Shown here one piece after another: positions 1 through 64,000 of a stretch of 64,000 nucleotides of DNA. The stretch is taken from the NCBI GenBank assembly GCA_018267365.1, contig JAFDYQ010000004.1:1-64000 (forward strand). Direction: 5' to 3'. Made by a program: the position numbers and the translations under genes. This DNA comes from Bacteroidota bacterium (GTDB lineage Bacteria; Bacteroidota; Bacteroidia; Chitinophagales; LD1). Every line of letters begins with the position of its first letter. The stretch's first letter is position 1. Below the pieces are notes generated by a model, which did not search any database, was not told where the DNA came from, and worked only from the letters and a program-made list of their open reading frames with translations.

Positions 1-131
1 GCCACCTGCCACCGGTCACCCGCCACCAGACCCCCCTCTACAGTCGGAAAACTTGTCTCTTGGAAGCTCAAATGCGCCTCTGCTATGCCTGCCACCTGCC
101 ACCAGTTGACCCTCTTCAGTCGGAAAACTTG
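1..131. repeat. two imperfect direct repeats at the window edge
   Basis: Two copies of a short unit lie at 1-55 and 91-131. Both begin with GCCACCTGCCACC and end with CAGTCGGAAAACTTG (41-55 and 117-131); the middle differs in length and sequence. They lie downstream of the minus-strand GH3 gene, which ends at 145. No coding potential that I trust was seen. More copies may lie outside the window. Confidence 0.55.
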
Positions 132-144
132 GTAGAAAGGGTAG

Positions 145-1638
145 CTAGAGCGCCAGCAGCTGGTCAGCTATGCGGCGGTCATTGCTCAGGCGCGGCACCT
201 TGTTCTGCCCGCCTAGCTTGCCCTGGCTCTTCATATATGCCACAAAGGCCCCCTGCGGTAGGGTCCTAATCTTCAGCCGCTGGAGCACGTTGCCCTCCCT
301 CAGGTCGGCATAGTAGACGTTCTTATCTTGCATCAGCTGGTCCACCCGCTCCTCCAGGGCAGCCATATCTGCCGGCACCGCAGCAAACTCGACCACCCAC
401 TCGTGATAGGGCAGCTCGCCATCTGCCGTAGTGACCTGCGGCGCCACAGTGAACTCGGTGACCACCACGCCCATCTCAGCCGCAGTCTTCATCAGGGCAT
501 ACTCCACCTCTTCCCCTATCACATGCTCCCCAAAGGCAGATATGTAGTGCGAGATGCGCCCCGTCACTACTATCCGGTACGGTGCCAGCGAGACGAAGCG
601 CACTGTATCTCCTATGCTATATCCCCAGAGGCCCGCGTCAGTATTGAGGATCAGGGCGTAGTTAACGCCCAGCTCTACATCGGCCAGGCTCACACGCTTC
701 ATCGGGTCGCGGTCTATATCCTCCGGCCTGATGAACTCATAGAAGATGCCTCCATTGATATTGAGTAGTAGCCCCTGCTCCCGCTGCGAGTCCTGATAGG
801 CTATGAAGCCCTCACTGGCCGGGTAGGTCTCTATGCTGGCTATCTGGCGCCCTATCAGCTGCTCTATGCGGGCGCGGTAGGGCTCATAGTTCACCCCGCC
901 ATAGGCAAAGACCGAGAAGTCAGGGAAGATATTCTTTATGTGCTTCTTACCAGTCAGCTCCAGCAGCTTCTCGAAGTACATGACCACCCATGGCGGTATG
1001 CCACTGATCAGAGACATGCGCTCCGGCAGCGTCTCCCTGGCTATAGCCTCTACCTTCTGCTCCCAGTCCTCTATGCAGTTGGTCTCGTAGCTCGGCATAC
1101 GATTGCGCGTCAGGTAGGCGGGCACGTGATGGTACACTATGCCACTGAGGCGGCCTGATGGTATCACACCATGTTTATCCAATACCGGTGAGCCCTGCAG
1201 GAAGATCATCTTCTGGTCAAAGAAGTCAGACTGCCCGGTCTCATGCACATACATCAGCAGGGCGTTGCGCGCGGCTGCGATCTGGGCATCTATAGAGGGC
1301 TTGGTGAGGGGGATGTACTTCACCCCAGAGGTTGTGCCGGATGACTTGCAAAAGTACAGGGGTCTGCCGGGCCAGAGTACATCCTCTTTGCCACCCGCTA
1401 TCAGCTCTATGTAGTGTCGCAAGCCCTCATAGTCGCGAATAGGTACCGATGCTTTAAAATCCTGATATGACCGCACACCGGCAAAGTCATGCTCCCTGCC
1501 AAACTGGGTCTTGGCTCCCTGCGTCAGTAGCTGCTGCAATACGCGCTGCTGTATGGCTACTCCGTCTTTGTGTTCCTGATAGATACGTGGTACGATGAGT
1601 GCCGCTACCCAGCGGGCTATGGTGCCTTTCCATCCCAT
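145..1638 (-). CDS. GH3 family acyl-adenylating / acyl-amido synthetase-like protein
   Basis: This 497-residue protein belongs to the GH3 auxin-responsive promoter family, a branch of the ANL adenylating superfamily. Plant members activate a carboxylic acid with ATP and join it to an amino acid; the substrate of the bacterial members is generally unknown. The nucleotide-binding signature YFCKSSGTTSGVKYIPLT lies near residues 95-112, and a glycine-rich FAYGGVNYEPY segment and ETYPASEG lie mid-protein, as expected for the adenylate pocket. The length is close to that of other bacterial GH3 proteins. The start is an ATG about 80 bases after the end of atpC, and a terminator hairpin lies between them, so it is probably a separate transcription unit. 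The family call is secure but the reaction is not. Confidence 0.85.
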   Translation of the reverse strand: MGWKGTIARWVAALIVPRIYQEHKDGVAIQQRVLQQLLTQGAKTQFGREHDFAGVRSYQDFKASVPIRDYEGLRHYIELIAGGKEDVLWPGRPLYFCKSSGTTSGVKYIPLTKPSIDAQIAAARNALLMYVHETGQSDFFDQKMIFLQGSPVLDKHGVIPSGRLSGIVYHHVPAYLTRNRMPSYETNCIEDWEQKVEAIARETLPERMSLISGIPPWVVMYFEKLLELTGKKHIKNIFPDFSVFAYGGVNYEPYRARIEQLIGRQIASIETYPASEGFIAYQDSQREQGLLLNINGGIFYEFIRPEDIDRDPMKRVSLADVELGVNYALILNTDAGLWGYSIGDTVRFVSLAPYRIVVTGRISHYISAFGEHVIGEEVEYALMKTAAEMGVVVTEFTVAPQVTTADGELPYHEWVVEFAAVPADMAALEERVDQLMQDKNVYYADLREGNVLQRLKIRTLPQGAFVAYMKSQGKLGGQNKVPRLSNDRRIADQLLAL

Positions 1639-1664
1639 GCGGCTAAAGTAGCGTTTATAAAAAG

Positions 1665-1692
1665 TAAAGCCTGAGCATCTACTCAGGCTTTA
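1665..1692 (-). terminator. Rho-independent terminator after atpC
   Basis: An 11-bp perfect stem pairs 1665-1675 (TAAAGCCTGAG) with 1682-1692 around a six-base loop. Read on the minus strand it is followed by CTTTTTATAA, giving a T-rich tail. It lies between the end of atpC and the start of the GH3 gene, so it should end the atpD-atpC transcript. Confidence 0.75.
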
Positions 1693-1718
1693 CCGATAAT
1701 GTATTGTGGATGTGTCTA

Positions 1719-1961
1719 TTACTTTGCTCCCTCTACCAGTACGATCACTTTGTTCTTGAGGCACTCAGCGAAGCCGCCGCTAATGGTCAGCGTCTTGGTA
1801 TCGTTGCCCACTTTGTACTTCACTATACCGGCTCCGAGAGCGGAGATGATCGGTGCGTGCCTGTTGAGTAGCTGAAAAGTACCGTCCACACCCGGCAGGG
1901 TCACACTGGTGGCCTCGCCGCTGTAGAGCTTCTTCTCCGGTGTCAGTATTTCTAAAGTCAT
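1719..1961 (-). CDS. atpC: F1Fo ATP synthase epsilon subunit
   Basis: This 80-residue protein is the epsilon subunit of F1Fo ATP synthase, which sits in the central stalk and couples rotation to catalysis. It begins MTLEILTPEKKLYSGEA and contains LPGVDGTFQLLNRHAPIISAL, the usual N-terminal beta-sandwich signature. At about 80 residues it has only the beta-sandwich domain; the C-terminal helical hairpin of the E. coli protein (about 138 residues) is absent, as is common in Bacteroidota. It lies downstream of atpD on the same strand, about 100 bases away, with a hairpin repeat in the gap. The other ATP synthase genes are not in the window, consistent with the split atpDC arrangement of this phylum. 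Confidence 0.95.
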   Translation of the reverse strand: MTLEILTPEKKLYSGEATSVTLPGVDGTFQLLNRHAPIISALGAGIVKYKVGNDTKTLTISGGFAECLKNKVIVLVEGAK

Positions 1962-2056
1962 TAGTATTTAGTAATTAGTATTAAGTATTTAGACTAATAC
2001 ATTTTTGATCAAACAAGCCTTACATGCATTTAGTCTTAATACTAAATACTATGTAT
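1961..2056. repeat. AT-rich inverted repeat, copy 1 (atpC-atpD gap)
   Basis: The gap between atpD and atpC is filled by an AT-rich inverted repeat. The left arm (about 1961-2000) contains TAGTATTTAGTA and TTAGTATTAAGTATTTAGA; the right arm (about 2027-2053) contains the complements TCTTAATACTAAATACTA. A 26-base segment at 1975-2000 matches 40423-40448 at 24 positions. This places a dispersed hairpin inside an essential operon, where it may affect mRNA processing between the two genes. Confidence 0.6.
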
Positions 2057-2063
2057 TGCCATA

Positions 2064-3596
<1,533 letters not shown>

Positions 3597-3627
3597 TTAA
3601 GTGTTTTAATGGACCAGCCGCCAGTAG

Positions 3628-3677
3628 CCAAAAAGCCCACTCTCGACCGAATTCGGGTGCGAAAATAGGCTTTTTGG
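3628..3677 (-). promoter_or_regulatory. predicted atpD promoter inside an inverted repeat
   Basis: On the minus strand TATTTTCG (3667-3660) resembles the Bacteroidota -7 box TAnnTTTG, with a TTTTA about 20 bases upstream. It lies within a perfect 10-bp inverted repeat: CCAAAAAGCC at 3628-3637 and its complement at 3668-3677. A second palindrome, CCGAATTCGG (3647-3656), lies in the loop. This could be an operator or a 5'-leader hairpin. It has no T-tract in the plus direction, so a terminator for plus-strand genes is unlikely. Confidence 0.4.
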
Positions 3678-3826
3678 GGAGATTTAAAAGGAGAATTTTA
3701 ACATGGGAAGGAAATGGGGGAAAAGAGCATAAAAAGGCCCACCGTAAGGGTTGGACTATGAGTAAATTATATCCGTTGTAATATTCAAAAAATAAAAATC
3801 GCCAGATTTTCGCCCAGAAGCGGTTG

Positions 3827-3952
3827 TTAATTCACAATCTTCACGGGCAGATATGCGCCTCCATTTGACCCAACAATATTTACTGGTAATCCTTGAATTC
3901 CATTTATACCGTTAACACTAACAATATTAAATCTTGTATAGGATTGGAGCAT
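3827..3952 (-). pseudogene. possible 3' fragment of a lost gene (41 codons)
   Basis: A minus-strand frame open from about 3985 to a stop at 3827 contains an ATG at 3952 and encodes about 41 residues with protein-like composition, including NIVSVNGINGIQGLPVNIV and ending AYLPVKIVN. The frame is closed upstream by a stop, and a different frame covers the adjoining sequence. I do not recognise the family. It could be the tail of a gene lost by deletion and frameshift, or chance. The AT-rich setting supports the view that this is island debris. Confidence 0.2.
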
Positions 3953-4076
3953 ATACTTGAGTTGATTGAAGTAATAAAATTAAGCGCGGAATTTTTATTA
4001 ATAAGTTATCGGATAGAACGAGTAACAGTACAGCTATTACCATAAACTGGTTTGCCTCTCGGAATAATAAAAACAT
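3927..4076 (-). CDS. possible 49-residue hydrophobic peptide after the ATP-grasp gene
   Basis: An ATG at 4076, 28 bases after the ATP-grasp stop and on the same strand, opens a 49-residue frame containing the hydrophobic run FMVIAVLLLVLSDNLLI. It overlaps the fragment at 3827-3952 in a different frame. It might be a small membrane peptide of the cluster, but an alternative frame over the same bases also reads plausibly for about 25 residues. No family is recognised, so chance or decay is at least as likely. Confidence 0.18.
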   Translation of the reverse strand: MFLLFREANQFMVIAVLLLVLSDNLLIKIPRLILLLQSTQVYAPILYKI

Positions 4077-4103
4077 ATCTTGTTTACTAATCAATAATTT
4101 ATG

Positions 4104-5069
4104 TTAACAAGTACTAGAAATCTGTCTCGTCAATATCGTGTCGCACAGGCAGTCCATTATTTTCATCGAAGTCCACACTTCTAAGAATAAAAATTGCCCT
4201 CCAGGGTTCGTTTCAAAATAATAATATTGGCCAGACGGTGTTAATCTTAAATCTATAGCTGAATATACTAAACCTAGGGCTTTATTCAGTTTTATTAAAG
4301 CACTAGCAATTGAAGTGTCAAGATTATGCGCCTTCCACGGGTTTGACACATCAACCCTCCAATCTATTGGATCTTTCCCTTTTCGGGTTTCAACTTCCGC
4401 AGCAAAGATATTTTCGCCTATAACAATTACCCTAACATCTCTGTCTACTGGAATCTCTTCTTGGATAATTACGGGACAGTTGCTCAACAAGTCTAAGAAT
4501 TGTATATCATTATTTTTAAGTAAAACTGTCTTAGTGGATTTAACACTGGGATGATCTGAAAGCTTTTTACAAATAACCGAACCTTTACTATTTTGAATAA
4601 ACTGAAGTGCATCATCCTTGTTATTGGTAATCAAAGTATCTGGTATCTGCAAATTCAGCTTTTGGGCAAGCTGCAGCTGTAAGATTTTGTTATTGGCTAA
4701 CTTGTGTTTAATTGGGTTATTAACCCAATTAATTGTGGAATTGTTAAACAGACCACTCATTTGGTGATAAGTGTTTTCATGATTATATTGTGAATATTCA
4801 TCTTTTAGAAGTTCATCATGGGACAAAAATACTTCCCACCTGCGGCACCAAATCCCATTAAACGTCTGAAGGGAAAATCTCCCCTCAGACGTTATTATTT
4901 GTGAGTCAAGTTTATTAACATGAAGGTTATGAGAGATGAAATTTGCCCCACCTAATTGCCTAGTGTCTAAAACAATTGTTTTACTTGAAAATTTAGTTTC
5001 AAAATTTTCTTTGACAAGCAATAAAGTTGAATCATGATCATCATGCCCAAAGAGTAATACTTTCCTCAT
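4104..5069 (-). CDS. MvdD-type ATP-grasp ligase of a graspetide cluster
   Basis: This 321-residue protein resembles the ATP-grasp ligases that make omega-ester or omega-amide bonds in microviridin-like RiPPs (graspetides). These enzymes phosphorylate Asp/Glu side chains of a precursor core and let Ser/Thr/Lys attack. The N-terminal part holds a pre-ATP-grasp fold with VLDTRQLGG near 33-41. The ATP-grasp half includes VICKKLSDHP near 164-173, VIIQEEIPVDRDVRVIVIG near 196-214, and the metal/ATP motif YYYFETNPGGQFLFLE near 282-297, close to the E-x-NP-x-GQ-x-L-x-x-E pattern of MvdC/MvdD. The length fits the family (about 320-330). It begins directly after the stop of the precursor gene (TAAATG, no spacer), so the two are almost certainly co-translated. 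No transporter, protease or acetyltransferase lies beside it. Family assignment is strong; the ring pattern is unknown. Confidence 0.82.
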   Translation of the reverse strand: MRKVLLFGHDDHDSTLLLVKENFETKFSSKTIVLDTRQLGGANFISHNLHVNKLDSQIITSEGRFSLQTFNGIWCRRWEVFLSHDELLKDEYSQYNHENTYHQMSGLFNNSTINWVNNPIKHKLANNKILQLQLAQKLNLQIPDTLITNNKDDALQFIQNSKGSVICKKLSDHPSVKSTKTVLLKNNDIQFLDLLSNCPVIIQEEIPVDRDVRVIVIGENIFAAEVETRKGKDPIDWRVDVSNPWKAHNLDTSIASALIKLNKALGLVYSAIDLRLTPSGQYYYFETNPGGQFLFLEVWTSMKIMDCLCDTILTRQISSTC

Positions 5070-5276
5070 TTAATCATCAATGTCACAAGTGCAGTCAGTA
5101 GCCGTATCTCTACAATTTGAGAGAGAATAATCTGCCCTCACATTCGTATTTTTGGGAACACCTCCTGTTTTGTTAACGTATTTGAGGAAAAGTTCTTTGA
5201 ACACTTTTGTTTCGTCCTGATTTAATGCTTCATTTTGAATTTCGAAAATGAAAGGCTTTTTTGTGTTTTCGCTCAT
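5070..5276 (-). CDS. putative graspetide (omega-ester peptide) precursor
   Basis: This 68-residue peptide lies directly upstream of the ATP-grasp ligase. The leader contains KPFIFEIQNEAL at residues 7-18, which resembles the PFFARFL-type helix that microviridin ligases bind. The C-terminal part is a plausible core: from about residue 49 it reads ADYSLSNCRDTATDCTCDI followed by two Asp. This gives hydroxyl donors (S51, S53, T58, T60, T63), carboxyl partners (D57, D61, D65, D67, D68) and three Cys (C55, C62, C64). Known microviridin cores carry the TxKxPSD motif, which is absent here, so the ring topology should differ. The role is inferred from position, leader and core composition; the product is unknown. 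Confidence 0.7.
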   Translation of the reverse strand: MSENTKKPFIFEIQNEALNQDETKVFKELFLKYVNKTGGVPKNTNVRADYSLSNCRDTATDCTCDIDD

Positions 5277-5371
5277 AAAACTTATTTTTCGCTTACTCTA
5301 TATAAGACCGTTTTCAGCTTCCCCGGTTGCGTACTCTGATTCGCAGCTTTTCCGCTATTCGCTGTAAATGT

Positions 5372-5779
5372 TTAATAATGATCGGCCATTACAATCGGAT
5401 GACCGTTTGGGCAATTTCCTAAATCAGTTAAACGTATAATGGAAGCTTCTATAAGAGAAATATTATTAGCTGTATAAATACATGCTCCAGCAAAGGATGA
5501 TTGCCAATTACCAAAGATTTGTCCTTGAGAATGATAAATCAAATCCTTTCTAGAGAAATGCGTGTAGCTTAATAGATGTTTTTCCTCAGGTAATTCATTG
5601 TTTAGAATAGATCTAATTTCTCCGGAGAATATTGAATTTGCTAATTGTATAGCAATTTTATCATTATTTGCATCAACTTCAATGACTGATATTTTTCCAA
5701 CAATATCTAAACATTCAAATGTGTAATGATATCCGAAATTGAGAAGTAACTCTGATTTTGACTTTAGCTTAATTTCCAT
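5372..5779 (-). CDS. hypothetical protein, 135 residues, graspetide island
   Basis: I do not recognise this protein. It begins MEIKLKSKSELLLNFGYHY and ends GNCPNGHPIVMADHY. It has no signal peptide or obvious membrane segment. A mid-protein stretch (FGNWQSSFAGACIYTANN) is followed by LIEASIIRLTDLGNCPNGH. It lies 95 bases upstream of the precursor gene on the same strand and shares the AT-rich composition of the island, so it could be transcribed with the cluster. The gap suggests the precursor may also have its own promoter. Function could be immunity, regulation or unrelated; nothing in the sequence decides. Confidence 0.6.
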   Translation of the reverse strand: MEIKLKSKSELLLNFGYHYTFECLDIVGKISVIEVDANNDKIAIQLANSIFSGEIRSILNNELPEEKHLLSYTHFSRKDLIYHSQGQIFGNWQSSFAGACIYTANNISLIEASIIRLTDLGNCPNGHPIVMADHY

Positions 5780-6003
5780 AATAATTTATTTTAATAATTT
5801 CTTGAAATTCTTAGTGACTTTCTGTAAGCTTTGATTGGAAATTTTTCTTTCAACTTCTGTCAAGGAATATAAAGCATATTAAAATTCTATAAATGTTATT
5901 AAATTATATTATATGCTCTATAACTTTCTTATGCATGCCAATGGAAGAGCATTTCGCAAGTCAGATTCTTTATCGTAAGCTGAATTTCTTTATAATATCT
6001 TAT

Positions 6004-6153
6004 TCACATTATAGGTAGTTTAAATGTAATCTCTATCCCATAAGTAGCCTTGACGTTAATTCTGTTGAACATTCCAATGTTTTTTGGAATTGTGATCGTT
6101 TTATTTTTCCATTGATAAATGTCCAATTCCTTAACCAATGAATCAATAGCCAT
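6004..6153 (-). CDS. 49-residue ORF overlapping the luxR stop
   Basis: An ATG at 6153 overlaps the stop codon of the LuxR-type gene as TAATG, so translation could be coupled. The frame encodes 49 residues beginning MAIDSLVKELDIYQWKNK and ending ATYGIEITFKLPIM. The C-terminus has the look of the last strand of a GHKL ATPase domain (ITFKLPI), so it may be the tail of a lost histidine kinase, but this is weak. About 220 AT-rich bases between it and the 135-residue gene show no further feature. Confidence 0.35.
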   Translation of the reverse strand: MAIDSLVKELDIYQWKNKTITIPKNIGMFNRINVKATYGIEITFKLPIM

Positions 6154-6383
6154 TAATGGCTATTTTTTATTTCGGAGGAACTGTTATATAAAAACACCAA
6201 CTCCGCACTACTCTTCGCAGCATTTCGCGCGAGCATATTCTTGCGGTGATTAGACACTGTGTTATCGCTGATCTTGAGTTGATGGGCGATCTGTTTGCTG
6301 CTGTAGCCGCGGGCTACGAGGGAGAGGATCTCTTTTTCGCGTTGGGTCAGCGAAAGAGAGGGGATTGATAAAGGCTCATTCAT
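6153..6383 (-). CDS. small LuxR/NarL-type HTH regulator
   Basis: This 76-residue protein is essentially only a GerE/LuxR-type DNA-binding domain. LTQREKEILSLVARGYSSKQIAHQL is followed by the recognition helix segment ISDNTVSNHRKNMLARN, typical of the family. There is no receiver or PAS domain, and a stop codon lies in frame just upstream of the ATG, so it is not an obvious truncation by a late start. It is on the same strand as the graspetide genes and lies in the same AT-rich island, so it may regulate them. Such DNA-binding domains usually sit behind a sensory domain, and this one may be a remnant of a larger regulator. Confidence 0.75.
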   Translation of the reverse strand: MNEPLSIPSLSLTQREKEILSLVARGYSSKQIAHQLKISDNTVSNHRKNMLARNAAKSSAELVFLYNSSSEIKNSH

Positions 6384-6594
6384 GGTCTATCAGGTTTAAA
6401 GGATTAAAATGCTGGGGTAGACCTAAGGTCATGAGTCTTTTTATTCCTATCAAGCGTTTTCGAGATGGCTAACCATTTCTAGGTATGCATCTTCAACAAA
6501 AGCAAAAACTTTAATATCAAACAGAATATTAAATTATTCTTCCCTATACCTATAAATGGGTAGATGACCCGCTACCCACACCCGTTTATAATCC

Positions 6595-6627
6595 TTTTGA
6601 ACCTTTCAGGAATATGGGCTAGCTTTG
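6595..6627 (+). promoter_or_regulatory. predicted nfu promoter
   Basis: TTTTG at 6595-6599 and TAGCTTTG at 6620-6627 are separated by 20 bases, matching the Bacteroidota promoter TTTG-N19-21-TAnnTTTG. The -7 box ends 13 bases before the ATG at 6641, so the 5' leader should be very short. The stretch from 6384 to 6594 shows nothing else of note. Confidence 0.5.
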
Positions 6628-6640
6628 TGGCTCAGAAGTG

Positions 6641-6895
6641 ATGGAGCAGACAGAACTGATAAGCAAGATCGAGGCCTCTCTCGATACGATGCGGCCCTAC
6701 CTGGGCAGCGATGGCGGTGGCGTGGAATTGGTAGACATCTCAGATGATATGACTGTGCGCCTGCGCCTGACAGGTGCCTGCAAGACCTGCCCACAGAGCT
6801 TTATGACTATGAAGGCTGGTATAGAGACAGCCATCAAACAGGCTATACCTGAGGTGCAGCGCGTGATAGCTGTAGACCTCGAGCCCGCGATATAA
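6641..6895 (+). CDS. NifU C-terminal-like Fe-S scaffold protein
   Basis: This 84-residue protein is a stand-alone Nfu domain, which carries Fe-S clusters to apoproteins. The signature LTGACKTCPQS holds the CxxC pair (C47, C50) used to bind a bridging 4Fe-4S cluster in a dimer, and RPYLGSDGGGVELVDI is the conserved N-terminal part. I chose the ATG at 6641 over the GTG codon just before it. It lies about 70 bases before pyrF on the same strand, and no other Fe-S assembly gene is adjacent. Confidence 0.92.
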   Translation: MEQTELISKIEASLDTMRPYLGSDGGGVELVDISDDMTVRLRLTGACKTCPQSFMTMKAGIETAIKQAIPEVQRVIAVDLEPAI

Positions 6896-6967
6896 TTCTC
6901 CTTTCTCTTTAGTTATTCTATCCGTGCCTGCCGCAGGGTAGTGAGCCAGTGGAGCAAACCCACATCC

Positions 6968-7780
6968 ATGACACTAGAACAACTCACTGCACTCATCCGC
7001 CGCAAAAAGTCCATGCTCTGCGTGGGCCTGGACACTGACCTGAAGCTCATCCCACAGCACCTGCTATCTGAGGAGGACCCTGTATTTGCATTCAATAAGG
7101 CGATCATAGATGCTACACTGGATATAGCTGTGGCGTACAAACCCAATATTGCCTTCTACGAGGCTATGGGTATCAAAGGCTGGCAGAGCCTGGAGAAAAC
7201 GATTAAATACCTCAATCAATTCAAAGACGAGGTTTTCACCATAGCGGATGCGAAGCGCGGGGATATAGGCAATACCTCTAAGATGTATGCAAAGTCTTTC
7301 TTTGAGTGGCTGAACTTTGACTCGGTCACGGTGGCACCGTATATGGGTGAAGATTCTGTGACGCCGTTTCTGGACTATCCGGGTCACTGGGTGATATTGC
7401 TGGGATTAACTTCTAATAAAGGGTCAAAAGATTTTCAATTTACTGAGAGTGAAGGCAAGCGTCTTTACGAGCGTGTGATCACAAAGGCACAGGAATGGGG
7501 TGGCCCTGATAGGCTGATGTATGTAGTAGGCGCTACGCACGCAACGGAGATGAAGGCTATACGGGCACTGGCACCTGAGCATTTCTTCCTCGTGCCGGGT
7601 GTGGGTGCGCAGGGGGGTGATGTGCGCGAGATATGCGAGGCTGGCATCAATAGGCATGGAGGCCTGCTGATCAACTCTGCCCGCCAGATCATCTATGCCT
7701 CGGGGGGGACTGACTTTGCTGAAAAGGCCCGTGAGATGGCGCTGGCTACACGTGAGCCAATGCTGCCTTTTATACCATAG
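6968..7780 (+). CDS. pyrF: orotidine 5'-phosphate decarboxylase
   Basis: This enzyme converts orotidine 5'-phosphate to UMP, the last step of de novo pyrimidine synthesis. The protein of about 270 residues is of the longer (type 2) subfamily. [14 protein letters not shown] near the N-terminus and [19 protein letters not shown], which contains the catalytic Asp-Lys pair, are clear; [10 protein letters not shown] and [10 protein letters not shown] are the phosphate-binding C-terminal segments. A GTG at 6941 would add nine residues, but the ATG at 6968 gives [15 protein letters not shown], the normal start. Confidence 0.95.
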
Positions 7781-7830
7781 ATGGCCATTTCTCAAAAAAA
7801 TATATCTTCGTCAGCCCAACAACTACTCAT

Positions 7831-8589
7831 ATGAAAAAACTCCTCCTCACAGCGCTGATAGCTGTAGCCGTGATGACCACTACTGTGCGCGCACAGGACG
7901 CATTTGCCACGCAAATGAAGGTGTACGGCATGGCATTGAAATATTATGATCTCCAGACTGCTACTACGGCGCTATATAATGCTATGGCTCTGAAGCCTGA
8001 GCGTAAAGACCTGCGCGACTCCCTGACCAATATCTACTTCCTCGGAGAGCGGTATGGACAAGCCTATACCCTGGGCGAAGAAATACTGAAAGAAGACCCT
8101 AAGCGGGACGACATCCTGGCTATCGTAGCTGTGTCTAAGCAGTCCCTCGGCTTTGCTAAGGAGGCTCTGGAAGATTATGAGAAGCTCTATAAGGATTCCA
8201 AGCAGATATTTTACCTCTATCAGATAGCCTCTCTGCAGCATCAGCTAAAGAGGGTGGGAGAGTGCCTGGCCTCTCTGGATCAAATCATAGCTGACGAGGC
8301 ATCTACCAAACAGATGGTGAGCCTGCGCAATGGCAATGGAGCCTCTCAGAACGTACCGATGAAAGCTGCTGCAATCAATCTGAAAGGCATCATCACCCTG
8401 GAGCTGAATCAATCTGCCAATGCAAGGGCGCTCTTCAATGAGGCGATCAAGATGTTCCCGGACTTTGAGGCGGCCAAAGGCAATATAGCGATCATGGACC
8501 AGCAGGACGCAACGTCTGCTGCTCAGGCCAAAGGTGCAGGTACTGCAGCACCTAAAGCCACTCCTGCACCTAAGCCTGCCGGCAAGTAA
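7831..8589 (+). CDS. secreted/periplasmic TPR protein
   Basis: This 252-residue protein starts with a signal peptide (MKKLLLTALIAVAVMTTTVRAQ) with a likely cut after Ala-Gln-like VRA. The rest is helical with tetratricopeptide-like repeats, for example LYNAMALKPERKDLRDSL, YTLGEEILKEDPKRDDI and ALFNEAIKMFPDFEAAKGN. The last 30 residues are rich in Ala, Lys and Pro. It probably acts as an adaptor in the periplasm; no partner is evident. A possible promoter box TATCTTCG lies at 7803-7810. A terminator hairpin follows the gene. Confidence 0.75.
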   Translation: MKKLLLTALIAVAVMTTTVRAQDAFATQMKVYGMALKYYDLQTATTALYNAMALKPERKDLRDSLTNIYFLGERYGQAYTLGEEILKEDPKRDDILAIVAVSKQSLGFAKEALEDYEKLYKDSKQIFYLYQIASLQHQLKRVGECLASLDQIIADEASTKQMVSLRNGNGASQNVPMKAAAINLKGIITLELNQSANARALFNEAIKMFPDFEAAKGNIAIMDQQDATSAAQAKGAGTAAPKATPAPKPAGK

Positions 8590-8622
8590 ACACTAAGTTA
8601 ATTTTCTATAAAGAAGATCAAG

Positions 8623-8653
8623 GAGACGCATGCGCCCAAAGGCTATGCGTCTC
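8623..8653 (+). terminator. terminator hairpin after the TPR gene
   Basis: A 9-bp perfect stem pairs GAGACGCAT (8623-8631) with its complement (8645-8653) around a 13-base loop, followed by TTTCATTAT. The T-tract is short, so termination may be partial. It separates the TPR gene from rseP. Confidence 0.6.
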
Positions 8654-8665
8654 TTTCATTATGGC

Positions 8666-8698
8666 TTTTAGGCGCTTGGGGGTTTTTTCCTAGATTTG
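8666..8698 (+). promoter_or_regulatory. predicted rseP promoter
   Basis: TAGATTTG at 8691-8698 matches the -7 box TAnnTTTG, with TTTTA at 8666-8670, 20 bases upstream. The start codon of rseP at 8729 lies 30 bases downstream of the box, a normal leader length. The location directly after the TPR terminator supports it. Confidence 0.45.
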
Positions 8699-8728
8699 CC
8701 GCCTGTATTTTTACCGAAATCTATATTA

Positions 8729-10102
8729 ATGATCTATCTACAATTACTTCTCGGGCTGTCTATACTGGTAGCGCTGCATGAGCTGGGACACTTCCTGGCG
8801 GCACGGGCTTTCAAGACAAGGGTCGAGAAGTTCTATCTCTTTTTTGACTTCCTCTTTCCGCTTCCGACAGTATTAAATTTTGCGCTCTTCAAGAAAAAGA
8901 TCGGCGATACTGAGTATGGTATAGGCTGGTTTCCGCTGGGGGGATATGTCAAGATAGCCGGCATGATGGACGAGAGTATGGATGAAGAGCAGATGAAGCT
9001 CCCGCCTAAGCCGGATGAATATCGCAGCAAGAAGAACTGGCAAAAGCTGATCATCATGCTCGGTGGCATCATCATGAATGTGATCGTAGCCTGGGTGATT
9101 TACTCACAGTTGCTTTTTTGGGGAGGGGAGGCGCATATACCTGCAGATGCCACTAAATACGGCATACATGCTGATACACTAGCACAGATCGCTGGTTTTC
9201 GTGAGGGAGATATTGTTTTGAGCCATGACGGGGGGCAGAAGTTTGAAAGTTTTACCAATATACCCCGTGAGGTGCTGCTGGATGATATCAAAACTATAGA
9301 GGTAAGGCGTGACGGCCGGGAGACAAGCTTCAATGTGCCTGTCGATTTCAAGGCGAAGGCTGTAGCGATGGGTGCGAAGGTCAAGGGCTTCATAGAGCCG
9401 CGTATGCTGTGTGTGGTAGATACTTTTAGCAGTGGTAGCGTGGTGTCGGACAAATTCAAAAAAGGGGACCGGGTGATCAGTATCAATGATCATCCTATCA
9501 ATTATTTTCAGGACGCACCACCGGTAGTATCGGCGTTGAAAAATCAGGACGCCCATGTAGTTTTTCTGCGAGGCAAGGATACTATGAGTTTCACCGTCCG
9601 CGTGCCTGAAACCGGTTTGCTAGGCTTTTCTCCTGAGCGGGATTCCACAGCTATAGGTTATACCGAGATACATTATTCGTTCCTGCAATCTTTTGGTGGT
9701 GGTGCCAAAAGGGCCGGCAAAGAAATACGCGACTACTTTAAACAACTCAAGCTGATTTTCAGCCCTACTGTGAAGGGATACAAACAACTCGGCGGTATAG
9801 GATCTATGGCCTCTATGTATGGGGCCGGAGGCCCCGTCTGGGACTGGTATAAATTCTGGAGTACTACCGCATTTATATCTGTGGTACTGGCCATCATGAA
9901 CCTGTTGCCTATACCCATGCTGGACGGCGGCTATGTGATCATCCTGCTCATAGAGATGGCGCTGGGTCGCCCACTGAATGAGAAAGTGCTGGAGAATATC
10001 CAGCGTGTGGGATTCATACTTATCATCTCCCTGATGTTGTACGCCAATGGCAATGACTTGTACAAGTTCATCATGGCCAGATTCTTCCACCAAACAGTCT
10101 AA
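8729..10102 (+). CDS. rseP: RseP-type site-2 membrane metalloprotease
   Basis: This 457-residue integral membrane protease cuts anti-sigma factors and remnant signal peptides inside the inner membrane. The zinc motif HELGHFLAAR (HExxH) lies in the first membrane helix and the third ligand motif NLLPIPMLDGGYV lies near the C-terminus. Between them lie PDZ-like regions (ADTLAQIAGFREGDIVLSHDG and KFKKGDRVISINDHP). The ATG at 8729 (MIYLQLLLGLSILVALHELGH) is preferred to an upstream TTG that would overlap the promoter. The gene for 3-hydroxyacyl-CoA dehydrogenase follows five bases later, so they are likely co-transcribed. Confidence 0.93.
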   Translation: MIYLQLLLGLSILVALHELGHFLAARAFKTRVEKFYLFFDFLFPLPTVLNFALFKKKIGDTEYGIGWFPLGGYVKIAGMMDESMDEEQMKLPPKPDEYRSKKNWQKLIIMLGGIIMNVIVAWVIYSQLLFWGGEAHIPADATKYGIHADTLAQIAGFREGDIVLSHDGGQKFESFTNIPREVLLDDIKTIEVRRDGRETSFNVPVDFKAKAVAMGAKVKGFIEPRMLCVVDTFSSGSVVSDKFKKGDRVISINDHPINYFQDAPPVVSALKNQDAHVVFLRGKDTMSFTVRVPETGLLGFSPERDSTAIGYTEIHYSFLQSFGGGAKRAGKEIRDYFKQLKLIFSPTVKGYKQLGGIGSMASMYGAGGPVWDWYKFWSTTAFISVVLAIMNLLPIPMLDGGYVIILLIEMALGRPLNEKVLENIQRVGFILIISLMLYANGNDLYKFIMARFFHQTV

Positions 10103-10107
10103 TCTAC

Positions 10108-10971
10108 ATGGCTAAGACCTTGGATCAGATCAGAGTAATAGCCGTAGCAGGCGCAGGAGCTATGGGCGCGGGTATCGCGCAGGTCTTTGCGCAGGCTGGA
10201 TATAGTGTGCTGGTGTATGATCTGGCTGCTATGCAGCTGGACAAGGCAAAGGCTGGCATCACGGACAATCTCATTAAAGCTGTAGCAAAAGGCAAGCTGT
10301 CAGAAGCAGATAAGAATGCTGCCCTAGCTCGTGTGGAATATACATCTGATCTCTCTGTGCTGAAGGCTGACCTTATCATAGAGGCTATAGTAGAAAAGCT
10401 GGAGGTCAAAAAGGAGCTCTTTGCAAAGCTGGCAGAGATCAATGGACCAGATACGATACTGGCATCTAATACATCCTCTTTGCCTATCACTCAGATAGCC
10501 CGTGGTATACCACACCCGGAGCGCGTGGTGGGTATGCACTTCTTCAACCCTGCTCATATCATGCAGTTGGTAGAGGTGATATCCGGCGCGGAAACGTCTG
10601 CAGCGGTACTGGAGGTGATGAAGGCGCTGACTGTCAAAATAGGAAAAGCACTGGTAGTGGCAAAAGACTCACCGGGCTTCATAGTAAACCGTGTGGCACG
10701 CCACTACTATGTGGAGAGCCTGAAGGCTATGGAGGAGCGCGTGACCACCATGGAGAATGTGGATGCCCTGATGGAATCTGCGGGATTCAAAATGGGGCCA
10801 TTCCGGCTGATGGATGCACTGGGCAATGATGTGAACTTTGCCGTGACCTCTTCGCTTTATGAATCCTTCCATCAGGATCCTAAGTTCCGCCCCTCACGTA
10901 TACAGCAGCAGAAGGTTGATGCGGGGCACCTTGGCAAGAAGACTGGTAAGGGATTTTATTCTTACGAATAA
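10108..10971 (+). CDS. 3-hydroxybutyryl-CoA dehydrogenase family protein
   Basis: This 287-residue enzyme oxidises 3-hydroxyacyl-CoA to 3-oxoacyl-CoA with NAD (or the reverse). The Rossmann motif VAVAGAGAMGAGIAQVFAQAG lies at the N-terminus; ILASNTSSLPITQIA and VVGMHFFNPAHIMQLVEVI carry the catalytic Ser, His and Asn positions; the C-terminal domain includes DSPGFIVNRVARHYY. The length matches Hbd/PaaH. It could serve butyrate metabolism, phenylacetate degradation or fatty acid oxidation; no pathway neighbours decide. Five bases separate it from rseP. Confidence 0.9.
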   Translation: MAKTLDQIRVIAVAGAGAMGAGIAQVFAQAGYSVLVYDLAAMQLDKAKAGITDNLIKAVAKGKLSEADKNAALARVEYTSDLSVLKADLIIEAIVEKLEVKKELFAKLAEINGPDTILASNTSSLPITQIARGIPHPERVVGMHFFNPAHIMQLVEVISGAETSAAVLEVMKALTVKIGKALVVAKDSPGFIVNRVARHYYVESLKAMEERVTTMENVDALMESAGFKMGPFRLMDALGNDVNFAVTSSLYESFHQDPKFRPSRIQQQKVDAGHLGKKTGKGFYSYE

Positions 10972-10973
10972 AA

Positions 10974-11054
10974 GTCGACTGTCAACTGTCGACGAATCCA
11001 TTCAAGAATTTCAAGTATAGCAGTTTCGTTGACTGTTGACCGTTGACAGTGGAC
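10974..11054. repeat. 20-bp imperfect inverted repeat after hbd-like gene
   Basis: Left arm GTCGACTGTCAACTGTCGAC (10974-10993) pairs with the complement of 11035-11054 at 17 of 20 positions, with a 41-base spacer. The right side continues with further GTTGAC repeats (11028-11041). The structure starts three bases after the stop codon of the dehydrogenase. It could act as a terminator-like or mRNA-stabilising hairpin, but no T-tract follows. It has the look of a mobile intergenic palindrome. Confidence 0.5.
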
Positions 11055-11157
11055 GCGCATTGAGCGCCCGAGTAACTGGTACACTTTTAGCTGACAAATC
11101 CCCGTATTGCCGTATCGCTCAGATTTTATACATTCGCTTTAAATATTTATCGCACAC

Positions 11158-11763
11158 ATGACTTTATCAGAAATCGTATCAGTCACGGGGCTGCCGGGCC
11201 TCTACAAGACCTCCGGCAAAAGAACAGACGGACTCATCGCTACCTCTCTGGTAGATGGTACGACTAAATTTGTATCCGGCAGGACCCACCTCTTCAGCAC
11301 ACTGGATAATATCACTATCTATACCCAGGAGGGCAGCAAGGAGCTAAAGGAAGTACTTGCCTCTATGAAGAAGAATGAAAAGTCTAACTCTCCAGTAGAC
11401 CTGAAGGGCGATGACGCTCTGAAGGCATACTTTGAGGTAGTGCTCCCGGACTATGACAAGGAGAAGTTCTACGCCAGCCATATGAAGAAGCTGGTGAGCT
11501 GGTACAATATCCTGAACGCAAAGGGCCTGATAGAAGAGCTGATAGCTGACAAGCCTGCTGAGGAAGTAACTGAAAAGTCTGAAGCTACAGAAGGCGAGGC
11601 TGAAAAGTCAGCAAAGAAGGCTGCTAAGGCTGACAAGGGCGAGAAAGCAGCCAAGCCTGCCAAGGAGACCAAACCGCGCGCCGAGAAAACTGCAACAAAG
11701 GCTTCCAGCAAGCCGGCAGCAGGTGGTGCCAGAAAGACTGTGACGCCGAGGAAAGCGTCGTAA
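11158..11763 (+). CDS. DUF5606 family protein with Lys/Ala-rich tail
   Basis: This 201-residue protein matches my memory of the Bacteroidota-restricted DUF5606 family; its function is unknown. The N-terminal 70 residues (MTLSEIVSVTGLPGLYKTSGKRTDGLI) resemble a small beta domain; a helical middle (ALKAYFEVVLPDYDKEKFY, SHMKKLVSWYNILNAKGLI) follows; the last 65 residues are a low-complexity Lys/Ala/Glu tail of the kind that often binds nucleic acid. There is no signal peptide, so it is cytoplasmic. It stands alone and is followed by a terminator. Confidence 0.75.
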   Translation: MTLSEIVSVTGLPGLYKTSGKRTDGLIATSLVDGTTKFVSGRTHLFSTLDNITIYTQEGSKELKEVLASMKKNEKSNSPVDLKGDDALKAYFEVVLPDYDKEKFYASHMKKLVSWYNILNAKGLIEELIADKPAEEVTEKSEATEGEAEKSAKKAAKADKGEKAAKPAKETKPRAEKTATKASSKPAAGGARKTVTPRKAS

Positions 11764-11791
11764 CAGGTACGGGACTGTAGATATTATAACG

Positions 11792-11815
11792 GAAAGGCGC
11801 TTTAGGGCGCCTTTC
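11792..11815 (+). terminator. terminator after DUF5606 gene
   Basis: A 9-bp perfect stem pairs GAAAGGCGC (11792-11800) with GCGCCTTTC (11807-11815) around a six-base loop, followed by ATTGTTTAG. The T-tract is weak but the position, 30 bases after the stop, is right. Confidence 0.6.
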
Positions 11816-11901
11816 ATTGTTTAGCGGATTTTATAATCGTACAGCAGTGCTTGGCTGTATCTGGCTTGTTATTAAATCGATAATTATTACTTTTAGCACA
11901 T

Positions 11902-13587
11902 ATGCTCGATCTCGCCTTCCGCAATCTGGGCCGAACCAGAGAAATACTTGGGATCCTCATCAAATGGGGATTTGAAGATGTAGTCATCAACTCTACGCTG
12001 CGCAACCTTGTACCCGAGTCTACGCGACTCAGCTGGATGCGCGATGAGAAGCCTGTGATGGAGCATACGCGCTACGAGCGTATCCGCATGGCAGCGGCAG
12101 ACCTGGGTCCTACATTCGTCAAGCTGGCGCAGATCCTGAGCAATAGGCCGGATATCATACCGGAGGGGCTCGTCAAAGAGTTTGAAAAACTGCAAGACCG
12201 CGTGCCACCGTTTGATACGGAGCTGGCCAAGCGGATCGTAGAGAAAGAACTGGGTCAGAAAATAGAAGATGTCTTTGAGACATTTGATGACAAGCCACTG
12301 GCATCTGCCTCTATCGGTCAGGTGCATAAGGCTAAGCTGAGAACGGGTGAGGTAGTAGTGGTAAAGATACAACGCCCGGAGGTGGCTGAGATACTAGACC
12401 GCGACATGCAGATCATAAAAGATGTGGTACAGCGCGCCGACCGCTATCTCAAAAAGCAAGGCATCCTGCAGGCCGATGAGGTGGTGCGCACCTTTGAGCG
12501 TAGCATCATGAAGGAGCTGGACTACCGCAATGAGGCACGCAATATCGAGCGCTTCCGCTCTACGTACAAGGACAGGACGGACTTCTATATCCCACGTGTC
12601 TACAGGGAGTTTTCTTCTGACAAGATACTCGTGATGGAGTTTGTAGCAGGCTGCAAGATCACGGACATGGATCAGCTGCGCAAGTGGGGCATAGACCCCC
12701 GCACCATAGTAGAGCGGGGTATGGATATCTATCTGACCATGATCTTTGAGTACGGTTACTTTCATGGTGATCCGCACCCGGGCAATATACTGGTGCGTGA
12801 GGATGGAACGATCATCCTGCTTGACTTTGGCATGATAGGCCAGCTGATGAAGAAGGACAAATATGCCTTTGCGGGCATATTTATAGCCATGAGCCGAGGC
12901 GATGCCAGAGAGATGGCCACCAATATGATAAAGCTGGCAGTGGAGCACAATATCACGGATATGCGCCAGTTTGTCTATGACCTCAATGACCTGATAGAGG
13001 ACTACGCGTACCTGGATGTAAGCGAGAGCAGTATACAGGATGTGATACAGCGCCTGCAGAAGATTATGTATGAGTACCACATCACGGTACCGGGAGGTAT
13101 CTTCATAGTTTTCCGCGCCTTTGCCATTCTGGAAGGTATAGGCAAGAAGATGCACCCTGAGTTTAAAACCTACGACTTTATCAAGCCATATGGTATGAGG
13201 CTGGTCACGGAGCAGCTAAAGCCTGAGAACCTGGCGGAAGAAGCAAATAACAGGTTCTCCACCTTTTCATCCTTCCTCGGCACACTGCCTCAGGAGCTGC
13301 GTGGTATCATGCAGAAGACGTCGCGAGGCAAGCTCCACTTTGAGATAGAGCTGCAGGGCTACGGCTATGCACTCAAGAAGTGGGATAGCGTGACAAACCG
13401 TATGTCTATCACCTATATCATCTGCGCGCTGATGCTATCTTCCTCTATTGCCCTGCTGGGCAACTATCCAGAGGAGATGAAATTTTACTACGGCATCAAT
13501 AAATGGAGCTTCGTAGGATATTGCATAGCAGGCGTTCTGTTTGTGGTACTCATGTACACCATCATCCGCCGCCGTATCTACAAATAA
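11902..13587 (+). CDS. UbiB/ABC1/AarF-type atypical kinase
   Basis: This 561-residue protein belongs to the UbiB/ADCK family, atypical kinase-like ATPases linked to quinone biosynthesis. In order it shows LGPTFVKLAQILSNRPDIIP near residue 70-90, the Ala-rich loop LASASIGQVHKAKL with VVVVKIQRP, the catalytic loop YFHGDPHPGNILV and the metal-binding LDFGMIGQL. Two membrane helices lie at the C-terminus (IICALMLSSSIALLGNY and YCIAGVLFVVLMY), as in membrane-anchored UbiB. The usual KxGQ motif reads KLAQ here. Quinone genes are not adjacent. The family is certain; the role in menaquinone synthesis is inferred. Confidence 0.88.
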   Translation: MLDLAFRNLGRTREILGILIKWGFEDVVINSTLRNLVPESTRLSWMRDEKPVMEHTRYERIRMAAADLGPTFVKLAQILSNRPDIIPEGLVKEFEKLQDRVPPFDTELAKRIVEKELGQKIEDVFETFDDKPLASASIGQVHKAKLRTGEVVVVKIQRPEVAEILDRDMQIIKDVVQRADRYLKKQGILQADEVVRTFERSIMKELDYRNEARNIERFRSTYKDRTDFYIPRVYREFSSDKILVMEFVAGCKITDMDQLRKWGIDPRTIVERGMDIYLTMIFEYGYFHGDPHPGNILVREDGTIILLDFGMIGQLMKKDKYAFAGIFIAMSRGDAREMATNMIKLAVEHNITDMRQFVYDLNDLIEDYAYLDVSESSIQDVIQRLQKIMYEYHITVPGGIFIVFRAFAILEGIGKKMHPEFKTYDFIKPYGMRLVTEQLKPENLAEEANNRFSTFSSFLGTLPQELRGIMQKTSRGKLHFEIELQGYGYALKKWDSVTNRMSITYIICALMLSSSIALLGNYPEEMKFYYGINKWSFVGYCIAGVLFVVLMYTIIRRRIYK

Positions 13588-13590
13588 AAA

Positions 13591-13609
13591 GGGCCGGATG
13601 AACCGGCCC
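13591..13609 (-). terminator. hairpin terminator between convergent genes
   Basis: GGGCCGG (13591-13597) pairs with CCGGCCC (13603-13609). Read on the minus strand it is followed by TTTTTATTT, so it is a good terminator for the T9SS cargo gene that ends at 13635; it sits at the end of the convergent UbiB-like gene as well. Confidence 0.65.
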
Positions 13610-13634
13610 CCTGTATTCAATTTATCTTATCAGA

Positions 13635-14414
13635 TCATTTTACAGTGAATTGGCGAACTGCCTTGCCGTTGGCTGTGTTGATCACCAGCATATAAACGCC
13701 GGATGAAACATTGCCGAGATCGAGTGGCAGTTGCTTAGTACCGGTCACATCTATAGCCTCTGTATGGATAGCACGACCCAGTGCGTCCATTACTATTACA
13801 TTGCCATTCAGGCGATCTTGGGCTGAGATGTTGACTGTAAATGATCCCTGATTAGGATTTGGGAACACATTCATATCTACCCCAGCCAGTATCTCTTGGA
13901 TACCTGTAGCATATGCTACTCTCAGATGATACGGGAAGAAATTGGTCAGGTTAGTGTTAGCTATACAGCTATCATATCTACCACCGCCCAGTTGAGCAGG
14001 AGCGAAAAAGTGACCGCAGCCAGTGCCGGTGATAGTCAGAGGGTATTCTTGTGCAGCTGCAGAGGTAGTACCGCTGAATGTGGCACATGCATAGCGGCCA
14101 GCCAGGATCCAGCTGCCAAGTGCAGGAGTACTTGCAGAAGTGATACCTGAAGGTTCTCCAGATATAGCATCTATTTTGACGGAATCAATGTAGGCAGTAC
14201 CTGGCGCGTTAGGGACAAAATCGCTGGCTAAAACGCTGTCTGGTATTTGTATACTGACGACTTCAGAATAAAACTGACCGGTAGTGATAACGGGGAGGGA
14301 GTCAGGATATACCTTAGTAGAACCAGTGAAATGTGTCGTGTCAGGTGTACATTGTGCAGATGCACCAAACGAGAGGCCAGCTACGAGTGCAAGTGCAAGT
14401 AGTGTTTTTTTCAT
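13635..14414 (-). CDS. secreted protein with T9SS sorting domain
   Basis: This 259-residue protein has an N-terminal signal peptide (MKKTLLALALVAGLSFGASAQ) and a C-terminal type A T9SS sorting domain of about 80 residues, with NVFPNPNQGSFTVNIS and the closing MLVINTANGKAVRQFTVK. The middle part (about 25-170) is a beta-rich ectodomain with few cysteines that I do not recognise. The domain directs export by the type IX system and attachment or release at the cell surface. A TATTTTTG box about 35 bases upstream of the ATG is a possible promoter. Confidence 0.85.
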   Translation of the reverse strand: MKKTLLALALVAGLSFGASAQCTPDTTHFTGSTKVYPDSLPVITTGQFYSEVVSIQIPDSVLASDFVPNAPGTAYIDSVKIDAISGEPSGITSASTPALGSWILAGRYACATFSGTTSAAAQEYPLTITGTGCGHFFAPAQLGGGRYDSCIANTNLTNFFPYHLRVAYATGIQEILAGVDMNVFPNPNQGSFTVNISAQDRLNGNVIVMDALGRAIHTEAIDVTGTKQLPLDLGNVSSGVYMLVINTANGKAVRQFTVK

Positions 14415-14616
14415 TGTTATAGTTGTGTTTTTGTTTTGATGATTGTTTCCAAAAATAGTGAAAGTCCGGCGGTCTCACTATGATTTTTTGCAAAAAATAT
14501 GACCTATTTATTGTGGATAGGTGTTGGGCAGGTATCCCAGGTCTCGATAGATGTAAAAACGCAAGGCTGATATGAGGAATATCAGTGTATATAGATTATA
14601 TTAAATCGACTGAAGG

Positions 14617-15438
14617 TCAGGGCTGCTGCTGGTCAGCCAGGCCTTTGGCCGCATCGCGGTCAAACTGGGCGCGCATCGGATCGCCTTGGTCTTGATAGAG
14701 TTGCGCGCGGATATTGTAGTACTCCGGTTTGGTTTGTCCCATCTCTATTACCATGCTGATATTGGCCAGCATGTTTTCTTTATCGCCCAGTTCTTTGTAG
14801 ACCTCGTATAGCTTGAGGTGTTGTTTCCAGTCATTGGTGCCGTATAGGCTGGCCAGTTCCAGTAGCTTGGGCACATCTGAATACTCACGACGTTTCACCT
14901 TGACCGTAGCCAGGTAGAAATAAGCGTCAGAGCTGGTTTTGACTATGCGCGTATAGCGTGTCAGGCACGACTCAGCTGAGTCGAGCTGGTTATGCTTGTA
15001 GTAGATCAGGCCGAGATAAAAGTTTGTTTTGTCGAGGTCTTCTTTGAGTGCCCTGGCGGACTCCAGCATATTCTGCGCACCTGCGAAATCCTGTGCATCA
15101 TAGCGCAATACCCCTAGCTCATAGTAGGCCTCTGCTATTGGCTTCATATTATTGCACTGTGTAAAGTCACTGGCGGCATCAGCTTTATGACCGAGAGCTT
15201 TGTGAGCCAGTCCACGATGATAATAGAAGTATATACGTGTAGGATCCAGTCCTATGGCGAGATCATAGTTTTTGACAGCCAGCTGATAGTTGCCGCTATT
15301 GGCTGCAGCAAAGCCTACCTGAAAAAAGTCATTAGCTGTCTTGGGCTCGCCTTGCACCAGCGTATACCTGATACTGCGCCCTGCTGATGCAGACAGGGCG
15401 AGGCAAAGTACCAGAATGATTATGGTCAGGTTTTTCAT
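14617..15438 (-). CDS. secreted TPR protein
   Basis: This 273-residue protein has a signal peptide (MKNLTIIILVLCLALSASA) followed by tandem tetratricopeptide repeats over nearly its full length, for example AVKNYDLAIGLDPTRIYFY, YYHRGLAHKALGHKADAAS, NFYLGLIYYKHNQLDSAES and YNIRAQLYQDQGDPMRAQF. It is probably a periplasmic protein-binding scaffold. It is about 50 bases upstream of the polyprenol-phosphate mannosyltransferase gene on the same strand order, which lies on its 5' side. No specific function can be given. Confidence 0.8.
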   Translation of the reverse strand: MKNLTIIILVLCLALSASAGRSIRYTLVQGEPKTANDFFQVGFAAANSGNYQLAVKNYDLAIGLDPTRIYFYYHRGLAHKALGHKADAASDFTQCNNMKPIAEAYYELGVLRYDAQDFAGAQNMLESARALKEDLDKTNFYLGLIYYKHNQLDSAESCLTRYTRIVKTSSDAYFYLATVKVKRREYSDVPKLLELASLYGTNDWKQHLKLYEVYKELGDKENMLANISMVIEMGQTKPEYYNIRAQLYQDQGDPMRAQFDRDAAKGLADQQQP

Positions 15439-15487
15439 GCCTTATGGCATACGGCAAAACCTCAAACCGGGTTACAACAAAGTACTT

Positions 15488-16219
15488 TTATTTTCTATAC
15501 GACTCAAAGAAACTGCGCCACTCGATAGTGAGTACGCCACCTATGCCTTCGCGAATGATGTTGCCACTCATTTTGGATACGCCCTCTACACGCTCCGTAA
15601 AGATGATAGGAACTTCTTTGATCCGGAAGCCAAGGCGGCGTGTAGCAAATTTCATCTCGATCTGGAAGGCATACCCTACAAAACGAATTTTATCCAGATC
15701 TATGGTCTCCAGTACCTTGCGGCGGAAGCAGACAAAGCCGGCAGTAGGATCTTTGATACCGATACGAGTTACGAGATTCACATAGATAGAGGCACCCCTT
15801 GAGAGAAATATCCGGTCCTTTGGCCAGTTTACAAAGCCACCGCCATCTACATAGCGGGAGCCAATAGCCAGGTCTGCACCGTTATTGGCACATTCATCAT
15901 GCAGCCGTATCAGGTCATCCGGATTGTGCGAAAAGTCGCAGTCCATCTCAAAGATGTACTCATAGCTGCGTTTGAGGGCCCAGCGGAAACCAGCTATATA
16001 GGCAGTACCCAGGCCTAGCTTGCCGCGGCGCTCCATGAGGTGCAGGCGGCCTTCATATTCTTTTTGTAGTGTCTTGACCACATCAGCGGTACCATCAGGA
16101 GAGCCATCATCTATGATGAGCAGATGAAAATCATGTGGCAGCGAAAATACCTTTCGTACCATGCGCTCGATATTGCCGAGCTCATTATAAGTAGGGATAA
16201 TGATAAGGCTGTCTGCCAT
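15488..16219 (-). CDS. polyprenol monophosphomannose synthase-like GT2
   Basis: This 243-residue family 2 glycosyltransferase resembles dolichol/polyprenol-phosphate mannose synthase, which transfers mannose from GDP-mannose to a lipid phosphate. It shows SLIIIPTYNELGNIERMV at the start, LLIIDDGSPDGTADVV (DDGS), EMDCDFSHNPDDL (the DxD-type metal site) and KMSGNIIREG at the end. It lacks membrane helices, like the soluble bacterial and Dpm1-type enzymes. An upstream ATG would add 23 residues, but the start at 16219 gives the usual N-terminus. It is divergent from plsC. Confidence 0.88.
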   Translation of the reverse strand: MADSLIIIPTYNELGNIERMVRKVFSLPHDFHLLIIDDGSPDGTADVVKTLQKEYEGRLHLMERRGKLGLGTAYIAGFRWALKRSYEYIFEMDCDFSHNPDDLIRLHDECANNGADLAIGSRYVDGGGFVNWPKDRIFLSRGASIYVNLVTRIGIKDPTAGFVCFRRKVLETIDLDKIRFVGYAFQIEMKFATRRLGFRIKEVPIIFTERVEGVSKMSGNIIREGIGGVLTIEWRSFFESYRK

Positions 16220-16280
16220 CGGGCTGCAAATATATAAGAATAGCAGATAGGAGCAATCTAAACTATATGGGATTAGTTTT

Positions 16281-16311
16281 TTTGGCAATTGGCCTGTGGC
16301 GGCTAGTTTTG
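16281..16311 (+). promoter_or_regulatory. predicted plsC promoter
   Basis: TTTG at 16281-16284 and TAGTTTTG at 16304-16311, separated by 19 bases, are an exact fit to the Bacteroidota promoter. The box ends 9 bases before the ATG at 16321. Because it lies downstream of the ATG at 16267, it argues that the real start is 16321. Confidence 0.55.
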
Positions 16312-16320
16312 CATAGTGCC

Positions 16321-17094
16321 ATGAATTTGTTTCGCAAAATACTGCTGCGGCTTTGGTCGGTCTGGTGTATCGCAGTCTTCACTGGATTGTGCCTGCTGCT
16401 ATTCCCGTTTCTGGTCATCGCAGTGCTGTCCCGTAGCCGGAGGCTTATCTTTCTGGCACACTTTATACCCACGCGCATGGCACGTGTGTGTCTTTTCCTT
16501 TTTGGCATACGGCTGGAGATCAAGAACCAGAGATATATCGATCCCCAGGGTCAATACATCTTTGTAAGCAATCACCGATCGCTCATAGACGCTGTAGTGG
16601 CAGGTGCAGTGATACCAAACTATGTCAAGTTTCTGGGTAAGGCGGAAATGCTGAAGTGGCCTGTGCTGGGATATCTGCTGGATAAATTTTATGTGCCTGT
16701 AGAGCGGGAAAGCAAAGAGGACAGGACTAAAAGCGTGAAAGTGGTGGAGGAAAAGCTGAAGACCGGTGCTTCGTTTTTCATTTGCCCGGAGGGCACGTGC
16801 AACAGGTCAGATGAGTTTTTTACGCACTTTTATAACGGTGCCTTCCGGATCTCTGCAGATACGGGCATCCCCATACTTCCGCTCACCTTCGTAGGATCGG
16901 GAGAGCGGTGGCCGCGAGGCGAGAGCTATATACATCCGGGCAGGCTCCTCGTGTATTATCACCCACCGGTGCTTGCATCCGATTTTCGGGATGGCAGACT
17001 GGAAGAAGGCAAGCAGAAGGTGATAGAGATCATGCGCCGCGACCTATTGCGGCACTATCCGGCGGGCGACTATACGCAGCCCGGCCTTCTATAG
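16321..17094 (+). CDS. 1-acyl-sn-glycerol-3-phosphate acyltransferase-like protein
   Basis: This 257-residue membrane protein is in the PlsC/LPLAT family, which acylates lysophosphatidate to phosphatidate. It shows the catalytic motif VSNHRSLIDAVV (HxxxxD), the FVPVERES-type segment YVPVERESKEDRTKS, and the FICPEGTCNRSDEF glycerol-phosphate motif. An N-terminal membrane segment spans about residues 10-40. The ATG at 16267 would extend it by 18 residues but precedes the best promoter, so 16321 is chosen. It converges with the GT4 gene on the minus strand. Some family members acylate other substrates. Confidence 0.85.
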   Translation: MNLFRKILLRLWSVWCIAVFTGLCLLLFPFLVIAVLSRSRRLIFLAHFIPTRMARVCLFLFGIRLEIKNQRYIDPQGQYIFVSNHRSLIDAVVAGAVIPNYVKFLGKAEMLKWPVLGYLLDKFYVPVERESKEDRTKSVKVVEEKLKTGASFFICPEGTCNRSDEFFTHFYNGAFRISADTGIPILPLTFVGSGERWPRGESYIHPGRLLVYYHPPVLASDFRDGRLEEGKQKVIEIMRRDLLRHYPAGDYTQPGLL

Positions 17095-17097
17095 TAT

Positions 17098-18243
17098 TTA
17101 TTGATCAGAGAGTACTTTTTCGCAGCACCGCCACAGGAGCGTAGCAGTACGGTCCCATGTGAAGATGGATGCACGTGATATGCCTCTTTCTATCATTTTG
17201 GCACGACGAGACGGGTCTTCCCAAAGATGCGAAATGGCGTCGGATATGGATTGGGGATTGTGAGGATCAGCATATAGAGCGGCATCGCCACCTATCTCAG
17301 GTAGAGACGATGTGGTAGAGCTGATAGCCGGTACATGAGACTGCATAGCCTCGAGAGGAGGTACGCCAAAGCCCTCAAAAACGGAAACATACATCAGTGC
17401 GAATGCCCCCGCTATGAGTCTGGCCAGATCAGACTCTGACTGGCGACCAAGAAAGATCACCTCATTCCGGTACCTCATGCTTTCTATCACTTGTTTCAGT
17501 TCGCTATTTTGCCAGCCGAAGGCCCCTGCTACTATAAACTTCAGCCTTGAGTCCGGACGGCTACTGCGGTGCAGCTCAAACCCGAGCAACATGTTTTTAA
17601 GATTCTTGCGCGGGTGTATAGATCCTACAAAGATTAAATAAGGATGGCCGCCGGCATATTGGGCACGGGTAGCTGCGATCTCTGCCTCGGTATCTGGCTG
17701 GAAGATACTTTTAGCAGCGCTGTAGACTATATCAATTTTGGCGGGATCTGTACTGTAGTATCTGACGATATCGGTTTTGCTATACTCAGATACGGTAGCT
17801 ATGCAGCTGGCATGCGCAGCATACCGCGGCATGAAATACTTGTAATAAGCCCGGACGAGATAAGGTACGTACTGCGGATAATGCTCGTAGGCTATGTCAT
17901 GCATCACAGCTACTGTAGGAGTGCCCGACCTGAGGCTACAGTAGCCATCAGGCGAGAGGAAAAGATCAAAATCATGCTGACGCAAATAGCCCGCGACAGA
18001 CCACTCAAACCATAGATACCACAGGAAAGGATGCCGCGCCTGTGGGTGCAATGTGACCGGGACTACATTAGGGCCGAAGAGAAACATCTCATCAGGCGTA
18101 CGATCAAAAAGAAAGTGGAATGCAATATCAGGATTCCACTGTACTATGCGGCGCATCGTCTCGTATGTGAAATAGCCGATGCCGTCCATCTTATCTTTGA
18201 TGAGGAGACGGGTATTGACGGCTATTTTATATCGGTACGACAT
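17098..18243 (-). CDS. GT4-type glycosyltransferase
   Basis: This protein of about 381 residues is a retaining GT-B glycosyltransferase of family 4. The C-terminal half carries YLIFVGSIHPRKNLKNML, YRNEVIFLGRQSESDL and the donor-binding E-x7-E region SVFEGFGVPPLEAMQSHVP. The N-terminal half has MDGIGYFTYETMRRI and AVMHDIAYEHYP. It is soluble or membrane-associated. Three ATGs are possible (18300, 18264 and 18243); I chose 18243 because it gives MSYRYKIAVNTRLL, the normal N-terminal beta strand, but 18264 cannot be excluded. It probably acts in surface polysaccharide synthesis. Donor and acceptor are unknown. Confidence 0.85.
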   Translation of the reverse strand: MSYRYKIAVNTRLLIKDKMDGIGYFTYETMRRIVQWNPDIAFHFLFDRTPDEMFLFGPNVVPVTLHPQARHPFLWYLWFEWSVAGYLRQHDFDLFLSPDGYCSLRSGTPTVAVMHDIAYEHYPQYVPYLVRAYYKYFMPRYAAHASCIATVSEYSKTDIVRYYSTDPAKIDIVYSAAKSIFQPDTEAEIAATRAQYAGGHPYLIFVGSIHPRKNLKNMLLGFELHRSSRPDSRLKFIVAGAFGWQNSELKQVIESMRYRNEVIFLGRQSESDLARLIAGAFALMYVSVFEGFGVPPLEAMQSHVPAISSTTSSLPEIGGDAALYADPHNPQSISDAISHLWEDPSRRAKMIERGISRASIFTWDRTATLLWRCCEKVLSDQ

Positions 18244-18380
18244 TTGCGGCTGCTTAATATGCATTCTTCTCAAAGCTCTTCTGGGGTAGATAATCCCCAT
18301 AGTATCATTTTGTCATTTTTTTATACTGATCGGGGGCCACTTGCTTATCAAGTTTCTTATTTTTCCATCTCTAGCCCGCT

Positions 18381-19916
18381 ATGATACTGATAGTAGATGA
18401 CAAGTCCGAAAATATCATTTCTCTCGGAAAGACCTTAGAGTATAATGGCTTTCAGGTAGATACTGCCGCCAGCGGAGAGGAGGCACTGCGCAAGGTACTC
18501 AAAAATACCTATGACCTGATCATACTGGATGTGCAGATGCCAGATATGGATGGCTATGAGGTGGCTGAGAATGTACTGGGCAGTAGTAAGTCTAAGGATA
18601 TCCCCATCATATTTCTCTCAGCAGTCAATACAGATAAGCGATTTGTAAAAAAGGGGTATGACTCCGGTGCGATAGACTATCTGGTGAAGCCGGTGGATGT
18701 AGACATTCTCCTGCTCAAGGTAAGAATACTCTCTCTGCTGGGAGAGCAGACGCGCAAGCTAAAACATGCGGAGGCCGAGCTGACGGAGCGCAATCACCAG
18801 CTGCACGCTACCCTACAGGCGCTGCCTCAGATAGCCTACTCTGCTACAGCCTATGGACAGCTGGAGTATGTCAATGTGAAGTGGTACGAATATGCGATGG
18901 ATGATGATACCTGGCCCCAAGGCAAATGTGATAACCTGGAAATCTCACAGGCATGGGTCCGGCTGATACGAGAGCAGACCGCCTTTGAGAAGGAGGTGCA
19001 GATAGCAAACTTGCGCAGTGGTGAGGAGCGCTACTATCTCTGGCGTGCTGTACCTATGCTGGTAGACCAGCATGTGAGTCACTGGGTGGGCACATTCACC
19101 GATATACACGAGCAGAAAATAGCAAACGAGCTGCTGGAGCACAAAGTATCTGAGCGTACCCACGAGCTCTCTGAAAAAAACAAGCAACTGCAAGCCGCTA
19201 ACCTGGAGCTACAACAATTTACCACAGTAGCGTCTCACGACCTAAAAGAACCGCTGCGCAAAGTTCAGATGTTTATAGATATGATACGGCAGAAGGAGCT
19301 GGCCTCCGGCCTGCCGGAGCTAAATGATTATCTGCAGCGCATCAATAGCTCTACCGGACGCATGATGAGCTTGCTGGATGATCTTCTGCAGTACTCACGC
19401 CTCTCAGGCGAGGAGCAGTTTGTCCCTACAGACCTCAGCCTGGTGCTGGCAGAAGTACTGGAGGATCTGGAGGTGAGCCAGTCAGAAAAAGGGGCCACTA
19501 TCCGCTACGACCGGCTGCCTGTGATCAATAGCTTGCCGGGCCAGATGCGACAGGTATTTCAAAATATCATCAGCAATAGCCTTAAGTTTTCGCGACACGG
19601 TGCAGCCCCGGAGATAAAGATCACGGCGACGCACAAAGAAGAGTGCCCCTTTATCAATCCGGTGATCAATCCAGGGCCTTATATCCGTATAGATATTACT
19701 GATAATGGTATCGGGTTTGATGAGAAATACCTGAATAAAATTTTTGTCCTCTTCCAGCGGCTCAATACACGTGACAAATATGAAGGTACAGGCATCGGCC
19801 TGGCTGTGACCAAAAAGATCATCGAAAATCATCACGGTCATATCTTTGCCACCAGCCGCGAAAATGAAGGAACTACATTTACCATGATTTTATCTATAAA
19901 CGGACCGCAAAAGTAA
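18381..19916 (+). CDS. REC-PAS-histidine kinase
   Basis: This 511-residue cytoplasmic protein begins with a receiver domain (residues 1-120) with the phosphoacceptor D50 in LIILDVQMPDMDGYE. A coiled-coil linker and a PAS-like domain (about 145-250, LQALPQIAYSATAYGQLEYVN) follow, then a second coiled coil, the HisKA domain with the phosphorylated His near 284 (VASHDLKEPLRKVQMF) and a GHKL ATPase domain (NIISNSLKFSR, DITDNGIGFDEKYL, GTGIGLAVTKKII). There are no membrane segments. It lies six bases before the larger hybrid kinase and is the first gene of a signalling operon. A receiver at the N-terminus suggests it takes phosphate from another kinase, perhaps its neighbour. Confidence 0.92.
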   Translation: MILIVDDKSENIISLGKTLEYNGFQVDTAASGEEALRKVLKNTYDLIILDVQMPDMDGYEVAENVLGSSKSKDIPIIFLSAVNTDKRFVKKGYDSGAIDYLVKPVDVDILLLKVRILSLLGEQTRKLKHAEAELTERNHQLHATLQALPQIAYSATAYGQLEYVNVKWYEYAMDDDTWPQGKCDNLEISQAWVRLIREQTAFEKEVQIANLRSGEERYYLWRAVPMLVDQHVSHWVGTFTDIHEQKIANELLEHKVSERTHELSEKNKQLQAANLELQQFTTVASHDLKEPLRKVQMFIDMIRQKELASGLPELNDYLQRINSSTGRMMSLLDDLLQYSRLSGEEQFVPTDLSLVLAEVLEDLEVSQSEKGATIRYDRLPVINSLPGQMRQVFQNIISNSLKFSRHGAAPEIKITATHKEECPFINPVINPGPYIRIDITDNGIGFDEKYLNKIFVLFQRLNTRDKYEGTGIGLAVTKKIIENHHGHIFATSRENEGTTFTMILSINGPQK

Positions 19917-19922
19917 GCCGAT

Positions 19923-22900
19923 ATGAGTACTCTCACCAATCCCATTGTCCGCCGTCTGCAGACTGTTTTTGTGGTGTCTGTCCTGCTTTTGCTGGCCAGT
20001 TCGTATGCATCTTACTACAGCATATCAAAACTGGTAGACAGGTCGTACTGGGTAAACCATACCTACAGCGTCATATCTGCCAATCAGAAAGTACTCATAG
20101 CCGTACAGAATGCAGAGAACGCACAAAGGGGATATCTACTCACCAAAGACCCCGCTAACCTTACGGTTTTCAAGTGGGCAGTGGATTCTTCCTACAACCA
20201 GTTTGCAACACTACGCCGCATCACCGGCGATAATCCCCTGCAGCAAAAGAATCTGGATGATTTCAAGGCGATAATGGATGAACGTATCAATTATCTGCAA
20301 AAATTATTGCATCAGGACAGTATTATGGCTGCCACACTAGCTGTACGCATCGACGCCGTACGGACAGGCACACAACTCATGTGGAAGCTGCGGGCTCAGT
20401 CTGCCCGTATAGACCATGAGGAGGAGAGGTTGCTATCCGGCCGTGTGTCAGACCAGAACAAATATTCTACATACACCCCCATCCTCATTCTCATAGCATC
20501 CTTCTTGTCCATTCTGATCACTATATCTAGTTATTTCCGTATCAAATCTGACCTGGACGCGCGCATGGCGCTGCAGGAGGAGGTAGAACGCAAATATAAA
20601 GAGACAGCTGCACGCATCACAGTGATAGAGGGTGTGACCCGCCAGATAGCCGCCGGAGACTATACTGTACGCAGTCAGGATCAGGTAGATGATGACCTGG
20701 GCCGTATCTCTCACGCATTGAATGATATGGTCTGGTCACTACAGAAGAGCTTCACAGAGATCAGGGATCGATCATGGCTGCAGGCCGGTGCTGTACGCGT
20801 CAGTGAGGCTGTACGCGGGCAGATGCAGGTCACTGTACTCTCAGACAAGGTAGTGAGTGCACTGGCCCAGTATGTGCAGGCAAAGACAGCAGTATCATAT
20901 GTAGTGGATGACCGGGGTCTATATCAACTGACAGGAAGCTACGCTGCGAATGGTGCGCCGCCGGAGATCACCGAGGGGATCGGTCTGGCCGGACAGGCTA
21001 TACGCGACCGCGAGGTAAAGATCATCAGGGAGCTGCCGGCCGGATATCTCTCTGTGACCTCTGCACTCGGCAAAGTCGACCCGGTACAACTGGTCATGAT
21101 ACCGCTTGTACAGGGAGAGCGCGTCATAGGGCTGATAGAAATGGGATTCACTACCGTACCGGCAGAACTGGCTATAAACCTGATCGAAGCAGTGAGGGAG
21201 CCGATCGCAATAGCACTTAATGCAGCAATAAACTTCAGAAAGCTGCAGGAACTGCTAGACAAAACCCAGGCCCAATCCGAAGAACTACAAGCCCAGCACT
21301 CCGAGCTGGAGAGTATCAATAATGAGCTGGAAGAGCAGACCCAGAAGCTCCAGGCATCTGAGGAAGAACTAAAGGTCCAGCAGGAAGAACTGCTTCAGAC
21401 CAATCAAGAGTTGGAAGAGCGCTCTAAACTGCTGGAAGAAAAGGGCCAGATGATCATAGAGCGGAATATAGAGATCCAAAAGAAAGCAGAGGAACTGGCG
21501 CTGAGTACAAAGTACAAATCAGAGTTTCTGGCTAATATGTCTCACGAGCTGCGCACCCCACTCAACTCTATCTTGCTGCTCTCCCGCCTGATGTCTGAAA
21601 ATAACGAGAAAAACCTCACATCAGAGCAGATAGAATACGCCCGCGTGATACAAGCCTCAGGCAGCAGCCTGCTGGGACTGATAGACGAGATACTGGACCT
21701 GTCTAAGATCGAGTCCGGCAAAATGACCATAGAGTTCAGGCCGGTGACGGTAGAGGCTATAGTAGATGACCTCCGTTCGCTCTTTGCTCCTGTAGCGAGA
21801 GAAAAGAAGTTAATATTTGATATACAAGTCAACAGTGATGTACCTAGCTATATAGAAACCGACCAGATACGGATAGAGCAGATCCTCAAGAATCTTATAT
21901 CCAATGCCCTCAAATTTACGGAGCAGGGGAGTGTATCGCTGCAGATAGTCCGATCAGATAAAAAGGATCATGTAGCCTTCTCGGTAGTAGATACCGGTGT
22001 GGGTATCCCATCAGATAAACTGGATCTGATATTTGAAGCATTTCAGCAGGCCGATGGCACCACACGCCGCAAATATGGCGGTACAGGTCTGGGCCTGTCT
22101 ATCAGCCGGGAGCTGTCGCGACTGCTGGGTGGTAGCATCACCGTGACCAGCGAACCAGGTAGAGGCAGTACCTTTACCCTGACCGTTCCGATCCGAAAAG
22201 ACCTACAGGATCAGCAGGAAGATATACTGCCCGCGATGCCGGTGGCCGAGTCTGTCAGGATAGCACCGGCGCGCAAGCGATACCTGGCAGATGCCAAACC
22301 AGAGTCCATACCCGATGACCGAAAGGAGATAACACTCGAGGACAAAGTAATACTGATCGTAGAGGACGATACGAAGTTTGCCTCAGCGCTGCTCAGCTAT
22401 ACGCGGCAGCAGGGATATAAAGGCGTAGTAGCGGTGAGTGGTGATGATGGTATAGCTCTGGCAGAGGCACTGCTCCCTATAGGCATCCTGCTGGATATCC
22501 AGCTGCCTGTGAGGGACGGATGGGAAGTAATGGAGGAGCTGAAATCAAATCCCGCTACACGCCACATACCTGTACATGTCATGTCGTCACTGCATATGCG
22601 CCAGGAGAGTATGATGAGTGGCGCCATAGACTTTATCAATAAGCCGGTGGCTTTTGAGCAGATGCCGGAGGTTTTCAGAAAACTGGAGAATGTGGTCAAA
22701 AAGAAGGATAAGAAAGTCCTGATCATAGAGGAAAACAATAAACATGCGCAGGCACTTTCTTATTTTCTCCAGTCCTATGCAGTCAACTCTGAGATCAAAA
22801 ATAATGTGGAAGAAAGCGTGACGGCTCTGCAGAAAGACGGTGTGGACTGTGTCATACTGGATATGGGCGTGCCCGACCAAAAGGCCTATAAAATGCTGGA

Positions 22901-23516
22901 GGAGGTCAAGAAAAATCCAGGTCTGGAGAGCCTTCCTATCATCGTATTTACCGGCAAAAGCCTGTCTAAAAATGAAGAACACAGGATCAAGGCCTATGCA
23001 GACTCCATAGTGGTCAAGACAGCCCATAGCTATCAGCGCATACTGGACGAAGTGTCTATATTTTTGCACCTCATAGAGGCCAACGGTAAAAAAGGCAATG
23101 CCTCTAAATATAAACACCTCGGGGCACTGAGCGAAGTGCTAAAGGATAAGAAAATACTGGTGGTAGATGATGATATCAGAAATATCTACTCGCTCACGCA
23201 CTCACTGGAGCAGTACAAGGTGAAGGTGCTGAGCGCTACTGATGGCAAGGAGGCGCTGGAGATGCTCCGCCATCATCCGGATACCAATATCGTACTGATG
23301 GATATCATGATGCCTGAGATGGATGGCTATGAAGCTATACAGCGTATCAGAAATGAAATGAAGATGAAGACGCTGCCTGTCATAGCCGTGACGGCCAAGG
23401 CAATGATAGGAGACCGCGAGAAATGTATACAAGCAGGAGCGTCAGACTATATATCAAAGCCAATAGACATAGACCAGCTGATGTCCCTGCTGCGCGTCTG
23501 GCTATATGAACAATAA
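19923..23516 (+). CDS. CHASE3-HAMP-GAF hybrid histidine kinase with three receivers
   Basis: This 1197-residue hybrid kinase has a first membrane helix near 13-32, a periplasmic CHASE3 domain ([21 protein letters not shown]) and a second helix near 181-202. HAMP, a GAF-type domain (about 290-440) and a long coiled coil (440-535) follow. HisKA has its His near 541 ([18 protein letters not shown]), and the ATPase domain shows [13 protein letters not shown] and [17 protein letters not shown]. Three receivers begin near 808 ([22 protein letters not shown]), 929 ([18 protein letters not shown]) and 1075 ([22 protein letters not shown]); all keep the acceptor Asp. The architecture resembles other Bacteroidota hybrid kinases. 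The signal sensed is unknown. It is followed seven bases later by a single receiver. Confidence 0.93.
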
Positions 23517-23522
23517 TGTATA

Positions 23523-23897
23523 ATGGACAGAGGAAAGAAAATACTCATCATAGATGATGATGCACGTAATATTTTTGCGCTGACGGCAGTGCTGCGTGCA
23601 AAAGGTTTTGCTAGTACATCTGCATCATACGCTACAGAAGGCATAGATAAGCTACGAAAGGACTATGACATAGGAATCGTATTTATGGACATGATGATGC
23701 CCGATATGGATGGATATACCGCCATCTCTCAGATCAGGGCTGACGCCGTGCTGGCAACAGTACCTGTCATAGCTGTCACCGCACAGGCTATGGCGGGCGA
23801 CCGCGAAAAATGTCTGGCGGCCGGTGCCAATGACTATATATCCAAACCGATAGATCAGGATGCCATGCTGGCTATACTTCATTTATACCTGGACTGA
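23523..23897 (+). CDS. single-domain response regulator
   Basis: This 124-residue protein is one receiver domain with no output domain. It shows ILIIDDDARNIFALTAVL, the acceptor Asp in GIVFMDMMMPDMDGYTAI, and the conserved Thr/Lys of VIAVTAQAM and DYISKPIDQ. It is very similar in style to the third receiver of the kinase just upstream and probably arose by duplication of it. It lies six bases after that kinase, and its stop overlaps the start of the CheR-like gene. It probably shuttles phosphate between proteins or binds a partner directly. Confidence 0.9.
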   Translation: MDRGKKILIIDDDARNIFALTAVLRAKGFASTSASYATEGIDKLRKDYDIGIVFMDMMMPDMDGYTAISQIRADAVLATVPVIAVTAQAMAGDREKCLAAGANDYISKPIDQDAMLAILHLYLD

Positions 23898-24721
23898 TGC
23901 AAATAGAGCTGACAGAGGACCAACTCGATACATTGATAGATGATGTACAGCAGCAGTATGGCTATGATTTTGGTGATTATGCCAGAGCCTCTCTGCATAG
24001 GCGCATAGCCCGGCTCATGGCAGTAGACCGTTTTGTTTCTTTCGCAGAGTTGCGCTACCGGATCACTTCTGATAAGGATTACCTCGCCCGGCTCATAGAT
24101 ATGGTCAGTGTGAATGTGACAGAGATGTTTCGAGATCCTTCTTTCTATGCGGCCCTGCGTGCGCATATCTTTCCGGTATTGGCTACCTACCCCCTGATCC
24201 GGATCTGGCATGCCGGATGCGCCAGTGGTGAAGAGGTCTACTCTATGGCCATCCTGCTTCAGGAGAGCAAACTGCTCCATAAATCAATCATATATGCTAC
24301 GGATATCAATCCGACAGCTCTCAGTACAGCGCGTGCCGGTATCTATCCTCTGGCTCAGATGCAGAAATATTCTGAAAACTATGTAGCAGCCGGGGGAGCA
24401 GAAGATTTCTCCCGGTACTATACGGCGCAGTATGATATGGTCAAAATGGATGCTGCGCTGACTAAGCGTATTGTATACGCTACCCATAATCTGGCCACCG
24501 ATAGTTCATTCAATGAGTTTCAGCTGATCATCTGCCGCAATGTACTTATCTATTTCAATCAGACACTTCAGGACAGGGTCTTTCACCTGTTTGATGACAG
24601 CCTGGAAGGGCTCGGTTTTATTGGATTGGGCAGTAAGGAATCTATAAGGTTTTCTACAGTGGCTGCATCCTACCAGCAGATCAATAGCAAGGATAAAATA
24701 TGGCGCAAGGCGAAGAAATAA
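23897..24721 (+). CDS. CheR-like protein methyltransferase
   Basis: This 274-residue protein belongs to the CheR family, which methylates glutamates of chemoreceptors with S-adenosylmethionine. The N-terminal helical domain (LTEDQLDTLIDDVQQQYGYDF) is followed by the SAM-binding domain with RIWHAGCASGEEVYSMAIL and FQLIICRNVLIYFNQTLQD. FRDPSFYAALRAHIFPVL is typical. No chemoreceptor, CheA or CheW gene lies in the window. In this setting the substrate may be the membrane-bound hybrid kinase upstream, but that is inference. It overlaps the receiver gene by one base and the CheB-like gene by 22 bases. Confidence 0.92.
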   Translation: MQIELTEDQLDTLIDDVQQQYGYDFGDYARASLHRRIARLMAVDRFVSFAELRYRITSDKDYLARLIDMVSVNVTEMFRDPSFYAALRAHIFPVLATYPLIRIWHAGCASGEEVYSMAILLQESKLLHKSIIYATDINPTALSTARAGIYPLAQMQKYSENYVAAGGAEDFSRYYTAQYDMVKMDAALTKRIVYATHNLATDSSFNEFQLIICRNVLIYFNQTLQDRVFHLFDDSLEGLGFIGLGSKESIRFSTVAASYQQINSKDKIWRKAKK

Positions 24722-25308
24722 CAAGCCCATCTAAGGTGATCATCATAGGAGGTTCTGCCGGCAGTCTGTCCGTGCTGCTGGTAGTGCTGCCCCTGCTGCA
24801 GGAGGGCCTCAATGCTGCCGTAGTGCTCGTGACCCACCGGCATACCAGATCAGAGGTGCTGCTGGAGGCGCTGCTCGCAGCCAGAGCCAGGCTGCCTGTG
24901 CGCGATATAGAGGAAAAAGATAAACCACAGCCAGGTATCATTTATGCCGCACCTGCGGACTACCACCTGCTCTTCGAGCCTGATGGCAGTTTTGCACTGG
25001 ATAGCTCAGAAAAGGTGAACTACAGCCGTCCGAGTATCGATGTTACTTTTGAGAGCGCTGCGCGGGTCTTTGGCCCGCGTGCTATTGGGGTGCTCCTTTC
25101 CGGGGCTAACGCTGACGGAGCGGAAGGGCTACATGAAATCGGGCAGCATGGCGGCACCACTCTGGTACAGGATCCGGAAACGGCAGAAGTAGACTATATG
25201 CCCCGCTGCGCCTTAAAGCTTTTTTCGCCCACCTATACCGTGCGGCCCGGAGAGATCGCTCCACTGCTGACTCGGCTCACATCTGATATTTCTGTAGAGA
25301 GGGATTGA
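24700..25308 (+). CDS. CheB-type methylesterase/glutamine deamidase domain protein
   Basis: This 202-residue protein is the catalytic domain of CheB without the usual N-terminal receiver. The triad is recognisable: Ser in VIIIGGSAGSLSVLL, His in VLVTHRHTRSEVL and Asp in LSGANADGAEGLHEIG. GIIYAAPADYHLLFEP is the conserved substrate-side segment. Without its own receiver it would need control by another protein, possibly the upstream single receiver. It is the last gene of the operon; a flippase gene starts 35 bases later on the same strand. Confidence 0.9.
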   Translation: MAQGEEITSPSKVIIIGGSAGSLSVLLVVLPLLQEGLNAAVVLVTHRHTRSEVLLEALLAARARLPVRDIEEKDKPQPGIIYAAPADYHLLFEPDGSFALDSSEKVNYSRPSIDVTFESAARVFGPRAIGVLLSGANADGAEGLHEIGQHGGTTLVQDPETAEVDYMPRCALKLFSPTYTVRPGEIAPLLTRLTSDISVERD

Positions 25309-25342
25309 TTTAGAGTCTAAATCCTATCTTAGCCGCACAGCT

Positions 25343-26785
25343 ATGCGCAAAAAATTTGCAGGTAATCTGCTGCTTCTCATCTTTGCCAATGTCCTCGTCA
25401 AGCCGTTTTGGATATTTGGTATAGACCGGGTCGTGCAGAACCGTGCCGCTCCGGGCGAGTACGGCACTTATCTGGCACTGATGAACTTCTCGTTCCTATT
25501 TGGCATAATGCTGGATTTTGGACTTAATAACTTTAATAACCGAGCCATAGCGCGGCATCCATCCCGACTAGCCACCTACCTGCCTAATCTGATGGTGCTA
25601 AAGGTCTCTCTATCTCTGGTTTACTTTGCTGTAGCTCTGCTCGGTGCTATGCTGACCGGCTATAGCGGACTGCAGATCCGGATGCTGATGGCGCTGGCTC
25701 TGAATCAGGTGCTGCTGTCATATATTCTCTACTTGCGGTCAAACCTGACCGCTCTGCATCTATTTCGCATAGATTCTTTTATCTCCGTATTGGACCGGTT
25801 CCTGGCTATCATTTTTTGTGGTGTACTGCTCTACCTTCCGTCCTTTGCTTCAGCCCATTTCGACATACATTACTTTATTTTTTCTCAGACCGCAGCTTTA
25901 GGTATTACGGCGATAGTTGCTTTCATATCCCTGAAAGGAAGGCAAAGATTAGAATATAAACTATGGACCTGGAGGTATGTACGGTCTATACTGGTGAAGT
26001 CGGCCCCTTTTGCCATGCTGGGGCTGCTGATGACTATCTACTATCGTATAGACGCCATCATGCTGGAGCGGATGTACAGTGCCATAGAGACAGACATTTA
26101 TGCCAAAGCTTACCGACTGCTGGATGCCGTCAATCAGTTTGGCTATCTGTTTGGCGTACCGTTACTCCCGCTTTTTGCCAATATGATACGCAAACGGCAG
26201 GATATACAGGAGTTGCTCAGCTTCAGCGCTGTCCTGATGTTTGTCTTCTCCACGGCGGTGGCCATACTCTGCGGTTTTTATGCAGACGAAATCATGAGGC
26301 TGCTATACCCGGCCAGTAGCGCTTATACAGCCAGCATTTTTCGCCTGCTCATGATCTCCTTTATACCCATATCCAGTGTATATATTTTTGGTACGCTGCT
26401 CACTGCTCAGGGTACTATGAGTATACTCAACATGATAGCGGTAGGCGGCATCATAGTCAATGTGGCGCTGAATATAGCCCTCATACCTCGCTATGGTGCA
26501 CTAGGTACTACTGTAGCTACCCTCGCTACACAGATGGTGGTAGCTGTGCTGCATATATGGGTGGTCACTACACTCTTCAAAGTGAACTGGCGCAGGGGCC
26601 TGATCTTACGCATGGTACTTTTTGTGGTAGCTGGTATAGGCGTATCCCTGGCCTGTCTATACATACCGGCGGGCTGGATGCTCCGCCTGGCAGTCAATGG
26701 CGCATTACTGGGTGGCCTGGTACTGGTGCTTCAGCTGGTACCCCTCCGACTGGTATCACTCTTGCGAGGTGAGGCCGGACCTTGA
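25343..26785 (+). CDS. Wzx-like polysaccharide flippase (MATE/MOP superfamily)
   Basis: This 480-residue membrane protein has about 12-14 predicted hydrophobic helices and resembles polysaccharide flippases that move undecaprenyl-linked units across the inner membrane. Features include MNFSFLFGIMLDFGLNNFNNRAIAR near the N-terminus, YYRIDAIMLERMYSAIETDIYAKAYRLLDAV mid-protein and IALIPRYGALGTTVATL near the C-terminus, all typical of the family. It starts 35 bases after the CheB-like gene and could be co-transcribed with it. Together with the Wzz-like and ligase genes it forms a polysaccharide export block. Confidence 0.85.
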   Translation: MRKKFAGNLLLLIFANVLVKPFWIFGIDRVVQNRAAPGEYGTYLALMNFSFLFGIMLDFGLNNFNNRAIARHPSRLATYLPNLMVLKVSLSLVYFAVALLGAMLTGYSGLQIRMLMALALNQVLLSYILYLRSNLTALHLFRIDSFISVLDRFLAIIFCGVLLYLPSFASAHFDIHYFIFSQTAALGITAIVAFISLKGRQRLEYKLWTWRYVRSILVKSAPFAMLGLLMTIYYRIDAIMLERMYSAIETDIYAKAYRLLDAVNQFGYLFGVPLLPLFANMIRKRQDIQELLSFSAVLMFVFSTAVAILCGFYADEIMRLLYPASSAYTASIFRLLMISFIPISSVYIFGTLLTAQGTMSILNMIAVGGIIVNVALNIALIPRYGALGTTVATLATQMVVAVLHIWVVTTLFKVNWRRGLILRMVLFVVAGIGVSLACLYIPAGWMLRLAVNGALLGGLVLVLQLVPLRLVSLLRGEAGP

Positions 26786-26865
26786 GTTTTGGCAAAATAT
26801 ATCCCGGCACCTGCCGTTTGTATGAGGCAAACCTATCCGCACTGAGATACGGACGCTTGTAACGC

Positions 26866-26901
26866 TTTACGAGTATCACTAAGTCGGAATTTCTATATTT
26901 G
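26866..26901 (+). promoter_or_regulatory. predicted promoter of the Wzz-like gene
   Basis: TATATTTG at 26894-26901 fits TAnnTTTG, with TTTACG near 26866-26871 as a rough -33 element. The start codon at 26919 is 17 bases downstream of the box. The match of the -33 element is poor. Confidence 0.4.
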
Positions 26902-26918
26902 ACCGCAAATCAACCGGA

Positions 26919-27854
26919 ATGGATAATGAATATAATATGCTCGGAGCGATCCGGGTACTGATACGCTGGAAGCGGCAGATCATCATAGCTACCGTGAGTG
27001 CTACGATTTTTGCAGCAGCGTACTCATGGTTTTTTATGAAGGATTACTACCTGAGCTATGCTACGCTATATCCGATCAATCTCGCATATAATGACCGCTC
27101 GGCCATATTCAACCTGGAGCATATAGACTACTATGGCAGCAAGGAAGATGTGAACCGGGTGCTGACAATAGCCCAGTCAAAGCCGATAGAAAGCTATATC
27201 ATCAGCGGGTATGACCTGGCAGGCCACTATGAGATCAATAAGGATAAGAAATACTACAAGACTAAAACCCAGAAAGAATTTGAAAGCAACTACAAAGTGA
27301 TCAAAACCGATCAGGGTGCTGTAGAAATCAGCCTGTATGATACAGATCCAAAGCTGGCAAGGGATATAGTAAACGATGTGATAGAAAAAACGGATTCTAT
27401 CTTTCGTGCCAGCCTGCTGGGATCAAAGAAACAGCAGCTGGCTACATTCACCAGGCAGCTGGCCGAGCGTGAGAAGATGATCAAGGAGTATGGGGATACC
27501 CTGGCAATACTTGGCAAAAAATATGGTATCACTGTCAAAGCCGGCTTTGACAAGACTGACATCATAGAAGGTAATGACCTGCAAGGGGTGCAGGTATATA
27601 AGGCTATCTATGCCAGGCAAAAAAATGCAATCATCGAATACAACGAAAACTCCAATATCAAGGAGCAAATAGAAAACTCACTGGCAAACGACGCAAACTC
27701 ACTGGCAGTCATAGATGCGCCTACCATAGCCGAAAAGAAGGAAAAACCGGTACGCTCCCTGATCGTACTCACTACATTCCTCCTGACATTTGTTTTTTCT
27801 GTCTTTGGTGCACTGCTAGTAGATCAGGTGCAGGAGATCCGTCAGCGTCTATGA
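26919..27854 (+). CDS. Wzz/chain-length-determinant-like protein
   Basis: This 311-residue protein has one membrane helix near residues 23-42 (IIIATVSATIFAAAYSWFF) and a second near the C-terminus (SLIVLTTFLLTFVFSVFGALLVDQV), with a coiled-coil-rich periplasmic region between. This is the layout of polysaccharide co-polymerases of the Wzz family, which set chain length. No tyrosine kinase domain follows, as in the simple Wzz type. It overlaps the O-antigen ligase-like gene by four bases (ATGA), so the two are translationally coupled. Confidence 0.8.
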   Translation: MDNEYNMLGAIRVLIRWKRQIIIATVSATIFAAAYSWFFMKDYYLSYATLYPINLAYNDRSAIFNLEHIDYYGSKEDVNRVLTIAQSKPIESYIISGYDLAGHYEINKDKKYYKTKTQKEFESNYKVIKTDQGAVEISLYDTDPKLARDIVNDVIEKTDSIFRASLLGSKKQQLATFTRQLAEREKMIKEYGDTLAILGKKYGITVKAGFDKTDIIEGNDLQGVQVYKAIYARQKNAIIEYNENSNIKEQIENSLANDANSLAVIDAPTIAEKKEKPVRSLIVLTTFLLTFVFSVFGALLVDQVQEIRQRL

Positions 27855-29302
27855 TCGTTGGGAGAAATATCAGTAAAACAGAGTATGGACTCTTTTATGG
27901 ATTTGCGGCAGCTACGGCGGCGTCCGTACTGGCGGCCTACAAAGCGGAAACGACTTTTCTGCTGGCCGTGCCGGCAGTTTTGCTGATCATCTTCTTTACC
28001 ATTCTCAACTATAAGGCCATGTACTTTGTACTGATGGCTATGCTGCCATGCTCGATAGAGTATTACTTTCCTAACGGACTGGCTACCGACCTGCCTACAG
28101 AGCCATTGATGGTGGGGCTGACGCTGGTCACTCTGACGCTTATAGCCTTTCGCAAGGATATGCTGCCGCCCGGATTTTTCAGTAATCCTATGATAGTCGT
28201 TTTGCTATTTCACCTTTTCTGGATATTGATCTGTGCGATCAACTCGGAGCTTCCGGTTTACTCCTACAAAATATTGGCTGCAAAGATCTGGTATTTTATA
28301 CCCTTCACTATGCTCACCGGTATAGTGCTGCGCACGCGCAAAGACATGCACCGTTGGTTTTGGGTGATCTTTATTCCGCTTACCATTCTTATCATCATTA
28401 CACTTCTGCGACACGGCCTGATATACCAGTTTTCTTTTTCGGATGTAAATCACTGCGTGACACCATACTTCCGAAACCATGTGAACTACGCAGCGATGAT
28501 CAGCATCTTCTTCCCATTTATCCTTTGGGCTGCCAGCTGGTATCGCAAAAGTACTTTTACCCATAAGTTGCTATTGGTCTGTATAGCGCTATATGTAGCC
28601 GCTATATATCTTTCTTTTACTCGTACCGCTATGCTGGCGGTGGTGGGTATGATCCCATTTTATTTCATGGTGAAATGGCGCCTGACCCGCATAGCGATGG
28701 CGGCATTCGCTATAGTGGCAGGTATAGGTATAGGCTGGCTGCTGTATGACAATCATTATTTGCGCTTTGCGCCAAACTATGAGGAAACTATCTATCACGA
28801 TGAGTTTGGCGCACACCTGACTTCCACCTTTCAGGGCAAGGATGTATCAAGCATGGAGCGCGTATACAGATGGGTGGCTGCTGCGCGCATGGCAGACGAC
28901 AGGCCATGGATGGGAGTAGGCCCCGGCAATTTTTATAACTTCTATCGTTCCTATACCGTCACTGATTTTGAAACATACATCAGTGATAATGAAGAGCGCT
29001 CTACTGTGCATAATTACTATCTTCTGATGCTCTCAGAGCAGGGATGGCCGGGGCTGCTGATATTTGTACTGATTACGTTTGTAGTATTCATTTATGGAGA
29101 ATATATCTACTACAAAATGAAGTCGCGTGAAAACAAACGCGCTGTCATGACCTTGCTCCTGGTGATGTTTTCCATTATTATCAATCTTGTACTGAGCGAT
29201 ATGCTGGAGTCTGACAAGGTAGGTCCATTTTTCTTTATGGTGCTGGCTATGCTTGCTCTGTTTGATACAGAGGCCCTGTCAATGGAATCGGACCGTCAGT
29301 AG
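27851..29302 (+). CDS. O-antigen ligase/polymerase-like membrane protein
   Basis: This 483-residue protein has about 10-12 membrane helices and matches the O-antigen ligase family (WaaL/Wzy-like). The large loop holds RVYRWVAAARMADDRPWMGVGPGNFYNFYRSY and the later HNYYLLMLSEQGWPGLLIF, the conserved loop and helix signature. From sequence alone ligase and polymerase cannot be told apart; with a flippase and Wzz homologue upstream, polymerase is reasonable. It overlaps the Wzz-like gene by four bases and overlaps the convergent phosphatase gene by 24 bases. Confidence 0.82.
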   Translation: MIVGRNISKTEYGLFYGFAAATAASVLAAYKAETTFLLAVPAVLLIIFFTILNYKAMYFVLMAMLPCSIEYYFPNGLATDLPTEPLMVGLTLVTLTLIAFRKDMLPPGFFSNPMIVVLLFHLFWILICAINSELPVYSYKILAAKIWYFIPFTMLTGIVLRTRKDMHRWFWVIFIPLTILIIITLLRHGLIYQFSFSDVNHCVTPYFRNHVNYAAMISIFFPFILWAASWYRKSTFTHKLLLVCIALYVAAIYLSFTRTAMLAVVGMIPFYFMVKWRLTRIAMAAFAIVAGIGIGWLLYDNHYLRFAPNYEETIYHDEFGAHLTSTFQGKDVSSMERVYRWVAAARMADDRPWMGVGPGNFYNFYRSYTVTDFETYISDNEERSTVHNYYLLMLSEQGWPGLLIFVLITFVVFIYGEYIYYKMKSRENKRAVMTLLLVMFSIIINLVLSDMLESDKVGPFFFMVLAMLALFDTEALSMESDRQ

Positions 29303-30532
29303 CGTCAGATCGTCATCAAAATCTTCACTGCCTTTAAATTCATTGATATGTTCTACCAGATTTGCGTTAAACATATTTAGCGGCTGTGAATAGTGGGCAG
29401 CTATATAGGCCATGAGGCCCTCTACTTCAAACAACTCACCTTTGTCATTAGTCGCCTCTGTCAGCCCATCTGTATAATTGATAAGCAGAGCACCTGGTTC
29501 TATTTTGACTTCTCCTGTATTGATAAATGGCAGAATATCAAACATGCCAAGTATCGTACAGCCTTTTTCCAGTAGCTCTACCCCGCTCGGGCTATGGATG
29601 ATAGATGGGTTATGCCCCGCATTGACATATTCCAGCAGGCGGGACTTCATGTTATATTTAGCTATGAAGAGTGTGATAAATTTTTCGCCTTTAGTGATCT
29701 CACCCACTTTCCGGTTGAGTAGGTCTACTACTGTGTCCAGCGAATAGTTTCTGGCTACTATGGCACGAAGGTTTGCCTGGAAATTTGCCATGAGGAGCGC
29801 GGCCGGGACACCCTTGCCAGAGATATCGCTGATGCAAAAGACGAACTCTTCTTCAGATATTTTGATGAAATCATAGTAGTCACCTCCTATGTCCTTGTGA
29901 GGCTTGTAGAATGCGGCAGTCTCGATGTGCTCATTGCTGATCATGGTGGTGGGCACCAGCATATTTTGCATATCAGCGGCCAGCTTTAGCTCCTTTTCCA
30001 GAATGGCCTTGTCCATCTGGCTTTTGAAAAGGCGTTTATTTTCATTTGCTACCAGTATAATATTTGTGATCGTCTGTGTGAACTTCAATTTTTCCTCTTT
30101 GGTGTCCAGCTCCTCGCCCGCACGAAAATCTCCGAGGAATGCCAGACCGATCACATTTTTTTTATGCGCCACAGGTATTACAAATTCAAACTCCGGCAAT
30201 TCATAGCCGCTGACGGTGGATACGGTCGAGAGATCGTGAAATTTTTCTGCAAAAGCATTGTAATCCAGCTGCTGGAATGATGCATCAGCCCCGGTATATG
30301 ATATACATTCCCACTTATTGCCATCTCCTTTTACCAGGAGCGCTATTTTTTGGATACCGAGCTGTGCTATGAGTATAGATTCATATACGCGTACCAGCGC
30401 ATTGATAGGCCAGTTGTTGTTCACTGCCTCCGTGATCTCCAGCAGAGAGTTGATCTGCTGCTGTTTCAGCGCAAAGAGTGGCTCCAGTTTCGAAAGTCGG
30501 GATTTGTAGAAATCTATCTCGGTCAGCGCCAT
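29279..30532 (-). CDS. GAF-SpoIIE-type serine phosphatase
   Basis: This 417-residue protein has an N-terminal coiled coil and GAF-like domain (about 30-190) and a C-terminal PP2C/SpoIIE phosphatase domain. The metal-binding segments are KPHKDIGGDYYDFIKISEEEF, FVFCISDISGKGVPAALLMANFQ and LLINYTDGLTEATNDKGE, with NAGHNPSIIHSPSG in between. Such proteins usually dephosphorylate anti-anti-sigma (STAS) proteins, or other targets, in partner-switching pathways. No STAS or anti-sigma gene is adjacent. The 3' end overlaps the ligase gene tail by 24 bases. Confidence 0.88.
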   Translation of the reverse strand: MALTEIDFYKSRLSKLEPLFALKQQQINSLLEITEAVNNNWPINALVRVYESILIAQLGIQKIALLVKGDGNKWECISYTGADASFQQLDYNAFAEKFHDLSTVSTVSGYELPEFEFVIPVAHKKNVIGLAFLGDFRAGEELDTKEEKLKFTQTITNIILVANENKRLFKSQMDKAILEKELKLAADMQNMLVPTTMISNEHIETAAFYKPHKDIGGDYYDFIKISEEEFVFCISDISGKGVPAALLMANFQANLRAIVARNYSLDTVVDLLNRKVGEITKGEKFITLFIAKYNMKSRLLEYVNAGHNPSIIHSPSGVELLEKGCTILGMFDILPFINTGEVKIEPGALLINYTDGLTEATNDKGELFEVEGLMAYIAAHYSQPLNMFNANLVEHINEFKGSEDFDDDLTLLTVRFH

Positions 30533-30611
30533 GGGTTGAGATTATATTCCAAAATAGCAATTTGATTTTATATTGAAGCTGGCAAATAAGTTCCCTTGCT
30601 GAGTCAAGATG

Positions 30612-31826
30612 TCATTCGGGCTTTCCTTTTACATCCAGTGCATCTCTCAAACCATTGCCCACCAGATTGAATGCTAACACCAGAAACATAATAGCTATGC
30701 CCGGAGCGAGAGCCAGATACGCCTTGTCTGAGTCGATGAAATTCTTGTATTCGCTCAGCATGCCGCCCCAGCTCGGTGTCGGGGGCTGCACCCCCAGCCC
30801 GATATAGCTCAGACCTGATTCTATCAGTATGGCGCTTGCAAAATTAGCGCAGGCTACTACAATCACTGGTCCTATGATATTGGGTAGTATATGGCGGAAG
30901 ATAGTCCGCGCGCTGCCAAAGCCCATGCTCTGCGCAGCAGTCACATATTCAAACTCGCGCACAAGAATAAACTGCCCACGCACAATACGGGCCACCTCTA
31001 CCCACATAGTGAGGCCCACAGCTATAAAGATGAGCAGGAGCTTGGACTCGATCATGGTGCCGGCACCCACGTAGAGCCCCATGGCTAGCAATATGGTGGG
31101 GATGGACCAGAATACATTGATGATCCATAGAATGATCTCATCTATCCATCCCCGATAGTATCCTGCCAGAGCACCAGCTATGACTCCGATCAGCAGTGAT
31201 ATGAGCACTGCCACCAGTCCCACAAAAAGTGATACGCGCGCCCCTATGATCAGCCTGCTCAGTATATCTCTGCCAAAACGATCCGTACCCAGCCAGTATG
31301 TTTTTTGCGGCAGCATGGTCTTGAAAACGCGGTCGCGGGTCTTTTTATAAAACTGTGTGTGCAGGGCTGTGCCGCTATCCAGTGAAGAAAGCGCTATCAG
31401 GTGGTGAGTTCCATCATTTATAGAGTCCACTCTCAGCATCTCTGCATAGGGGAGGCGGCGTGTCTCTAAGGGTCGGGTTTTACCCCGATAGACATCCACA
31501 AATATGTGATCGTACTTCATACGAAAACCTATGATAGGCCAGGACTCATAGAGAGAAGGTTGCCCCATGAAGAACCCACTCAAAAATGAAACGGGAGCAG
31601 GAGGCACCGGCTTTACTACCTGGATGAAGCGGACCCGCGTCATAGGCGGAGACATGGCTATGGCCAGCGTTTGTTCATTGGCGTCTGGTGTACTGTCAGG
31701 AGCTATCTCATAAGCGAAAACTGCGACCAAAAATGTAATAATAATCACCGCCATGCCGGCGACAGCTGCTTTATTGCGCCGGAAGCGCATCCATGCTTTG
31801 TGATTTGGGCTGGTAGGGTCTGTCAT
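30612..31826 (-). CDS. ABC transporter permease, OppC/DppC family
   Basis: This 404-residue inner-membrane protein is the second permease type of peptide/nickel ABC importers. One helix near residues 23-40 is followed by a long periplasmic region (about 50-185), then LGTDRFGRDILSRLIIGARVSLFVG, which is the OppC signature, and the EAA-type loop EYVTAAQSMGFGSARTIFRHILPNI. It ends GNGLRDALDVKGKPE as expected. No OppB, ATPase or binding protein gene lies in the window. The long loop between helices 1 and 2 makes it about 100 residues longer than E. coli OppC; I believe this is usual in Bacteroidota. Confidence 0.9.
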   Translation of the reverse strand: MTDPTSPNHKAWMRFRRNKAAVAGMAVIIITFLVAVFAYEIAPDSTPDANEQTLAIAMSPPMTRVRFIQVVKPVPPAPVSFLSGFFMGQPSLYESWPIIGFRMKYDHIFVDVYRGKTRPLETRRLPYAEMLRVDSINDGTHHLIALSSLDSGTALHTQFYKKTRDRVFKTMLPQKTYWLGTDRFGRDILSRLIIGARVSLFVGLVAVLISLLIGVIAGALAGYYRGWIDEIILWIINVFWSIPTILLAMGLYVGAGTMIESKLLLIFIAVGLTMWVEVARIVRGQFILVREFEYVTAAQSMGFGSARTIFRHILPNIIGPVIVVACANFASAILIESGLSYIGLGVQPPTPSWGGMLSEYKNFIDSDKAYLALAPGIAIMFLVLAFNLVGNGLRDALDVKGKPE

Positions 31827-31854
31827 GCCATATCTGCTATCGCACTGATCCGGA

Positions 31855-33006
31855 TCAGGATATTTTTCGCTCCTTCCAGGTGTACTTGCCGCTCAGGCCC
31901 AGCACACCTATGCATACAATATAGATAATATGCAGCGGTTCAAAAACCGGCAATAATAACAGTAGTATCCTGCGCTTGAAAAAACCGGTGGCTCCTATAT
32001 TGAATAAGAAATCGAAAAAGAACTTCGTGGCAAAAGCAACAACCAGAGGGAGCCAAGCCATCTCAAAGTCCTGAAAGGCGATAGGGATAAATATGAGTAT
32101 AAGCAGATTAAACAGGTATGCGAAAGTGAGTAGTAGTGTCACTGACTTTTTTTGAAAGGCTGTCGACTTGCTGGTCCATCTGACCCGCTGAGCCAGGAAG
32201 TCGCTGAATGTCTGCTCTGGCTGCGAATACACACAAGCCTCCAGATCTCGCACGAAACCTATAGAGTCAGGATGCGCCATCTCGATCTTCTGCATCAGAA
32301 AGATATCATCACCGGTGGGGATATCAGTATTGCCTTTGTAGCCGTCCACTTCCAGAAAGGCCTTTTTCTCATAGAGCAGGTTGGCGCCGTTGCACATAGT
32401 AGGGTTACCATTGGCTATCGTAGCGCCGGTGATACCCAGCAGGCTGATCACATCTATCTGCTGAAAGAGGGTGAGCAGGTTTTTGGCTGGGCGCAGCAGT
32501 ACAGGGCCGGTGATAAACTTGTACGAATGCTCGCGATAGAAAGTGATCATGGTCTCCAGCCAGCGCTCACTCATCAGGCAGTCACCGTCAGTGGTTACGA
32601 TCAGCTGGCCTTTCGCATTTTTTACACCTATGGTCAGGGCCTTCTTCTTGTTTGGTATTTTCTCAGATGCATCGCCAAAGTATTTGGAGAGGTCCAGTAC
32701 TGTGATATTTTCAGCCTCTACCTCTCGTGCCAGGCGATAGGTGGGATCAGTGCTATAGTCATCTATCACTATCACTTCATAGAGGTGCTTGGGATAGGTC
32801 TGTGCCAGTATAGCGCGCAGGCAATCCTGTATATGTTCAGATTCGTTTCGTACCGGCACGATGATCGAGACAAAAGGCAAGCTGGTATTTTTAGGCTGTT
32901 TGGCCTCCATGATGCCCTTGAGCTTGATCCAGCCTACCAGAAAATACAGGATGAGCCAGGCGTATAAAACTGAGAAGACAATACTGACAATAAGGAAGGG
33001 AGACAT
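31855..33006 (-). CDS. membrane-bound GT2 glycosyltransferase
   Basis: This 383-residue processive-type family 2 glycosyltransferase has one N-terminal helix (residues 4-25) and two or three C-terminal helices. Catalytic motifs are SIIVPVRNESEHIQDCL, VIVIDDYSTDPTYR (DD), VTTDGDCLMS (DxD), DIPTGDDIFLMQKIE and AQRVRWTSKSTAF (QxxRW). The layout resembles poly-N-acetylglucosamine or cellulose synthase-like enzymes, but the substrate is unknown. It is 28 bases from the ABC permease start on the same strand; no clear functional link exists. Confidence 0.88.
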   Translation of the reverse strand: MSPFLIVSIVFSVLYAWLILYFLVGWIKLKGIMEAKQPKNTSLPFVSIIVPVRNESEHIQDCLRAILAQTYPKHLYEVIVIDDYSTDPTYRLAREVEAENITVLDLSKYFGDASEKIPNKKKALTIGVKNAKGQLIVTTDGDCLMSERWLETMITFYREHSYKFITGPVLLRPAKNLLTLFQQIDVISLLGITGATIANGNPTMCNGANLLYEKKAFLEVDGYKGNTDIPTGDDIFLMQKIEMAHPDSIGFVRDLEACVYSQPEQTFSDFLAQRVRWTSKSTAFQKKSVTLLLTFAYLFNLLILIFIPIAFQDFEMAWLPLVVAFATKFFFDFLFNIGATGFFKRRILLLLLPVFEPLHIIYIVCIGVLGLSGKYTWKERKIS

Positions 33007-33062
33007 GCGAGGCTGATACCGGGTTTATGTACCTGCAAGTCTAAACAAAAAGGTCAAGAGTT

Positions 33063-34100
33063 TTAATGCTGTATTTCCACCAGACGCGATGCTCGGGATG
33101 AGGTTCCCTGCACTGTGACTACGTACATGCCGGTGCTCAGGGCAGTAGTGGAAAGATCTATTTGTTTTCGGCCGTTGACACTCTGGCTTAGGATGCTCTG
33201 TCCGATCATGTCTGTGAGCGTGACAGATATGGCGCCATCAGGTATGGACAGGTGTAGGCTATTAGTAGCCGGATTGGGATACGGATCAAAGGAAATATTC
33301 TCAGGTACCTCTCCGATGCCAAGAGCGGTACAGGCACTACTGCACTGGCAGAAAGTCACACCGGTGGTGGTACCGGTATTGCCATCCAGTCCCAATACAG
33401 GATGGCCGGCGTCGCAAATATCCACGTGTCCGGAGCCGCCTATCGTACCGGTATTGAGCGATTGGCCAGTAATGTTGAACCCACCACAGCCGCTGCCGGG
33501 ACCGTCTATGGTGCCCGTATTATACCAATCGCGTTGGATGGATACCATACATGATGTAGTGAAAGTAGCACCTGCACTATTGTAAAAGTCACGACCCACA
33601 GATATACGCCCTGTGTTATTGAAGCTAGCTCCGTAGCCCTGAGCCAGGTCCTGATTGGCAGTGAAGCTGCCCTGATTGGTCACGGTGCAAGTTGAGTCGC
33701 CAAAGATATTGAAGGTAATATCTCCGGTATTATCCAGCGCGCCTCCGGAGGTCACGGCGAGGCGATCGTCTGTGATAGAGCCGGAGTTGTGCAGTACCGC
33801 GCTGGCACCACTGACCAACAGGCTATCGGCCATGATCATTCCGTAGTTATCCAGTTCGCCGCCGGCTGTCACGAGTATGTTAGTCGTATGGATGTGGCCC
33901 TGGTTGCAGACTTTGCCACCTGATGATACTAGTATACGTCCGGTAGCCGTACCACCTGCTTGCACGCATAGCGTTTGGCCGATGCTCAATACATGGTCAG
34001 CGGGATCATTGCCAGTGATATTGATCGTGCAAGAGGTGCATTGGGCAAAAGAAAAAGCACTAACAAGTAGTGCTGAAAGGGACAGTAATAGGTGCTTCAT
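33063..34100 (-). CDS. secreted repetitive protein with T9SS sorting domain
   Basis: This 345-residue protein has a signal peptide (MKHLLLSLSALLVSAFSFAQ), a beta-helix-like repetitive ectodomain (about 30-250) and a C-terminal T9SS sorting domain (FDPYPNPATNSLHLSI to the end). The repeats feature N-x-G turns about every 18-22 residues: VCNQGHIHTTNILVT, LDNYGMIMADSLLVS, LHNSGSITDDRLAVT, VTNQGSFTANQDLAQ. These suggest a right-handed beta helix. It is probably a surface protein; no enzymatic motif is visible. Confidence 0.82.
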   Translation of the reverse strand: MKHLLLSLSALLVSAFSFAQCTSCTINITGNDPADHVLSIGQTLCVQAGGTATGRILVSSGGKVCNQGHIHTTNILVTAGGELDNYGMIMADSLLVSGASAVLHNSGSITDDRLAVTSGGALDNTGDITFNIFGDSTCTVTNQGSFTANQDLAQGYGASFNNTGRISVGRDFYNSAGATFTTSCMVSIQRDWYNTGTIDGPGSGCGGFNITGQSLNTGTIGGSGHVDICDAGHPVLGLDGNTGTTTGVTFCQCSSACTALGIGEVPENISFDPYPNPATNSLHLSIPDGAISVTLTDMIGQSILSQSVNGRKQIDLSTTALSTGMYVVTVQGTSSRASRLVEIQH

Positions 34101-34125
34101 AAAGCGGTTTAGGTGATTGGTAGTT

Positions 34126-35757
34126 TTAGTCCTGCGCCAGGAAGTGGTACCTGTAGTCAGTAGGTGGCACCAGCGTCTCCTTGATCGTGCGTGGCTGTAC
34201 CCAGCGCAGCAGGTTGATCATTGATCCGGCCTTGTCATTGGTACCGGAGCCACGCGCACCGCCAAATGGTTGCTGGCCTACTACGGCACCTGTAGGCTTA
34301 TCATTGATGTAGAAATTGCCGGCGGCATTGCTGAGTTTCTGAGTAGCCAGCTCTATGGCATAACGGTCCTTCGCGATGATAGAGCCGGTCAGGGCATAGA
34401 TGGCGGTGGTATCCACCAGATGCATAGTCTCTTCGTATGCTTCGTCCTCGTACACGTAGACGGACAGCACCGGTCCGAAAAGCTCCTCCTTCATCGATAC
34501 ATAGTGAGGATCTTTAGCCAGGATGATGGTCGGCTCGATAAAGTAACCTTTAGACTTATCATACTTACCACCCAGGATCACCTCTGCGTCCTTGCTTGCC
34601 TTCGCGTCTTCTATAGCACCGGCTAGTTTGTCAAATGACTTCTCATCTATCACGGCATTGATGAAGTTGCTGAAATCTTCTACCGGTCCCATCTTCATGT
34701 CCTTCAGGTCGGCAGTGATCAGCTTCAGTACTTCCGGCCAAAGACTCTTTGGGATGTACGCGCGCGAAGCGGCGGAGCACTTCTGGCCCTGATACTCAAA
34801 CGCACCACGCGAAAGTGCCACAGATACCACATGCGGATCGGCAGATTTGTGCGCCAGCACAAAATCCTTGCCACCGGTCTCACCTACGATACGCGGATAC
34901 GAGCGATAGAGATGTATGTTATTTCCTATTGACTTCCAGATATCCTGAAATACGCCCGTAGAACCTGTAAAATGTATCCCGGCAAAATCCTTATGCTTAA
35001 AGATCACATCAGCAGCGTCGGGACCGGATGGATATATCAGGTTGATCACACCTGCAGGCACGCCCGCCAGGCGGAATATCTTCATCAGTACATGAGCTGC
35101 ATATACCTGTGTATTGCTGGGTTTCCATACTACCACATTACCCATCATAGCACAGGAGGTGGGCAGGTTGCCCGCTATAGCGGTAAAGTTGAACGGCGTC
35201 AGAGCATATACAAAGCCCTCTAGCGGGCGCCACTCCATTCTATTCCACATGCCGGGATTAGAGTCCGGCTGCATGGCATAGATCTCCGTCATGTATTTCA
35301 CATTGAAGCGCAGGAAGTCTATGATCTCGCATGCCGAATCTATCTCTGCCTGAAATGCATTCTTTGACTGGCCGAGCATCGTAGCGGCATTCATCTCTGC
35401 GCGGTACGGGCCGGCTATGAGGTCTGCAGCCTTGAGAAAAATAGAGGCCCTGTGCTCCCAGGTCAGCGATTGCCACTTTTCTTGCGCTGCCAAAGCAGCT
35501 TCTATGGCTTGGGTCACATGCGCCTTATCACTTTTATAGAAATGGCCCAGCAGGTGCTTGCGATCATGAGGAGGGCGGAGCTCTATCTTTTGCCCTTCGC
35601 GCACTTCTTTATCTCCTATGAACATAGGGATGTCGCGCACTTCTTTGCGCATCTCCGCCAGTTTCTCTTTCAGTTCTTTGCGCTCTGGTGTGCCGGGGGC
35701 GTAGGTTTTGACTGGTTCATTATGCGGTGTGGGAACTTTAAAAAATCCTGTGGCCAT
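34126..35757 (-). CDS. pruA: L-glutamate gamma-semialdehyde dehydrogenase
   Basis: This 543-residue enzyme oxidises glutamate-5-semialdehyde (1-pyrroline-5-carboxylate) to glutamate, the second step of proline breakdown. It begins with an N-terminal region typical of the mitochondrial-like P5C dehydrogenases (FFKVPTPHNEPVKTYAPGT), then shows FTAIAGNLPTSCAMMGNVVVWKPS, the glutamate motif in IVGETGGKDFVLAHKSADP and the catalytic Cys in FEYQGQKCSAASRAYIP. Length and motifs fit the eukaryote-like subgroup found in Bacteroidota. PutA-type proline dehydrogenase is not in the window. Confidence 0.94.
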   Translation of the reverse strand: MATGFFKVPTPHNEPVKTYAPGTPERKELKEKLAEMRKEVRDIPMFIGDKEVREGQKIELRPPHDRKHLLGHFYKSDKAHVTQAIEAALAAQEKWQSLTWEHRASIFLKAADLIAGPYRAEMNAATMLGQSKNAFQAEIDSACEIIDFLRFNVKYMTEIYAMQPDSNPGMWNRMEWRPLEGFVYALTPFNFTAIAGNLPTSCAMMGNVVVWKPSNTQVYAAHVLMKIFRLAGVPAGVINLIYPSGPDAADVIFKHKDFAGIHFTGSTGVFQDIWKSIGNNIHLYRSYPRIVGETGGKDFVLAHKSADPHVVSVALSRGAFEYQGQKCSAASRAYIPKSLWPEVLKLITADLKDMKMGPVEDFSNFINAVIDEKSFDKLAGAIEDAKASKDAEVILGGKYDKSKGYFIEPTIILAKDPHYVSMKEELFGPVLSVYVYEDEAYEETMHLVDTTAIYALTGSIIAKDRYAIELATQKLSNAAGNFYINDKPTGAVVGQQPFGGARGSGTNDKAGSMINLLRWVQPRTIKETLVPPTDYRYHFLAQD

Positions 35758-35833
35758 ATTATACTTTTAGTGGAGTGTTAGACGACTTGTCAGGTGCATA
35801 ATTACAAAAGTTTGACAAGAGCCAAAATACGGG

Positions 35834-37516
35834 TCACTTTGATAGGATGATACCCTCCAGTTCGTTTATTATCATATTGTTATCACCGGACAATGGGCCT
35901 TTGGCCAAACGGTACAAAACATGGTATCCGGCAGGCATTGGCAGGGTCTTTTTCTTCTTAGAGAAATTCAGCAATACTATGAGATCTTGCATATCTGTAG
36001 TCCTGCGATAGGCTAGTATACCATGCGGCTGTCCGGGCAGGATTTGCAGTTTGCCGTCATGAAGCGCCTTATTGCTTTTGTGCAGGTGAAGGAGAGTCTG
36101 TACCTCCATGAGCAGGGAGCTGCTGTATTTCACTTCTGTCGCTACATTGATCGTATCGTGATTGGGATGCACAGGCAGCCATGTTTTACTGGCAGTGGAG
36201 AAGCCTGCATTCGAGCCCTGTGTCCACTGCATAGGTGTACGCAGGTCGTCGCGGTTCAGTGTTTCATCAGCCAACTCCGTGAGCCAGCGTGGTACTTTTT
36301 TATATTTCTGGCCTATAGGGTCGAGGGCAGTTTTGTATGGCAGTGCCAGGTCGCTCATGCCTATTTCCTCACCGTAGTACATGCACGATACGCCACGTGT
36401 AGTCAGCTGATAAAACTGCAGCAGCTTTGCCTTGGCCATATTATCATCCAGTCGCTTCATACTGCGTCGGCGGTCATGATTGCTAAAAACATATACCGGT
36501 GCAAATGGTGCCGGGAAATCACGTTCCAGATTCTCCGTCAGCATGCGGAAGTATGCTGCTTTGTATTTGAAGCGAAGCATTTCAAAATTGAAAACTAATC
36601 CGAGTCCATTATTCTTATCACCTCCCAGAAACTCGCGCACCACAGGATGCGTACCATAAACCTCACCTAGCAGCATCCGGTCACCAAATGAATCACAAAC
36701 GGTACGCAGTTCTTTGGCAAACTGGAATGTCTCAGGCTGATTGAGATAGCCTTTTACAGTGTGGATGAATTTGCCGGAGCCAGGAGCGTGCCTGACGGCA
36801 TGGCGGGAGGCTGCATTATTGCGCAGCAGGGAGTCTTTGTAGATCGAGTTGATCATATCCAGCCGGAAGCCATCTACGCCTTGTGCCAGCCAGTAGCGGC
36901 AGGCGTCAAACATAGCTTTCTTCACTTCCGGGTTGCGATAGTTCAGGTCAGGCTGAAAAGGGAGGAAACTAGCCCAGTAGTATTGATTGCGTTCCTTGCA
37001 GTAGTGCCAGCCTCCACCGCCTATCACGCTATGCCAGCGGTTGGGCTTATCTGTCCAGATATACCAGTCAGCCTTTGGGTTCGTACGCGAACTCATTGAT
37101 TCTTTAAACCACGGATGCTCGTCGGAGGTATGGTTCATCACCATGTCAAAGACGATCTTCATGCCGCGTTTGTGCGTTTCTGCTATCAGCTGCTGGACAT
37201 CGCTTAGTGTGCCGTACTCCGGCGCAATGGCCAGGTAGTCAGATATGTCATAGCCAAAGTCTCGTTGCGGACTGGCATAGAAAGGAGAGAACCACACGGT
37301 CTCATAGCCGAGTGATTGGATGTAGTCAAGTTTCCCGATGATGCCTTTAATATCACCTATGCCATCTCCATTGCTATCATAGTAGGAGCGGGGGTATATC
37401 TGGTAGATAGTGGTGCTGTGATACCAAGGCTGATCGCTCTGAGCGAAGCAGCAGCCAAAAGCGAATACCAATACCAGGAGGAGGGTAGACAGTAATTTCA
37501 AAACCGGGCTTTTCAC
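35834..37516 (-). CDS. secreted GH13 alpha-glucosidase/oligo-glucosidase
   Basis: This glycoside hydrolase of about 560 residues is in family 13, oligo-1,6-glucosidase/alpha-glucosidase type. Conserved regions in order are KIVFDMVMNHTSDEHPWF, VDGFRLDMINSIY (nucleophile Asp), RMLLGEVYGTHPVV (acid/base Glu) and VYVFSNHDRRRSM (transition-state Asp). A hydrophobic signal (VLKLLSTLLLVLVFAFGCCFAQ) precedes the mature part, so it acts in the periplasm or outside. The TTG at 37531 lies inside the terminator T-tract of the upstream operon, so I chose the GTG at 37516. It hydrolyses alpha-glucosides; exact linkage preference cannot be read. Confidence 0.88.
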   Translation of the reverse strand: MKSPVLKLLSTLLLVLVFAFGCCFAQSDQPWYHSTTIYQIYPRSYYDSNGDGIGDIKGIIGKLDYIQSLGYETVWFSPFYASPQRDFGYDISDYLAIAPEYGTLSDVQQLIAETHKRGMKIVFDMVMNHTSDEHPWFKESMSSRTNPKADWYIWTDKPNRWHSVIGGGGWHYCKERNQYYWASFLPFQPDLNYRNPEVKKAMFDACRYWLAQGVDGFRLDMINSIYKDSLLRNNAASRHAVRHAPGSGKFIHTVKGYLNQPETFQFAKELRTVCDSFGDRMLLGEVYGTHPVVREFLGGDKNNGLGLVFNFEMLRFKYKAAYFRMLTENLERDFPAPFAPVYVFSNHDRRRSMKRLDDNMAKAKLLQFYQLTTRGVSCMYYGEEIGMSDLALPYKTALDPIGQKYKKVPRWLTELADETLNRDDLRTPMQWTQGSNAGFSTASKTWLPVHPNHDTINVATEVKYSSSLLMEVQTLLHLHKSNKALHDGKLQILPGQPHGILAYRRTTDMQDLIVLLNFSKKKKTLPMPAGYHVLYRLAKGPLSGDNNMIINELEGIILSK

Positions 37517-37530
37517 AAAGCTAAAAAACA

Positions 37531-37556
37531 AAACAGGCTCACAAAGGAGCCTGTTT
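37531..37556 (-). terminator. terminator of the pheS operon
   Basis: A 10-bp perfect stem pairs AAACAGGCTC (37531-37540) with GAGCCTGTTT (37547-37556). On the minus strand it is followed by TGTTTTTTAG. It should end transcription coming from pheS and the small membrane protein gene. The GH13 gene starts just beyond. Confidence 0.72.
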
Positions 37557-37656
37557 TACATCACGGTCAAGAAGATGCTAATATAAAAACGATCCAGGGA
37601 GTATCATCTTTATCATCTGGGTATGATTCAGATGGAGATAGTCTGCATTCCTACAA

Positions 37657-37830
37657 TCAGAAGTGAATGAGAGCATATATCAGAGCTATCACGGCAAAAG
37701 AGACCAAAGCAATAGCAACTACAAGAAATGCCCAGCCGATCCACTCTTTACGGTTTTTTCCGTTTTGTACGGCTAGCTGATCATCTCCCGGCAATCCCTC
37801 AAATAGTTGTAGAAAATCATCCCGGTCCAT
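37657..37830 (-). CDS. 57-residue single-span membrane protein
   Basis: This short gene begins 12 bases after pheS ends, on the same strand. It encodes 57 residues: an acidic N-terminal part (MDRDDFLQLFEGLPGDDQLA), a basic patch (NGKNRKEW) and one hydrophobic helix (IGWAFLVVAIALVSFAVIAL) ending IYALIHF. The positive patch before the helix suggests the N-terminus is inside the cell. I do not recognise the family. Its tight spacing to pheS and the terminator downstream support a real gene. Confidence 0.6.
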   Translation of the reverse strand: MDRDDFLQLFEGLPGDDQLAVQNGKNRKEWIGWAFLVVAIALVSFAVIALIYALIHF

Positions 37831-37842
37831 AACAATGCTTTA

Positions 37843-38874
37843 TCAAAGTGCCGACTCAAACTGTTTCAGCAGCCTCACGTCATTTTCAAAGAAAAGACGG
37901 AGGTCATTGATCTGGTACTTCAGCATCGTGATGCGTTCTATACCCATACCAAATGCGTACCCGCTATATTTAGCAGGGTCTATTTTGCAGTTCTCCAGCA
38001 CGTGTGGATCTACCATGCCACAACCACCTATCTCTACCCAGCCGCTATGCTTGCACACCGCACAGCCTGTACCGCCGCAGATGAAGCAAGATATATCCAT
38101 CTCAGCACTAGGCTCTGTGAAGGGGAAAAACGAAGGACGGAAGCGTATCTGTGTGTCCCGTCCAAACATCTCCTGGGCAAAGTAGTACATCGCCTGTTTG
38201 AGATCTGCAAAGGAGACATTCTCATCTATGTATAGGCCCTCTACCTGATGAAAAGTGCAGTGCGCGCGGGCGCTGATGGTTTCATTGCGATAGACGCGGC
38301 CCGGCATGATCATGCGCAGTGGCGGCTTCTGAGTTTCCATCATACGGACCTGCACGGATGATGTATGCGTACGCAGCAGCCAGTGCTTATCTTCAGAAAT
38401 GTAGAACGTATCCTGCATGTCACGCGCAGGGTGGTCCTTTGGTGTGCCCAGAGCGGTAAAGTTGTGCCAGTCGTCTTCCACTTCCGGTCCCTCTGCTACG
38501 GTGAAGCCGATCCGGGCAAAAATCTCTATCATCTTATTTTTGACGATAGAGATCGGATGACGGCTGCCCAGTGGCAGGCTATAGCCCGGCGCAGAGAGAT
38601 CCGGTATTTCAGTTTTTGCTTTCCGGTCGCCTCCGCCGCTATTCTTCAGTTCTTCGTATTTGGCCTCGGCGGCTGCCTTTAGCGTATTCATCAGCTGGCC
38701 GTATTCCTTCTTGCGGTCGCCGGGCAGCTGCGCCATAGCGCCAAAGAGGTCTTTCAGCACGTTCTTGCTACCGAGGTACTGTATACGAAAAGCCTCCAGC
38801 TCCTCTGCTGTGGCGGGTTTCGCGTCGTTTATCGCCGCGAGTACGGCATTGGCTTTGTCAAAAATCTCCTGCAT
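37843..38874 (-). CDS. pheS: phenylalanine-tRNA ligase alpha subunit
   Basis: This 343-residue class II aminoacyl-tRNA synthetase subunit charges tRNA-Phe together with PheT. The N-terminal coiled coil is followed by the catalytic core with PGYSLPLGSRHPISIVKNKMIEIFARIGF (motif 1 area), LLRTHTSSVQVRMM, PGRVYRNETISARAHCTFHQVEGLYID (motif 2) and GYAFGMGIERITMLKYQI (motif 3). A start eleven codons upstream is possible, but the ATG at 38874 (MQEIFDKANAVL) is the normal start. It is divergent from the aldehyde dehydrogenase gene across a gap of 91 bases. Confidence 0.96.
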   Translation of the reverse strand: MQEIFDKANAVLAAINDAKPATAEELEAFRIQYLGSKNVLKDLFGAMAQLPGDRKKEYGQLMNTLKAAAEAKYEELKNSGGGDRKAKTEIPDLSAPGYSLPLGSRHPISIVKNKMIEIFARIGFTVAEGPEVEDDWHNFTALGTPKDHPARDMQDTFYISEDKHWLLRTHTSSVQVRMMETQKPPLRMIMPGRVYRNETISARAHCTFHQVEGLYIDENVSFADLKQAMYYFAQEMFGRDTQIRFRPSFFPFTEPSAEMDISCFICGGTGCAVCKHSGWVEIGGCGMVDPHVLENCKIDPAKYSGYAFGMGIERITMLKYQINDLRLFFENDVRLLKQFESAL

Positions 38875-38965
38875 ATCGCGCGAAGATAAAAAATCTGACC
38901 GAGGCACTCTGTATCAGGAATATCTTAGTTTTATCCTGACAAGTATCAGTGCTTGCCACCACAGT

Positions 38966-40408
38966 ATGGAGCAACTACAAAACTATATCAACGGCGCGCT
39001 ACAGCCGGCGCTCTCCGGTCAATGGCTGGATAACTATGAGCCCGCCACAGGGCAGGTCTACTCGCACATCCCAGACTCTGACAGCGCAGACATAGCGCAG
39101 GCCGTGGCTGCTGCCAGGGCCGCCTTTCCCGCCTGGAGTGTGACGCCGCTGGAGGAGCGCATGATGACCCTGCTGCGCATAGCAGATGGTATCGAGCGCC
39201 GCATGGATGAGTTTGTCATAGCCGAGAGCCGCGACAATGGCAAGCCGCGCAAACTGGCCCGCGCCGTAGATATTCCACGTGCGGTGTCAAACTTCCGCTT
39301 CTTTGCCAGCGGCCTCCAGCACTTTGCCTCTGAGTCGCACCAGATGCCGGGTGTAGGGGTAAACTATACCCTTCGCCAGCCTATTGGTGTGGTAGGCTGC
39401 ATTTCTCCCTGGAATCTCCCTATCTATCTCTTCACCTGGAAGATCGTGCCAGCGCTGGCTACCGGCAATTGCGTCGTGGCCAAGCCCAGCGAAGTGACAC
39501 CTTACACAGCTTATCTCTTATCACAGGTGTGTATCGAGGCCGGTCTGCCTGCAGGAGTACTCAATATAGTGCATGGCCTCGGCGGCAAAACAGGACAGGC
39601 TATCATAGAGCATCCAGAGATCAAAGCCATCTCCTTTACCGGTGGTACAGAGACGGGTAAACGTATTGCCGCTACTGCCGCGCCGATGTTCAAGAAGCTA
39701 TCGCTGGAGCTGGGCGGCAAAAATCCGACGGTAGTCTTTGCAGATTGTGATTTTGAAGAGACAGTGAAACAGGTCGTCACAGCCTCCTTTAGCAATCAGG
39801 GCGAAATATGCCTCTGTGGTTCGCGCATCTTTATAGAGCGCAGTGTATATGATAAATTCAAAGCAGTCTTTGTAGAAAAAGTAAAGGCGCTCCGCGTAGG
39901 TGATCCGGATGAAGATACCTCCAATCTCGGCGCTATCGTCTCGCTGCCGCATAAGGAAAAAATACTATCCTATATCAAACTGGCGCAAGAGGAGGGAGGC
40001 ACTATCCTCGCAGGGGGCAATGAAGTCAAGCTATCTGGTCGCTGTGCCGGTGGCTACTTTATCGAGCCGACTGTGATAGAAGGTCTCGATCACCTCTGCC
40101 GTACCAATCAGGAGGAAATATTCGGTCCGGTCGTTACGCTGATGCCTTTTGATACAGAAGAAGAAGTGCTCACGATGGCTAACTCGGTCAAATACGGCCT
40201 CGCCTCCTCCATCTGGACTACCGACCTCAAGCGTGCCCACCTCGTAGCCGAGAAAATAGAAGCCGGTATCGTCTGGATCAACTGCTGGCTGCTACGCGAT
40301 CTGCGCACACCATTCGGCGGCGTCAAAGCATCCGGCGTAGGCCGCGAAGGCGGCTGGGAAGCTATGAGGTTCTTTACAGAAGCCAAGAATGTTTGTGTGA
40401 AATACTGA
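38966..40408 (+). CDS. aldehyde dehydrogenase, probably 2-aminomuconate semialdehyde type
   Basis: This 480-residue NAD-dependent aldehyde dehydrogenase shows PIGVVGCISPWNLPIYLFTWKI, VVAKPSEVTPYTAYLL, the Glu motif KLSLELGGKNPTVVFADCD and catalytic Cys in FSNQGEICLCGSRIF. It is closest in my recall to 2-hydroxymuconic/2-aminomuconic semialdehyde dehydrogenases. The next gene is a RidA-family protein of the aminomuconate deaminase type, which supports a role in the kynurenine (tryptophan) meta-cleavage pathway. The upstream frame is open for another 102 codons, overlapping pheS, but the ATG at 38966 gives the standard N-terminus. Confidence 0.88.
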   Translation: MEQLQNYINGALQPALSGQWLDNYEPATGQVYSHIPDSDSADIAQAVAAARAAFPAWSVTPLEERMMTLLRIADGIERRMDEFVIAESRDNGKPRKLARAVDIPRAVSNFRFFASGLQHFASESHQMPGVGVNYTLRQPIGVVGCISPWNLPIYLFTWKIVPALATGNCVVAKPSEVTPYTAYLLSQVCIEAGLPAGVLNIVHGLGGKTGQAIIEHPEIKAISFTGGTETGKRIAATAAPMFKKLSLELGGKNPTVVFADCDFEETVKQVVTASFSNQGEICLCGSRIFIERSVYDKFKAVFVEKVKALRVGDPDEDTSNLGAIVSLPHKEKILSYIKLAQEEGGTILAGGNEVKLSGRCAGGYFIEPTVIEGLDHLCRTNQEEIFGPVVTLMPFDTEEEVLTMANSVKYGLASSIWTTDLKRAHLVAEKIEAGIVWINCWLLRDLRTPFGGVKASGVGREGGWEAMRFFTEAKNVCVKY

Positions 40409-40511
40409 ATAGTATTAAGTAGTTAGTATTAAGTATTTAGATGAATACGAAAGCGGCTACTTTTTTAATTTGCATCTGTCTAAATACTAACTACTAAATA
40501 CTGATTACTAT
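40408..40511. repeat. AT-rich inverted repeat, copy 2 (aldehyde dehydrogenase-ridA gap)
   Basis: The gap between the dehydrogenase and the RidA-family gene is almost wholly an inverted repeat. AGTAGTTAGTATT at 40420-40432 pairs perfectly with AATACTAACTACT at 40483-40495, and flanking bases extend the pairing imperfectly. The segment 40423-40448 matches 1975-2000 in the atpD-atpC gap at 24 of 26 positions. The two copies therefore belong to one dispersed repeat family. Confidence 0.65.
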
Positions 40512-40514
40512 CAT

Positions 40515-40910
40515 ATGAGCAATCTCCCCAAACCGATGGGCCTCTACCCGATGACACGCAAAGCCGGTGGCCTGATCTTCGTCAGCGGCATGGGCCCGCG
40601 CGAAGCCGGCAGTGACAAAATCCCCGGACTGGAGTTAGATAAGTACGGCAACTACAAAAGCTTTGACTTTGAGGCGCAGGTACACTCTGTTTTCAAGAAC
40701 GTGAAGACTGCACTGGAAGAGGCTGGTAGCTCTTGGGAGAAGATAGTAGACGTCACCGTATTCCTTACAAACATGAAACGCGACTTTACCACTTACAATC
40801 GCATCTACGCAGAATACTTCAAGGAGAATCAGCCTTGTCGCACGACTGTAGAGATCACTTCGCTGCCATCTCCGATAGCGATTGAGTTGAAGGTAATAGC
40901 AGAGGCCTAA
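40515..40910 (+). CDS. RidA family protein, probably 2-aminomuconate deaminase
   Basis: This 131-residue protein has the RidA/YjgF fold. It shows MGLYPMTRKAGGLIFVSGMGP, VHSVFKNVKTALEEAGSSWEKIVDVTVFLTNM and YFKENQPCRTTVEITSLP (with the family's Cys-Arg pair). The PxxLYPxxRxAG-type start and length fit the 2-aminomuconate deaminase subgroup rather than the general imine deaminase. Adjacent to a matching semialdehyde dehydrogenase, it probably converts 2-aminomuconate to 4-oxalocrotonate in tryptophan catabolism. It converges with the RDD gene with a four-base overlap. Confidence 0.82.
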   Translation: MSNLPKPMGLYPMTRKAGGLIFVSGMGPREAGSDKIPGLELDKYGNYKSFDFEAQVHSVFKNVKTALEEAGSSWEKIVDVTVFLTNMKRDFTTYNRIYAEYFKENQPCRTTVEITSLPSPIAIELKVIAEA

Positions 40911-41332
40911 TTTGCATTTTCTACACTTATCATCACGCTGCCAGATACGAGATCATGAATGGCTCTTCTCTCCTTATTGCCAGTTATAGTAAAGAAGGAA
41001 ATATATCCAAGCGAGTATTTTAGGATTACCCGGGCGTATGCCTGAATAATATTTATTTTTTGAGACGGGTCAGAGAATTTCCTAACCCGTATACCGGTAA
41101 AGTAATTACCTAAAGTACATCCTACGATCGATGACGTAAAGGGCTCATACATCAGCCATATGATAAAGAAAGCTCCGATTCTGACGGGGGCTGGTGCACT
41201 GTCAGCTATAAGATCGCTGGTCACGAACATTATGACGATCATAAAGACAATATCAATAAAATAGGATTTATATCTTGTAACCAGAGAGGGGTACTGTTGC
41301 TCTTGCTGTATCAGCGTGTTTGTCGTTTCCAT
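40907..41332 (-). CDS. RDD family membrane protein
   Basis: This 141-residue membrane protein belongs to the RDD family. The basic/aspartate signature appears as YPSLVTRYKSYFIDIVFMIVI and the later RRAIHDLVSGSVMI. Three hydrophobic segments are visible, near residues 25-45, 50-70 and 105-120. GCTLGNYFTGIRVRKFS is the typical connecting loop. Function is unknown; some members act in ion transport. It is 27 bases downstream of priA on the same strand and may be co-transcribed. Confidence 0.82.
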   Translation of the reverse strand: METTNTLIQQEQQYPSLVTRYKSYFIDIVFMIVIMFVTSDLIADSAPAPVRIGAFFIIWLMYEPFTSSIVGCTLGNYFTGIRVRKFSDPSQKINIIQAYARVILKYSLGYISFFTITGNKERRAIHDLVSGSVMISVENAN

Positions 41333-41359
41333 GATTCAAATATAACTTTTTAGGGTAAT

Positions 41360-43810
41360 TTAAGGATCTACATCCACACTGATCCATACACTCTTTAGCT
41401 CCTTATCCGCCCGCAGCATATCCAGGCAGTCTTTGATCGCCAGTTTGAATGTTTGCAGATCATTCGTCCGGTGATCGGTTTTGATGATGATATCACGCAG
41501 GTAGTAGTTCCGCACTTTGGATATGAGCGGTGTAGTCGGACCGAGCGTTTCACCTATTTGTTTTTTGCGCAGATTGTTAGCCAGGAAGAGGACGGCCTTC
41601 TCGACCATCGCCACATCTTTATGCCGTAGCGTGATATGCACCATCCGCGAGTATGGCGGATAGTGAAACTGCTGCCGCTCCTGCATTTCGGCCCGGTAGA
41701 AAGAAGCAAAATCATGATCTACTACCTGCTTGATAATGCGGTGCTGCGGATTGCTGGTTTGTATGATGACTTTGCCTTGCTTCTGCTTGCGTCCGGCACG
41801 ACCACCTACCTGCATCATTACCTGGAATGCCCGCTCATTACTGCGGAACCCCGGGAAGTACAATGCATGATCCGCATTCACGATACCCACCAGGCTCACA
41901 TGCTCAAAGTCCAGCCCCTTGGTCACCATCTGCGTGCCTACCAGGATATCTATCTCGCGATTTTCAAAGGAAGATATAACAGTGCTGTGGCCATGCTTGC
42001 CACGGGTGGTGTCCAGGTCTAGTCGACCCACACGTGCCTCCGGGAATAATTCTGCAATCTCCTCCTCTATCCGCTCTGTACCCATGCCCACTATGTCCAG
42101 GTCTATCGTACCACAGCTTTTGCAGGCACGTCCTACGGGTTCCAGGTAGCCACAGTAGTGGCATACCAGCTTATTCTGAAACTTGTGATAGGTCAGGCTT
42201 ACATCACAGTTGCGGCACTTGTACACAAAGCCACAAGTGCGGCAGGTCTGGTACTGCGAGAAGCCACGACGATTGATAAACAGGATCGCCTGCTCCTTAT
42301 TGGCCAGCACCTCCTGTATGGCCACTGTCAGCGTCTGGGTAAAGGAGTGGTGCATGGTCATCTTTCGGCGCTCGCGCTTGATATCTTCCACCACAATCTG
42401 CGGTAGTGATACATCGCCATAGCGCTTCGTCATTTCCACCAGGCCGTATTTGCCGCGCTCCGCATTCTGATAGCTCTCTAGCGATGGAGTGGCTGAACCA
42501 AGAATGACTTTTGCATCGAAGTACCGCGCCAGGACTATGGAGATGTCCCGCGCATTATAGCGAGGATTGGGGTCCATCTGTTTGAAGGAGTTGTCATGCT
42601 CCTCATCTACTATCACGAGGCCGAGATCACGAAATGGCAGGAATAGCCCCGAGCGTGCAGATACGACCAGTTTGTATTCGCCATTCAGCACCTTATTCCA
42701 TATTTCCACCCGTTCATTCTGGTTAAACTTAGAATGGTAGATGCCTATTTGATTGCCAAAGTACTTCCGCAGACGATTGATGATCTGAGCAGTCAGTGCG
42801 ATCTCGGGCAGCATATAGAGTACTTGCTTACCCTCGCGGATAGCTTCTGCCATTTTCTCTATATATATCTGCGTTTTGCCACTGGACGTCACGCCATGCA
42901 GCAGCACTGTGCTTTTATCCTGAAAGTGCTCATCTAGCTCGCGTATGGCGCGCTGCTGGTCTTCACTTAGATTAGCAGTAGTGATATCCTCATCATGAAA
43001 AGTTCCCAGGCGCGACACCTCCACCTTATACTCCTGGAATATCTTTTTATCCGCCAGCCTTTTCAGCGTAGCAGCATCGCTCTGGATCAGCGCAAGCAGT
43101 TCGTTTTTCTTGACAAAGCGGTTCTTCAGGTTTAGCTGATTGAAGGCGAGGAGTAACGGCAATTGTTTCGGCGCACGCTCCAGATCGCTGTAGAGTTGTT
43201 TCAGATTATCTTCCTCCAGATACTTCTCATAGAGCCGCACGTAGGTCTCCGTCTTGGGCTTAAATTTCTCTATGACTTCCTCCGATGAAAGGGCAATCCC
43301 AAGATTAAAAAGCATGCGTAGATAAGGATATACATTCCTTCGCTGGAGCATCTCCTGTATCTGCGGCACAGTCGTCTCCCGCTGCTCTTTCAGCGCCTGC
43401 ACGATGAGGAACTCCTCATTGTTCAGGCTATCATAGTCACCATCGTAAAACTCATTAAGGATGATCTTTGTCTCGCTGGAGAGTTTCAGGCCAGCTGGCA
43501 GCGCGGCCTGCATTACCTCACCCTCGGTACAGAGGTAGTAGTCAGACATCCATTTCCAAAGGCGGAGTTGATTTTCGGTGACGATAGGATGCTCATCTGC
43601 CAGTGATTCCAGGAGCTTTGGCTCAAAGACTGGCTTCTCCTGATGGATACGCTTGACTATCGCCGTATAGAATTTATTCTTGCCAAACTGCACGATGATC
43701 CGATGCCCTACCTTGATGAATGGCACCAGGTCAAATGGTATAGCATACGTATAGTTCTGCGGCAGCGCAAGCGGCAGGAGAACATCGGCGTATGTAATGG
43801 CGGAAGACAA
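41360..43810 (-). CDS. priA: primosomal protein N' (replication restart helicase)
   Basis: This 816-residue DNA helicase restarts stalled replication forks. The N-terminal 3'-DNA-binding domain begins ITYADVLLPLALPQNYTYAIP. The helicase core shows VLLHGVTSSGKTQIYIEKM (Walker A), LGLVIVDEEHDNSFKQMD (DEEH), ILGSATPSLESYQNAERG and VGTQMVTKGLDFEHVSLVGI. A zinc-binding module with paired Cys (CRTCGFVYKCRNCDVSLTYH and CHYCGYLEPVGRACKSCG) lies mid-protein. No ATG is available near the N-terminus, so TTG at 43810 is the likely start. Confidence 0.94.
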   Translation of the reverse strand: MSSAITYADVLLPLALPQNYTYAIPFDLVPFIKVGHRIIVQFGKNKFYTAIVKRIHQEKPVFEPKLLESLADEHPIVTENQLRLWKWMSDYYLCTEGEVMQAALPAGLKLSSETKIILNEFYDGDYDSLNNEEFLIVQALKEQRETTVPQIQEMLQRRNVYPYLRMLFNLGIALSSEEVIEKFKPKTETYVRLYEKYLEEDNLKQLYSDLERAPKQLPLLLAFNQLNLKNRFVKKNELLALIQSDAATLKRLADKKIFQEYKVEVSRLGTFHDEDITTANLSEDQQRAIRELDEHFQDKSTVLLHGVTSSGKTQIYIEKMAEAIREGKQVLYMLPEIALTAQIINRLRKYFGNQIGIYHSKFNQNERVEIWNKVLNGEYKLVVSARSGLFLPFRDLGLVIVDEEHDNSFKQMDPNPRYNARDISIVLARYFDAKVILGSATPSLESYQNAERGKYGLVEMTKRYGDVSLPQIVVEDIKRERRKMTMHHSFTQTLTVAIQEVLANKEQAILFINRRGFSQYQTCRTCGFVYKCRNCDVSLTYHKFQNKLVCHYCGYLEPVGRACKSCGTIDLDIVGMGTERIEEEIAELFPEARVGRLDLDTTRGKHGHSTVISSFENREIDILVGTQMVTKGLDFEHVSLVGIVNADHALYFPGFRSNERAFQVMMQVGGRAGRKQKQGKVIIQTSNPQHRIIKQVVDHDFASFYRAEMQERQQFHYPPYSRMVHITLRHKDVAMVEKAVLFLANNLRKKQIGETLGPTTPLISKVRNYYLRDIIIKTDHRTNDLQTFKLAIKDCLDMLRADKELKSVWISVDVDP

Positions 43811-43863
43811 AAAATTTGTACTAACAGAGATTAAAAAGAAAAAGGTAGACTAAGTTATAAATC

Positions 43864-44040
43864 TTACTTAGCTGAATTGATTTGCGTCAGAAGCTCTTTG
43901 GCAGAGATATGTTTTACCTTGCCGTTATCGCTCACTATCATTACCTCATTCTTTGCAGCACAGGCTTCTATCAGCTTTTTATTAGAAAGCCTGAATCCCT
44001 CCTTAATGAGATTTTTTAGTTCTATACTTTCAGCGCTCAT
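43864..44040 (-). CDS. 58-residue partner of the zeta-toxin-like gene (putative)
   Basis: This gene overlaps the end of the zeta-toxin-like gene by 11 bases on the same strand. It encodes 58 residues: MSAESIELKNLIKEGFRLS, then NKKLIEACAAKNEVMIVSD and NGKVKHISAKELLTQINSAK. It is charged and helical in its first half. The overlap suggests co-translation, so it could be an antitoxin or accessory protein. Its order (after the toxin) differs from classical epsilon-zeta systems, and I do not recognise its family with confidence. Confidence 0.55.
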   Translation of the reverse strand: MSAESIELKNLIKEGFRLSNKKLIEACAAKNEVMIVSDNGKVKHISAKELLTQINSAK

Positions 44041-44611
44041 TGTTCGCTTGCCTTGTTATTCTACCCCAAATATCGGCATTTTCCACCACGATTTCAATAT
44101 CTCGGTTTCCAGTCGCTATTATGTTTACGTCGGGCAGGGTGCTTTCCCCTACCATCCAGTAGTCACATATCGGTATAAATAGCTTGATCAGGTTTTCGAT
44201 GCCACGGTAGTATCTTCTTTCTACCACGTCGTCGGGTATGAAATGTCCGCCGTCTTTTACTCTTCTTGCTACTCGCTCTTTAGCCGCATCCGGGGAGCTC
44301 AGCCAGATATAAACCAATGTCACTTTATAGCCTACAGCTTGCGCCTTGCGTACAAGTGATACATAGCTTCTGGTCGCCAGAGTTGTTTCAAAAGCAAAGT
44401 CTGTTCCTTCCATGATCAATTGACTGATACGTGTCAGCATGATTCTGCCTGCTTCTATAGCAGCACCGTCAGGATTGAAAGGAGAAATACCTGCCGCAAT
44501 ATTATCAGCATTGACAAACTCCCTGCAACGGAGTATCTCCGGCAGGATAGTATTACTCGCAGTGGTCTTGCCTGCGCCATTGCAGCCGGCTATGATGTAT
44601 AGGTTCGGCAT
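44030..44611 (-). CDS. zeta-toxin-like P-loop kinase
   Basis: This 193-residue protein is a P-loop ATPase/kinase that resembles the zeta toxin family, which phosphorylates UDP-N-acetylglucosamine. The Walker A motif IAGCNGAGKTTASNTIL lies at residues 6-22; EFVNADNIAAGISPFNPDGAA follows, with the D-x-I-A pattern of zeta toxins; DFAFETTLATRSYVSLVRKA and VTLVYIWLSSPDAAKERVARRV carry the catalytic Arg-rich lid. It may instead be an uncharacterised housekeeping kinase. It lies between glyA and priA on the same strand, with a small coupled ORF after it. Confidence 0.75.
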   Translation of the reverse strand: MPNLYIIAGCNGAGKTTASNTILPEILRCREFVNADNIAAGISPFNPDGAAIEAGRIMLTRISQLIMEGTDFAFETTLATRSYVSLVRKAQAVGYKVTLVYIWLSSPDAAKERVARRVKDGGHFIPDDVVERRYYRGIENLIKLFIPICDYWMVGESTLPDVNIIATGNRDIEIVVENADIWGRITRQANNER

Positions 44612-44616
44612 AGGCT

Positions 44617-45885
44617 TTAGTACAACGGAAACTGCTTCATGTACTCATTCACCTCCGCTTTCACCTTAGCAATGTTGCTTTCATTCTCGATATCCACTAC
44701 CAGGCGGTCTATCCAGGTAGCTATCTGCGCCATATCGGTTTCCTTCATACCACGAGTAGTGATGGCCGGTGTACCGAGGCGGATACCAGAGGTGACAAAC
44801 GGTGACTTGTCATCATAGGGCACCATGTTCTTATTGGCTGTGATGTCAGCCTTGACCAGCGCATTTTCGGCTTGCTTGCCGGAGATGTTCTTATTGCGCA
44901 GATCTATCAGCATCATGTGGTTGTCCGTACCGCCGGAGATGATCTTGTAGTCTTTTGCCAGCATGGCATCGGCCAGCGCCTTTGCATTCTTCTGCACCTG
45001 CACCTGATACTGCCTGAACTCATCCGTCAGCGCCTCGCCAAAGGCCACCGCCTTCGCCGCGATCACATGCTCCAGGGGGCCACCCTGCGTACCCGGGAAT
45101 ACCGCCGCATCCAGCACCGCAGACAGAGACTTCAGCTCACCCTTAGGCGTCTTCTCACCGAAGGGATTTTCTCCATCCTTACCTATCATGATCAGGCCGC
45201 CACGAGGGCCACGTAGGGTCTTGTGTGTAGTGGTGGTGACGATATGGCAGTGAGGCACAGGGTCATTGAGTAGCTTGGCTGCTATGAGGCCAGCCGGGTG
45301 TGCTATATCTGCCAGCAGGATCGCGCCTATCTCGTCAGCTATGGCGCGAAAGGTGGCATAGTCCCAGTCGCGGCTATAGGCTGAGGCACCACAGATGATC
45401 AGCTTTGGGCGCTCCTTTTGTGCTATCTCGCGCACTTTATTCATATCCACGCGGCCGGTGTCCGGCTCTACGTTATAGTGTGTGGCCTGGTATATCTTGC
45501 CGGAGAGATTGACAGGGGAGCCGTGGCTAAGGTGGCCCCCGTGAGAGAGATTAAAGCCGAGAAGCTTGTCGCCAGGCTTCAGGCAGGCCAGCATCACAGC
45601 AGCATTGGCCTGTGCGCCGGAGTGCGGCTGCACATTCGCCCACACCGCGCCGAAGAGCTGCTTGATACGATCTATAGCCAGTGTCTCCACCTGGTCTACT
45701 ATCTCGCAGCCGCCATAGTAGCGTTTGCCGGGCAGGCCCTCTGCATATTTATTGGTCAGGCAGCTACCCATAGCCTCTATGACCTGAGCCGAGGTGAAAT
45801 TCTCAGAAGCGATCAGCTCGATGCCCTCGCGCTGGCGGTGGAGTTCCTTGTTGATCAGGTCAAAGATGGCGGTATCTCTCTGCAT
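44617..45885 (-). CDS. glyA: serine hydroxymethyltransferase
   Basis: This 422-residue pyridoxal phosphate enzyme interconverts serine and glycine with tetrahydrofolate, supplying one-carbon units. [38 protein letters not shown] is the N-terminal signature (split here by motif), and the PLP-lysine lies in [22 protein letters not shown]-type segment [19 protein letters not shown] is also present. I chose [15 protein letters not shown] at 45885 over an upstream ATG. A promoter candidate lies 19 bases upstream. It is divergent from the nucleotidyltransferase gene. Confidence 0.97.
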
Positions 45886-45904
45886 AGTTGTCGTTTTTGT
45901 GTGC

Positions 45905-45936
45905 CAAATGTATATCAAACGATGGCAGGTTTCCAA
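45905..45936 (-). promoter_or_regulatory. predicted glyA promoter
   Basis: On the minus strand, TACATTTG (45912-45905) matches TAnnTTTG and TTGG (45936-45933) lies 20 bases upstream as a -33 element. The start codon is 19 bases downstream of the box. Confidence 0.5.
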
Positions 45937-46020
45937 CATTATTTATACAATCTGTCAGAAGCAGAATATAACGCGACGCTTCAGCATAAAATAGTAAATT
46001 TATGCCCCAAACGCAGCAGT

Positions 46021-47031
46021 ATGCAAGCTATCATCCCGGTGGCGGGAGCTGGAACAAGACTCAGGCCTCTCACATATACACAGCCCAAAGCGCTCATCTC
46101 CGTAGCTGGTAAACCAATCCTCGGATATATCATAGAAAACCTTATTGAAAACGGGGTTAGTGATTTTGTCTTTGTGATCGGTTATCTGGGAGAGAAGATA
46201 CGCGAGTATGTAGAGAAGAACTACCCACAGATCAAAGCAAGTTTTGTCACGCAGGAGGAGCGCAGCGGTCTGGGCCATGCCATTTACACAGCAAAGGACT
46301 ATGTAGATCAGGACAAACCGCTCATCATACAGCTGGGAGATACGATCCTTGATGCAGATATCAAGACTATTTTGTCATTTGAGTACTCTACACTTTGTAT
46401 CAAAAAAGTGGAAGATCCCAGGGCATTTGGTGTGGCTGAGCTGGATAATGAGGGCTTTATCAAAAACCTCATAGAGAAACCCAATATCCCTAAGTCAAAT
46501 ATGGCACTGGTGGGTTTTTATTTTATCAGGGATACCCAGGCACTCTTCAAGGCACTCGGCAGCATTGTAAAGAATAATGAGCGTACCAATAATGAATTTT
46601 ACCTGACCAATGCGCTGCAACATATGATAGCACAAGGAGTAAAATTCAAAAGCTACAAAGTCGAGCACTGGTTTGATGTGGGCAAGAAAGATATCCTGCT
46701 CGAAACCAATGGCCTGTTGCTTCGCAAAAACGGCGATCAGAAGTGCGATGATTGTATCAAGGAAAATAGTATTTTCATCTCTCCCTATCATATCTCAAAA
46801 GGTGCCAAAATCCGCAACTCCATAATAGGTCCATACGTCACGATAGGAGAGAACTCAGAGGTGAGCAACTCTATGATCAAAAACTCCGTGATCGGGAGCT
46901 TCTCCAAGCTGGAGAGCGTGACCCTGCAAAACTCCCTGATAGGCAGCGACACCACCATACACGGCAATACACAAAGCCTCAATATCGGAGACAATACAGA
47001 GATAGACCTGAGAGGAGAGGGCGTAAAGTAA
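46021..47031 (+). CDS. sugar-phosphate nucleotidyltransferase with hexapeptide-like C-terminus
   Basis: This 336-residue protein joins a nucleoside triphosphate to a sugar 1-phosphate. The N-terminal catalytic domain begins MQAIIPVAGAGTRLRPLTYTQPKALISVAGKPIL, with the G-x-G-x-R-L-x-P-x-T loop and PK; LIIQLGDTIL and VGFYFIRDTQALFKAL follow. The C-terminal part (SIFISPYHISKGAKIRNSIIG onward) is a left-handed beta-helix of hexapeptide repeats. Homologues include glucose-1-phosphate thymidylyl- and uridylyltransferases and GlmU-like enzymes; the substrate is not clear. The start at 46021 replaces a long upstream frame that only shadows glyA. The next gene overlaps by one base (TAATG). Confidence 0.88.
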   Translation: MQAIIPVAGAGTRLRPLTYTQPKALISVAGKPILGYIIENLIENGVSDFVFVIGYLGEKIREYVEKNYPQIKASFVTQEERSGLGHAIYTAKDYVDQDKPLIIQLGDTILDADIKTILSFEYSTLCIKKVEDPRAFGVAELDNEGFIKNLIEKPNIPKSNMALVGFYFIRDTQALFKALGSIVKNNERTNNEFYLTNALQHMIAQGVKFKSYKVEHWFDVGKKDILLETNGLLLRKNGDQKCDDCIKENSIFISPYHISKGAKIRNSIIGPYVTIGENSEVSNSMIKNSVIGSFSKLESVTLQNSLIGSDTTIHGNTQSLNIGDNTEIDLRGEGVK

Positions 47032-47972
47032 TGGACAACAGGATCACAAAACTTTTCGGCATACAATATCCTATCATTCAGGCGGGCATGATCTGGTGCA
47101 GTGGCTGGCGTCTCGCAGCCGCAGTCAGCAATGCAGGCGGCCTCGGTCAGATAGGCTCCGGTTCTATGTATCCTGACGTTTTGCGCGAGCACATCCAAAA
47201 ATGCAAGGCTGCTACAAACAAACCTTTTGCAGTCAATGTGCCACTGCTCTATCCCGATATAGACAAACATATCGAGATCATCATAGCAGAGAAAGTGCCG
47301 GTCGTATTTACCTCTGCCGGCTCACCTAAGGTCTGGACAAAAACACTACAAGAGAAGGGCATCAAGGTGGTACATGTCACTGCCAGCTCTGTCTTGGCTA
47401 AGAAATGCGAGGACGCAGGAGTGGATGCTATCGTAGCTGAAGGCTTTGAGGCCGGCGGCCACAATGGGAGAGAGGAGACCACTACACTCTGCCTGATACC
47501 ATCCGTGCGCGAGGCTGTCAATATCCCTGTGATAGCAGCTGGTGGCATAGCCTCCGGTAAGGCCATGCTGGCCGCTATGGCGCTCGGAGCGGATGCTGTG
47601 CAGATAGGTACGCGCTTCGTATGTAGTGAGGAGTCATCGGCCCATCCGGTTTTCAAAGATAAAGTAGCTAGCCTGAAAGAAGGCGATACCAAGCTATCTA
47701 TGAAAAAAGTAGTACCGGTACGCCTCGTCAAAAATGAATTTTACAAGCGGGTACAGCAGGCAGAGGACAAAGGTGCCGATGCCAGCGATCTGATGGAGAT
47801 ATTAGGTCGTGCACGCGCCAGGAAAGGTATGTTTGAAGGAGATATGGTAGAGGGAGAGCTGGAGATAGGCCAGATAGCAGCTACCATACATCAGATCATG
47901 CCTGCGGCAGATATAGTGTGCGAGATATGGACAGATTTTCTCGATACCAGGAATAAAATAGCTGCACTGTAA
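47031..47972 (+). CDS. nitronate monooxygenase-like FMN oxidoreductase
   Basis: This 313-residue TIM-barrel flavoprotein belongs to the NPD/nitronate monooxygenase group, which also includes FabK-type enoyl-ACP reductases. It shows FGIQYPIIQAGMIWCSGWRLAAAVSNAGGLGQIGSG at the N-terminus (shown in motif form), DAIVAEGFEAGGHNG with the catalytic His, VIAAGGIASGKAMLAAMALGADAVQIGTRF for FMN phosphate binding. The reaction is either nitronate oxidation or enoyl reduction and cannot be settled here. It overlaps the nucleotidyltransferase stop by one base and precedes serA-like by 28 bases. Confidence 0.85.
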   Translation: MDNRITKLFGIQYPIIQAGMIWCSGWRLAAAVSNAGGLGQIGSGSMYPDVLREHIQKCKAATNKPFAVNVPLLYPDIDKHIEIIIAEKVPVVFTSAGSPKVWTKTLQEKGIKVVHVTASSVLAKKCEDAGVDAIVAEGFEAGGHNGREETTTLCLIPSVREAVNIPVIAAGGIASGKAMLAAMALGADAVQIGTRFVCSEESSAHPVFKDKVASLKEGDTKLSMKKVVPVRLVKNEFYKRVQQAEDKGADASDLMEILGRARARKGMFEGDMVEGELEIGQIAATIHQIMPAADIVCEIWTDFLDTRNKIAAL

Positions 47973-48000
47973 GCAGCGACTGCAAAGACCACTACAAAGA

Positions 48001-49239
48001 ATGACTAAAACAAAAACCACCTCATACCCCAAGGATAAGATCAAGATACTGCTGCTCGAGAATATCAGCGATGCCGCAGTGGAGGAAATGAAAGATGCCG
48101 GCTATGCTACGATCAAAAAGTTGTCCGGTGCTATCAGTGAAAAGGAACTGATGAATGAGATCAAGGGTGTACACCTGCTAGGCATACGCTCTAAGACACA
48201 TGTCACTGAGAAGGTCCTGTCTAAAGCAGACAAACTGCTCGCTATCGGCTGCTACTGTATCGGCATCAATCAGGTGGACCTCACTGCTGCTACCAAAAAG
48301 GGGGTAGCAGTTTTCAATGCGCCTTTCTCCAATACCCGCTCGGTAGCAGAGCTGGTGATCGGCTCTTCTATCATGCTGATCCGCCGCGTACCTGACAAGA
48401 ATAAAGCGGCGCACGAAGGTACCTGGCAGAAGGATGCCAAAGGCAGCTATGAGATGCGTGGCAAGACCATGGGCATAGTAGGCTACGGCAATATCGGCTC
48501 ACAGGTCTCCGTACTCGCAGAAGCGCTGGGCATGGATGTGATCTACCATGATCTGGAGCCCAAACTACCTCATGGCAATGCCAAACAGGTGCGCTCATTG
48601 CGCGAGCTGATGAAACGGGCAGATATCATCACGCTGCACGTTCCAAGTGACGCGGGCACCCGCAATATGATCAACGAGCAAACCCTGGCTCACCTCAAAA
48701 AAGGGACGATCCTGATCAACTATAGCCGAGGTGACGTAGTTGATCTGGATGCATTAAAGGCTTTTATCAGGAATGGTACTGTGACAGGTGCTGCTGTCGA
48801 TGTATTTCCGGAGGAGCCGGAAAAAAATGGCGAGAAATTTCATACCGTTCTGCAAAATCTGCCTAATGTAATCCTTACGCCACATATCGGCGGGTCTACA
48901 GAAGAGGCGCAGCTTAATATTGGCCTGGATGTCACCTCCAAGCTTCTGAACTACCTGGAGCGTGGAGCCTCCAATGGTTCCCACACGGTACCACAGCTCA
49001 ACCTCCCCCTGCAGGCCCGCACACATCGTATATTACATATCCACAATAACGTGCCGGGTGTCTTGGGAGATATCAACTCTAAACTTTATTCGCACGGAAT
49101 CAATATATTAGGTCAATATCTGAAGACTAATGACAGTATCGGTTATGTGGTTTTGGATATCGATACCCGTCTTTCTAATGAAGCTTTTGCACTGCTCAAA
49201 GGTGTGAAAAACACGATCAAAGCCCGCATTTTATACTAA
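48001..49239 (+). CDS. serA: D-3-phosphoglycerate dehydrogenase
   Basis: This 412-residue enzyme carries out the first step of serine synthesis, oxidising 3-phosphoglycerate. The Rossmann motif GIVGYGNIGSQVSVLAEALGMDVIYHD, catalytic Arg in LINYSRGDVVDLDAL, Glu in AAVDVFPEEPEKNGE and His in VILTPHIGGSTEEAQLNIG are all present. A C-terminal ACT domain (ILHIHNNVPGVLGDINSKLYSHGINILGQYLKT) is the site of serine feedback inhibition in the E. coli protein of nearly the same length (410). It likely shares an operon with the preceding two genes. Confidence 0.95.
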   Translation: MTKTKTTSYPKDKIKILLLENISDAAVEEMKDAGYATIKKLSGAISEKELMNEIKGVHLLGIRSKTHVTEKVLSKADKLLAIGCYCIGINQVDLTAATKKGVAVFNAPFSNTRSVAELVIGSSIMLIRRVPDKNKAAHEGTWQKDAKGSYEMRGKTMGIVGYGNIGSQVSVLAEALGMDVIYHDLEPKLPHGNAKQVRSLRELMKRADIITLHVPSDAGTRNMINEQTLAHLKKGTILINYSRGDVVDLDALKAFIRNGTVTGAAVDVFPEEPEKNGEKFHTVLQNLPNVILTPHIGGSTEEAQLNIGLDVTSKLLNYLERGASNGSHTVPQLNLPLQARTHRILHIHNNVPGVLGDINSKLYSHGINILGQYLKTNDSIGYVVLDIDTRLSNEAFALLKGVKNTIKARILY

Positions 49240-49311
49240 TTGTTAAGAACTAACTTGCCTAATTGGGCAACATTCCATAGTTTTAGAATTCTAAACCACA
49301 ACCACAATACC

Positions 49312-49830
49312 ATGAAGAAAGCACTACTCGCAGCTTTTGTTTTTGCAGGGATATATGCTGCCAACGCACAAACACTGTCCCCTACTGTCATCGCGACAGC
49401 CGGAAATTATTCTACCGGATCTAACGGATATAGCCTCTCCTCTACGGTAGGTGAGCCGGTCATCACCACCCTATCTCAGGGCAGCACGATTCTGACGCAG
49501 GGTTTCCAGCAGCCTAATGATATAGTAAACGGCCTCCTGGATATCGAGAAGGAAGCAGATGGCGCTTTCAGCGTATATCCCAATCCTACCAACGCCAAAC
49601 TCTGGTTTGGCTATGAGTTTACTCAGACTGGCAAGGTAGAAGTGGAACTGTATGATCTGCTCGGTCAAAAGCTCGACTACACACTGTCTGAAGGTTATGA
49701 CTCCGGCAAGCAGATCCATAGCTTTGACTGTTCTTCTTACGCTGCGGGCAACTATGTGCTGAGCGTAAAGCTGACTCCTACTACCGGCAAGGAAGTAGTA
49801 CTTAGCAAAAAATTCCAGGTGATCAACTAA
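49312..49830 (+). CDS. small secreted T9SS-sorted protein
   Basis: This 172-residue protein has a signal peptide (MKKALLAAFVFAGIYAANAQ) and a C-terminal T9SS sorting domain beginning at SVYPNPTNAKLWFGYEF and ending KEVVLSKKFQVIN. Only about 60 residues lie between them (LSPTVIATAGNYSTGSNGYS, STVGEPVITTLSQGSTILT), a short repeat-like sequence often seen as a stub in Bacteroidota T9SS proteins. The ATG at 49312 was preferred over one at 49240 that would give no signal peptide. No enzymatic function. Confidence 0.83.
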   Translation: MKKALLAAFVFAGIYAANAQTLSPTVIATAGNYSTGSNGYSLSSTVGEPVITTLSQGSTILTQGFQQPNDIVNGLLDIEKEADGAFSVYPNPTNAKLWFGYEFTQTGKVEVELYDLLGQKLDYTLSEGYDSGKQIHSFDCSSYAAGNYVLSVKLTPTTGKEVVLSKKFQVIN

Positions 49831-49953
49831 TTAATTATCCGGCATATCGGTACGGCTATGTGGGTGCAGATCCATTGGTTTGTCGTCACTATATCTATCG
49901 CATTATTTTTTTATTAAACCCTAATACACTTTTTAAAAACAACCCCCTTAAAC

Positions 49954-52113
49954 ATGAAGGCAATCAAACAACTATTGACAGCCCTGGCAGTGCTGATCAC
50001 ACTGGGGCTGACAGCTCAGGTACCGCAGTATATCAACTATCAGGCGGTAGTGAGAAATGCAACCGGCGCACCTGTAGCAGGCGGCACAGCCGTCAAATTC
50101 CGTTTTACTATTCTGGATGGTTCGGCTACCGGTACTCCTGTATACACGGAGGTATCAAATGCGCTGACCTCCAATCCATCGGGCCTGGTCAATACTGCTA
50201 TCGGTATCAACTCATCTCTCAGCTCAGTGACCTGGGGCACTGGTACTAAGTGGCTGAAGGTAGAAGCAGATGTAAATAACACAGGCAGCTATATAGATAT
50301 GGGTACCCAGCAGCTCGTGAGCGTACCATTCGCACTATATGCGGCTAACTCTCCTGCAGGCGCTACCGGCAATACAGGCCCTGCTGGTCCTACAGGTCCT
50401 ACCGGCGCAGGTACGGCTGGAGCAGCCGGCCCTACGGGTCCTACCGGTCCTACGGGTCTGGCAGGTTCTAATGGACTCAACGGCGCTACAGGTGCAGTGG
50501 GCTCCACAGGTGCTACGGGCGCTACCGGTGCTACCGGTGCTGGTGTCACTGGCCCTACAGGTCCTACAGGAGCATCTGGTTCTGCTGGTGGAGCTACAGG
50601 CCCTACAGGTCCTACGGGTCCTACAGGTGCCAGCGGCACTGGCGGCGGTGCTACGGGTCCCACAGGCCCTACAGGTACTGCTGGTACAGCAGGTCCTACA
50701 GGCCCTACCGGGGCTAACGGCTCCAACGGTCTGAATGGTACGAACGGCACAAATGGTAATACTGGTCCTACCGGCCCTACAGGTACGGCAGGTAGTGCAG
50801 GTCCGGCTGGTCCTACCGGTCCTACTGGAGCTGGTATCACTGGCCCTACCGGTCCTACCGGCACAGGTGGTGTGAGCGGCACTCAGTATTATGTATCTAA
50901 ATTTGCTACGGCTACTACACTGGGCAACTCTCAGATATGGGATAACGGTACCAGCATCGCGATAGGTACTACCTCACCGCTGGCTACCAATAAACTGACT
51001 CTGAACAATGCTATGACTACTGGTGGCAATGCGCTCCTGGTCTCTGCTACAGGTACAGCCAGTACCACTGCTATATACACAGGCGTGTCATCCTTCCTGA
51101 CCGCTACGGGCGGTGCCAATATCGCTGTACGCGGTATATCAAATGGTGTAGCTACTACCAGTCCTGAGAATGTAGGTGGTTATTTCGCGGCCTCAGGGGC
51201 ATCCACTACAGCATCTCCTACAGCCTATGGCCTCAATCTCGCTGTGATAGCCGATGCAAGTTCTTATGGCTCGGCATATACATATAATGAAGCTATATCA
51301 GCGTCTACAGATAGTACGAGAGGTGCCAGTCGTGCGGTAGAGGCGTTTGCTTCTTCTAAGTTTGCCGGCTTCAATCAGGGTGTATATGGCGTAGCTGATG
51401 GTGCCCTCAGCAGCACCACGTCAGTCAATGAAGGTGTACACGGTCTGGCTCACCTCGGTGCAGGATACAATGTAGGTGTGTATGGTGAGGTGGATACTTC
51501 TATCGGTACGACAGGCTTCGGTATCATAGGTGATGCAGGTAGCTGTCCTAACTGTGCCACAGCTAACTGGGCCGGTGAATTCTTTGGTGATGTAGATGTG
51601 CAAGGTGCACTCTCTAAAAGCAGTGGTACTTTTAAAATAGACCACCCGCAAGATCCGGCTAACAAGTATCTCTACCACTCATTTGTAGAGAGCCCTGATA
51701 TGATGAATATCTACAATGGCAACATCACTACGGATGCAAACGGTGAGGCTGTCGTGTCACTGCCTTCATACTTTGAGGCCGAGAATATAGACTTCCGTTA
51801 CCAGCTCACTGTGCTAGGTGCTTTTGCTCAGGCTATTGTATCCAAGGAGATTGCAAACAATCAATTTGTAGTCAAGACGGACAAGCCAAATGTAAAAGTA
51901 AGCTGGATGGTGACAGGTGTGAGAAATGACGCCTGGGCTCAAAACCACAGGGTAGTAGCTGAGGTACAAAAGGCCTCCAAGGATATGGGCAAATACCTGC
52001 ATCCTGAACTCTATGGTATGAGCAACGAGTATAGGATCAACTACATCCCGCGTACAGAGATGATGAAGAACAGGGCCCCTCGCAAGCCTATCGCATCGGC
52101 TCCGGCTAAGTAA
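49954..52113 (+). CDS. collagen-like secreted surface protein
   Basis: This 719-residue protein has a signal peptide ([22 protein letters not shown]), a beta-rich N-terminal domain (about 25-130, [19 protein letters not shown]), a collagen-like region of Gly-x-y triplets (about 135-308, with repeated GPTGPTG), a beta-rich middle and a conserved C-terminal part (about 565-690: [37 protein letters not shown]). The last part is shared with other bacterial collagen-like or fibre-like proteins. No T9SS domain is visible. The collagen region should form a triple helix; bacterial ones lack hydroxyproline and use Thr or charged residues, as here. It is probably a surface fibre. Confidence 0.85.
50357..50880 (+). 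repeat. Gly-x-y coding repeat (collagen-like)
   Basis: The DNA of this stretch is a nine-base-periodic repeat related to GGTCCTACAGGTCCTACCGG, coding GPTGPTG with interruptions ([18 protein letters not shown]). Synonymous codons vary, so the repeat is old or under selection at the protein level. On the opposite strand it creates a long but meaningless Pro/Val frame. Confidence 0.85.
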
Positions 52114-52135
52114 TAGTACATCTCATTTTATATGA

Positions 52136-52160
52136 CCCCTCATAGTGTCACTATGAGGGG
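52136..52160 (+). terminator. Rho-independent terminator after collagen-like gene
   Basis: An 11-bp perfect stem pairs CCCCTCATAGT (52136-52146) with ACTATGAGGGG (52150-52160) around a three-base loop, followed by TTTTTATTTTT. This is the clearest terminator in the window. Confidence 0.9.
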
Positions 52161-52177
52161 TTTTTATTTTTAGCAGG

Positions 52178-52185
52178 TATATTTG
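52178..52185 (+). promoter_or_regulatory. possible -7 promoter box next to the lipoprotein start codon
   Basis: TATATTTG matches TAnnTTTG and ends only four bases before the ATG at 52190. No good TTTG lies 19-21 bases upstream; the T-rich terminator tail occupies that place. If real, the mRNA would be almost leaderless. Confidence 0.3.
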
Positions 52186-52189
52186 CAGC

Positions 52190-52834
52190 ATGACTTCCAG
52201 AGCATTTTTCTACGCAGCTATCAGCCTATCTCTATTCCTCACTTCCTGTCAGGATCACAAGCCCGATATCGAAACCTTTGGCCAGATAGACAGTGCGGCT
52301 ATAGCGGCCGATACCACCATGCAGGTCAATATGGAGCGGTCCTATGAGTATCAGAGGACCTTTGCCGAGGGAGATACTGCAGCATATGATTTCCTGGCTT
52401 ATGACAAGCCCAAGGGATCGAGTAATCCGGAGTGGGAATCCAAGTTCATTTTGATCAGGCGGCAGCGCATTGGCCAGGATACCGTAGCCAGGGATTTTCG
52501 CTCCGGGCCGGTCAGAGGTAGCTGGATGAGCGATCTGGGCGGCAATGGTAAAAGGGAATTCTTTTTTTATGAATACTCCGATACAGGTGGGTGGGCACAG
52601 TTGTACGGCTATGAATCAAACGGCACCAACAGGATGACAAAGATCACTACCATTCTGAAAAATGACAAAGCCCATTATCGTGGTGGGGATACCTTCTTTG
52701 TATCAAATGATCTCGTCGTGAGGCTTGCACCGTATTACAACGCGCAAACTGATACGGTAGCCAGCAGTCAGCAGCGCCAGCAGTATAAATTGGTAAATAG
52801 CCGATTGGTCTTCGCAGGAGAAAACCGGCAATAA
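52190..52834 (+). CDS. putative lipoprotein of unknown function
   Basis: This 214-residue protein starts with a lipoprotein signal, MTSRAFFYAAISLSLFLTSC, with Cys20 as the acylation site. The mature part (QDHKPDIETFGQIDSAAIAAD, and FEFFFYEYSDTGGWAQLYGYE-like strands) is beta-rich and has no motif I know. It is a single-gene unit between a strong terminator and the enolase promoter. It is probably anchored in the inner leaflet of the outer membrane; function is unknown. Confidence 0.75.
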   Translation: MTSRAFFYAAISLSLFLTSCQDHKPDIETFGQIDSAAIAADTTMQVNMERSYEYQRTFAEGDTAAYDFLAYDKPKGSSNPEWESKFILIRRQRIGQDTVARDFRSGPVRGSWMSDLGGNGKREFFFYEYSDTGGWAQLYGYESNGTNRMTKITTILKNDKAHYRGGDTFFVSNDLVVRLAPYYNAQTDTVASSQQRQQYKLVNSRLVFAGENRQ

Positions 52835-52896
52835 AATAAGTCTGTAACGTTTAATATACGCTGATGGCGGAGGTCCTTTTCCTTTGTTGAAAAACC

Positions 52897-52929
52897 TCTG
52901 GGCATAAAGGGAGGCTTTGACTACATTTG
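52897..52929 (+). promoter_or_regulatory. predicted enolase promoter
   Basis: TACATTTG (52922-52929) fits the TAnnTTTG box; TCTG (52897-52900) lies 21 bases upstream as an imperfect -33 element. The start codon of eno is 46 bases further on. Confidence 0.45.
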
Positions 52930-52954
52930 CCCCGGTACCTACCATTTTATTTAA

Positions 52955-54262
<1,308 letters not shown>

Positions 54263-54330
54263 TCGTTTAAGGATATGGAGCCCTGTCCGTCTGATCGGTT
54301 ATTGGGCCATTTTGTGACTGAAATGATATT

Positions 54331-55476
54331 ATGACCCGGATTGTCATCTTCTTTACATTTTTATTCTCTGTGCTCCAGGCTGTGGCGGGAGAGTTTACCG
54401 GCAATAAACTGCTGGAGGTGCTGGGCGAGGACCGCAATGGGTCCGTGGCTGGTAGACTCAAGACAGAATACCTGCTGGATAAGGCTATGAAAAACCCCGA
54501 GCTGGGTATCAAGCTCACCGTGACGCACGACTCTGTCAGCCTGATCACAGCTATTACACTTACGGCAGGGGGCCACGAGATCAATGATATCAGGTACAAA
54601 GAATTCAATCAGGCGCTTCCGTTCAATATCACTTTTGATGACGGTGAGGAAACACTGATCCAGAAGCTGGGCGAAGCCAAAAGCGGCGGAGAAGATCGTC
54701 TGAAGTTCAAGAAAGACGGCATCACTATCAATGTGTATTTCAAATCTTCTACCAAGAAGAAAGTTGCTTTTGTCAAGTTTACTCAAAACATTGGCATGGT
54801 CGGTCCCTACCGGCTGGAGGGTAGCCATGAAGCGCCTGTAGTAGCTGCAGCTCCGGTACCAGCTAAGGCTGATGCCTCTACCCGCGACTCGCGCATCGCA
54901 GCCGCTAAAGCTGCTACAGATAATAATGCCAAGACTGCAGTCAGTCCGACCAAGACCGTAGCCTCCCTGCCCGTTCCGGCTACTTTTGGCAAGACCAGCA
55001 CAGCTGCCGCAGTGGCTAATAAGAGCAAATTCTACAAGGCTATCATGAGCGTGATAGAATCAGGAGAGGAGGAAATGTTTAAAGACATACAGAAAACGCC
55101 CAGCACCCGCTCTAATTTCTGGAACTATAAATATACCTACGGCACCTCCATATCTATTCCGGGTGAGAAATACAACATGCTCTATAGCTTTCCGTTTCAG
55201 AAGTCACAGCTGGATTTCGTGTCTGTACTGGAGGAGACAGATGGTGCCAGCGCTGCTATCGGTAGCAAGTATGTAGAGATGGAAACGGCACTCAAGCATG
55301 ACTTCCCTAACTCTGAAGGCTGGGTGTATCACTATACAGTGAATTCCGAAGACCCCAAGGGTCCAAAAGACTTTGAGTTGAAAAATGCAAAGCTTGGCAG
55401 CATTGTGCTGGATCACTCTGTGAATCCGTATGGCAAGCATGTACTCTACCTCCGCTTTCTGCTGCAGTACGATTGA
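54331..55476 (+). CDS. secreted protein of unknown function, two domains
   Basis: I do not recognise this 381-residue protein. A signal peptide (MTRIVIFFTFLFSVLQAVAG) is followed by a domain of about 145 residues (LLEVLGEDRNGSVAGRLKTE, DGITINVYFKSSTKKKVAF), an Ala/Lys/Pro/Thr-rich linker (about 165-235) and a second domain (about 240-381, MSVIESGEEEMFKDIQKTP, KNAKLGSIVLDHSVNPYG). DGEETLIQKLGEAKSGGEDRL lies in the first. It is periplasmic or surface exposed. It lies between enolase and the convergent galK gene with a one-base gap. Confidence 0.65.
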   Translation: MTRIVIFFTFLFSVLQAVAGEFTGNKLLEVLGEDRNGSVAGRLKTEYLLDKAMKNPELGIKLTVTHDSVSLITAITLTAGGHEINDIRYKEFNQALPFNITFDDGEETLIQKLGEAKSGGEDRLKFKKDGITINVYFKSSTKKKVAFVKFTQNIGMVGPYRLEGSHEAPVVAAAPVPAKADASTRDSRIAAAKAATDNNAKTAVSPTKTVASLPVPATFGKTSTAAAVANKSKFYKAIMSVIESGEEEMFKDIQKTPSTRSNFWNYKYTYGTSISIPGEKYNMLYSFPFQKSQLDFVSVLEETDGASAAIGSKYVEMETALKHDFPNSEGWVYHYTVNSEDPKGPKDFELKNAKLGSIVLDHSVNPYGKHVLYLRFLLQYD

Positions 55477-55477
55477 T

Positions 55478-56683
55478 CTAAATTTCTCTTACTCCATCGC
55501 AGGCCTGCGTGACATAGATTTCACATAGCAGGCCGGTCGCCTTCTCATACCTTCGTGAAAGAATGTCGGTGAAGGGCTGTATTGCATTTTTGCGTACCAG
55601 CGCTATGGCACAGCCGCCAAATCCACCACCCGTCATCCGTGCTCCCAGGCAGCCATCTATATTTTGCGCTGTCTCTGCCAGCATATCCATTTCCAGGCCC
55701 GTCACCTCATAGTCGTCTTTCATAGAGGTATGAGACGCTGTCATCAGCCTGCCGAATGTATGCAGGTCTCCCATGCGTAGCGCATTTGCGGCATGTTTTA
55801 CTCTGAGATTCTCCGATACCACATGCCTTGCGCGTCTGCGTATCAGCTCATCGCCTATGTCGGCTACGGCTTCCATAGAGGCATCTACCAGATATTGTCC
55901 CTCACGCAAAGCTCCCTTGCTCCTGAGCTGTTTTACGGCCTCGTCGCTTTCTGCTTTGCGGTCATTGTATGCTGATTTGATCAGGCTGCGTGGCTTTTTG
56001 CTATTGATCACCAGCAGGGCATAGTCGTCCAGCTCAAATGGTATGTGCTCGTGTTCAAACGTATTGCAGTTCAGCAGGAGCGCATGATCTTTCTTGCAGT
56101 TGGCCACAGCAAACTGATCCATGATACCGCATTTCACACCAATGAATTCATTTTCTACTCGCTGGCACATCACAGCTATCTGCGGAAGGTCTACCTGTCC
56201 GCCATATTCCTTGAGAAGGATGTAGGCAGTCAATACCTCGATCGCCGCTGACGATGAGAGCCCCGATCCCTCGGGCAAAGTGCTATCAAAGAAAAGATCG
56301 AAACCTTTGATCGGTACTCTCCTGTCTTTGAGATACCTGATTACTCCTAGCGGATAGTTGCACCAGTCATTATCAGCGCCATAGTGGAGTGGCAGGTCAC
56401 TGATAGCTATGATCGCTCTTGCCTTATGCGTAGTAGAGTAAAGGCCGATGTAGTCATCACTCCGCTCTTTATATAGTCCTCTGATACCCGGAGCGATAGC
56501 GATAGGCATTACCAGCCCACCGTTATAGTCTATATGCTCGCCTATCAGATTTACTCTGCCCGGTACAAAGTACTGATAATAGCTGCCGGCGTCATTTGGT
56601 GAAAAGCCAAAATCAATATCTCCGTCCCCAAAAAAACGAATTAGGTTATCCAGAAAATCAGAAACATCTTCTATCGGATTCAT
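55478..56683 (-). CDS. galK: galactokinase
   Basis: This 401-residue GHMP kinase phosphorylates galactose at C1 with ATP, in the Leloir pathway. It shows the signature FVPGRVNLIGEHIDYNGGLVMP at the N-terminus, the ATP loop LPEGSGLSSSAAIEVLTAYIL, the catalytic Asp in GVKCGIMDQFAVANCKK and ARMTGGGFGGCAIALV near the C-terminus. It is the last gene of a three-gene minus-strand operon (Wzi-like barrel, galT, galK), three bases from galT. Confidence 0.95.
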   Translation of the reverse strand: MNPIEDVSDFLDNLIRFFGDGDIDFGFSPNDAGSYYQYFVPGRVNLIGEHIDYNGGLVMPIAIAPGIRGLYKERSDDYIGLYSTTHKARAIIAISDLPLHYGADNDWCNYPLGVIRYLKDRRVPIKGFDLFFDSTLPEGSGLSSSAAIEVLTAYILLKEYGGQVDLPQIAVMCQRVENEFIGVKCGIMDQFAVANCKKDHALLLNCNTFEHEHIPFELDDYALLVINSKKPRSLIKSAYNDRKAESDEAVKQLRSKGALREGQYLVDASMEAVADIGDELIRRRARHVVSENLRVKHAANALRMGDLHTFGRLMTASHTSMKDDYEVTGLEMDMLAETAQNIDGCLGARMTGGGFGGCAIALVRKNAIQPFTDILSRRYEKATGLLCEIYVTQACDGVREI

Positions 56684-56686
56684 AAG

Positions 56687-57655
56687 CTATGATATTTGGG
56701 CCCGCAGTATCGCCGCACATCCATCTACATCCAGTGGATTGGCCGCGGCGCCTGCGCCCATCTCACTCCCGGCGTACCATTTGATCTTATCCTTGGCGCG
56801 AAGGGGTGGATAGAACTCTATGTGGAAAGCAAAATACTCGGAGCAATCTTTATACGCAGCGCTATTGACCGGGCTCTGATGGATAGCCATGATGTAAGGA
56901 AATGGCCTGTCATAGATCTTATCAAATCCCTTCACGATCTGCTTCAGCATCACAGCCAGGTCGTTCTTCTCGGCTAGTGTAAACTCCGTAAAGTTTTGCT
57001 TCAGCTTCTTATTCACGATAAAGAGACCGAATGGATAATCTGTAAAGTAAGGTATGTAGGCTATAAACGATTTATTCTCCGCCACCACACGCTTCTTATA
57101 TTTCTTCTCCGCCGCATTGAGGTCTTTGAAAAGATTGCTGCCATGCTGGCGGTAGTACTTCTTGCAGTTGTTCAGCTCGGCGCGTACCTTCTCAGGTATC
57201 CAGGGGTAGGCGTATAACTGCCCATGAGGATGCAGCATAGTCACGCCTACTTCCTCACCACGGTTTTCGAACTCGTAGATATACTTGATCTTCTTGTCCC
57301 GGCTCAGCTCACGATAGCGGTCTGTCCAGAGCTCTACGATCTTTAGCACATGTTCATCGCTCAGCTCATATATTTTCTGTGTATGCTCTGAGGAGTAGAG
57401 TATTACCTCGCATTTGCCGTACGCTTCGCTTGCTATGAAGTTCTTCCCTGTCTTTTTCTTGTCTACACCCTCTGGTTTTTGACTCAGTACAGGGAAGTCA
57501 TTAGTGTAGGAATACACATCGTATGAGGCAGGAACTGTCTTGCCCTCACCGGGGCAGAAGGCACAATAGTCAGCAGAAAGATGGGGCCTGTTCTGGCGAT
57601 TAGTAGCCACCATCGTCCAGGTATCCAGCAGTGGGTTGTAGCGCAGCTCGGGCAT
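56687..57655 (-). CDS. galT: galactose-1-phosphate uridylyltransferase
   Basis: This 322-residue enzyme exchanges galactose-1-phosphate and UDP-glucose. It shows RYNPLLDTWTMVATNRQNRPH, CAFCPGEGKTVP, EVGVTMLHPHGQLYAYPWIP and MAIHQSPVNSA, with HPH and HIEFYPPLRAKDKIKWYAGSEMG. The usual active-site HPHxQ appears as HPHGQ. It follows the Wzi-like gene by a one-base overlap (TGATG) and precedes galK by three bases, so translation is coupled. Confidence 0.94.
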   Translation of the reverse strand: MPELRYNPLLDTWTMVATNRQNRPHLSADYCAFCPGEGKTVPASYDVYSYTNDFPVLSQKPEGVDKKKTGKNFIASEAYGKCEVILYSSEHTQKIYELSDEHVLKIVELWTDRYRELSRDKKIKYIYEFENRGEEVGVTMLHPHGQLYAYPWIPEKVRAELNNCKKYYRQHGSNLFKDLNAAEKKYKKRVVAENKSFIAYIPYFTDYPFGLFIVNKKLKQNFTEFTLAEKNDLAVMLKQIVKGFDKIYDRPFPYIMAIHQSPVNSAAYKDCSEYFAFHIEFYPPLRAKDKIKWYAGSEMGAGAAANPLDVDGCAAILRAQIS

Positions 57656-59361
57656 CAGAAGTCGTATTTGCGCTGAGCAAGGTTCATACGCAGCCCTACT
57701 CCGAAGTAGAAGGTACTTTCACGGAATGAAGCCTGCTCGCTGCTCTTATTCCTGTAGAAAGTCTCAAGGTCTACATATATATTATGCCATGGCTGGTAAC
57801 TCACGCGCAGATTGATATAGGATATCAGTCCCCTTGCGCCCTGGCCTATCTTATTGCCAAACTCCTTAGTGGCGGCATCCTGACGGAGTATATCTCCGCC
57901 ATAGTTGCCCAGTACGCCGGTAGCTGCTATCGTAGTGTCTTGTCCCACGCGCGCTTCTATATTGCGCAGGGTTAGTGTCCAGCGTGGTGCCGGCTGGTAG
58001 CGCAGCTGGGTTATAAACTCTGCAAAGTTAGCACCCAGTGGGTGTGCCAGTGCCTGATTATAATTGGTATAGCTCAGGTCGCCTTCATGCGTGTAGGTGA
58101 ATGGACGCACAGCGTTAAACTCAAATTGTCCATCCAGATTAGGTATTATATCGATGTACTTTACACCTAGCTGTACACCATATTTATTGCCACGCCAGCC
58201 ATTAGACTTGAGCATGTTTTTTACATTAAACTCATCGAGTACCAGCTGACCGTATAGCTGCATGTGGTTGAAAGCATTTGCTTTGAAGTCTGCCCCTATG
58301 AAGACATTATCAGGACTGCCCAGTGCATGCTCGACAGCGCGGTAGAAGATGATCGGGTTCAGATATGATGGATCCAGGTTATTGCCACTTCGGCGGGATA
58401 TGACGCCCTCAAAGAGGCCCAGGTCCAGCCACCGTGTCACCTTGATATTGAGATGGTGAAAGGCACCATATTTCTGCGCATAGGTCCCGTCTACACTACC
58501 ATAGCTGGTGCGGTCCGGATTAGTGAGCTGTGTGATCATGCTCACGTACTCAAAGCGCCAGAAGGTCAGCTTATATTTCAGGAAGAGGTATGGAGCCGAG
58601 TTGTCTGATAGGTAGAGAGAGCGGATACCATTACCCCAGAAATGCTTGTCCCGGCCAAAGGTGATATTGAGGTAGTTGAGCACATTTATATTGACGTAGC
58701 CACGCGCATCAAACCAGTTGGTACCGTCTTTAAATTTGAAGATAGAGGATGAATAGCCCTTATAATAAGCAAACCCATACACGTATCCCTGAGAGGTAAA
58801 GGCTTTTTCAGCAGCGTAGCTCGGTGCGCGCTCAGCTCCGCCAGTAGCCTGCAGGTAGAAGCTCAAAACCTTTTTGATATTGCCGCGAAACTCCACACCA
58901 AAGCTCCGGTAAAAGTTAAAACGACCGCCCCCGGCAGATTCTCCACCTACATGCACATCTACCACCGGATTGAATCGCAGATCAAAGAGGCCTTTCTTTT
59001 TAGACGAAACATGAGCAAAACTGGCAGGCTCGCGGTACAGCTTTTTCAGGAAAGGCTTACGCGTCTTGCTCACCACGCTGTCTAGCCATTCCGCATTGTC
59101 ATCCATCAGGTACTGTATCTGAAACTCGTTGACCTTATTCTGTTTCAGGTTGGAGAAGTGCATCTTCTCTGCCATATTGGCTACCTCACCTCGTATGAAG
59201 GGCTTGTCTCCAGTATGGATCATCGGGAGTATGCGTCCGTACTTGATATCCAGGCGGTCTACATAGTCATAAGTATCGCCCCCGACCGGTACATAGGTGC
59301 CCTGTGCCATCCCCATTACACCCATTGTGATACCTGCTACCAGGAGTAGTACTTTCTTCAT
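57655..59361 (-). CDS. Wzi-like outer-membrane beta-barrel protein
   Basis: This 568-residue protein has a signal peptide (MKKVLLLVAGITMGVMGMAQ) and a body rich in alternating strands ending in an aromatic residue, ending FYFGVGLRMNLAQRKYDF, a typical barrel terminus. It resembles the capsule-assembly Wzi family and related Bacteroidota barrels, some linked to gliding or carbohydrate export. WGNGIRSLYLSDNSAPYLFLK and EFNAVRPFTYTHEGDL are features of that family in my recall. The link to galT and galK in one operon suggests galactose-containing surface polysaccharide. Confidence 0.72.
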   Translation of the reverse strand: MKKVLLLVAGITMGVMGMAQGTYVPVGGDTYDYVDRLDIKYGRILPMIHTGDKPFIRGEVANMAEKMHFSNLKQNKVNEFQIQYLMDDNAEWLDSVVSKTRKPFLKKLYREPASFAHVSSKKKGLFDLRFNPVVDVHVGGESAGGGRFNFYRSFGVEFRGNIKKVLSFYLQATGGAERAPSYAAEKAFTSQGYVYGFAYYKGYSSSIFKFKDGTNWFDARGYVNINVLNYLNITFGRDKHFWGNGIRSLYLSDNSAPYLFLKYKLTFWRFEYVSMITQLTNPDRTSYGSVDGTYAQKYGAFHHLNIKVTRWLDLGLFEGVISRRSGNNLDPSYLNPIIFYRAVEHALGSPDNVFIGADFKANAFNHMQLYGQLVLDEFNVKNMLKSNGWRGNKYGVQLGVKYIDIIPNLDGQFEFNAVRPFTYTHEGDLSYTNYNQALAHPLGANFAEFITQLRYQPAPRWTLTLRNIEARVGQDTTIAATGVLGNYGGDILRQDAATKEFGNKIGQGARGLISYINLRVSYQPWHNIYVDLETFYRNKSSEQASFRESTFYFGVGLRMNLAQRKYDF

Positions 59362-59412
59362 TCCAGATCTTTACGTAGCCAAGATAAAATTTTTGCCCTA
59401 AAAGTGGCAGCC

Positions 59413-60546
59413 TTATGGCTCATCTACAAAGAGTTCAGACGCTATACGGTCAGCATAGTGTTTGCCGGCTTGTGTCAGCTTTATGACTTTGTCTTGCAGG
59501 ATATAGTGGCCGTGATCCATATTGGCCAGAGACTGGCGTATCTGGTCGTTGTAATTGATGATCTGCTCGTTCGTCAGATCACATCCCCACATAGTCCGCA
59601 GAGAAGTCATGATATACTCATTGGCACGCTGCGCAGGTGTCAGGATTTCTGTTTCATACGGCACCTCGCCATCTGAGATGATAGTCCTGATATAGGCATC
59701 ATTATTTGCTACATTCCAGCGGCGGGAGCTGCCATCATAGGAGTGGGCAGATGGGCCCAGGCCCAGATACTTTGTGCCCCTCCAGTAGTTGGTGTTGTGT
59801 ACAGCACGGTGGCCGGGTAGGGCAAAGTTACTAATCTCATACTGGTCATAGCCGTGAGCGGCCATTTCCTCCATCAGTATATCAAACTGCCGCGAGCTTT
59901 GCGCGTCATCTACAGGCAGCACCCTTCCGGTACGGATGTTTTTGTCCAGGTAGGTTTTAGGCTCTACCGTCAGAGCATAGGAAGAGATATGGGGTATGCC
60001 AAGCTCAAATGCCTTTCTGATATTGAGACGCCAGGCCTCATCACTCATACTCGGCGTGCCGTATATCAGGTCTATGGTCAGATTGCTAAAACCTGCCGCC
60101 TGTACCCGCTCAATAGCATCCAGTGCTTCTGTGGCATTATGCGCGCGGTTCATATATATTAGGTCCACCTCGTGAAAGGACTGCACACCTATGGATAGCC
60201 GGTTCAGTCCCAGGGCCCGCAAAGATGTGAGTTCCGCTACTTTCTCATCCGTCAGGTCATCGGGATTTGCCTCGATGGTCAGTTCTTTCAGATTGACATC
60301 GGGATACCACTTATAAATGCCTTCCAGTATCTGCTGTATCTGTCCTTTTTCGAGCATTGTCGGAGTGCCACCACCCAGATAGATAGTCTCTATTACTTCC
60401 CCACATAGGTAGTCTCTAGTCAATTCCGCCTCATGTATGATAGCCCCTACGAGCTGCTCCCGCCGGGCAGGAGAGGTGGTAAAATAGAAATTGCAATAAT
60501 GGCAGGCCTGCCGGCAAAATGGGATATGTATATAGATGCCCGCCAT
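59413..60546 (-). CDS. hemW: HemW-type radical SAM protein
   Basis: This 377-residue protein is in the HemW family (formerly called coproporphyrinogen III oxidase-like), a heme chaperone. The radical SAM cluster motif is CRQACHYC, preceded by MAGIYIHIPF; ETIYLGGGTPTML, LTIEANPDDLTDEKV and LSIGVQSFHEVDLIYM follow. The C-terminal HemN-like domain includes EYIMTSLRTMWGCDL. True HemN has an extra Cys and different tail. It is divergent from the barrel gene at 60621. Confidence 0.92.
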   Translation of the reverse strand: MAGIYIHIPFCRQACHYCNFYFTTSPARREQLVGAIIHEAELTRDYLCGEVIETIYLGGGTPTMLEKGQIQQILEGIYKWYPDVNLKELTIEANPDDLTDEKVAELTSLRALGLNRLSIGVQSFHEVDLIYMNRAHNATEALDAIERVQAAGFSNLTIDLIYGTPSMSDEAWRLNIRKAFELGIPHISSYALTVEPKTYLDKNIRTGRVLPVDDAQSSRQFDILMEEMAAHGYDQYEISNFALPGHRAVHNTNYWRGTKYLGLGPSAHSYDGSSRRWNVANNDAYIRTIISDGEVPYETEILTPAQRANEYIMTSLRTMWGCDLTNEQIINYNDQIRQSLANMDHGHYILQDKVIKLTQAGKHYADRIASELFVDEP

Positions 60547-60620
60547 GCCTCAAAAATCAAGAATCTTATTGCCAATGCCAAAATCTAAATTCATCTTTAG
60601 CGTTATCTTTAGCTGATCGG

Positions 60621-62393
60621 ATGAAAGGATGGTTTTTATGGCTGGCCGTGCTATGGCTAAAGGTGGTGTCTGCCCAGGAACCTTGGCACCTGGAGGTAGT
60701 GTGCCATGATAAACCCGCAGTCTTCTTTACCAAAAGACTTTCTTATAAAACAGCCTTCCCGGATTCTGTCAAGGTAGCTAAGGAAATAGACTACCTATTT
60801 ACACATATCAAAAATCAGGGCTATCTCACAGCTTCCATGGATAGCGCGGTTACATTGGATCACACCATATTTGCTTATATATATGTAGGAGAGAAGTTTG
60901 AGACTGTCACCATCTATAATGGTAATATACCACAGGACTTCCTGCCGGATATAGGACTGAAGCGACTGAATGACGGCAAGGTGATCCCTGCCGATGGTAC
61001 TTTGCTTTTCAAGGAAAAGGTAATCCAATCCTGTGAGAATATCGGTTATCCCTTCGCGGAGGTCTGGCTGGATAGCTTTAGTATGAATGACGGGCAAATC
61101 TCTGCCAAAGCCTACTTGCAGCTGCACGAGCTCTTTCACTATGATACACTGAAGATACAGGGCAAGACAAAGGTACGTCCCCTTTTTCTCCGAAACTATC
61201 TCGGTATCAAGCCGGGCAAAGTATATAATGAAGCGAGTGTGAGACGTATCACACAGCGGCTCAATGACCTCCAGTTTGCCGAAGTGATCAAGCCTCATAC
61301 CGTTGAGTTTCGGGCCGAGAAGGCCAGGATCAATGTATTTCTGAAAGATAAACGCGCGAGTCAGTTTGACCTGCTGATCGGCGTGCTGCCCGGTAGCTCA
61401 GGCCAGAAAGTTCTCATCACAGGTGATGTCAAGATACACCTTGTGGCACCATTCGGAGCGGGAGAGGACCTGTATGTGCAGTGGCAGAAACTCCAGCCCA
61501 AGACCCAGACGCTCACCGCCCGCATCATCTATCCTTATCTTCTCGGCCTGCCACTGGGTCTCAATGTCAACTTCCAATTTTATAAGAAGGATACTTCCTA
61601 CCTGCAGATAGACGGCGACTATGGCGTACAGTATCAGCTCTCGGGCAATGATTACCTCAAGGCATCCTACCGCCAGAAAGTATCTATCATACTAGACCCG
61701 GATACCAACTATGTCAAGATCAACCGCGCACTACCTTCCAACCTGGACCTTAGTACCAACGAATTTGCGCTGGAGTTCTATATGCAGAAGCTCAACTACC
61801 GCTTCAATCCTGTATCAGGATTCGTACTACAGACCAGCGTGGCCGCAGGTGCCCGGACCATAAAAAAGAATACGACGATAGCCAGCCTCTATGACCAGGT
61901 AGAGGGAAAGACTTTTGCCAGTCTATATGATACCGTACGGCTGACTACCTTTCAGCTTCACCTTGCATTGATGATAGATAAGTTTTGGAAGATCAATAGC
62001 AGGATGACGGTGCGCACTATGTTTGAGGGCAAGTACTTTTTTGCAGACCGCATACTGGACAATGAGCAATACCAGATAGGCGGTGTCAACTCACTTCGGG
62101 GGTTTGACGATAGGTCCATCTTCACGCCATACTACGCCATGGGAGATCTGGAGTACCGCTACCTCATTTCAAAAAATTCCTATTTCTTCGCTTTCGTCAA
62201 TGCAGCGCTGGTGAAGGAACCCGGACACTTCGTCAATAAACCTTTTGATTTCCCCTTCGGTTTTGGAGCGGGTACTACCTTTGAGACCAAGATTGGACTC
62301 TTTGGCCTGACTTATGCCATGGGCAAACAACTAAACAATGCACTCTCATTTAAAAATGGCAAGATACATTTTGGTTATATAAACTACTTCTAG
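60621..62393 (+). CDS. BamA/TamA-like outer-membrane protein with POTRA-like domains
   Basis: This 590-residue protein has a signal peptide (MKGWFLWLAVLWLKVVSAQ), a periplasmic part (about 30-270) with POTRA-like segments (ITQRLNDLQFAEVIKPHTVEF, LKIQGKTKVRPLFLRNYLG) and a C-terminal 16-strand barrel of the Omp85 superfamily, with the strand-6 loop motif LRGFDDRSIFTPYYAMGDLEYRYL and terminal FKNGKIHFGYINYF. It may insert or translocate surface proteins, or be a short Omp85 of other use. The ATG at 60621 gives the signal peptide. It overlaps the DUF4271 gene by one base (TAGTG). Confidence 0.85.
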   Translation: MKGWFLWLAVLWLKVVSAQEPWHLEVVCHDKPAVFFTKRLSYKTAFPDSVKVAKEIDYLFTHIKNQGYLTASMDSAVTLDHTIFAYIYVGEKFETVTIYNGNIPQDFLPDIGLKRLNDGKVIPADGTLLFKEKVIQSCENIGYPFAEVWLDSFSMNDGQISAKAYLQLHELFHYDTLKIQGKTKVRPLFLRNYLGIKPGKVYNEASVRRITQRLNDLQFAEVIKPHTVEFRAEKARINVFLKDKRASQFDLLIGVLPGSSGQKVLITGDVKIHLVAPFGAGEDLYVQWQKLQPKTQTLTARIIYPYLLGLPLGLNVNFQFYKKDTSYLQIDGDYGVQYQLSGNDYLKASYRQKVSIILDPDTNYVKINRALPSNLDLSTNEFALEFYMQKLNYRFNPVSGFVLQTSVAAGARTIKKNTTIASLYDQVEGKTFASLYDTVRLTTFQLHLALMIDKFWKINSRMTVRTMFEGKYFFADRILDNEQYQIGGVNSLRGFDDRSIFTPYYAMGDLEYRYLISKNSYFFAFVNAALVKEPGHFVNKPFDFPFGFGAGTTFETKIGLFGLTYAMGKQLNNALSFKNGKIHFGYINYF

Positions 62394-63271
62394 TGCGCGT
62401 CATCATCTTCATACTCTTACTGGTCTGCTCTGTCCGGCTGCAAGCACAAGAGGATATGCTCACCATCGCGCAGGATAGCCTCGCAGCTCTAGATAGTACC
62501 ACACAGGTGATAGTGATCGATACGGCGGCGGTGCAGCATGCCGATAGCGTATCAGCTTATACCTCTTCCCTCACTGCGTCTACAAAGCCTCTTTACTACG
62601 ATATAGAGCAGGAGCAGCGCATGCCTGACAATACGTTTATGTTTCTGCTGCTCGTAGCCCTACTCATCGTACTTACTACACTGAAACTGGCTTTCAGCAA
62701 CGATTTCACGGATCTCTTCAGATCAGTAGCCAGTTCCAATATCGCATCGCAGATCGTGCGTACATCACGTGAAGATCTATCACTCTCATCTTTTCTGATG
62801 AATGGAATATTTGTTGTGTCTATGTCCATCTTCACGCGATTTGTGTTGTTGCATTTTTATCCTTACTCTGCATTGTCCGACAATTTTTCAATAGTCAAGC
62901 TCATCATTTTATTCACATTTTTTTTCGTCGGAAAGTTTTCGCTACTGCGTTACATCGGAAATCTTTTTGAGCTGCGAGCATCAGTAGATGAGTACTTGTT
63001 CAATCTCTCTGCTATAGTCAGAACCATTGGTATTGCAATGATTCCAATACTATTCATGCTTTATGCTTCATCAGAAAAATATTTCCTTTTCATCTTCATC
63101 GCATCGCTCGTGATATTGAGTGCAGGTGTAGTGATGATCGTGATCCGAGGTTTATCCACATCGTATAAAGTGATGTACAGCAGTGTGTATCATTTTTTAA
63201 TATACATTTGTGTTGGAGAAATATTACCAGTATTTCTATTTATTAAATTGTTAACCAAAACAGCTATTTAA
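62393..63271 (+). CDS. DUF4271 family membrane protein
   Basis: This 292-residue membrane protein starts with GTG overlapping the previous stop. It has a signal-like first helix (IIFILLLVCSVRLQAQE) and six or so later hydrophobic helices (for example FMFLLLVALLIVLTTLKLAF and FIFIASLVILSAGVVMIVI). It matches the Bacteroidota family DUF4271, which in many genomes lies directly before the uroporphyrinogen-III synthase gene, as here. Function is unknown. Confidence 0.82.
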   Translation: MRVIIFILLLVCSVRLQAQEDMLTIAQDSLAALDSTTQVIVIDTAAVQHADSVSAYTSSLTASTKPLYYDIEQEQRMPDNTFMFLLLVALLIVLTTLKLAFSNDFTDLFRSVASSNIASQIVRTSREDLSLSSFLMNGIFVVSMSIFTRFVLLHFYPYSALSDNFSIVKLIILFTFFFVGKFSLLRYIGNLFELRASVDEYLFNLSAIVRTIGIAMIPILFMLYASSEKYFLFIFIASLVILSAGVVMIVIRGLSTSYKVMYSSVYHFLIYICVGEILPVFLFIKLLTKTAI

Positions 63272-63272
63272 C

Positions 63273-63479
63273 ATGGCAACAAAGTCAACAGCAAAGAAAG
63301 CTGCCCCTAAGAAAGCTGCTAAGAAAGCTGCCCCTAAGAAGGCTGCTAAGAAAGCTGCTCCTAAGAAGGCTGCAAAGAAAGCTGCTCCTAAGAAGGCTGC
63401 TAAGAAAGCTGCCCCTAAAAAGGCTGCTAAGAAAGCCGCTCCTAAGAAAGCAGCTGCTGCCCCTAAAAAAAAAGCGTAA
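63273..63479 (+). CDS. Lys/Ala/Pro repeat protein (histone H1-like)
   Basis: This 68-residue protein begins MATKSTAKKAAPKKAAKK and repeats the unit KKAAPKKAA about six times, then ends AAAAPKKKA. The high content of Lys, Ala and Pro resembles bacterial histone H1-like tails, which bind DNA. It starts one base after the DUF4271 stop. It ends in a run of nine A residues (63465-63473). In the -1 frame, the downstream sequence stays open into the HemD-like gene, so this may be the N-terminal part of a longer protein rather than a separate one. Confidence 0.6.
   Translation: MATKSTAKKAAPKKAAKKAAPKKAAKKAAPKKAAKKAAPKKAAKKAAPKKAAKKAAPKKAAAAPKKKA
63297..63455 (+). repeat. 27-base tandem coding repeat
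   Basis: About six near-identical copies of a 27-base unit related to GCTGCTAAGAAAGCTGCCCC code for the KAAPKKAAK repeat. Copies differ at synonymous positions (GCC/GCT, AAG/AAA). Copy number may vary between strains. Confidence 0.75.
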
Positions 63480-63529
63480 GCTCGGGCAAGCAATCAAGAT
63501 CTAACAGCAGTAGCACTTCCGGTCGCAAG

Positions 63530-64000
63530 ATGGCTGATGAGAAATCAACTAAACCGAGTGCTACTGCTTTTATTTTGAAAAGCAGTAAGACAAAAAAGCC
63601 ATCGTTAAATAAAGCCTCTGTGTCCTCTAAGAAAGTAGTAAAGCCGGCACCCAAATCTCCGGCCGCCCCAATCAAGAAATCTCCAGCCCAATCCCCCGCT
63701 TCTCCTGCAAAAAAAACTCCCGTAGCCGCAGCGCAGGCACCAGCAGTAGAGGAAAAGAAAAAACCAGTAAGGCTCTCTGAGATACTGAAGCCAAAGAATG
63801 ATAAGAACTATAGTGAGTTTCTGAGTAGTGAACCTAAGACACGCCTCAAGAATATCATCGTGGCTCAGCCACAACCGGAAGGGATCAAATCTCCATACTT
63901 CGATCTGGAGTCAAAATATAAAGTCAAGTTTCAGTTTACGCCCTTTGTGACAGTGGAAGGTGTGCATGGCAAAGATTTTCGCAAGCAGCGCATCTCGCTC
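63530..64000 (+). CDS. hemD: uroporphyrinogen-III synthase (partial, with low-complexity N-terminus)
   Basis: The gene is cut by the window end; 157 codons are visible from the ATG at 63530. The first 80 residues are rich in Lys, Pro, Ala and Ser (VVKPAPKSPAAPIKKSPAQS). The conserved part begins near residue 105: TRLKNIIVAQPQPEGIKSPYF, then KYKVKFQFTPFVTVEGVHGK and FRKQRISL. This is the N-terminal half of the HemD family, which closes hydroxymethylbilane into uroporphyrinogen III in heme synthesis. The frame is already open from 63467, just after the A9 run of the preceding gene. The family call is strong from the conserved segment and its place after DUF4271; the true N-terminus is uncertain. 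Confidence 0.75.
   Translation, partial: MADEKSTKPSATAFILKSSKTKKPSLNKASVSSKKVVKPAPKSPAAPIKKSPAQSPASPAKKTPVAAAQAPAVEEKKKPVRLSEILKPKNDKNYSEFLSSEPKTRLKNIIVAQPQPEGIKSPYFDLESKYKVKFQFTPFVTVEGVHGKDFRKQRISL

Follow-up and report, generated by a model that had tools for sequence, protein, structure and literature searches.

A probable orphan graspetide precursor-ligase pair on an AT-rich accessory island of a Bacteroidota bacterium

Two adjoining genes in the 64,000-nucleotide stretch of Bacteroidota DNA analyzed here (the window) very probably form a minimal graspetide system, which would make a peptide ringed through its side chains; we infer its catalysis, ring number, cleavage and activity. The pair is probably an orphan member of the graspetide class and is predicted to be functional. 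Its parts are:

5070..5276, minus strand: predicted graspetide precursor ORF, 68 aa, MSENTKKPFIFEIQNEALNQDETKVFKELFLKYVNKTGGVPKNTNVRADYSLSNCRDTATDCTCDIDD
within 5070..5276, minus strand: leader, precursor residues 1-39, with PFIFEI at 8-13 (a match to the motif Phhx(1,2)h) and GG at 38-39
within 5070..5276, minus strand: predicted core, precursor residues 40-68, VPKNTNVRADYSLSNCRDTATDCTCDIDD, assuming cleavage after GG
4104..5069, minus strand: graspetide synthetase, an MvdC/MvdD-like ATP-grasp ligase of 321 aa, containing ETNPGGQFLFLE

The original prediction described a 68-aa peptide ending in TAAATG before an ATP-grasp protein carrying this motif, and all of these are in place: the TAA of the precursor directly abuts the ATG of the ligase (junction 5072-5067, minus strand), with no spacer. 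The leader segment which it named, KPFIFEIQNEAL, lies at precursor residues 7-18, and the core with Thr/Ser, several Asp and three Cys is likewise present, with the Cys at positions 55, 62 and 64. The core is rich in Ser, Thr and Asp and terminates in DIDD; as had been noted, it is without TxKxPSD. Candidate ring donors within it are K42, T44, S51, S53, T58, T60 and T63, and candidate acceptors are D49, D57, D61, D65, D67 and D68.

The leader motif Phhx(1,2)h is a published one, present in about half of graspetide precursors (PMC8939145). While this loose form was taken from the literature (PMC8939145), a stricter criterion, [KR]P-h-h-x(1,2)-h for the leader together with Ser/Thr plus Asp/Glu in the tail, was set after the peptide had been seen, and it should be kept in mind that the counts for leader plus tail follow that choice: the precursor alone matched among 135 ATG-started window ORFs of 45-110 aa, and first-order Markov DNA simulated from the surrounding island gave 867 ORFs, none of which matched. 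Shuffling the precursor restored leader, tail and GG together in 6 of 100,000 cases. A search of 395 genomes of the same class gave no precursor homologues, only chance-level matches besides the precursor itself. The precursor is therefore a singleton: it offers no alignment from which to read conserved ring residues, and conservation gives no proof of its translation or of its ring residues. The earlier suggestion of a new ring pattern is a guess.

The ligase is a divergent graspetide synthetase of the MvdC/MvdD type. Its best NCBIfam matches are TIGR04187 (1.5e-50), MvdD (3.1e-47) and MvdC (4.1e-47), while grasp-with-SPASM (2.1e-14) and rimK (2.8e-13) trail them by over 30 orders of magnitude. 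None of the bit scores reaches its curated cut-off (161 against 425 for MvdC, 161 against 475 for MvdD and 172 against 350 for GRASP_SAV_5884), which makes it a divergent relative and not an equivalog. Pfam finds a RimK-like ATP-grasp domain, with the MvdD pre-ATP-grasp domain just under its cut-off. The best PDB sequence matches are MdnB, MdnC, AMdnB and CdnC, with PruB (9bou) and PsnB also matched, and chains of these same six proteins take ranks 1-31 among the PDB fold matches of the ligase model; LysX-type and RimK chains appear only from rank 32. Across 33 ligases (the window ligase and 32 relatives) R76, K168, Q203, D236-x-R238, D273, E286 and N288 are invariant; the D-x-R pair is reported to be a substrate-recognition motif in PsnB.

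It could be argued from the RimK-like name that Pfam gives to the central domain, and from the scores below graspetide cut-offs, that this protein belongs with the RimK-like amino-acid ligases, has some other protein as its substrate and is unrelated to the small ORF. We consider this very improbable, because the macrocyclases match far better by HMM, PDB sequence and fold and because the spacer-free TAAATG coupling links the ligase to a peptide with a published leader motif. A RimK-like assignment was accordingly rejected (rimK 2.8e-13 against TIGR04187 1.5e-50, RimK folds from rank 32 onwards). Two other assignments were also rejected: grasp-with-SPASM, as the host genome (97% complete) gave no match to the SPASM partner (TIGR04193) and the ligase score is only 2.1e-14, and classic microviridin, as there is no TxKxPSD core and one ligase only. 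The ligase family and fold, together with the leader motif, support the proposal that the two genes form a graspetide-type system whose leader is PFFARFL-like. In an AlphaFold model of the precursor fused to the ligase by reading the TAA through, confidence is mostly 80-98 for the ligase and low for the leader segment and core. As the leader is not confidently placed, we infer leader binding from the motif only.

In a first tree of 53 rows the window ligase was weakly placed among long branches that met, and its grouping there with the ligase of locus L043 was not relied on. After removal of the most extreme long branches, L043 included, the second tree paired the window ligase with that of locus L003 (96/95) and then joined the two to the MdnB and MdnC clades (89/90), with the long end branch of the window ligase leaving its exact place uncertain. 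Where the ligase would cluster had been set beforehand as a refutation test; by HMM, fold and tree it falls with microviridin-type macrocyclases. The closest ligases found have about 33-35% identity to it along part of the sequence, and plasmid and phage records held distant ligases only, about 22-32% identical. Scans of GTDB and IMG/VR contigs with the window ligase as query yielded no relative. A two-sequence ligase profile recovered only four distant loci, and one of seven sequences was too divergent for scanning. The host genome has one TIGR04187-type match.

The original prediction further depended on homologues of the ligase having a small peptide nearby, and leader-bearing peptides do adjoin several single-ligase relatives. 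We systematically scanned the ligase loci for leader peptides ending in Ser/Thr plus acidic residues. Such a peptide stands alongside the two-ligase microviridin/chryseoviridin loci (PFFAxF) and adjoins the ligase at seven single-ligase loci: L003, L005 (PFSFRF), L006 and L039 (both PLILEF), L015 (PFTLKF), L016 (PVVFHF) and L033 (PFLFDF). The L003 peptide contains repeated T-x-K-F-x-D/E-D units, and its leader-motif match may be part of a repeat. Two more, missed by the filter, were added by eye (L014, KPLLMKF...TPDD; L042, VFATKFLE, downstream of the ligase). Several further loci with one ligase (L037 and L043-L046 among them) gave no leader peptide in the scan, nor did the separate clade L021-L029, whose members are taken to be putative grasp-with-SPASM ligases judging from their neighbour genes. 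The cores are wholly different from locus to locus, and graspetide cores of Bacteroidota have been reported to differ likewise (PMC8939145).

Two of these peptides can be described further. The putative L003 precursor (781-1296, genome G067) begins with its many T-x-K-F-x-D/E-D repeats and closes with a helix-like stretch rich in Gln, Lys and Glu, so it perhaps carries its core first and its leader last. At L016 (genome G292) the precursor-like ORF ends 143 nt before the ligase, and behind the leader PVVFHF it has the Cys/Asp-rich tail SGTCCESGSPSNDCDQD. More cores of this Cys/Asp kind were sought in the family of L016, which gave one further distant ligase and no clear precursor.

For the window pair we propose that the ligase would bind the 68-aa precursor through its PFIFEI leader segment and phosphorylate the side chains of Asp residues, in which the C-terminus is rich. 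Nearby Thr or Ser residues (less likely Lys42) would attack the activated Asp, giving one to several macrolactone rings, each with a loss of 18 Da. The calculated monoisotopic masses before modification are 7763.72 Da for the precursor and 3204.38 Da for the predicted core. A protease whose gene lies elsewhere would then free the core, cutting probably after GG38-39. The product is most likely a small constrained peptide, and protease inhibition is the default guess; all graspetides characterised up to the date of PMC8939145 were protease inhibitors.

The core Cys would most simply be free or disulfide-bonded. The mixed ester/disulfide or thioester product that had been put forward is a guess: in PMC13097080 and PMC12291112 thioesters are described only as products of synthetases on altered or substituted substrates, and the former calls them non-native. 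Cys62 and Cys64 sit among Asp residues and synthetases are able to form such non-native thioesters (PMC13097080, PMC12291112), so one could picture the Cys as ligase nucleophiles and a native product with Asp-Cys thioester links, alone or in addition to esters. Our literature search found no native graspetide thioester, and Thr58, Thr60, Thr63, Ser51 and Ser53 are available as ordinary donors, which leaves this picture with little probability. Scarcely more probable is the wider proposal that the core Cys are natural donors, in either a native Asp-Cys thioester or a disulfide-locked ester cage, within a Cys/Asp-rich family shared with L016. Conserved Cys occur in many new graspetide precursors, often in SPASM-enzyme loci (PMC8939145). 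If Cys do join in ring formation here, we know of no earlier natural case.

The surroundings of the pair include:

3700..6469, no strand: AT-rich accessory island between atpD and the pyrF side, defined by GC drop and comparison with congeners
5277..5365, minus strand: upstream element of two GAAAA...AGAGTANGC half-copies, directly before the precursor ATG
5372..5779, minus strand: 135-aa ORF upstream of the pair, no family match
6153..6383, minus strand: LuxR-type (GerE) DNA-binding protein, 76 aa (PF00196, 4.5e-18)

GC content is about 28-39% from 3.6 to 6.5 kb and about 50% on both flanks. Homology in three congeners stops at 3699-3723 on the atpD side and at 6469-6526 on the pyrF side, and the gap is filled in them by unrelated genes: one congener has an astacin-like peptidase there, a second has a caspase-like protein, and unknowns occur as well. 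The atpD-pyrF interval is a hotspot of accessory (cargo) genes, and the gene pair would travel as such cargo. Neither an integrase nor a dedicated exporter was recognized in the island. The upstream element recurs, 79-80% identical, ahead of unrelated genes at two sites in one congener (L096 3397-3478 and L089 about 1768-1840), and at all three loci of the genus the element of about 80-90 bp has a LuxR-type protein of 75-76 aa within about 2.6 kb. It is a candidate for an operator or promoter common to these loci; the 76-aa LuxR-type protein is a possible regulator. A search of 378 genomes from the order gave no homologue for the 135-aa ORF, which is a possible accessory gene of the pair.

The island neighbours of the pair look ORFan-like or fragmentary, and the locus could therefore be decaying. 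This AT-rich setting with its ORFans and fragments, the failure to detect a C39 peptidase in the 97%-complete host genome and the absence of the ligase from six other searched genomes of the genus, some of them incomplete, would all fit a graspetide pair by origin which is now inactive, recently acquired cargo without protease or exporter and without a released product. We regard such inactivity as unlikely, although clearly less so than a RimK-like role: both ORFs are intact, the ligase keeps every conserved residue, and ATP-grasp loci do not typically include a C39 peptidase gene (PMC8939145). A pair that probably works is the reading we keep.

What is known in this system is the kind of ligase, and what is new is a peptide without a match in the searched genomes. 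The window contributes a minimal orphan pair of precursor and ligase whose branch lies close to the MdnB and MdnC clades without falling inside them, and it offers a compact test of how much core change leader recognition tolerates. Published graspetides fall into 43 groups (PMC13097080). With microviridin and chryseoviridin (MdnB-MdnC, CdnC; group 1) the window pair shares ligase fold and family, conserved residues and a leader of the P-F-h-h-x-F kind, its ligase being up to 28% identical to MdnB/MdnC in the tree alignments; those systems have two ligases, PFFARFL and TxKxPSD, whereas the window pair has one ligase, PFIFEI, no TxKxPSD and three Cys. Plesiocin (PsnA/PsnB) and thuringinin resemble it in the single ligase, Thr/Ser donors and acidic C-terminus, but the window ligase is nearer to MdnB/MdnC than to PsnB, and its precursor has a single core without TTxxxxEE-type repeats. 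The grasp-with-SPASM systems (GwsG) of Bacteroidota also use an ATP-grasp ligase, and Cys-containing precursors are common there (PMC8939145), but no SPASM partner was detected in the host genome and the ligase scores far lower for that family.

Among orphan pairs, that of Mucilaginibacter phyllosphaerae (L033/L098) is similar in that a lone ligase stands next to its peptide: the ligase aligns in part, at 33-35% identity, and the peptide, 4 nt upstream, reads KPFLFDFLEE...DSDDE. Its core has no Cys and resembles the window precursor in leader and acidic end only, and its ligase is not the nearest to ours in the tree. It adjoins a phage-type integrase, TrwC relaxase and TraG/TraD-like and ArdC-type proteins and looks like part of an integrative conjugative element, while the window island is without these. 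The L016 locus, from the same order (family f18), has a related ligase (23% identical), the leader PVVFHF and the Cys/Asp-rich C-terminus; its precursor is longer and separated by the 143-nt gap, and the two cores are not alignable beyond this general pattern.
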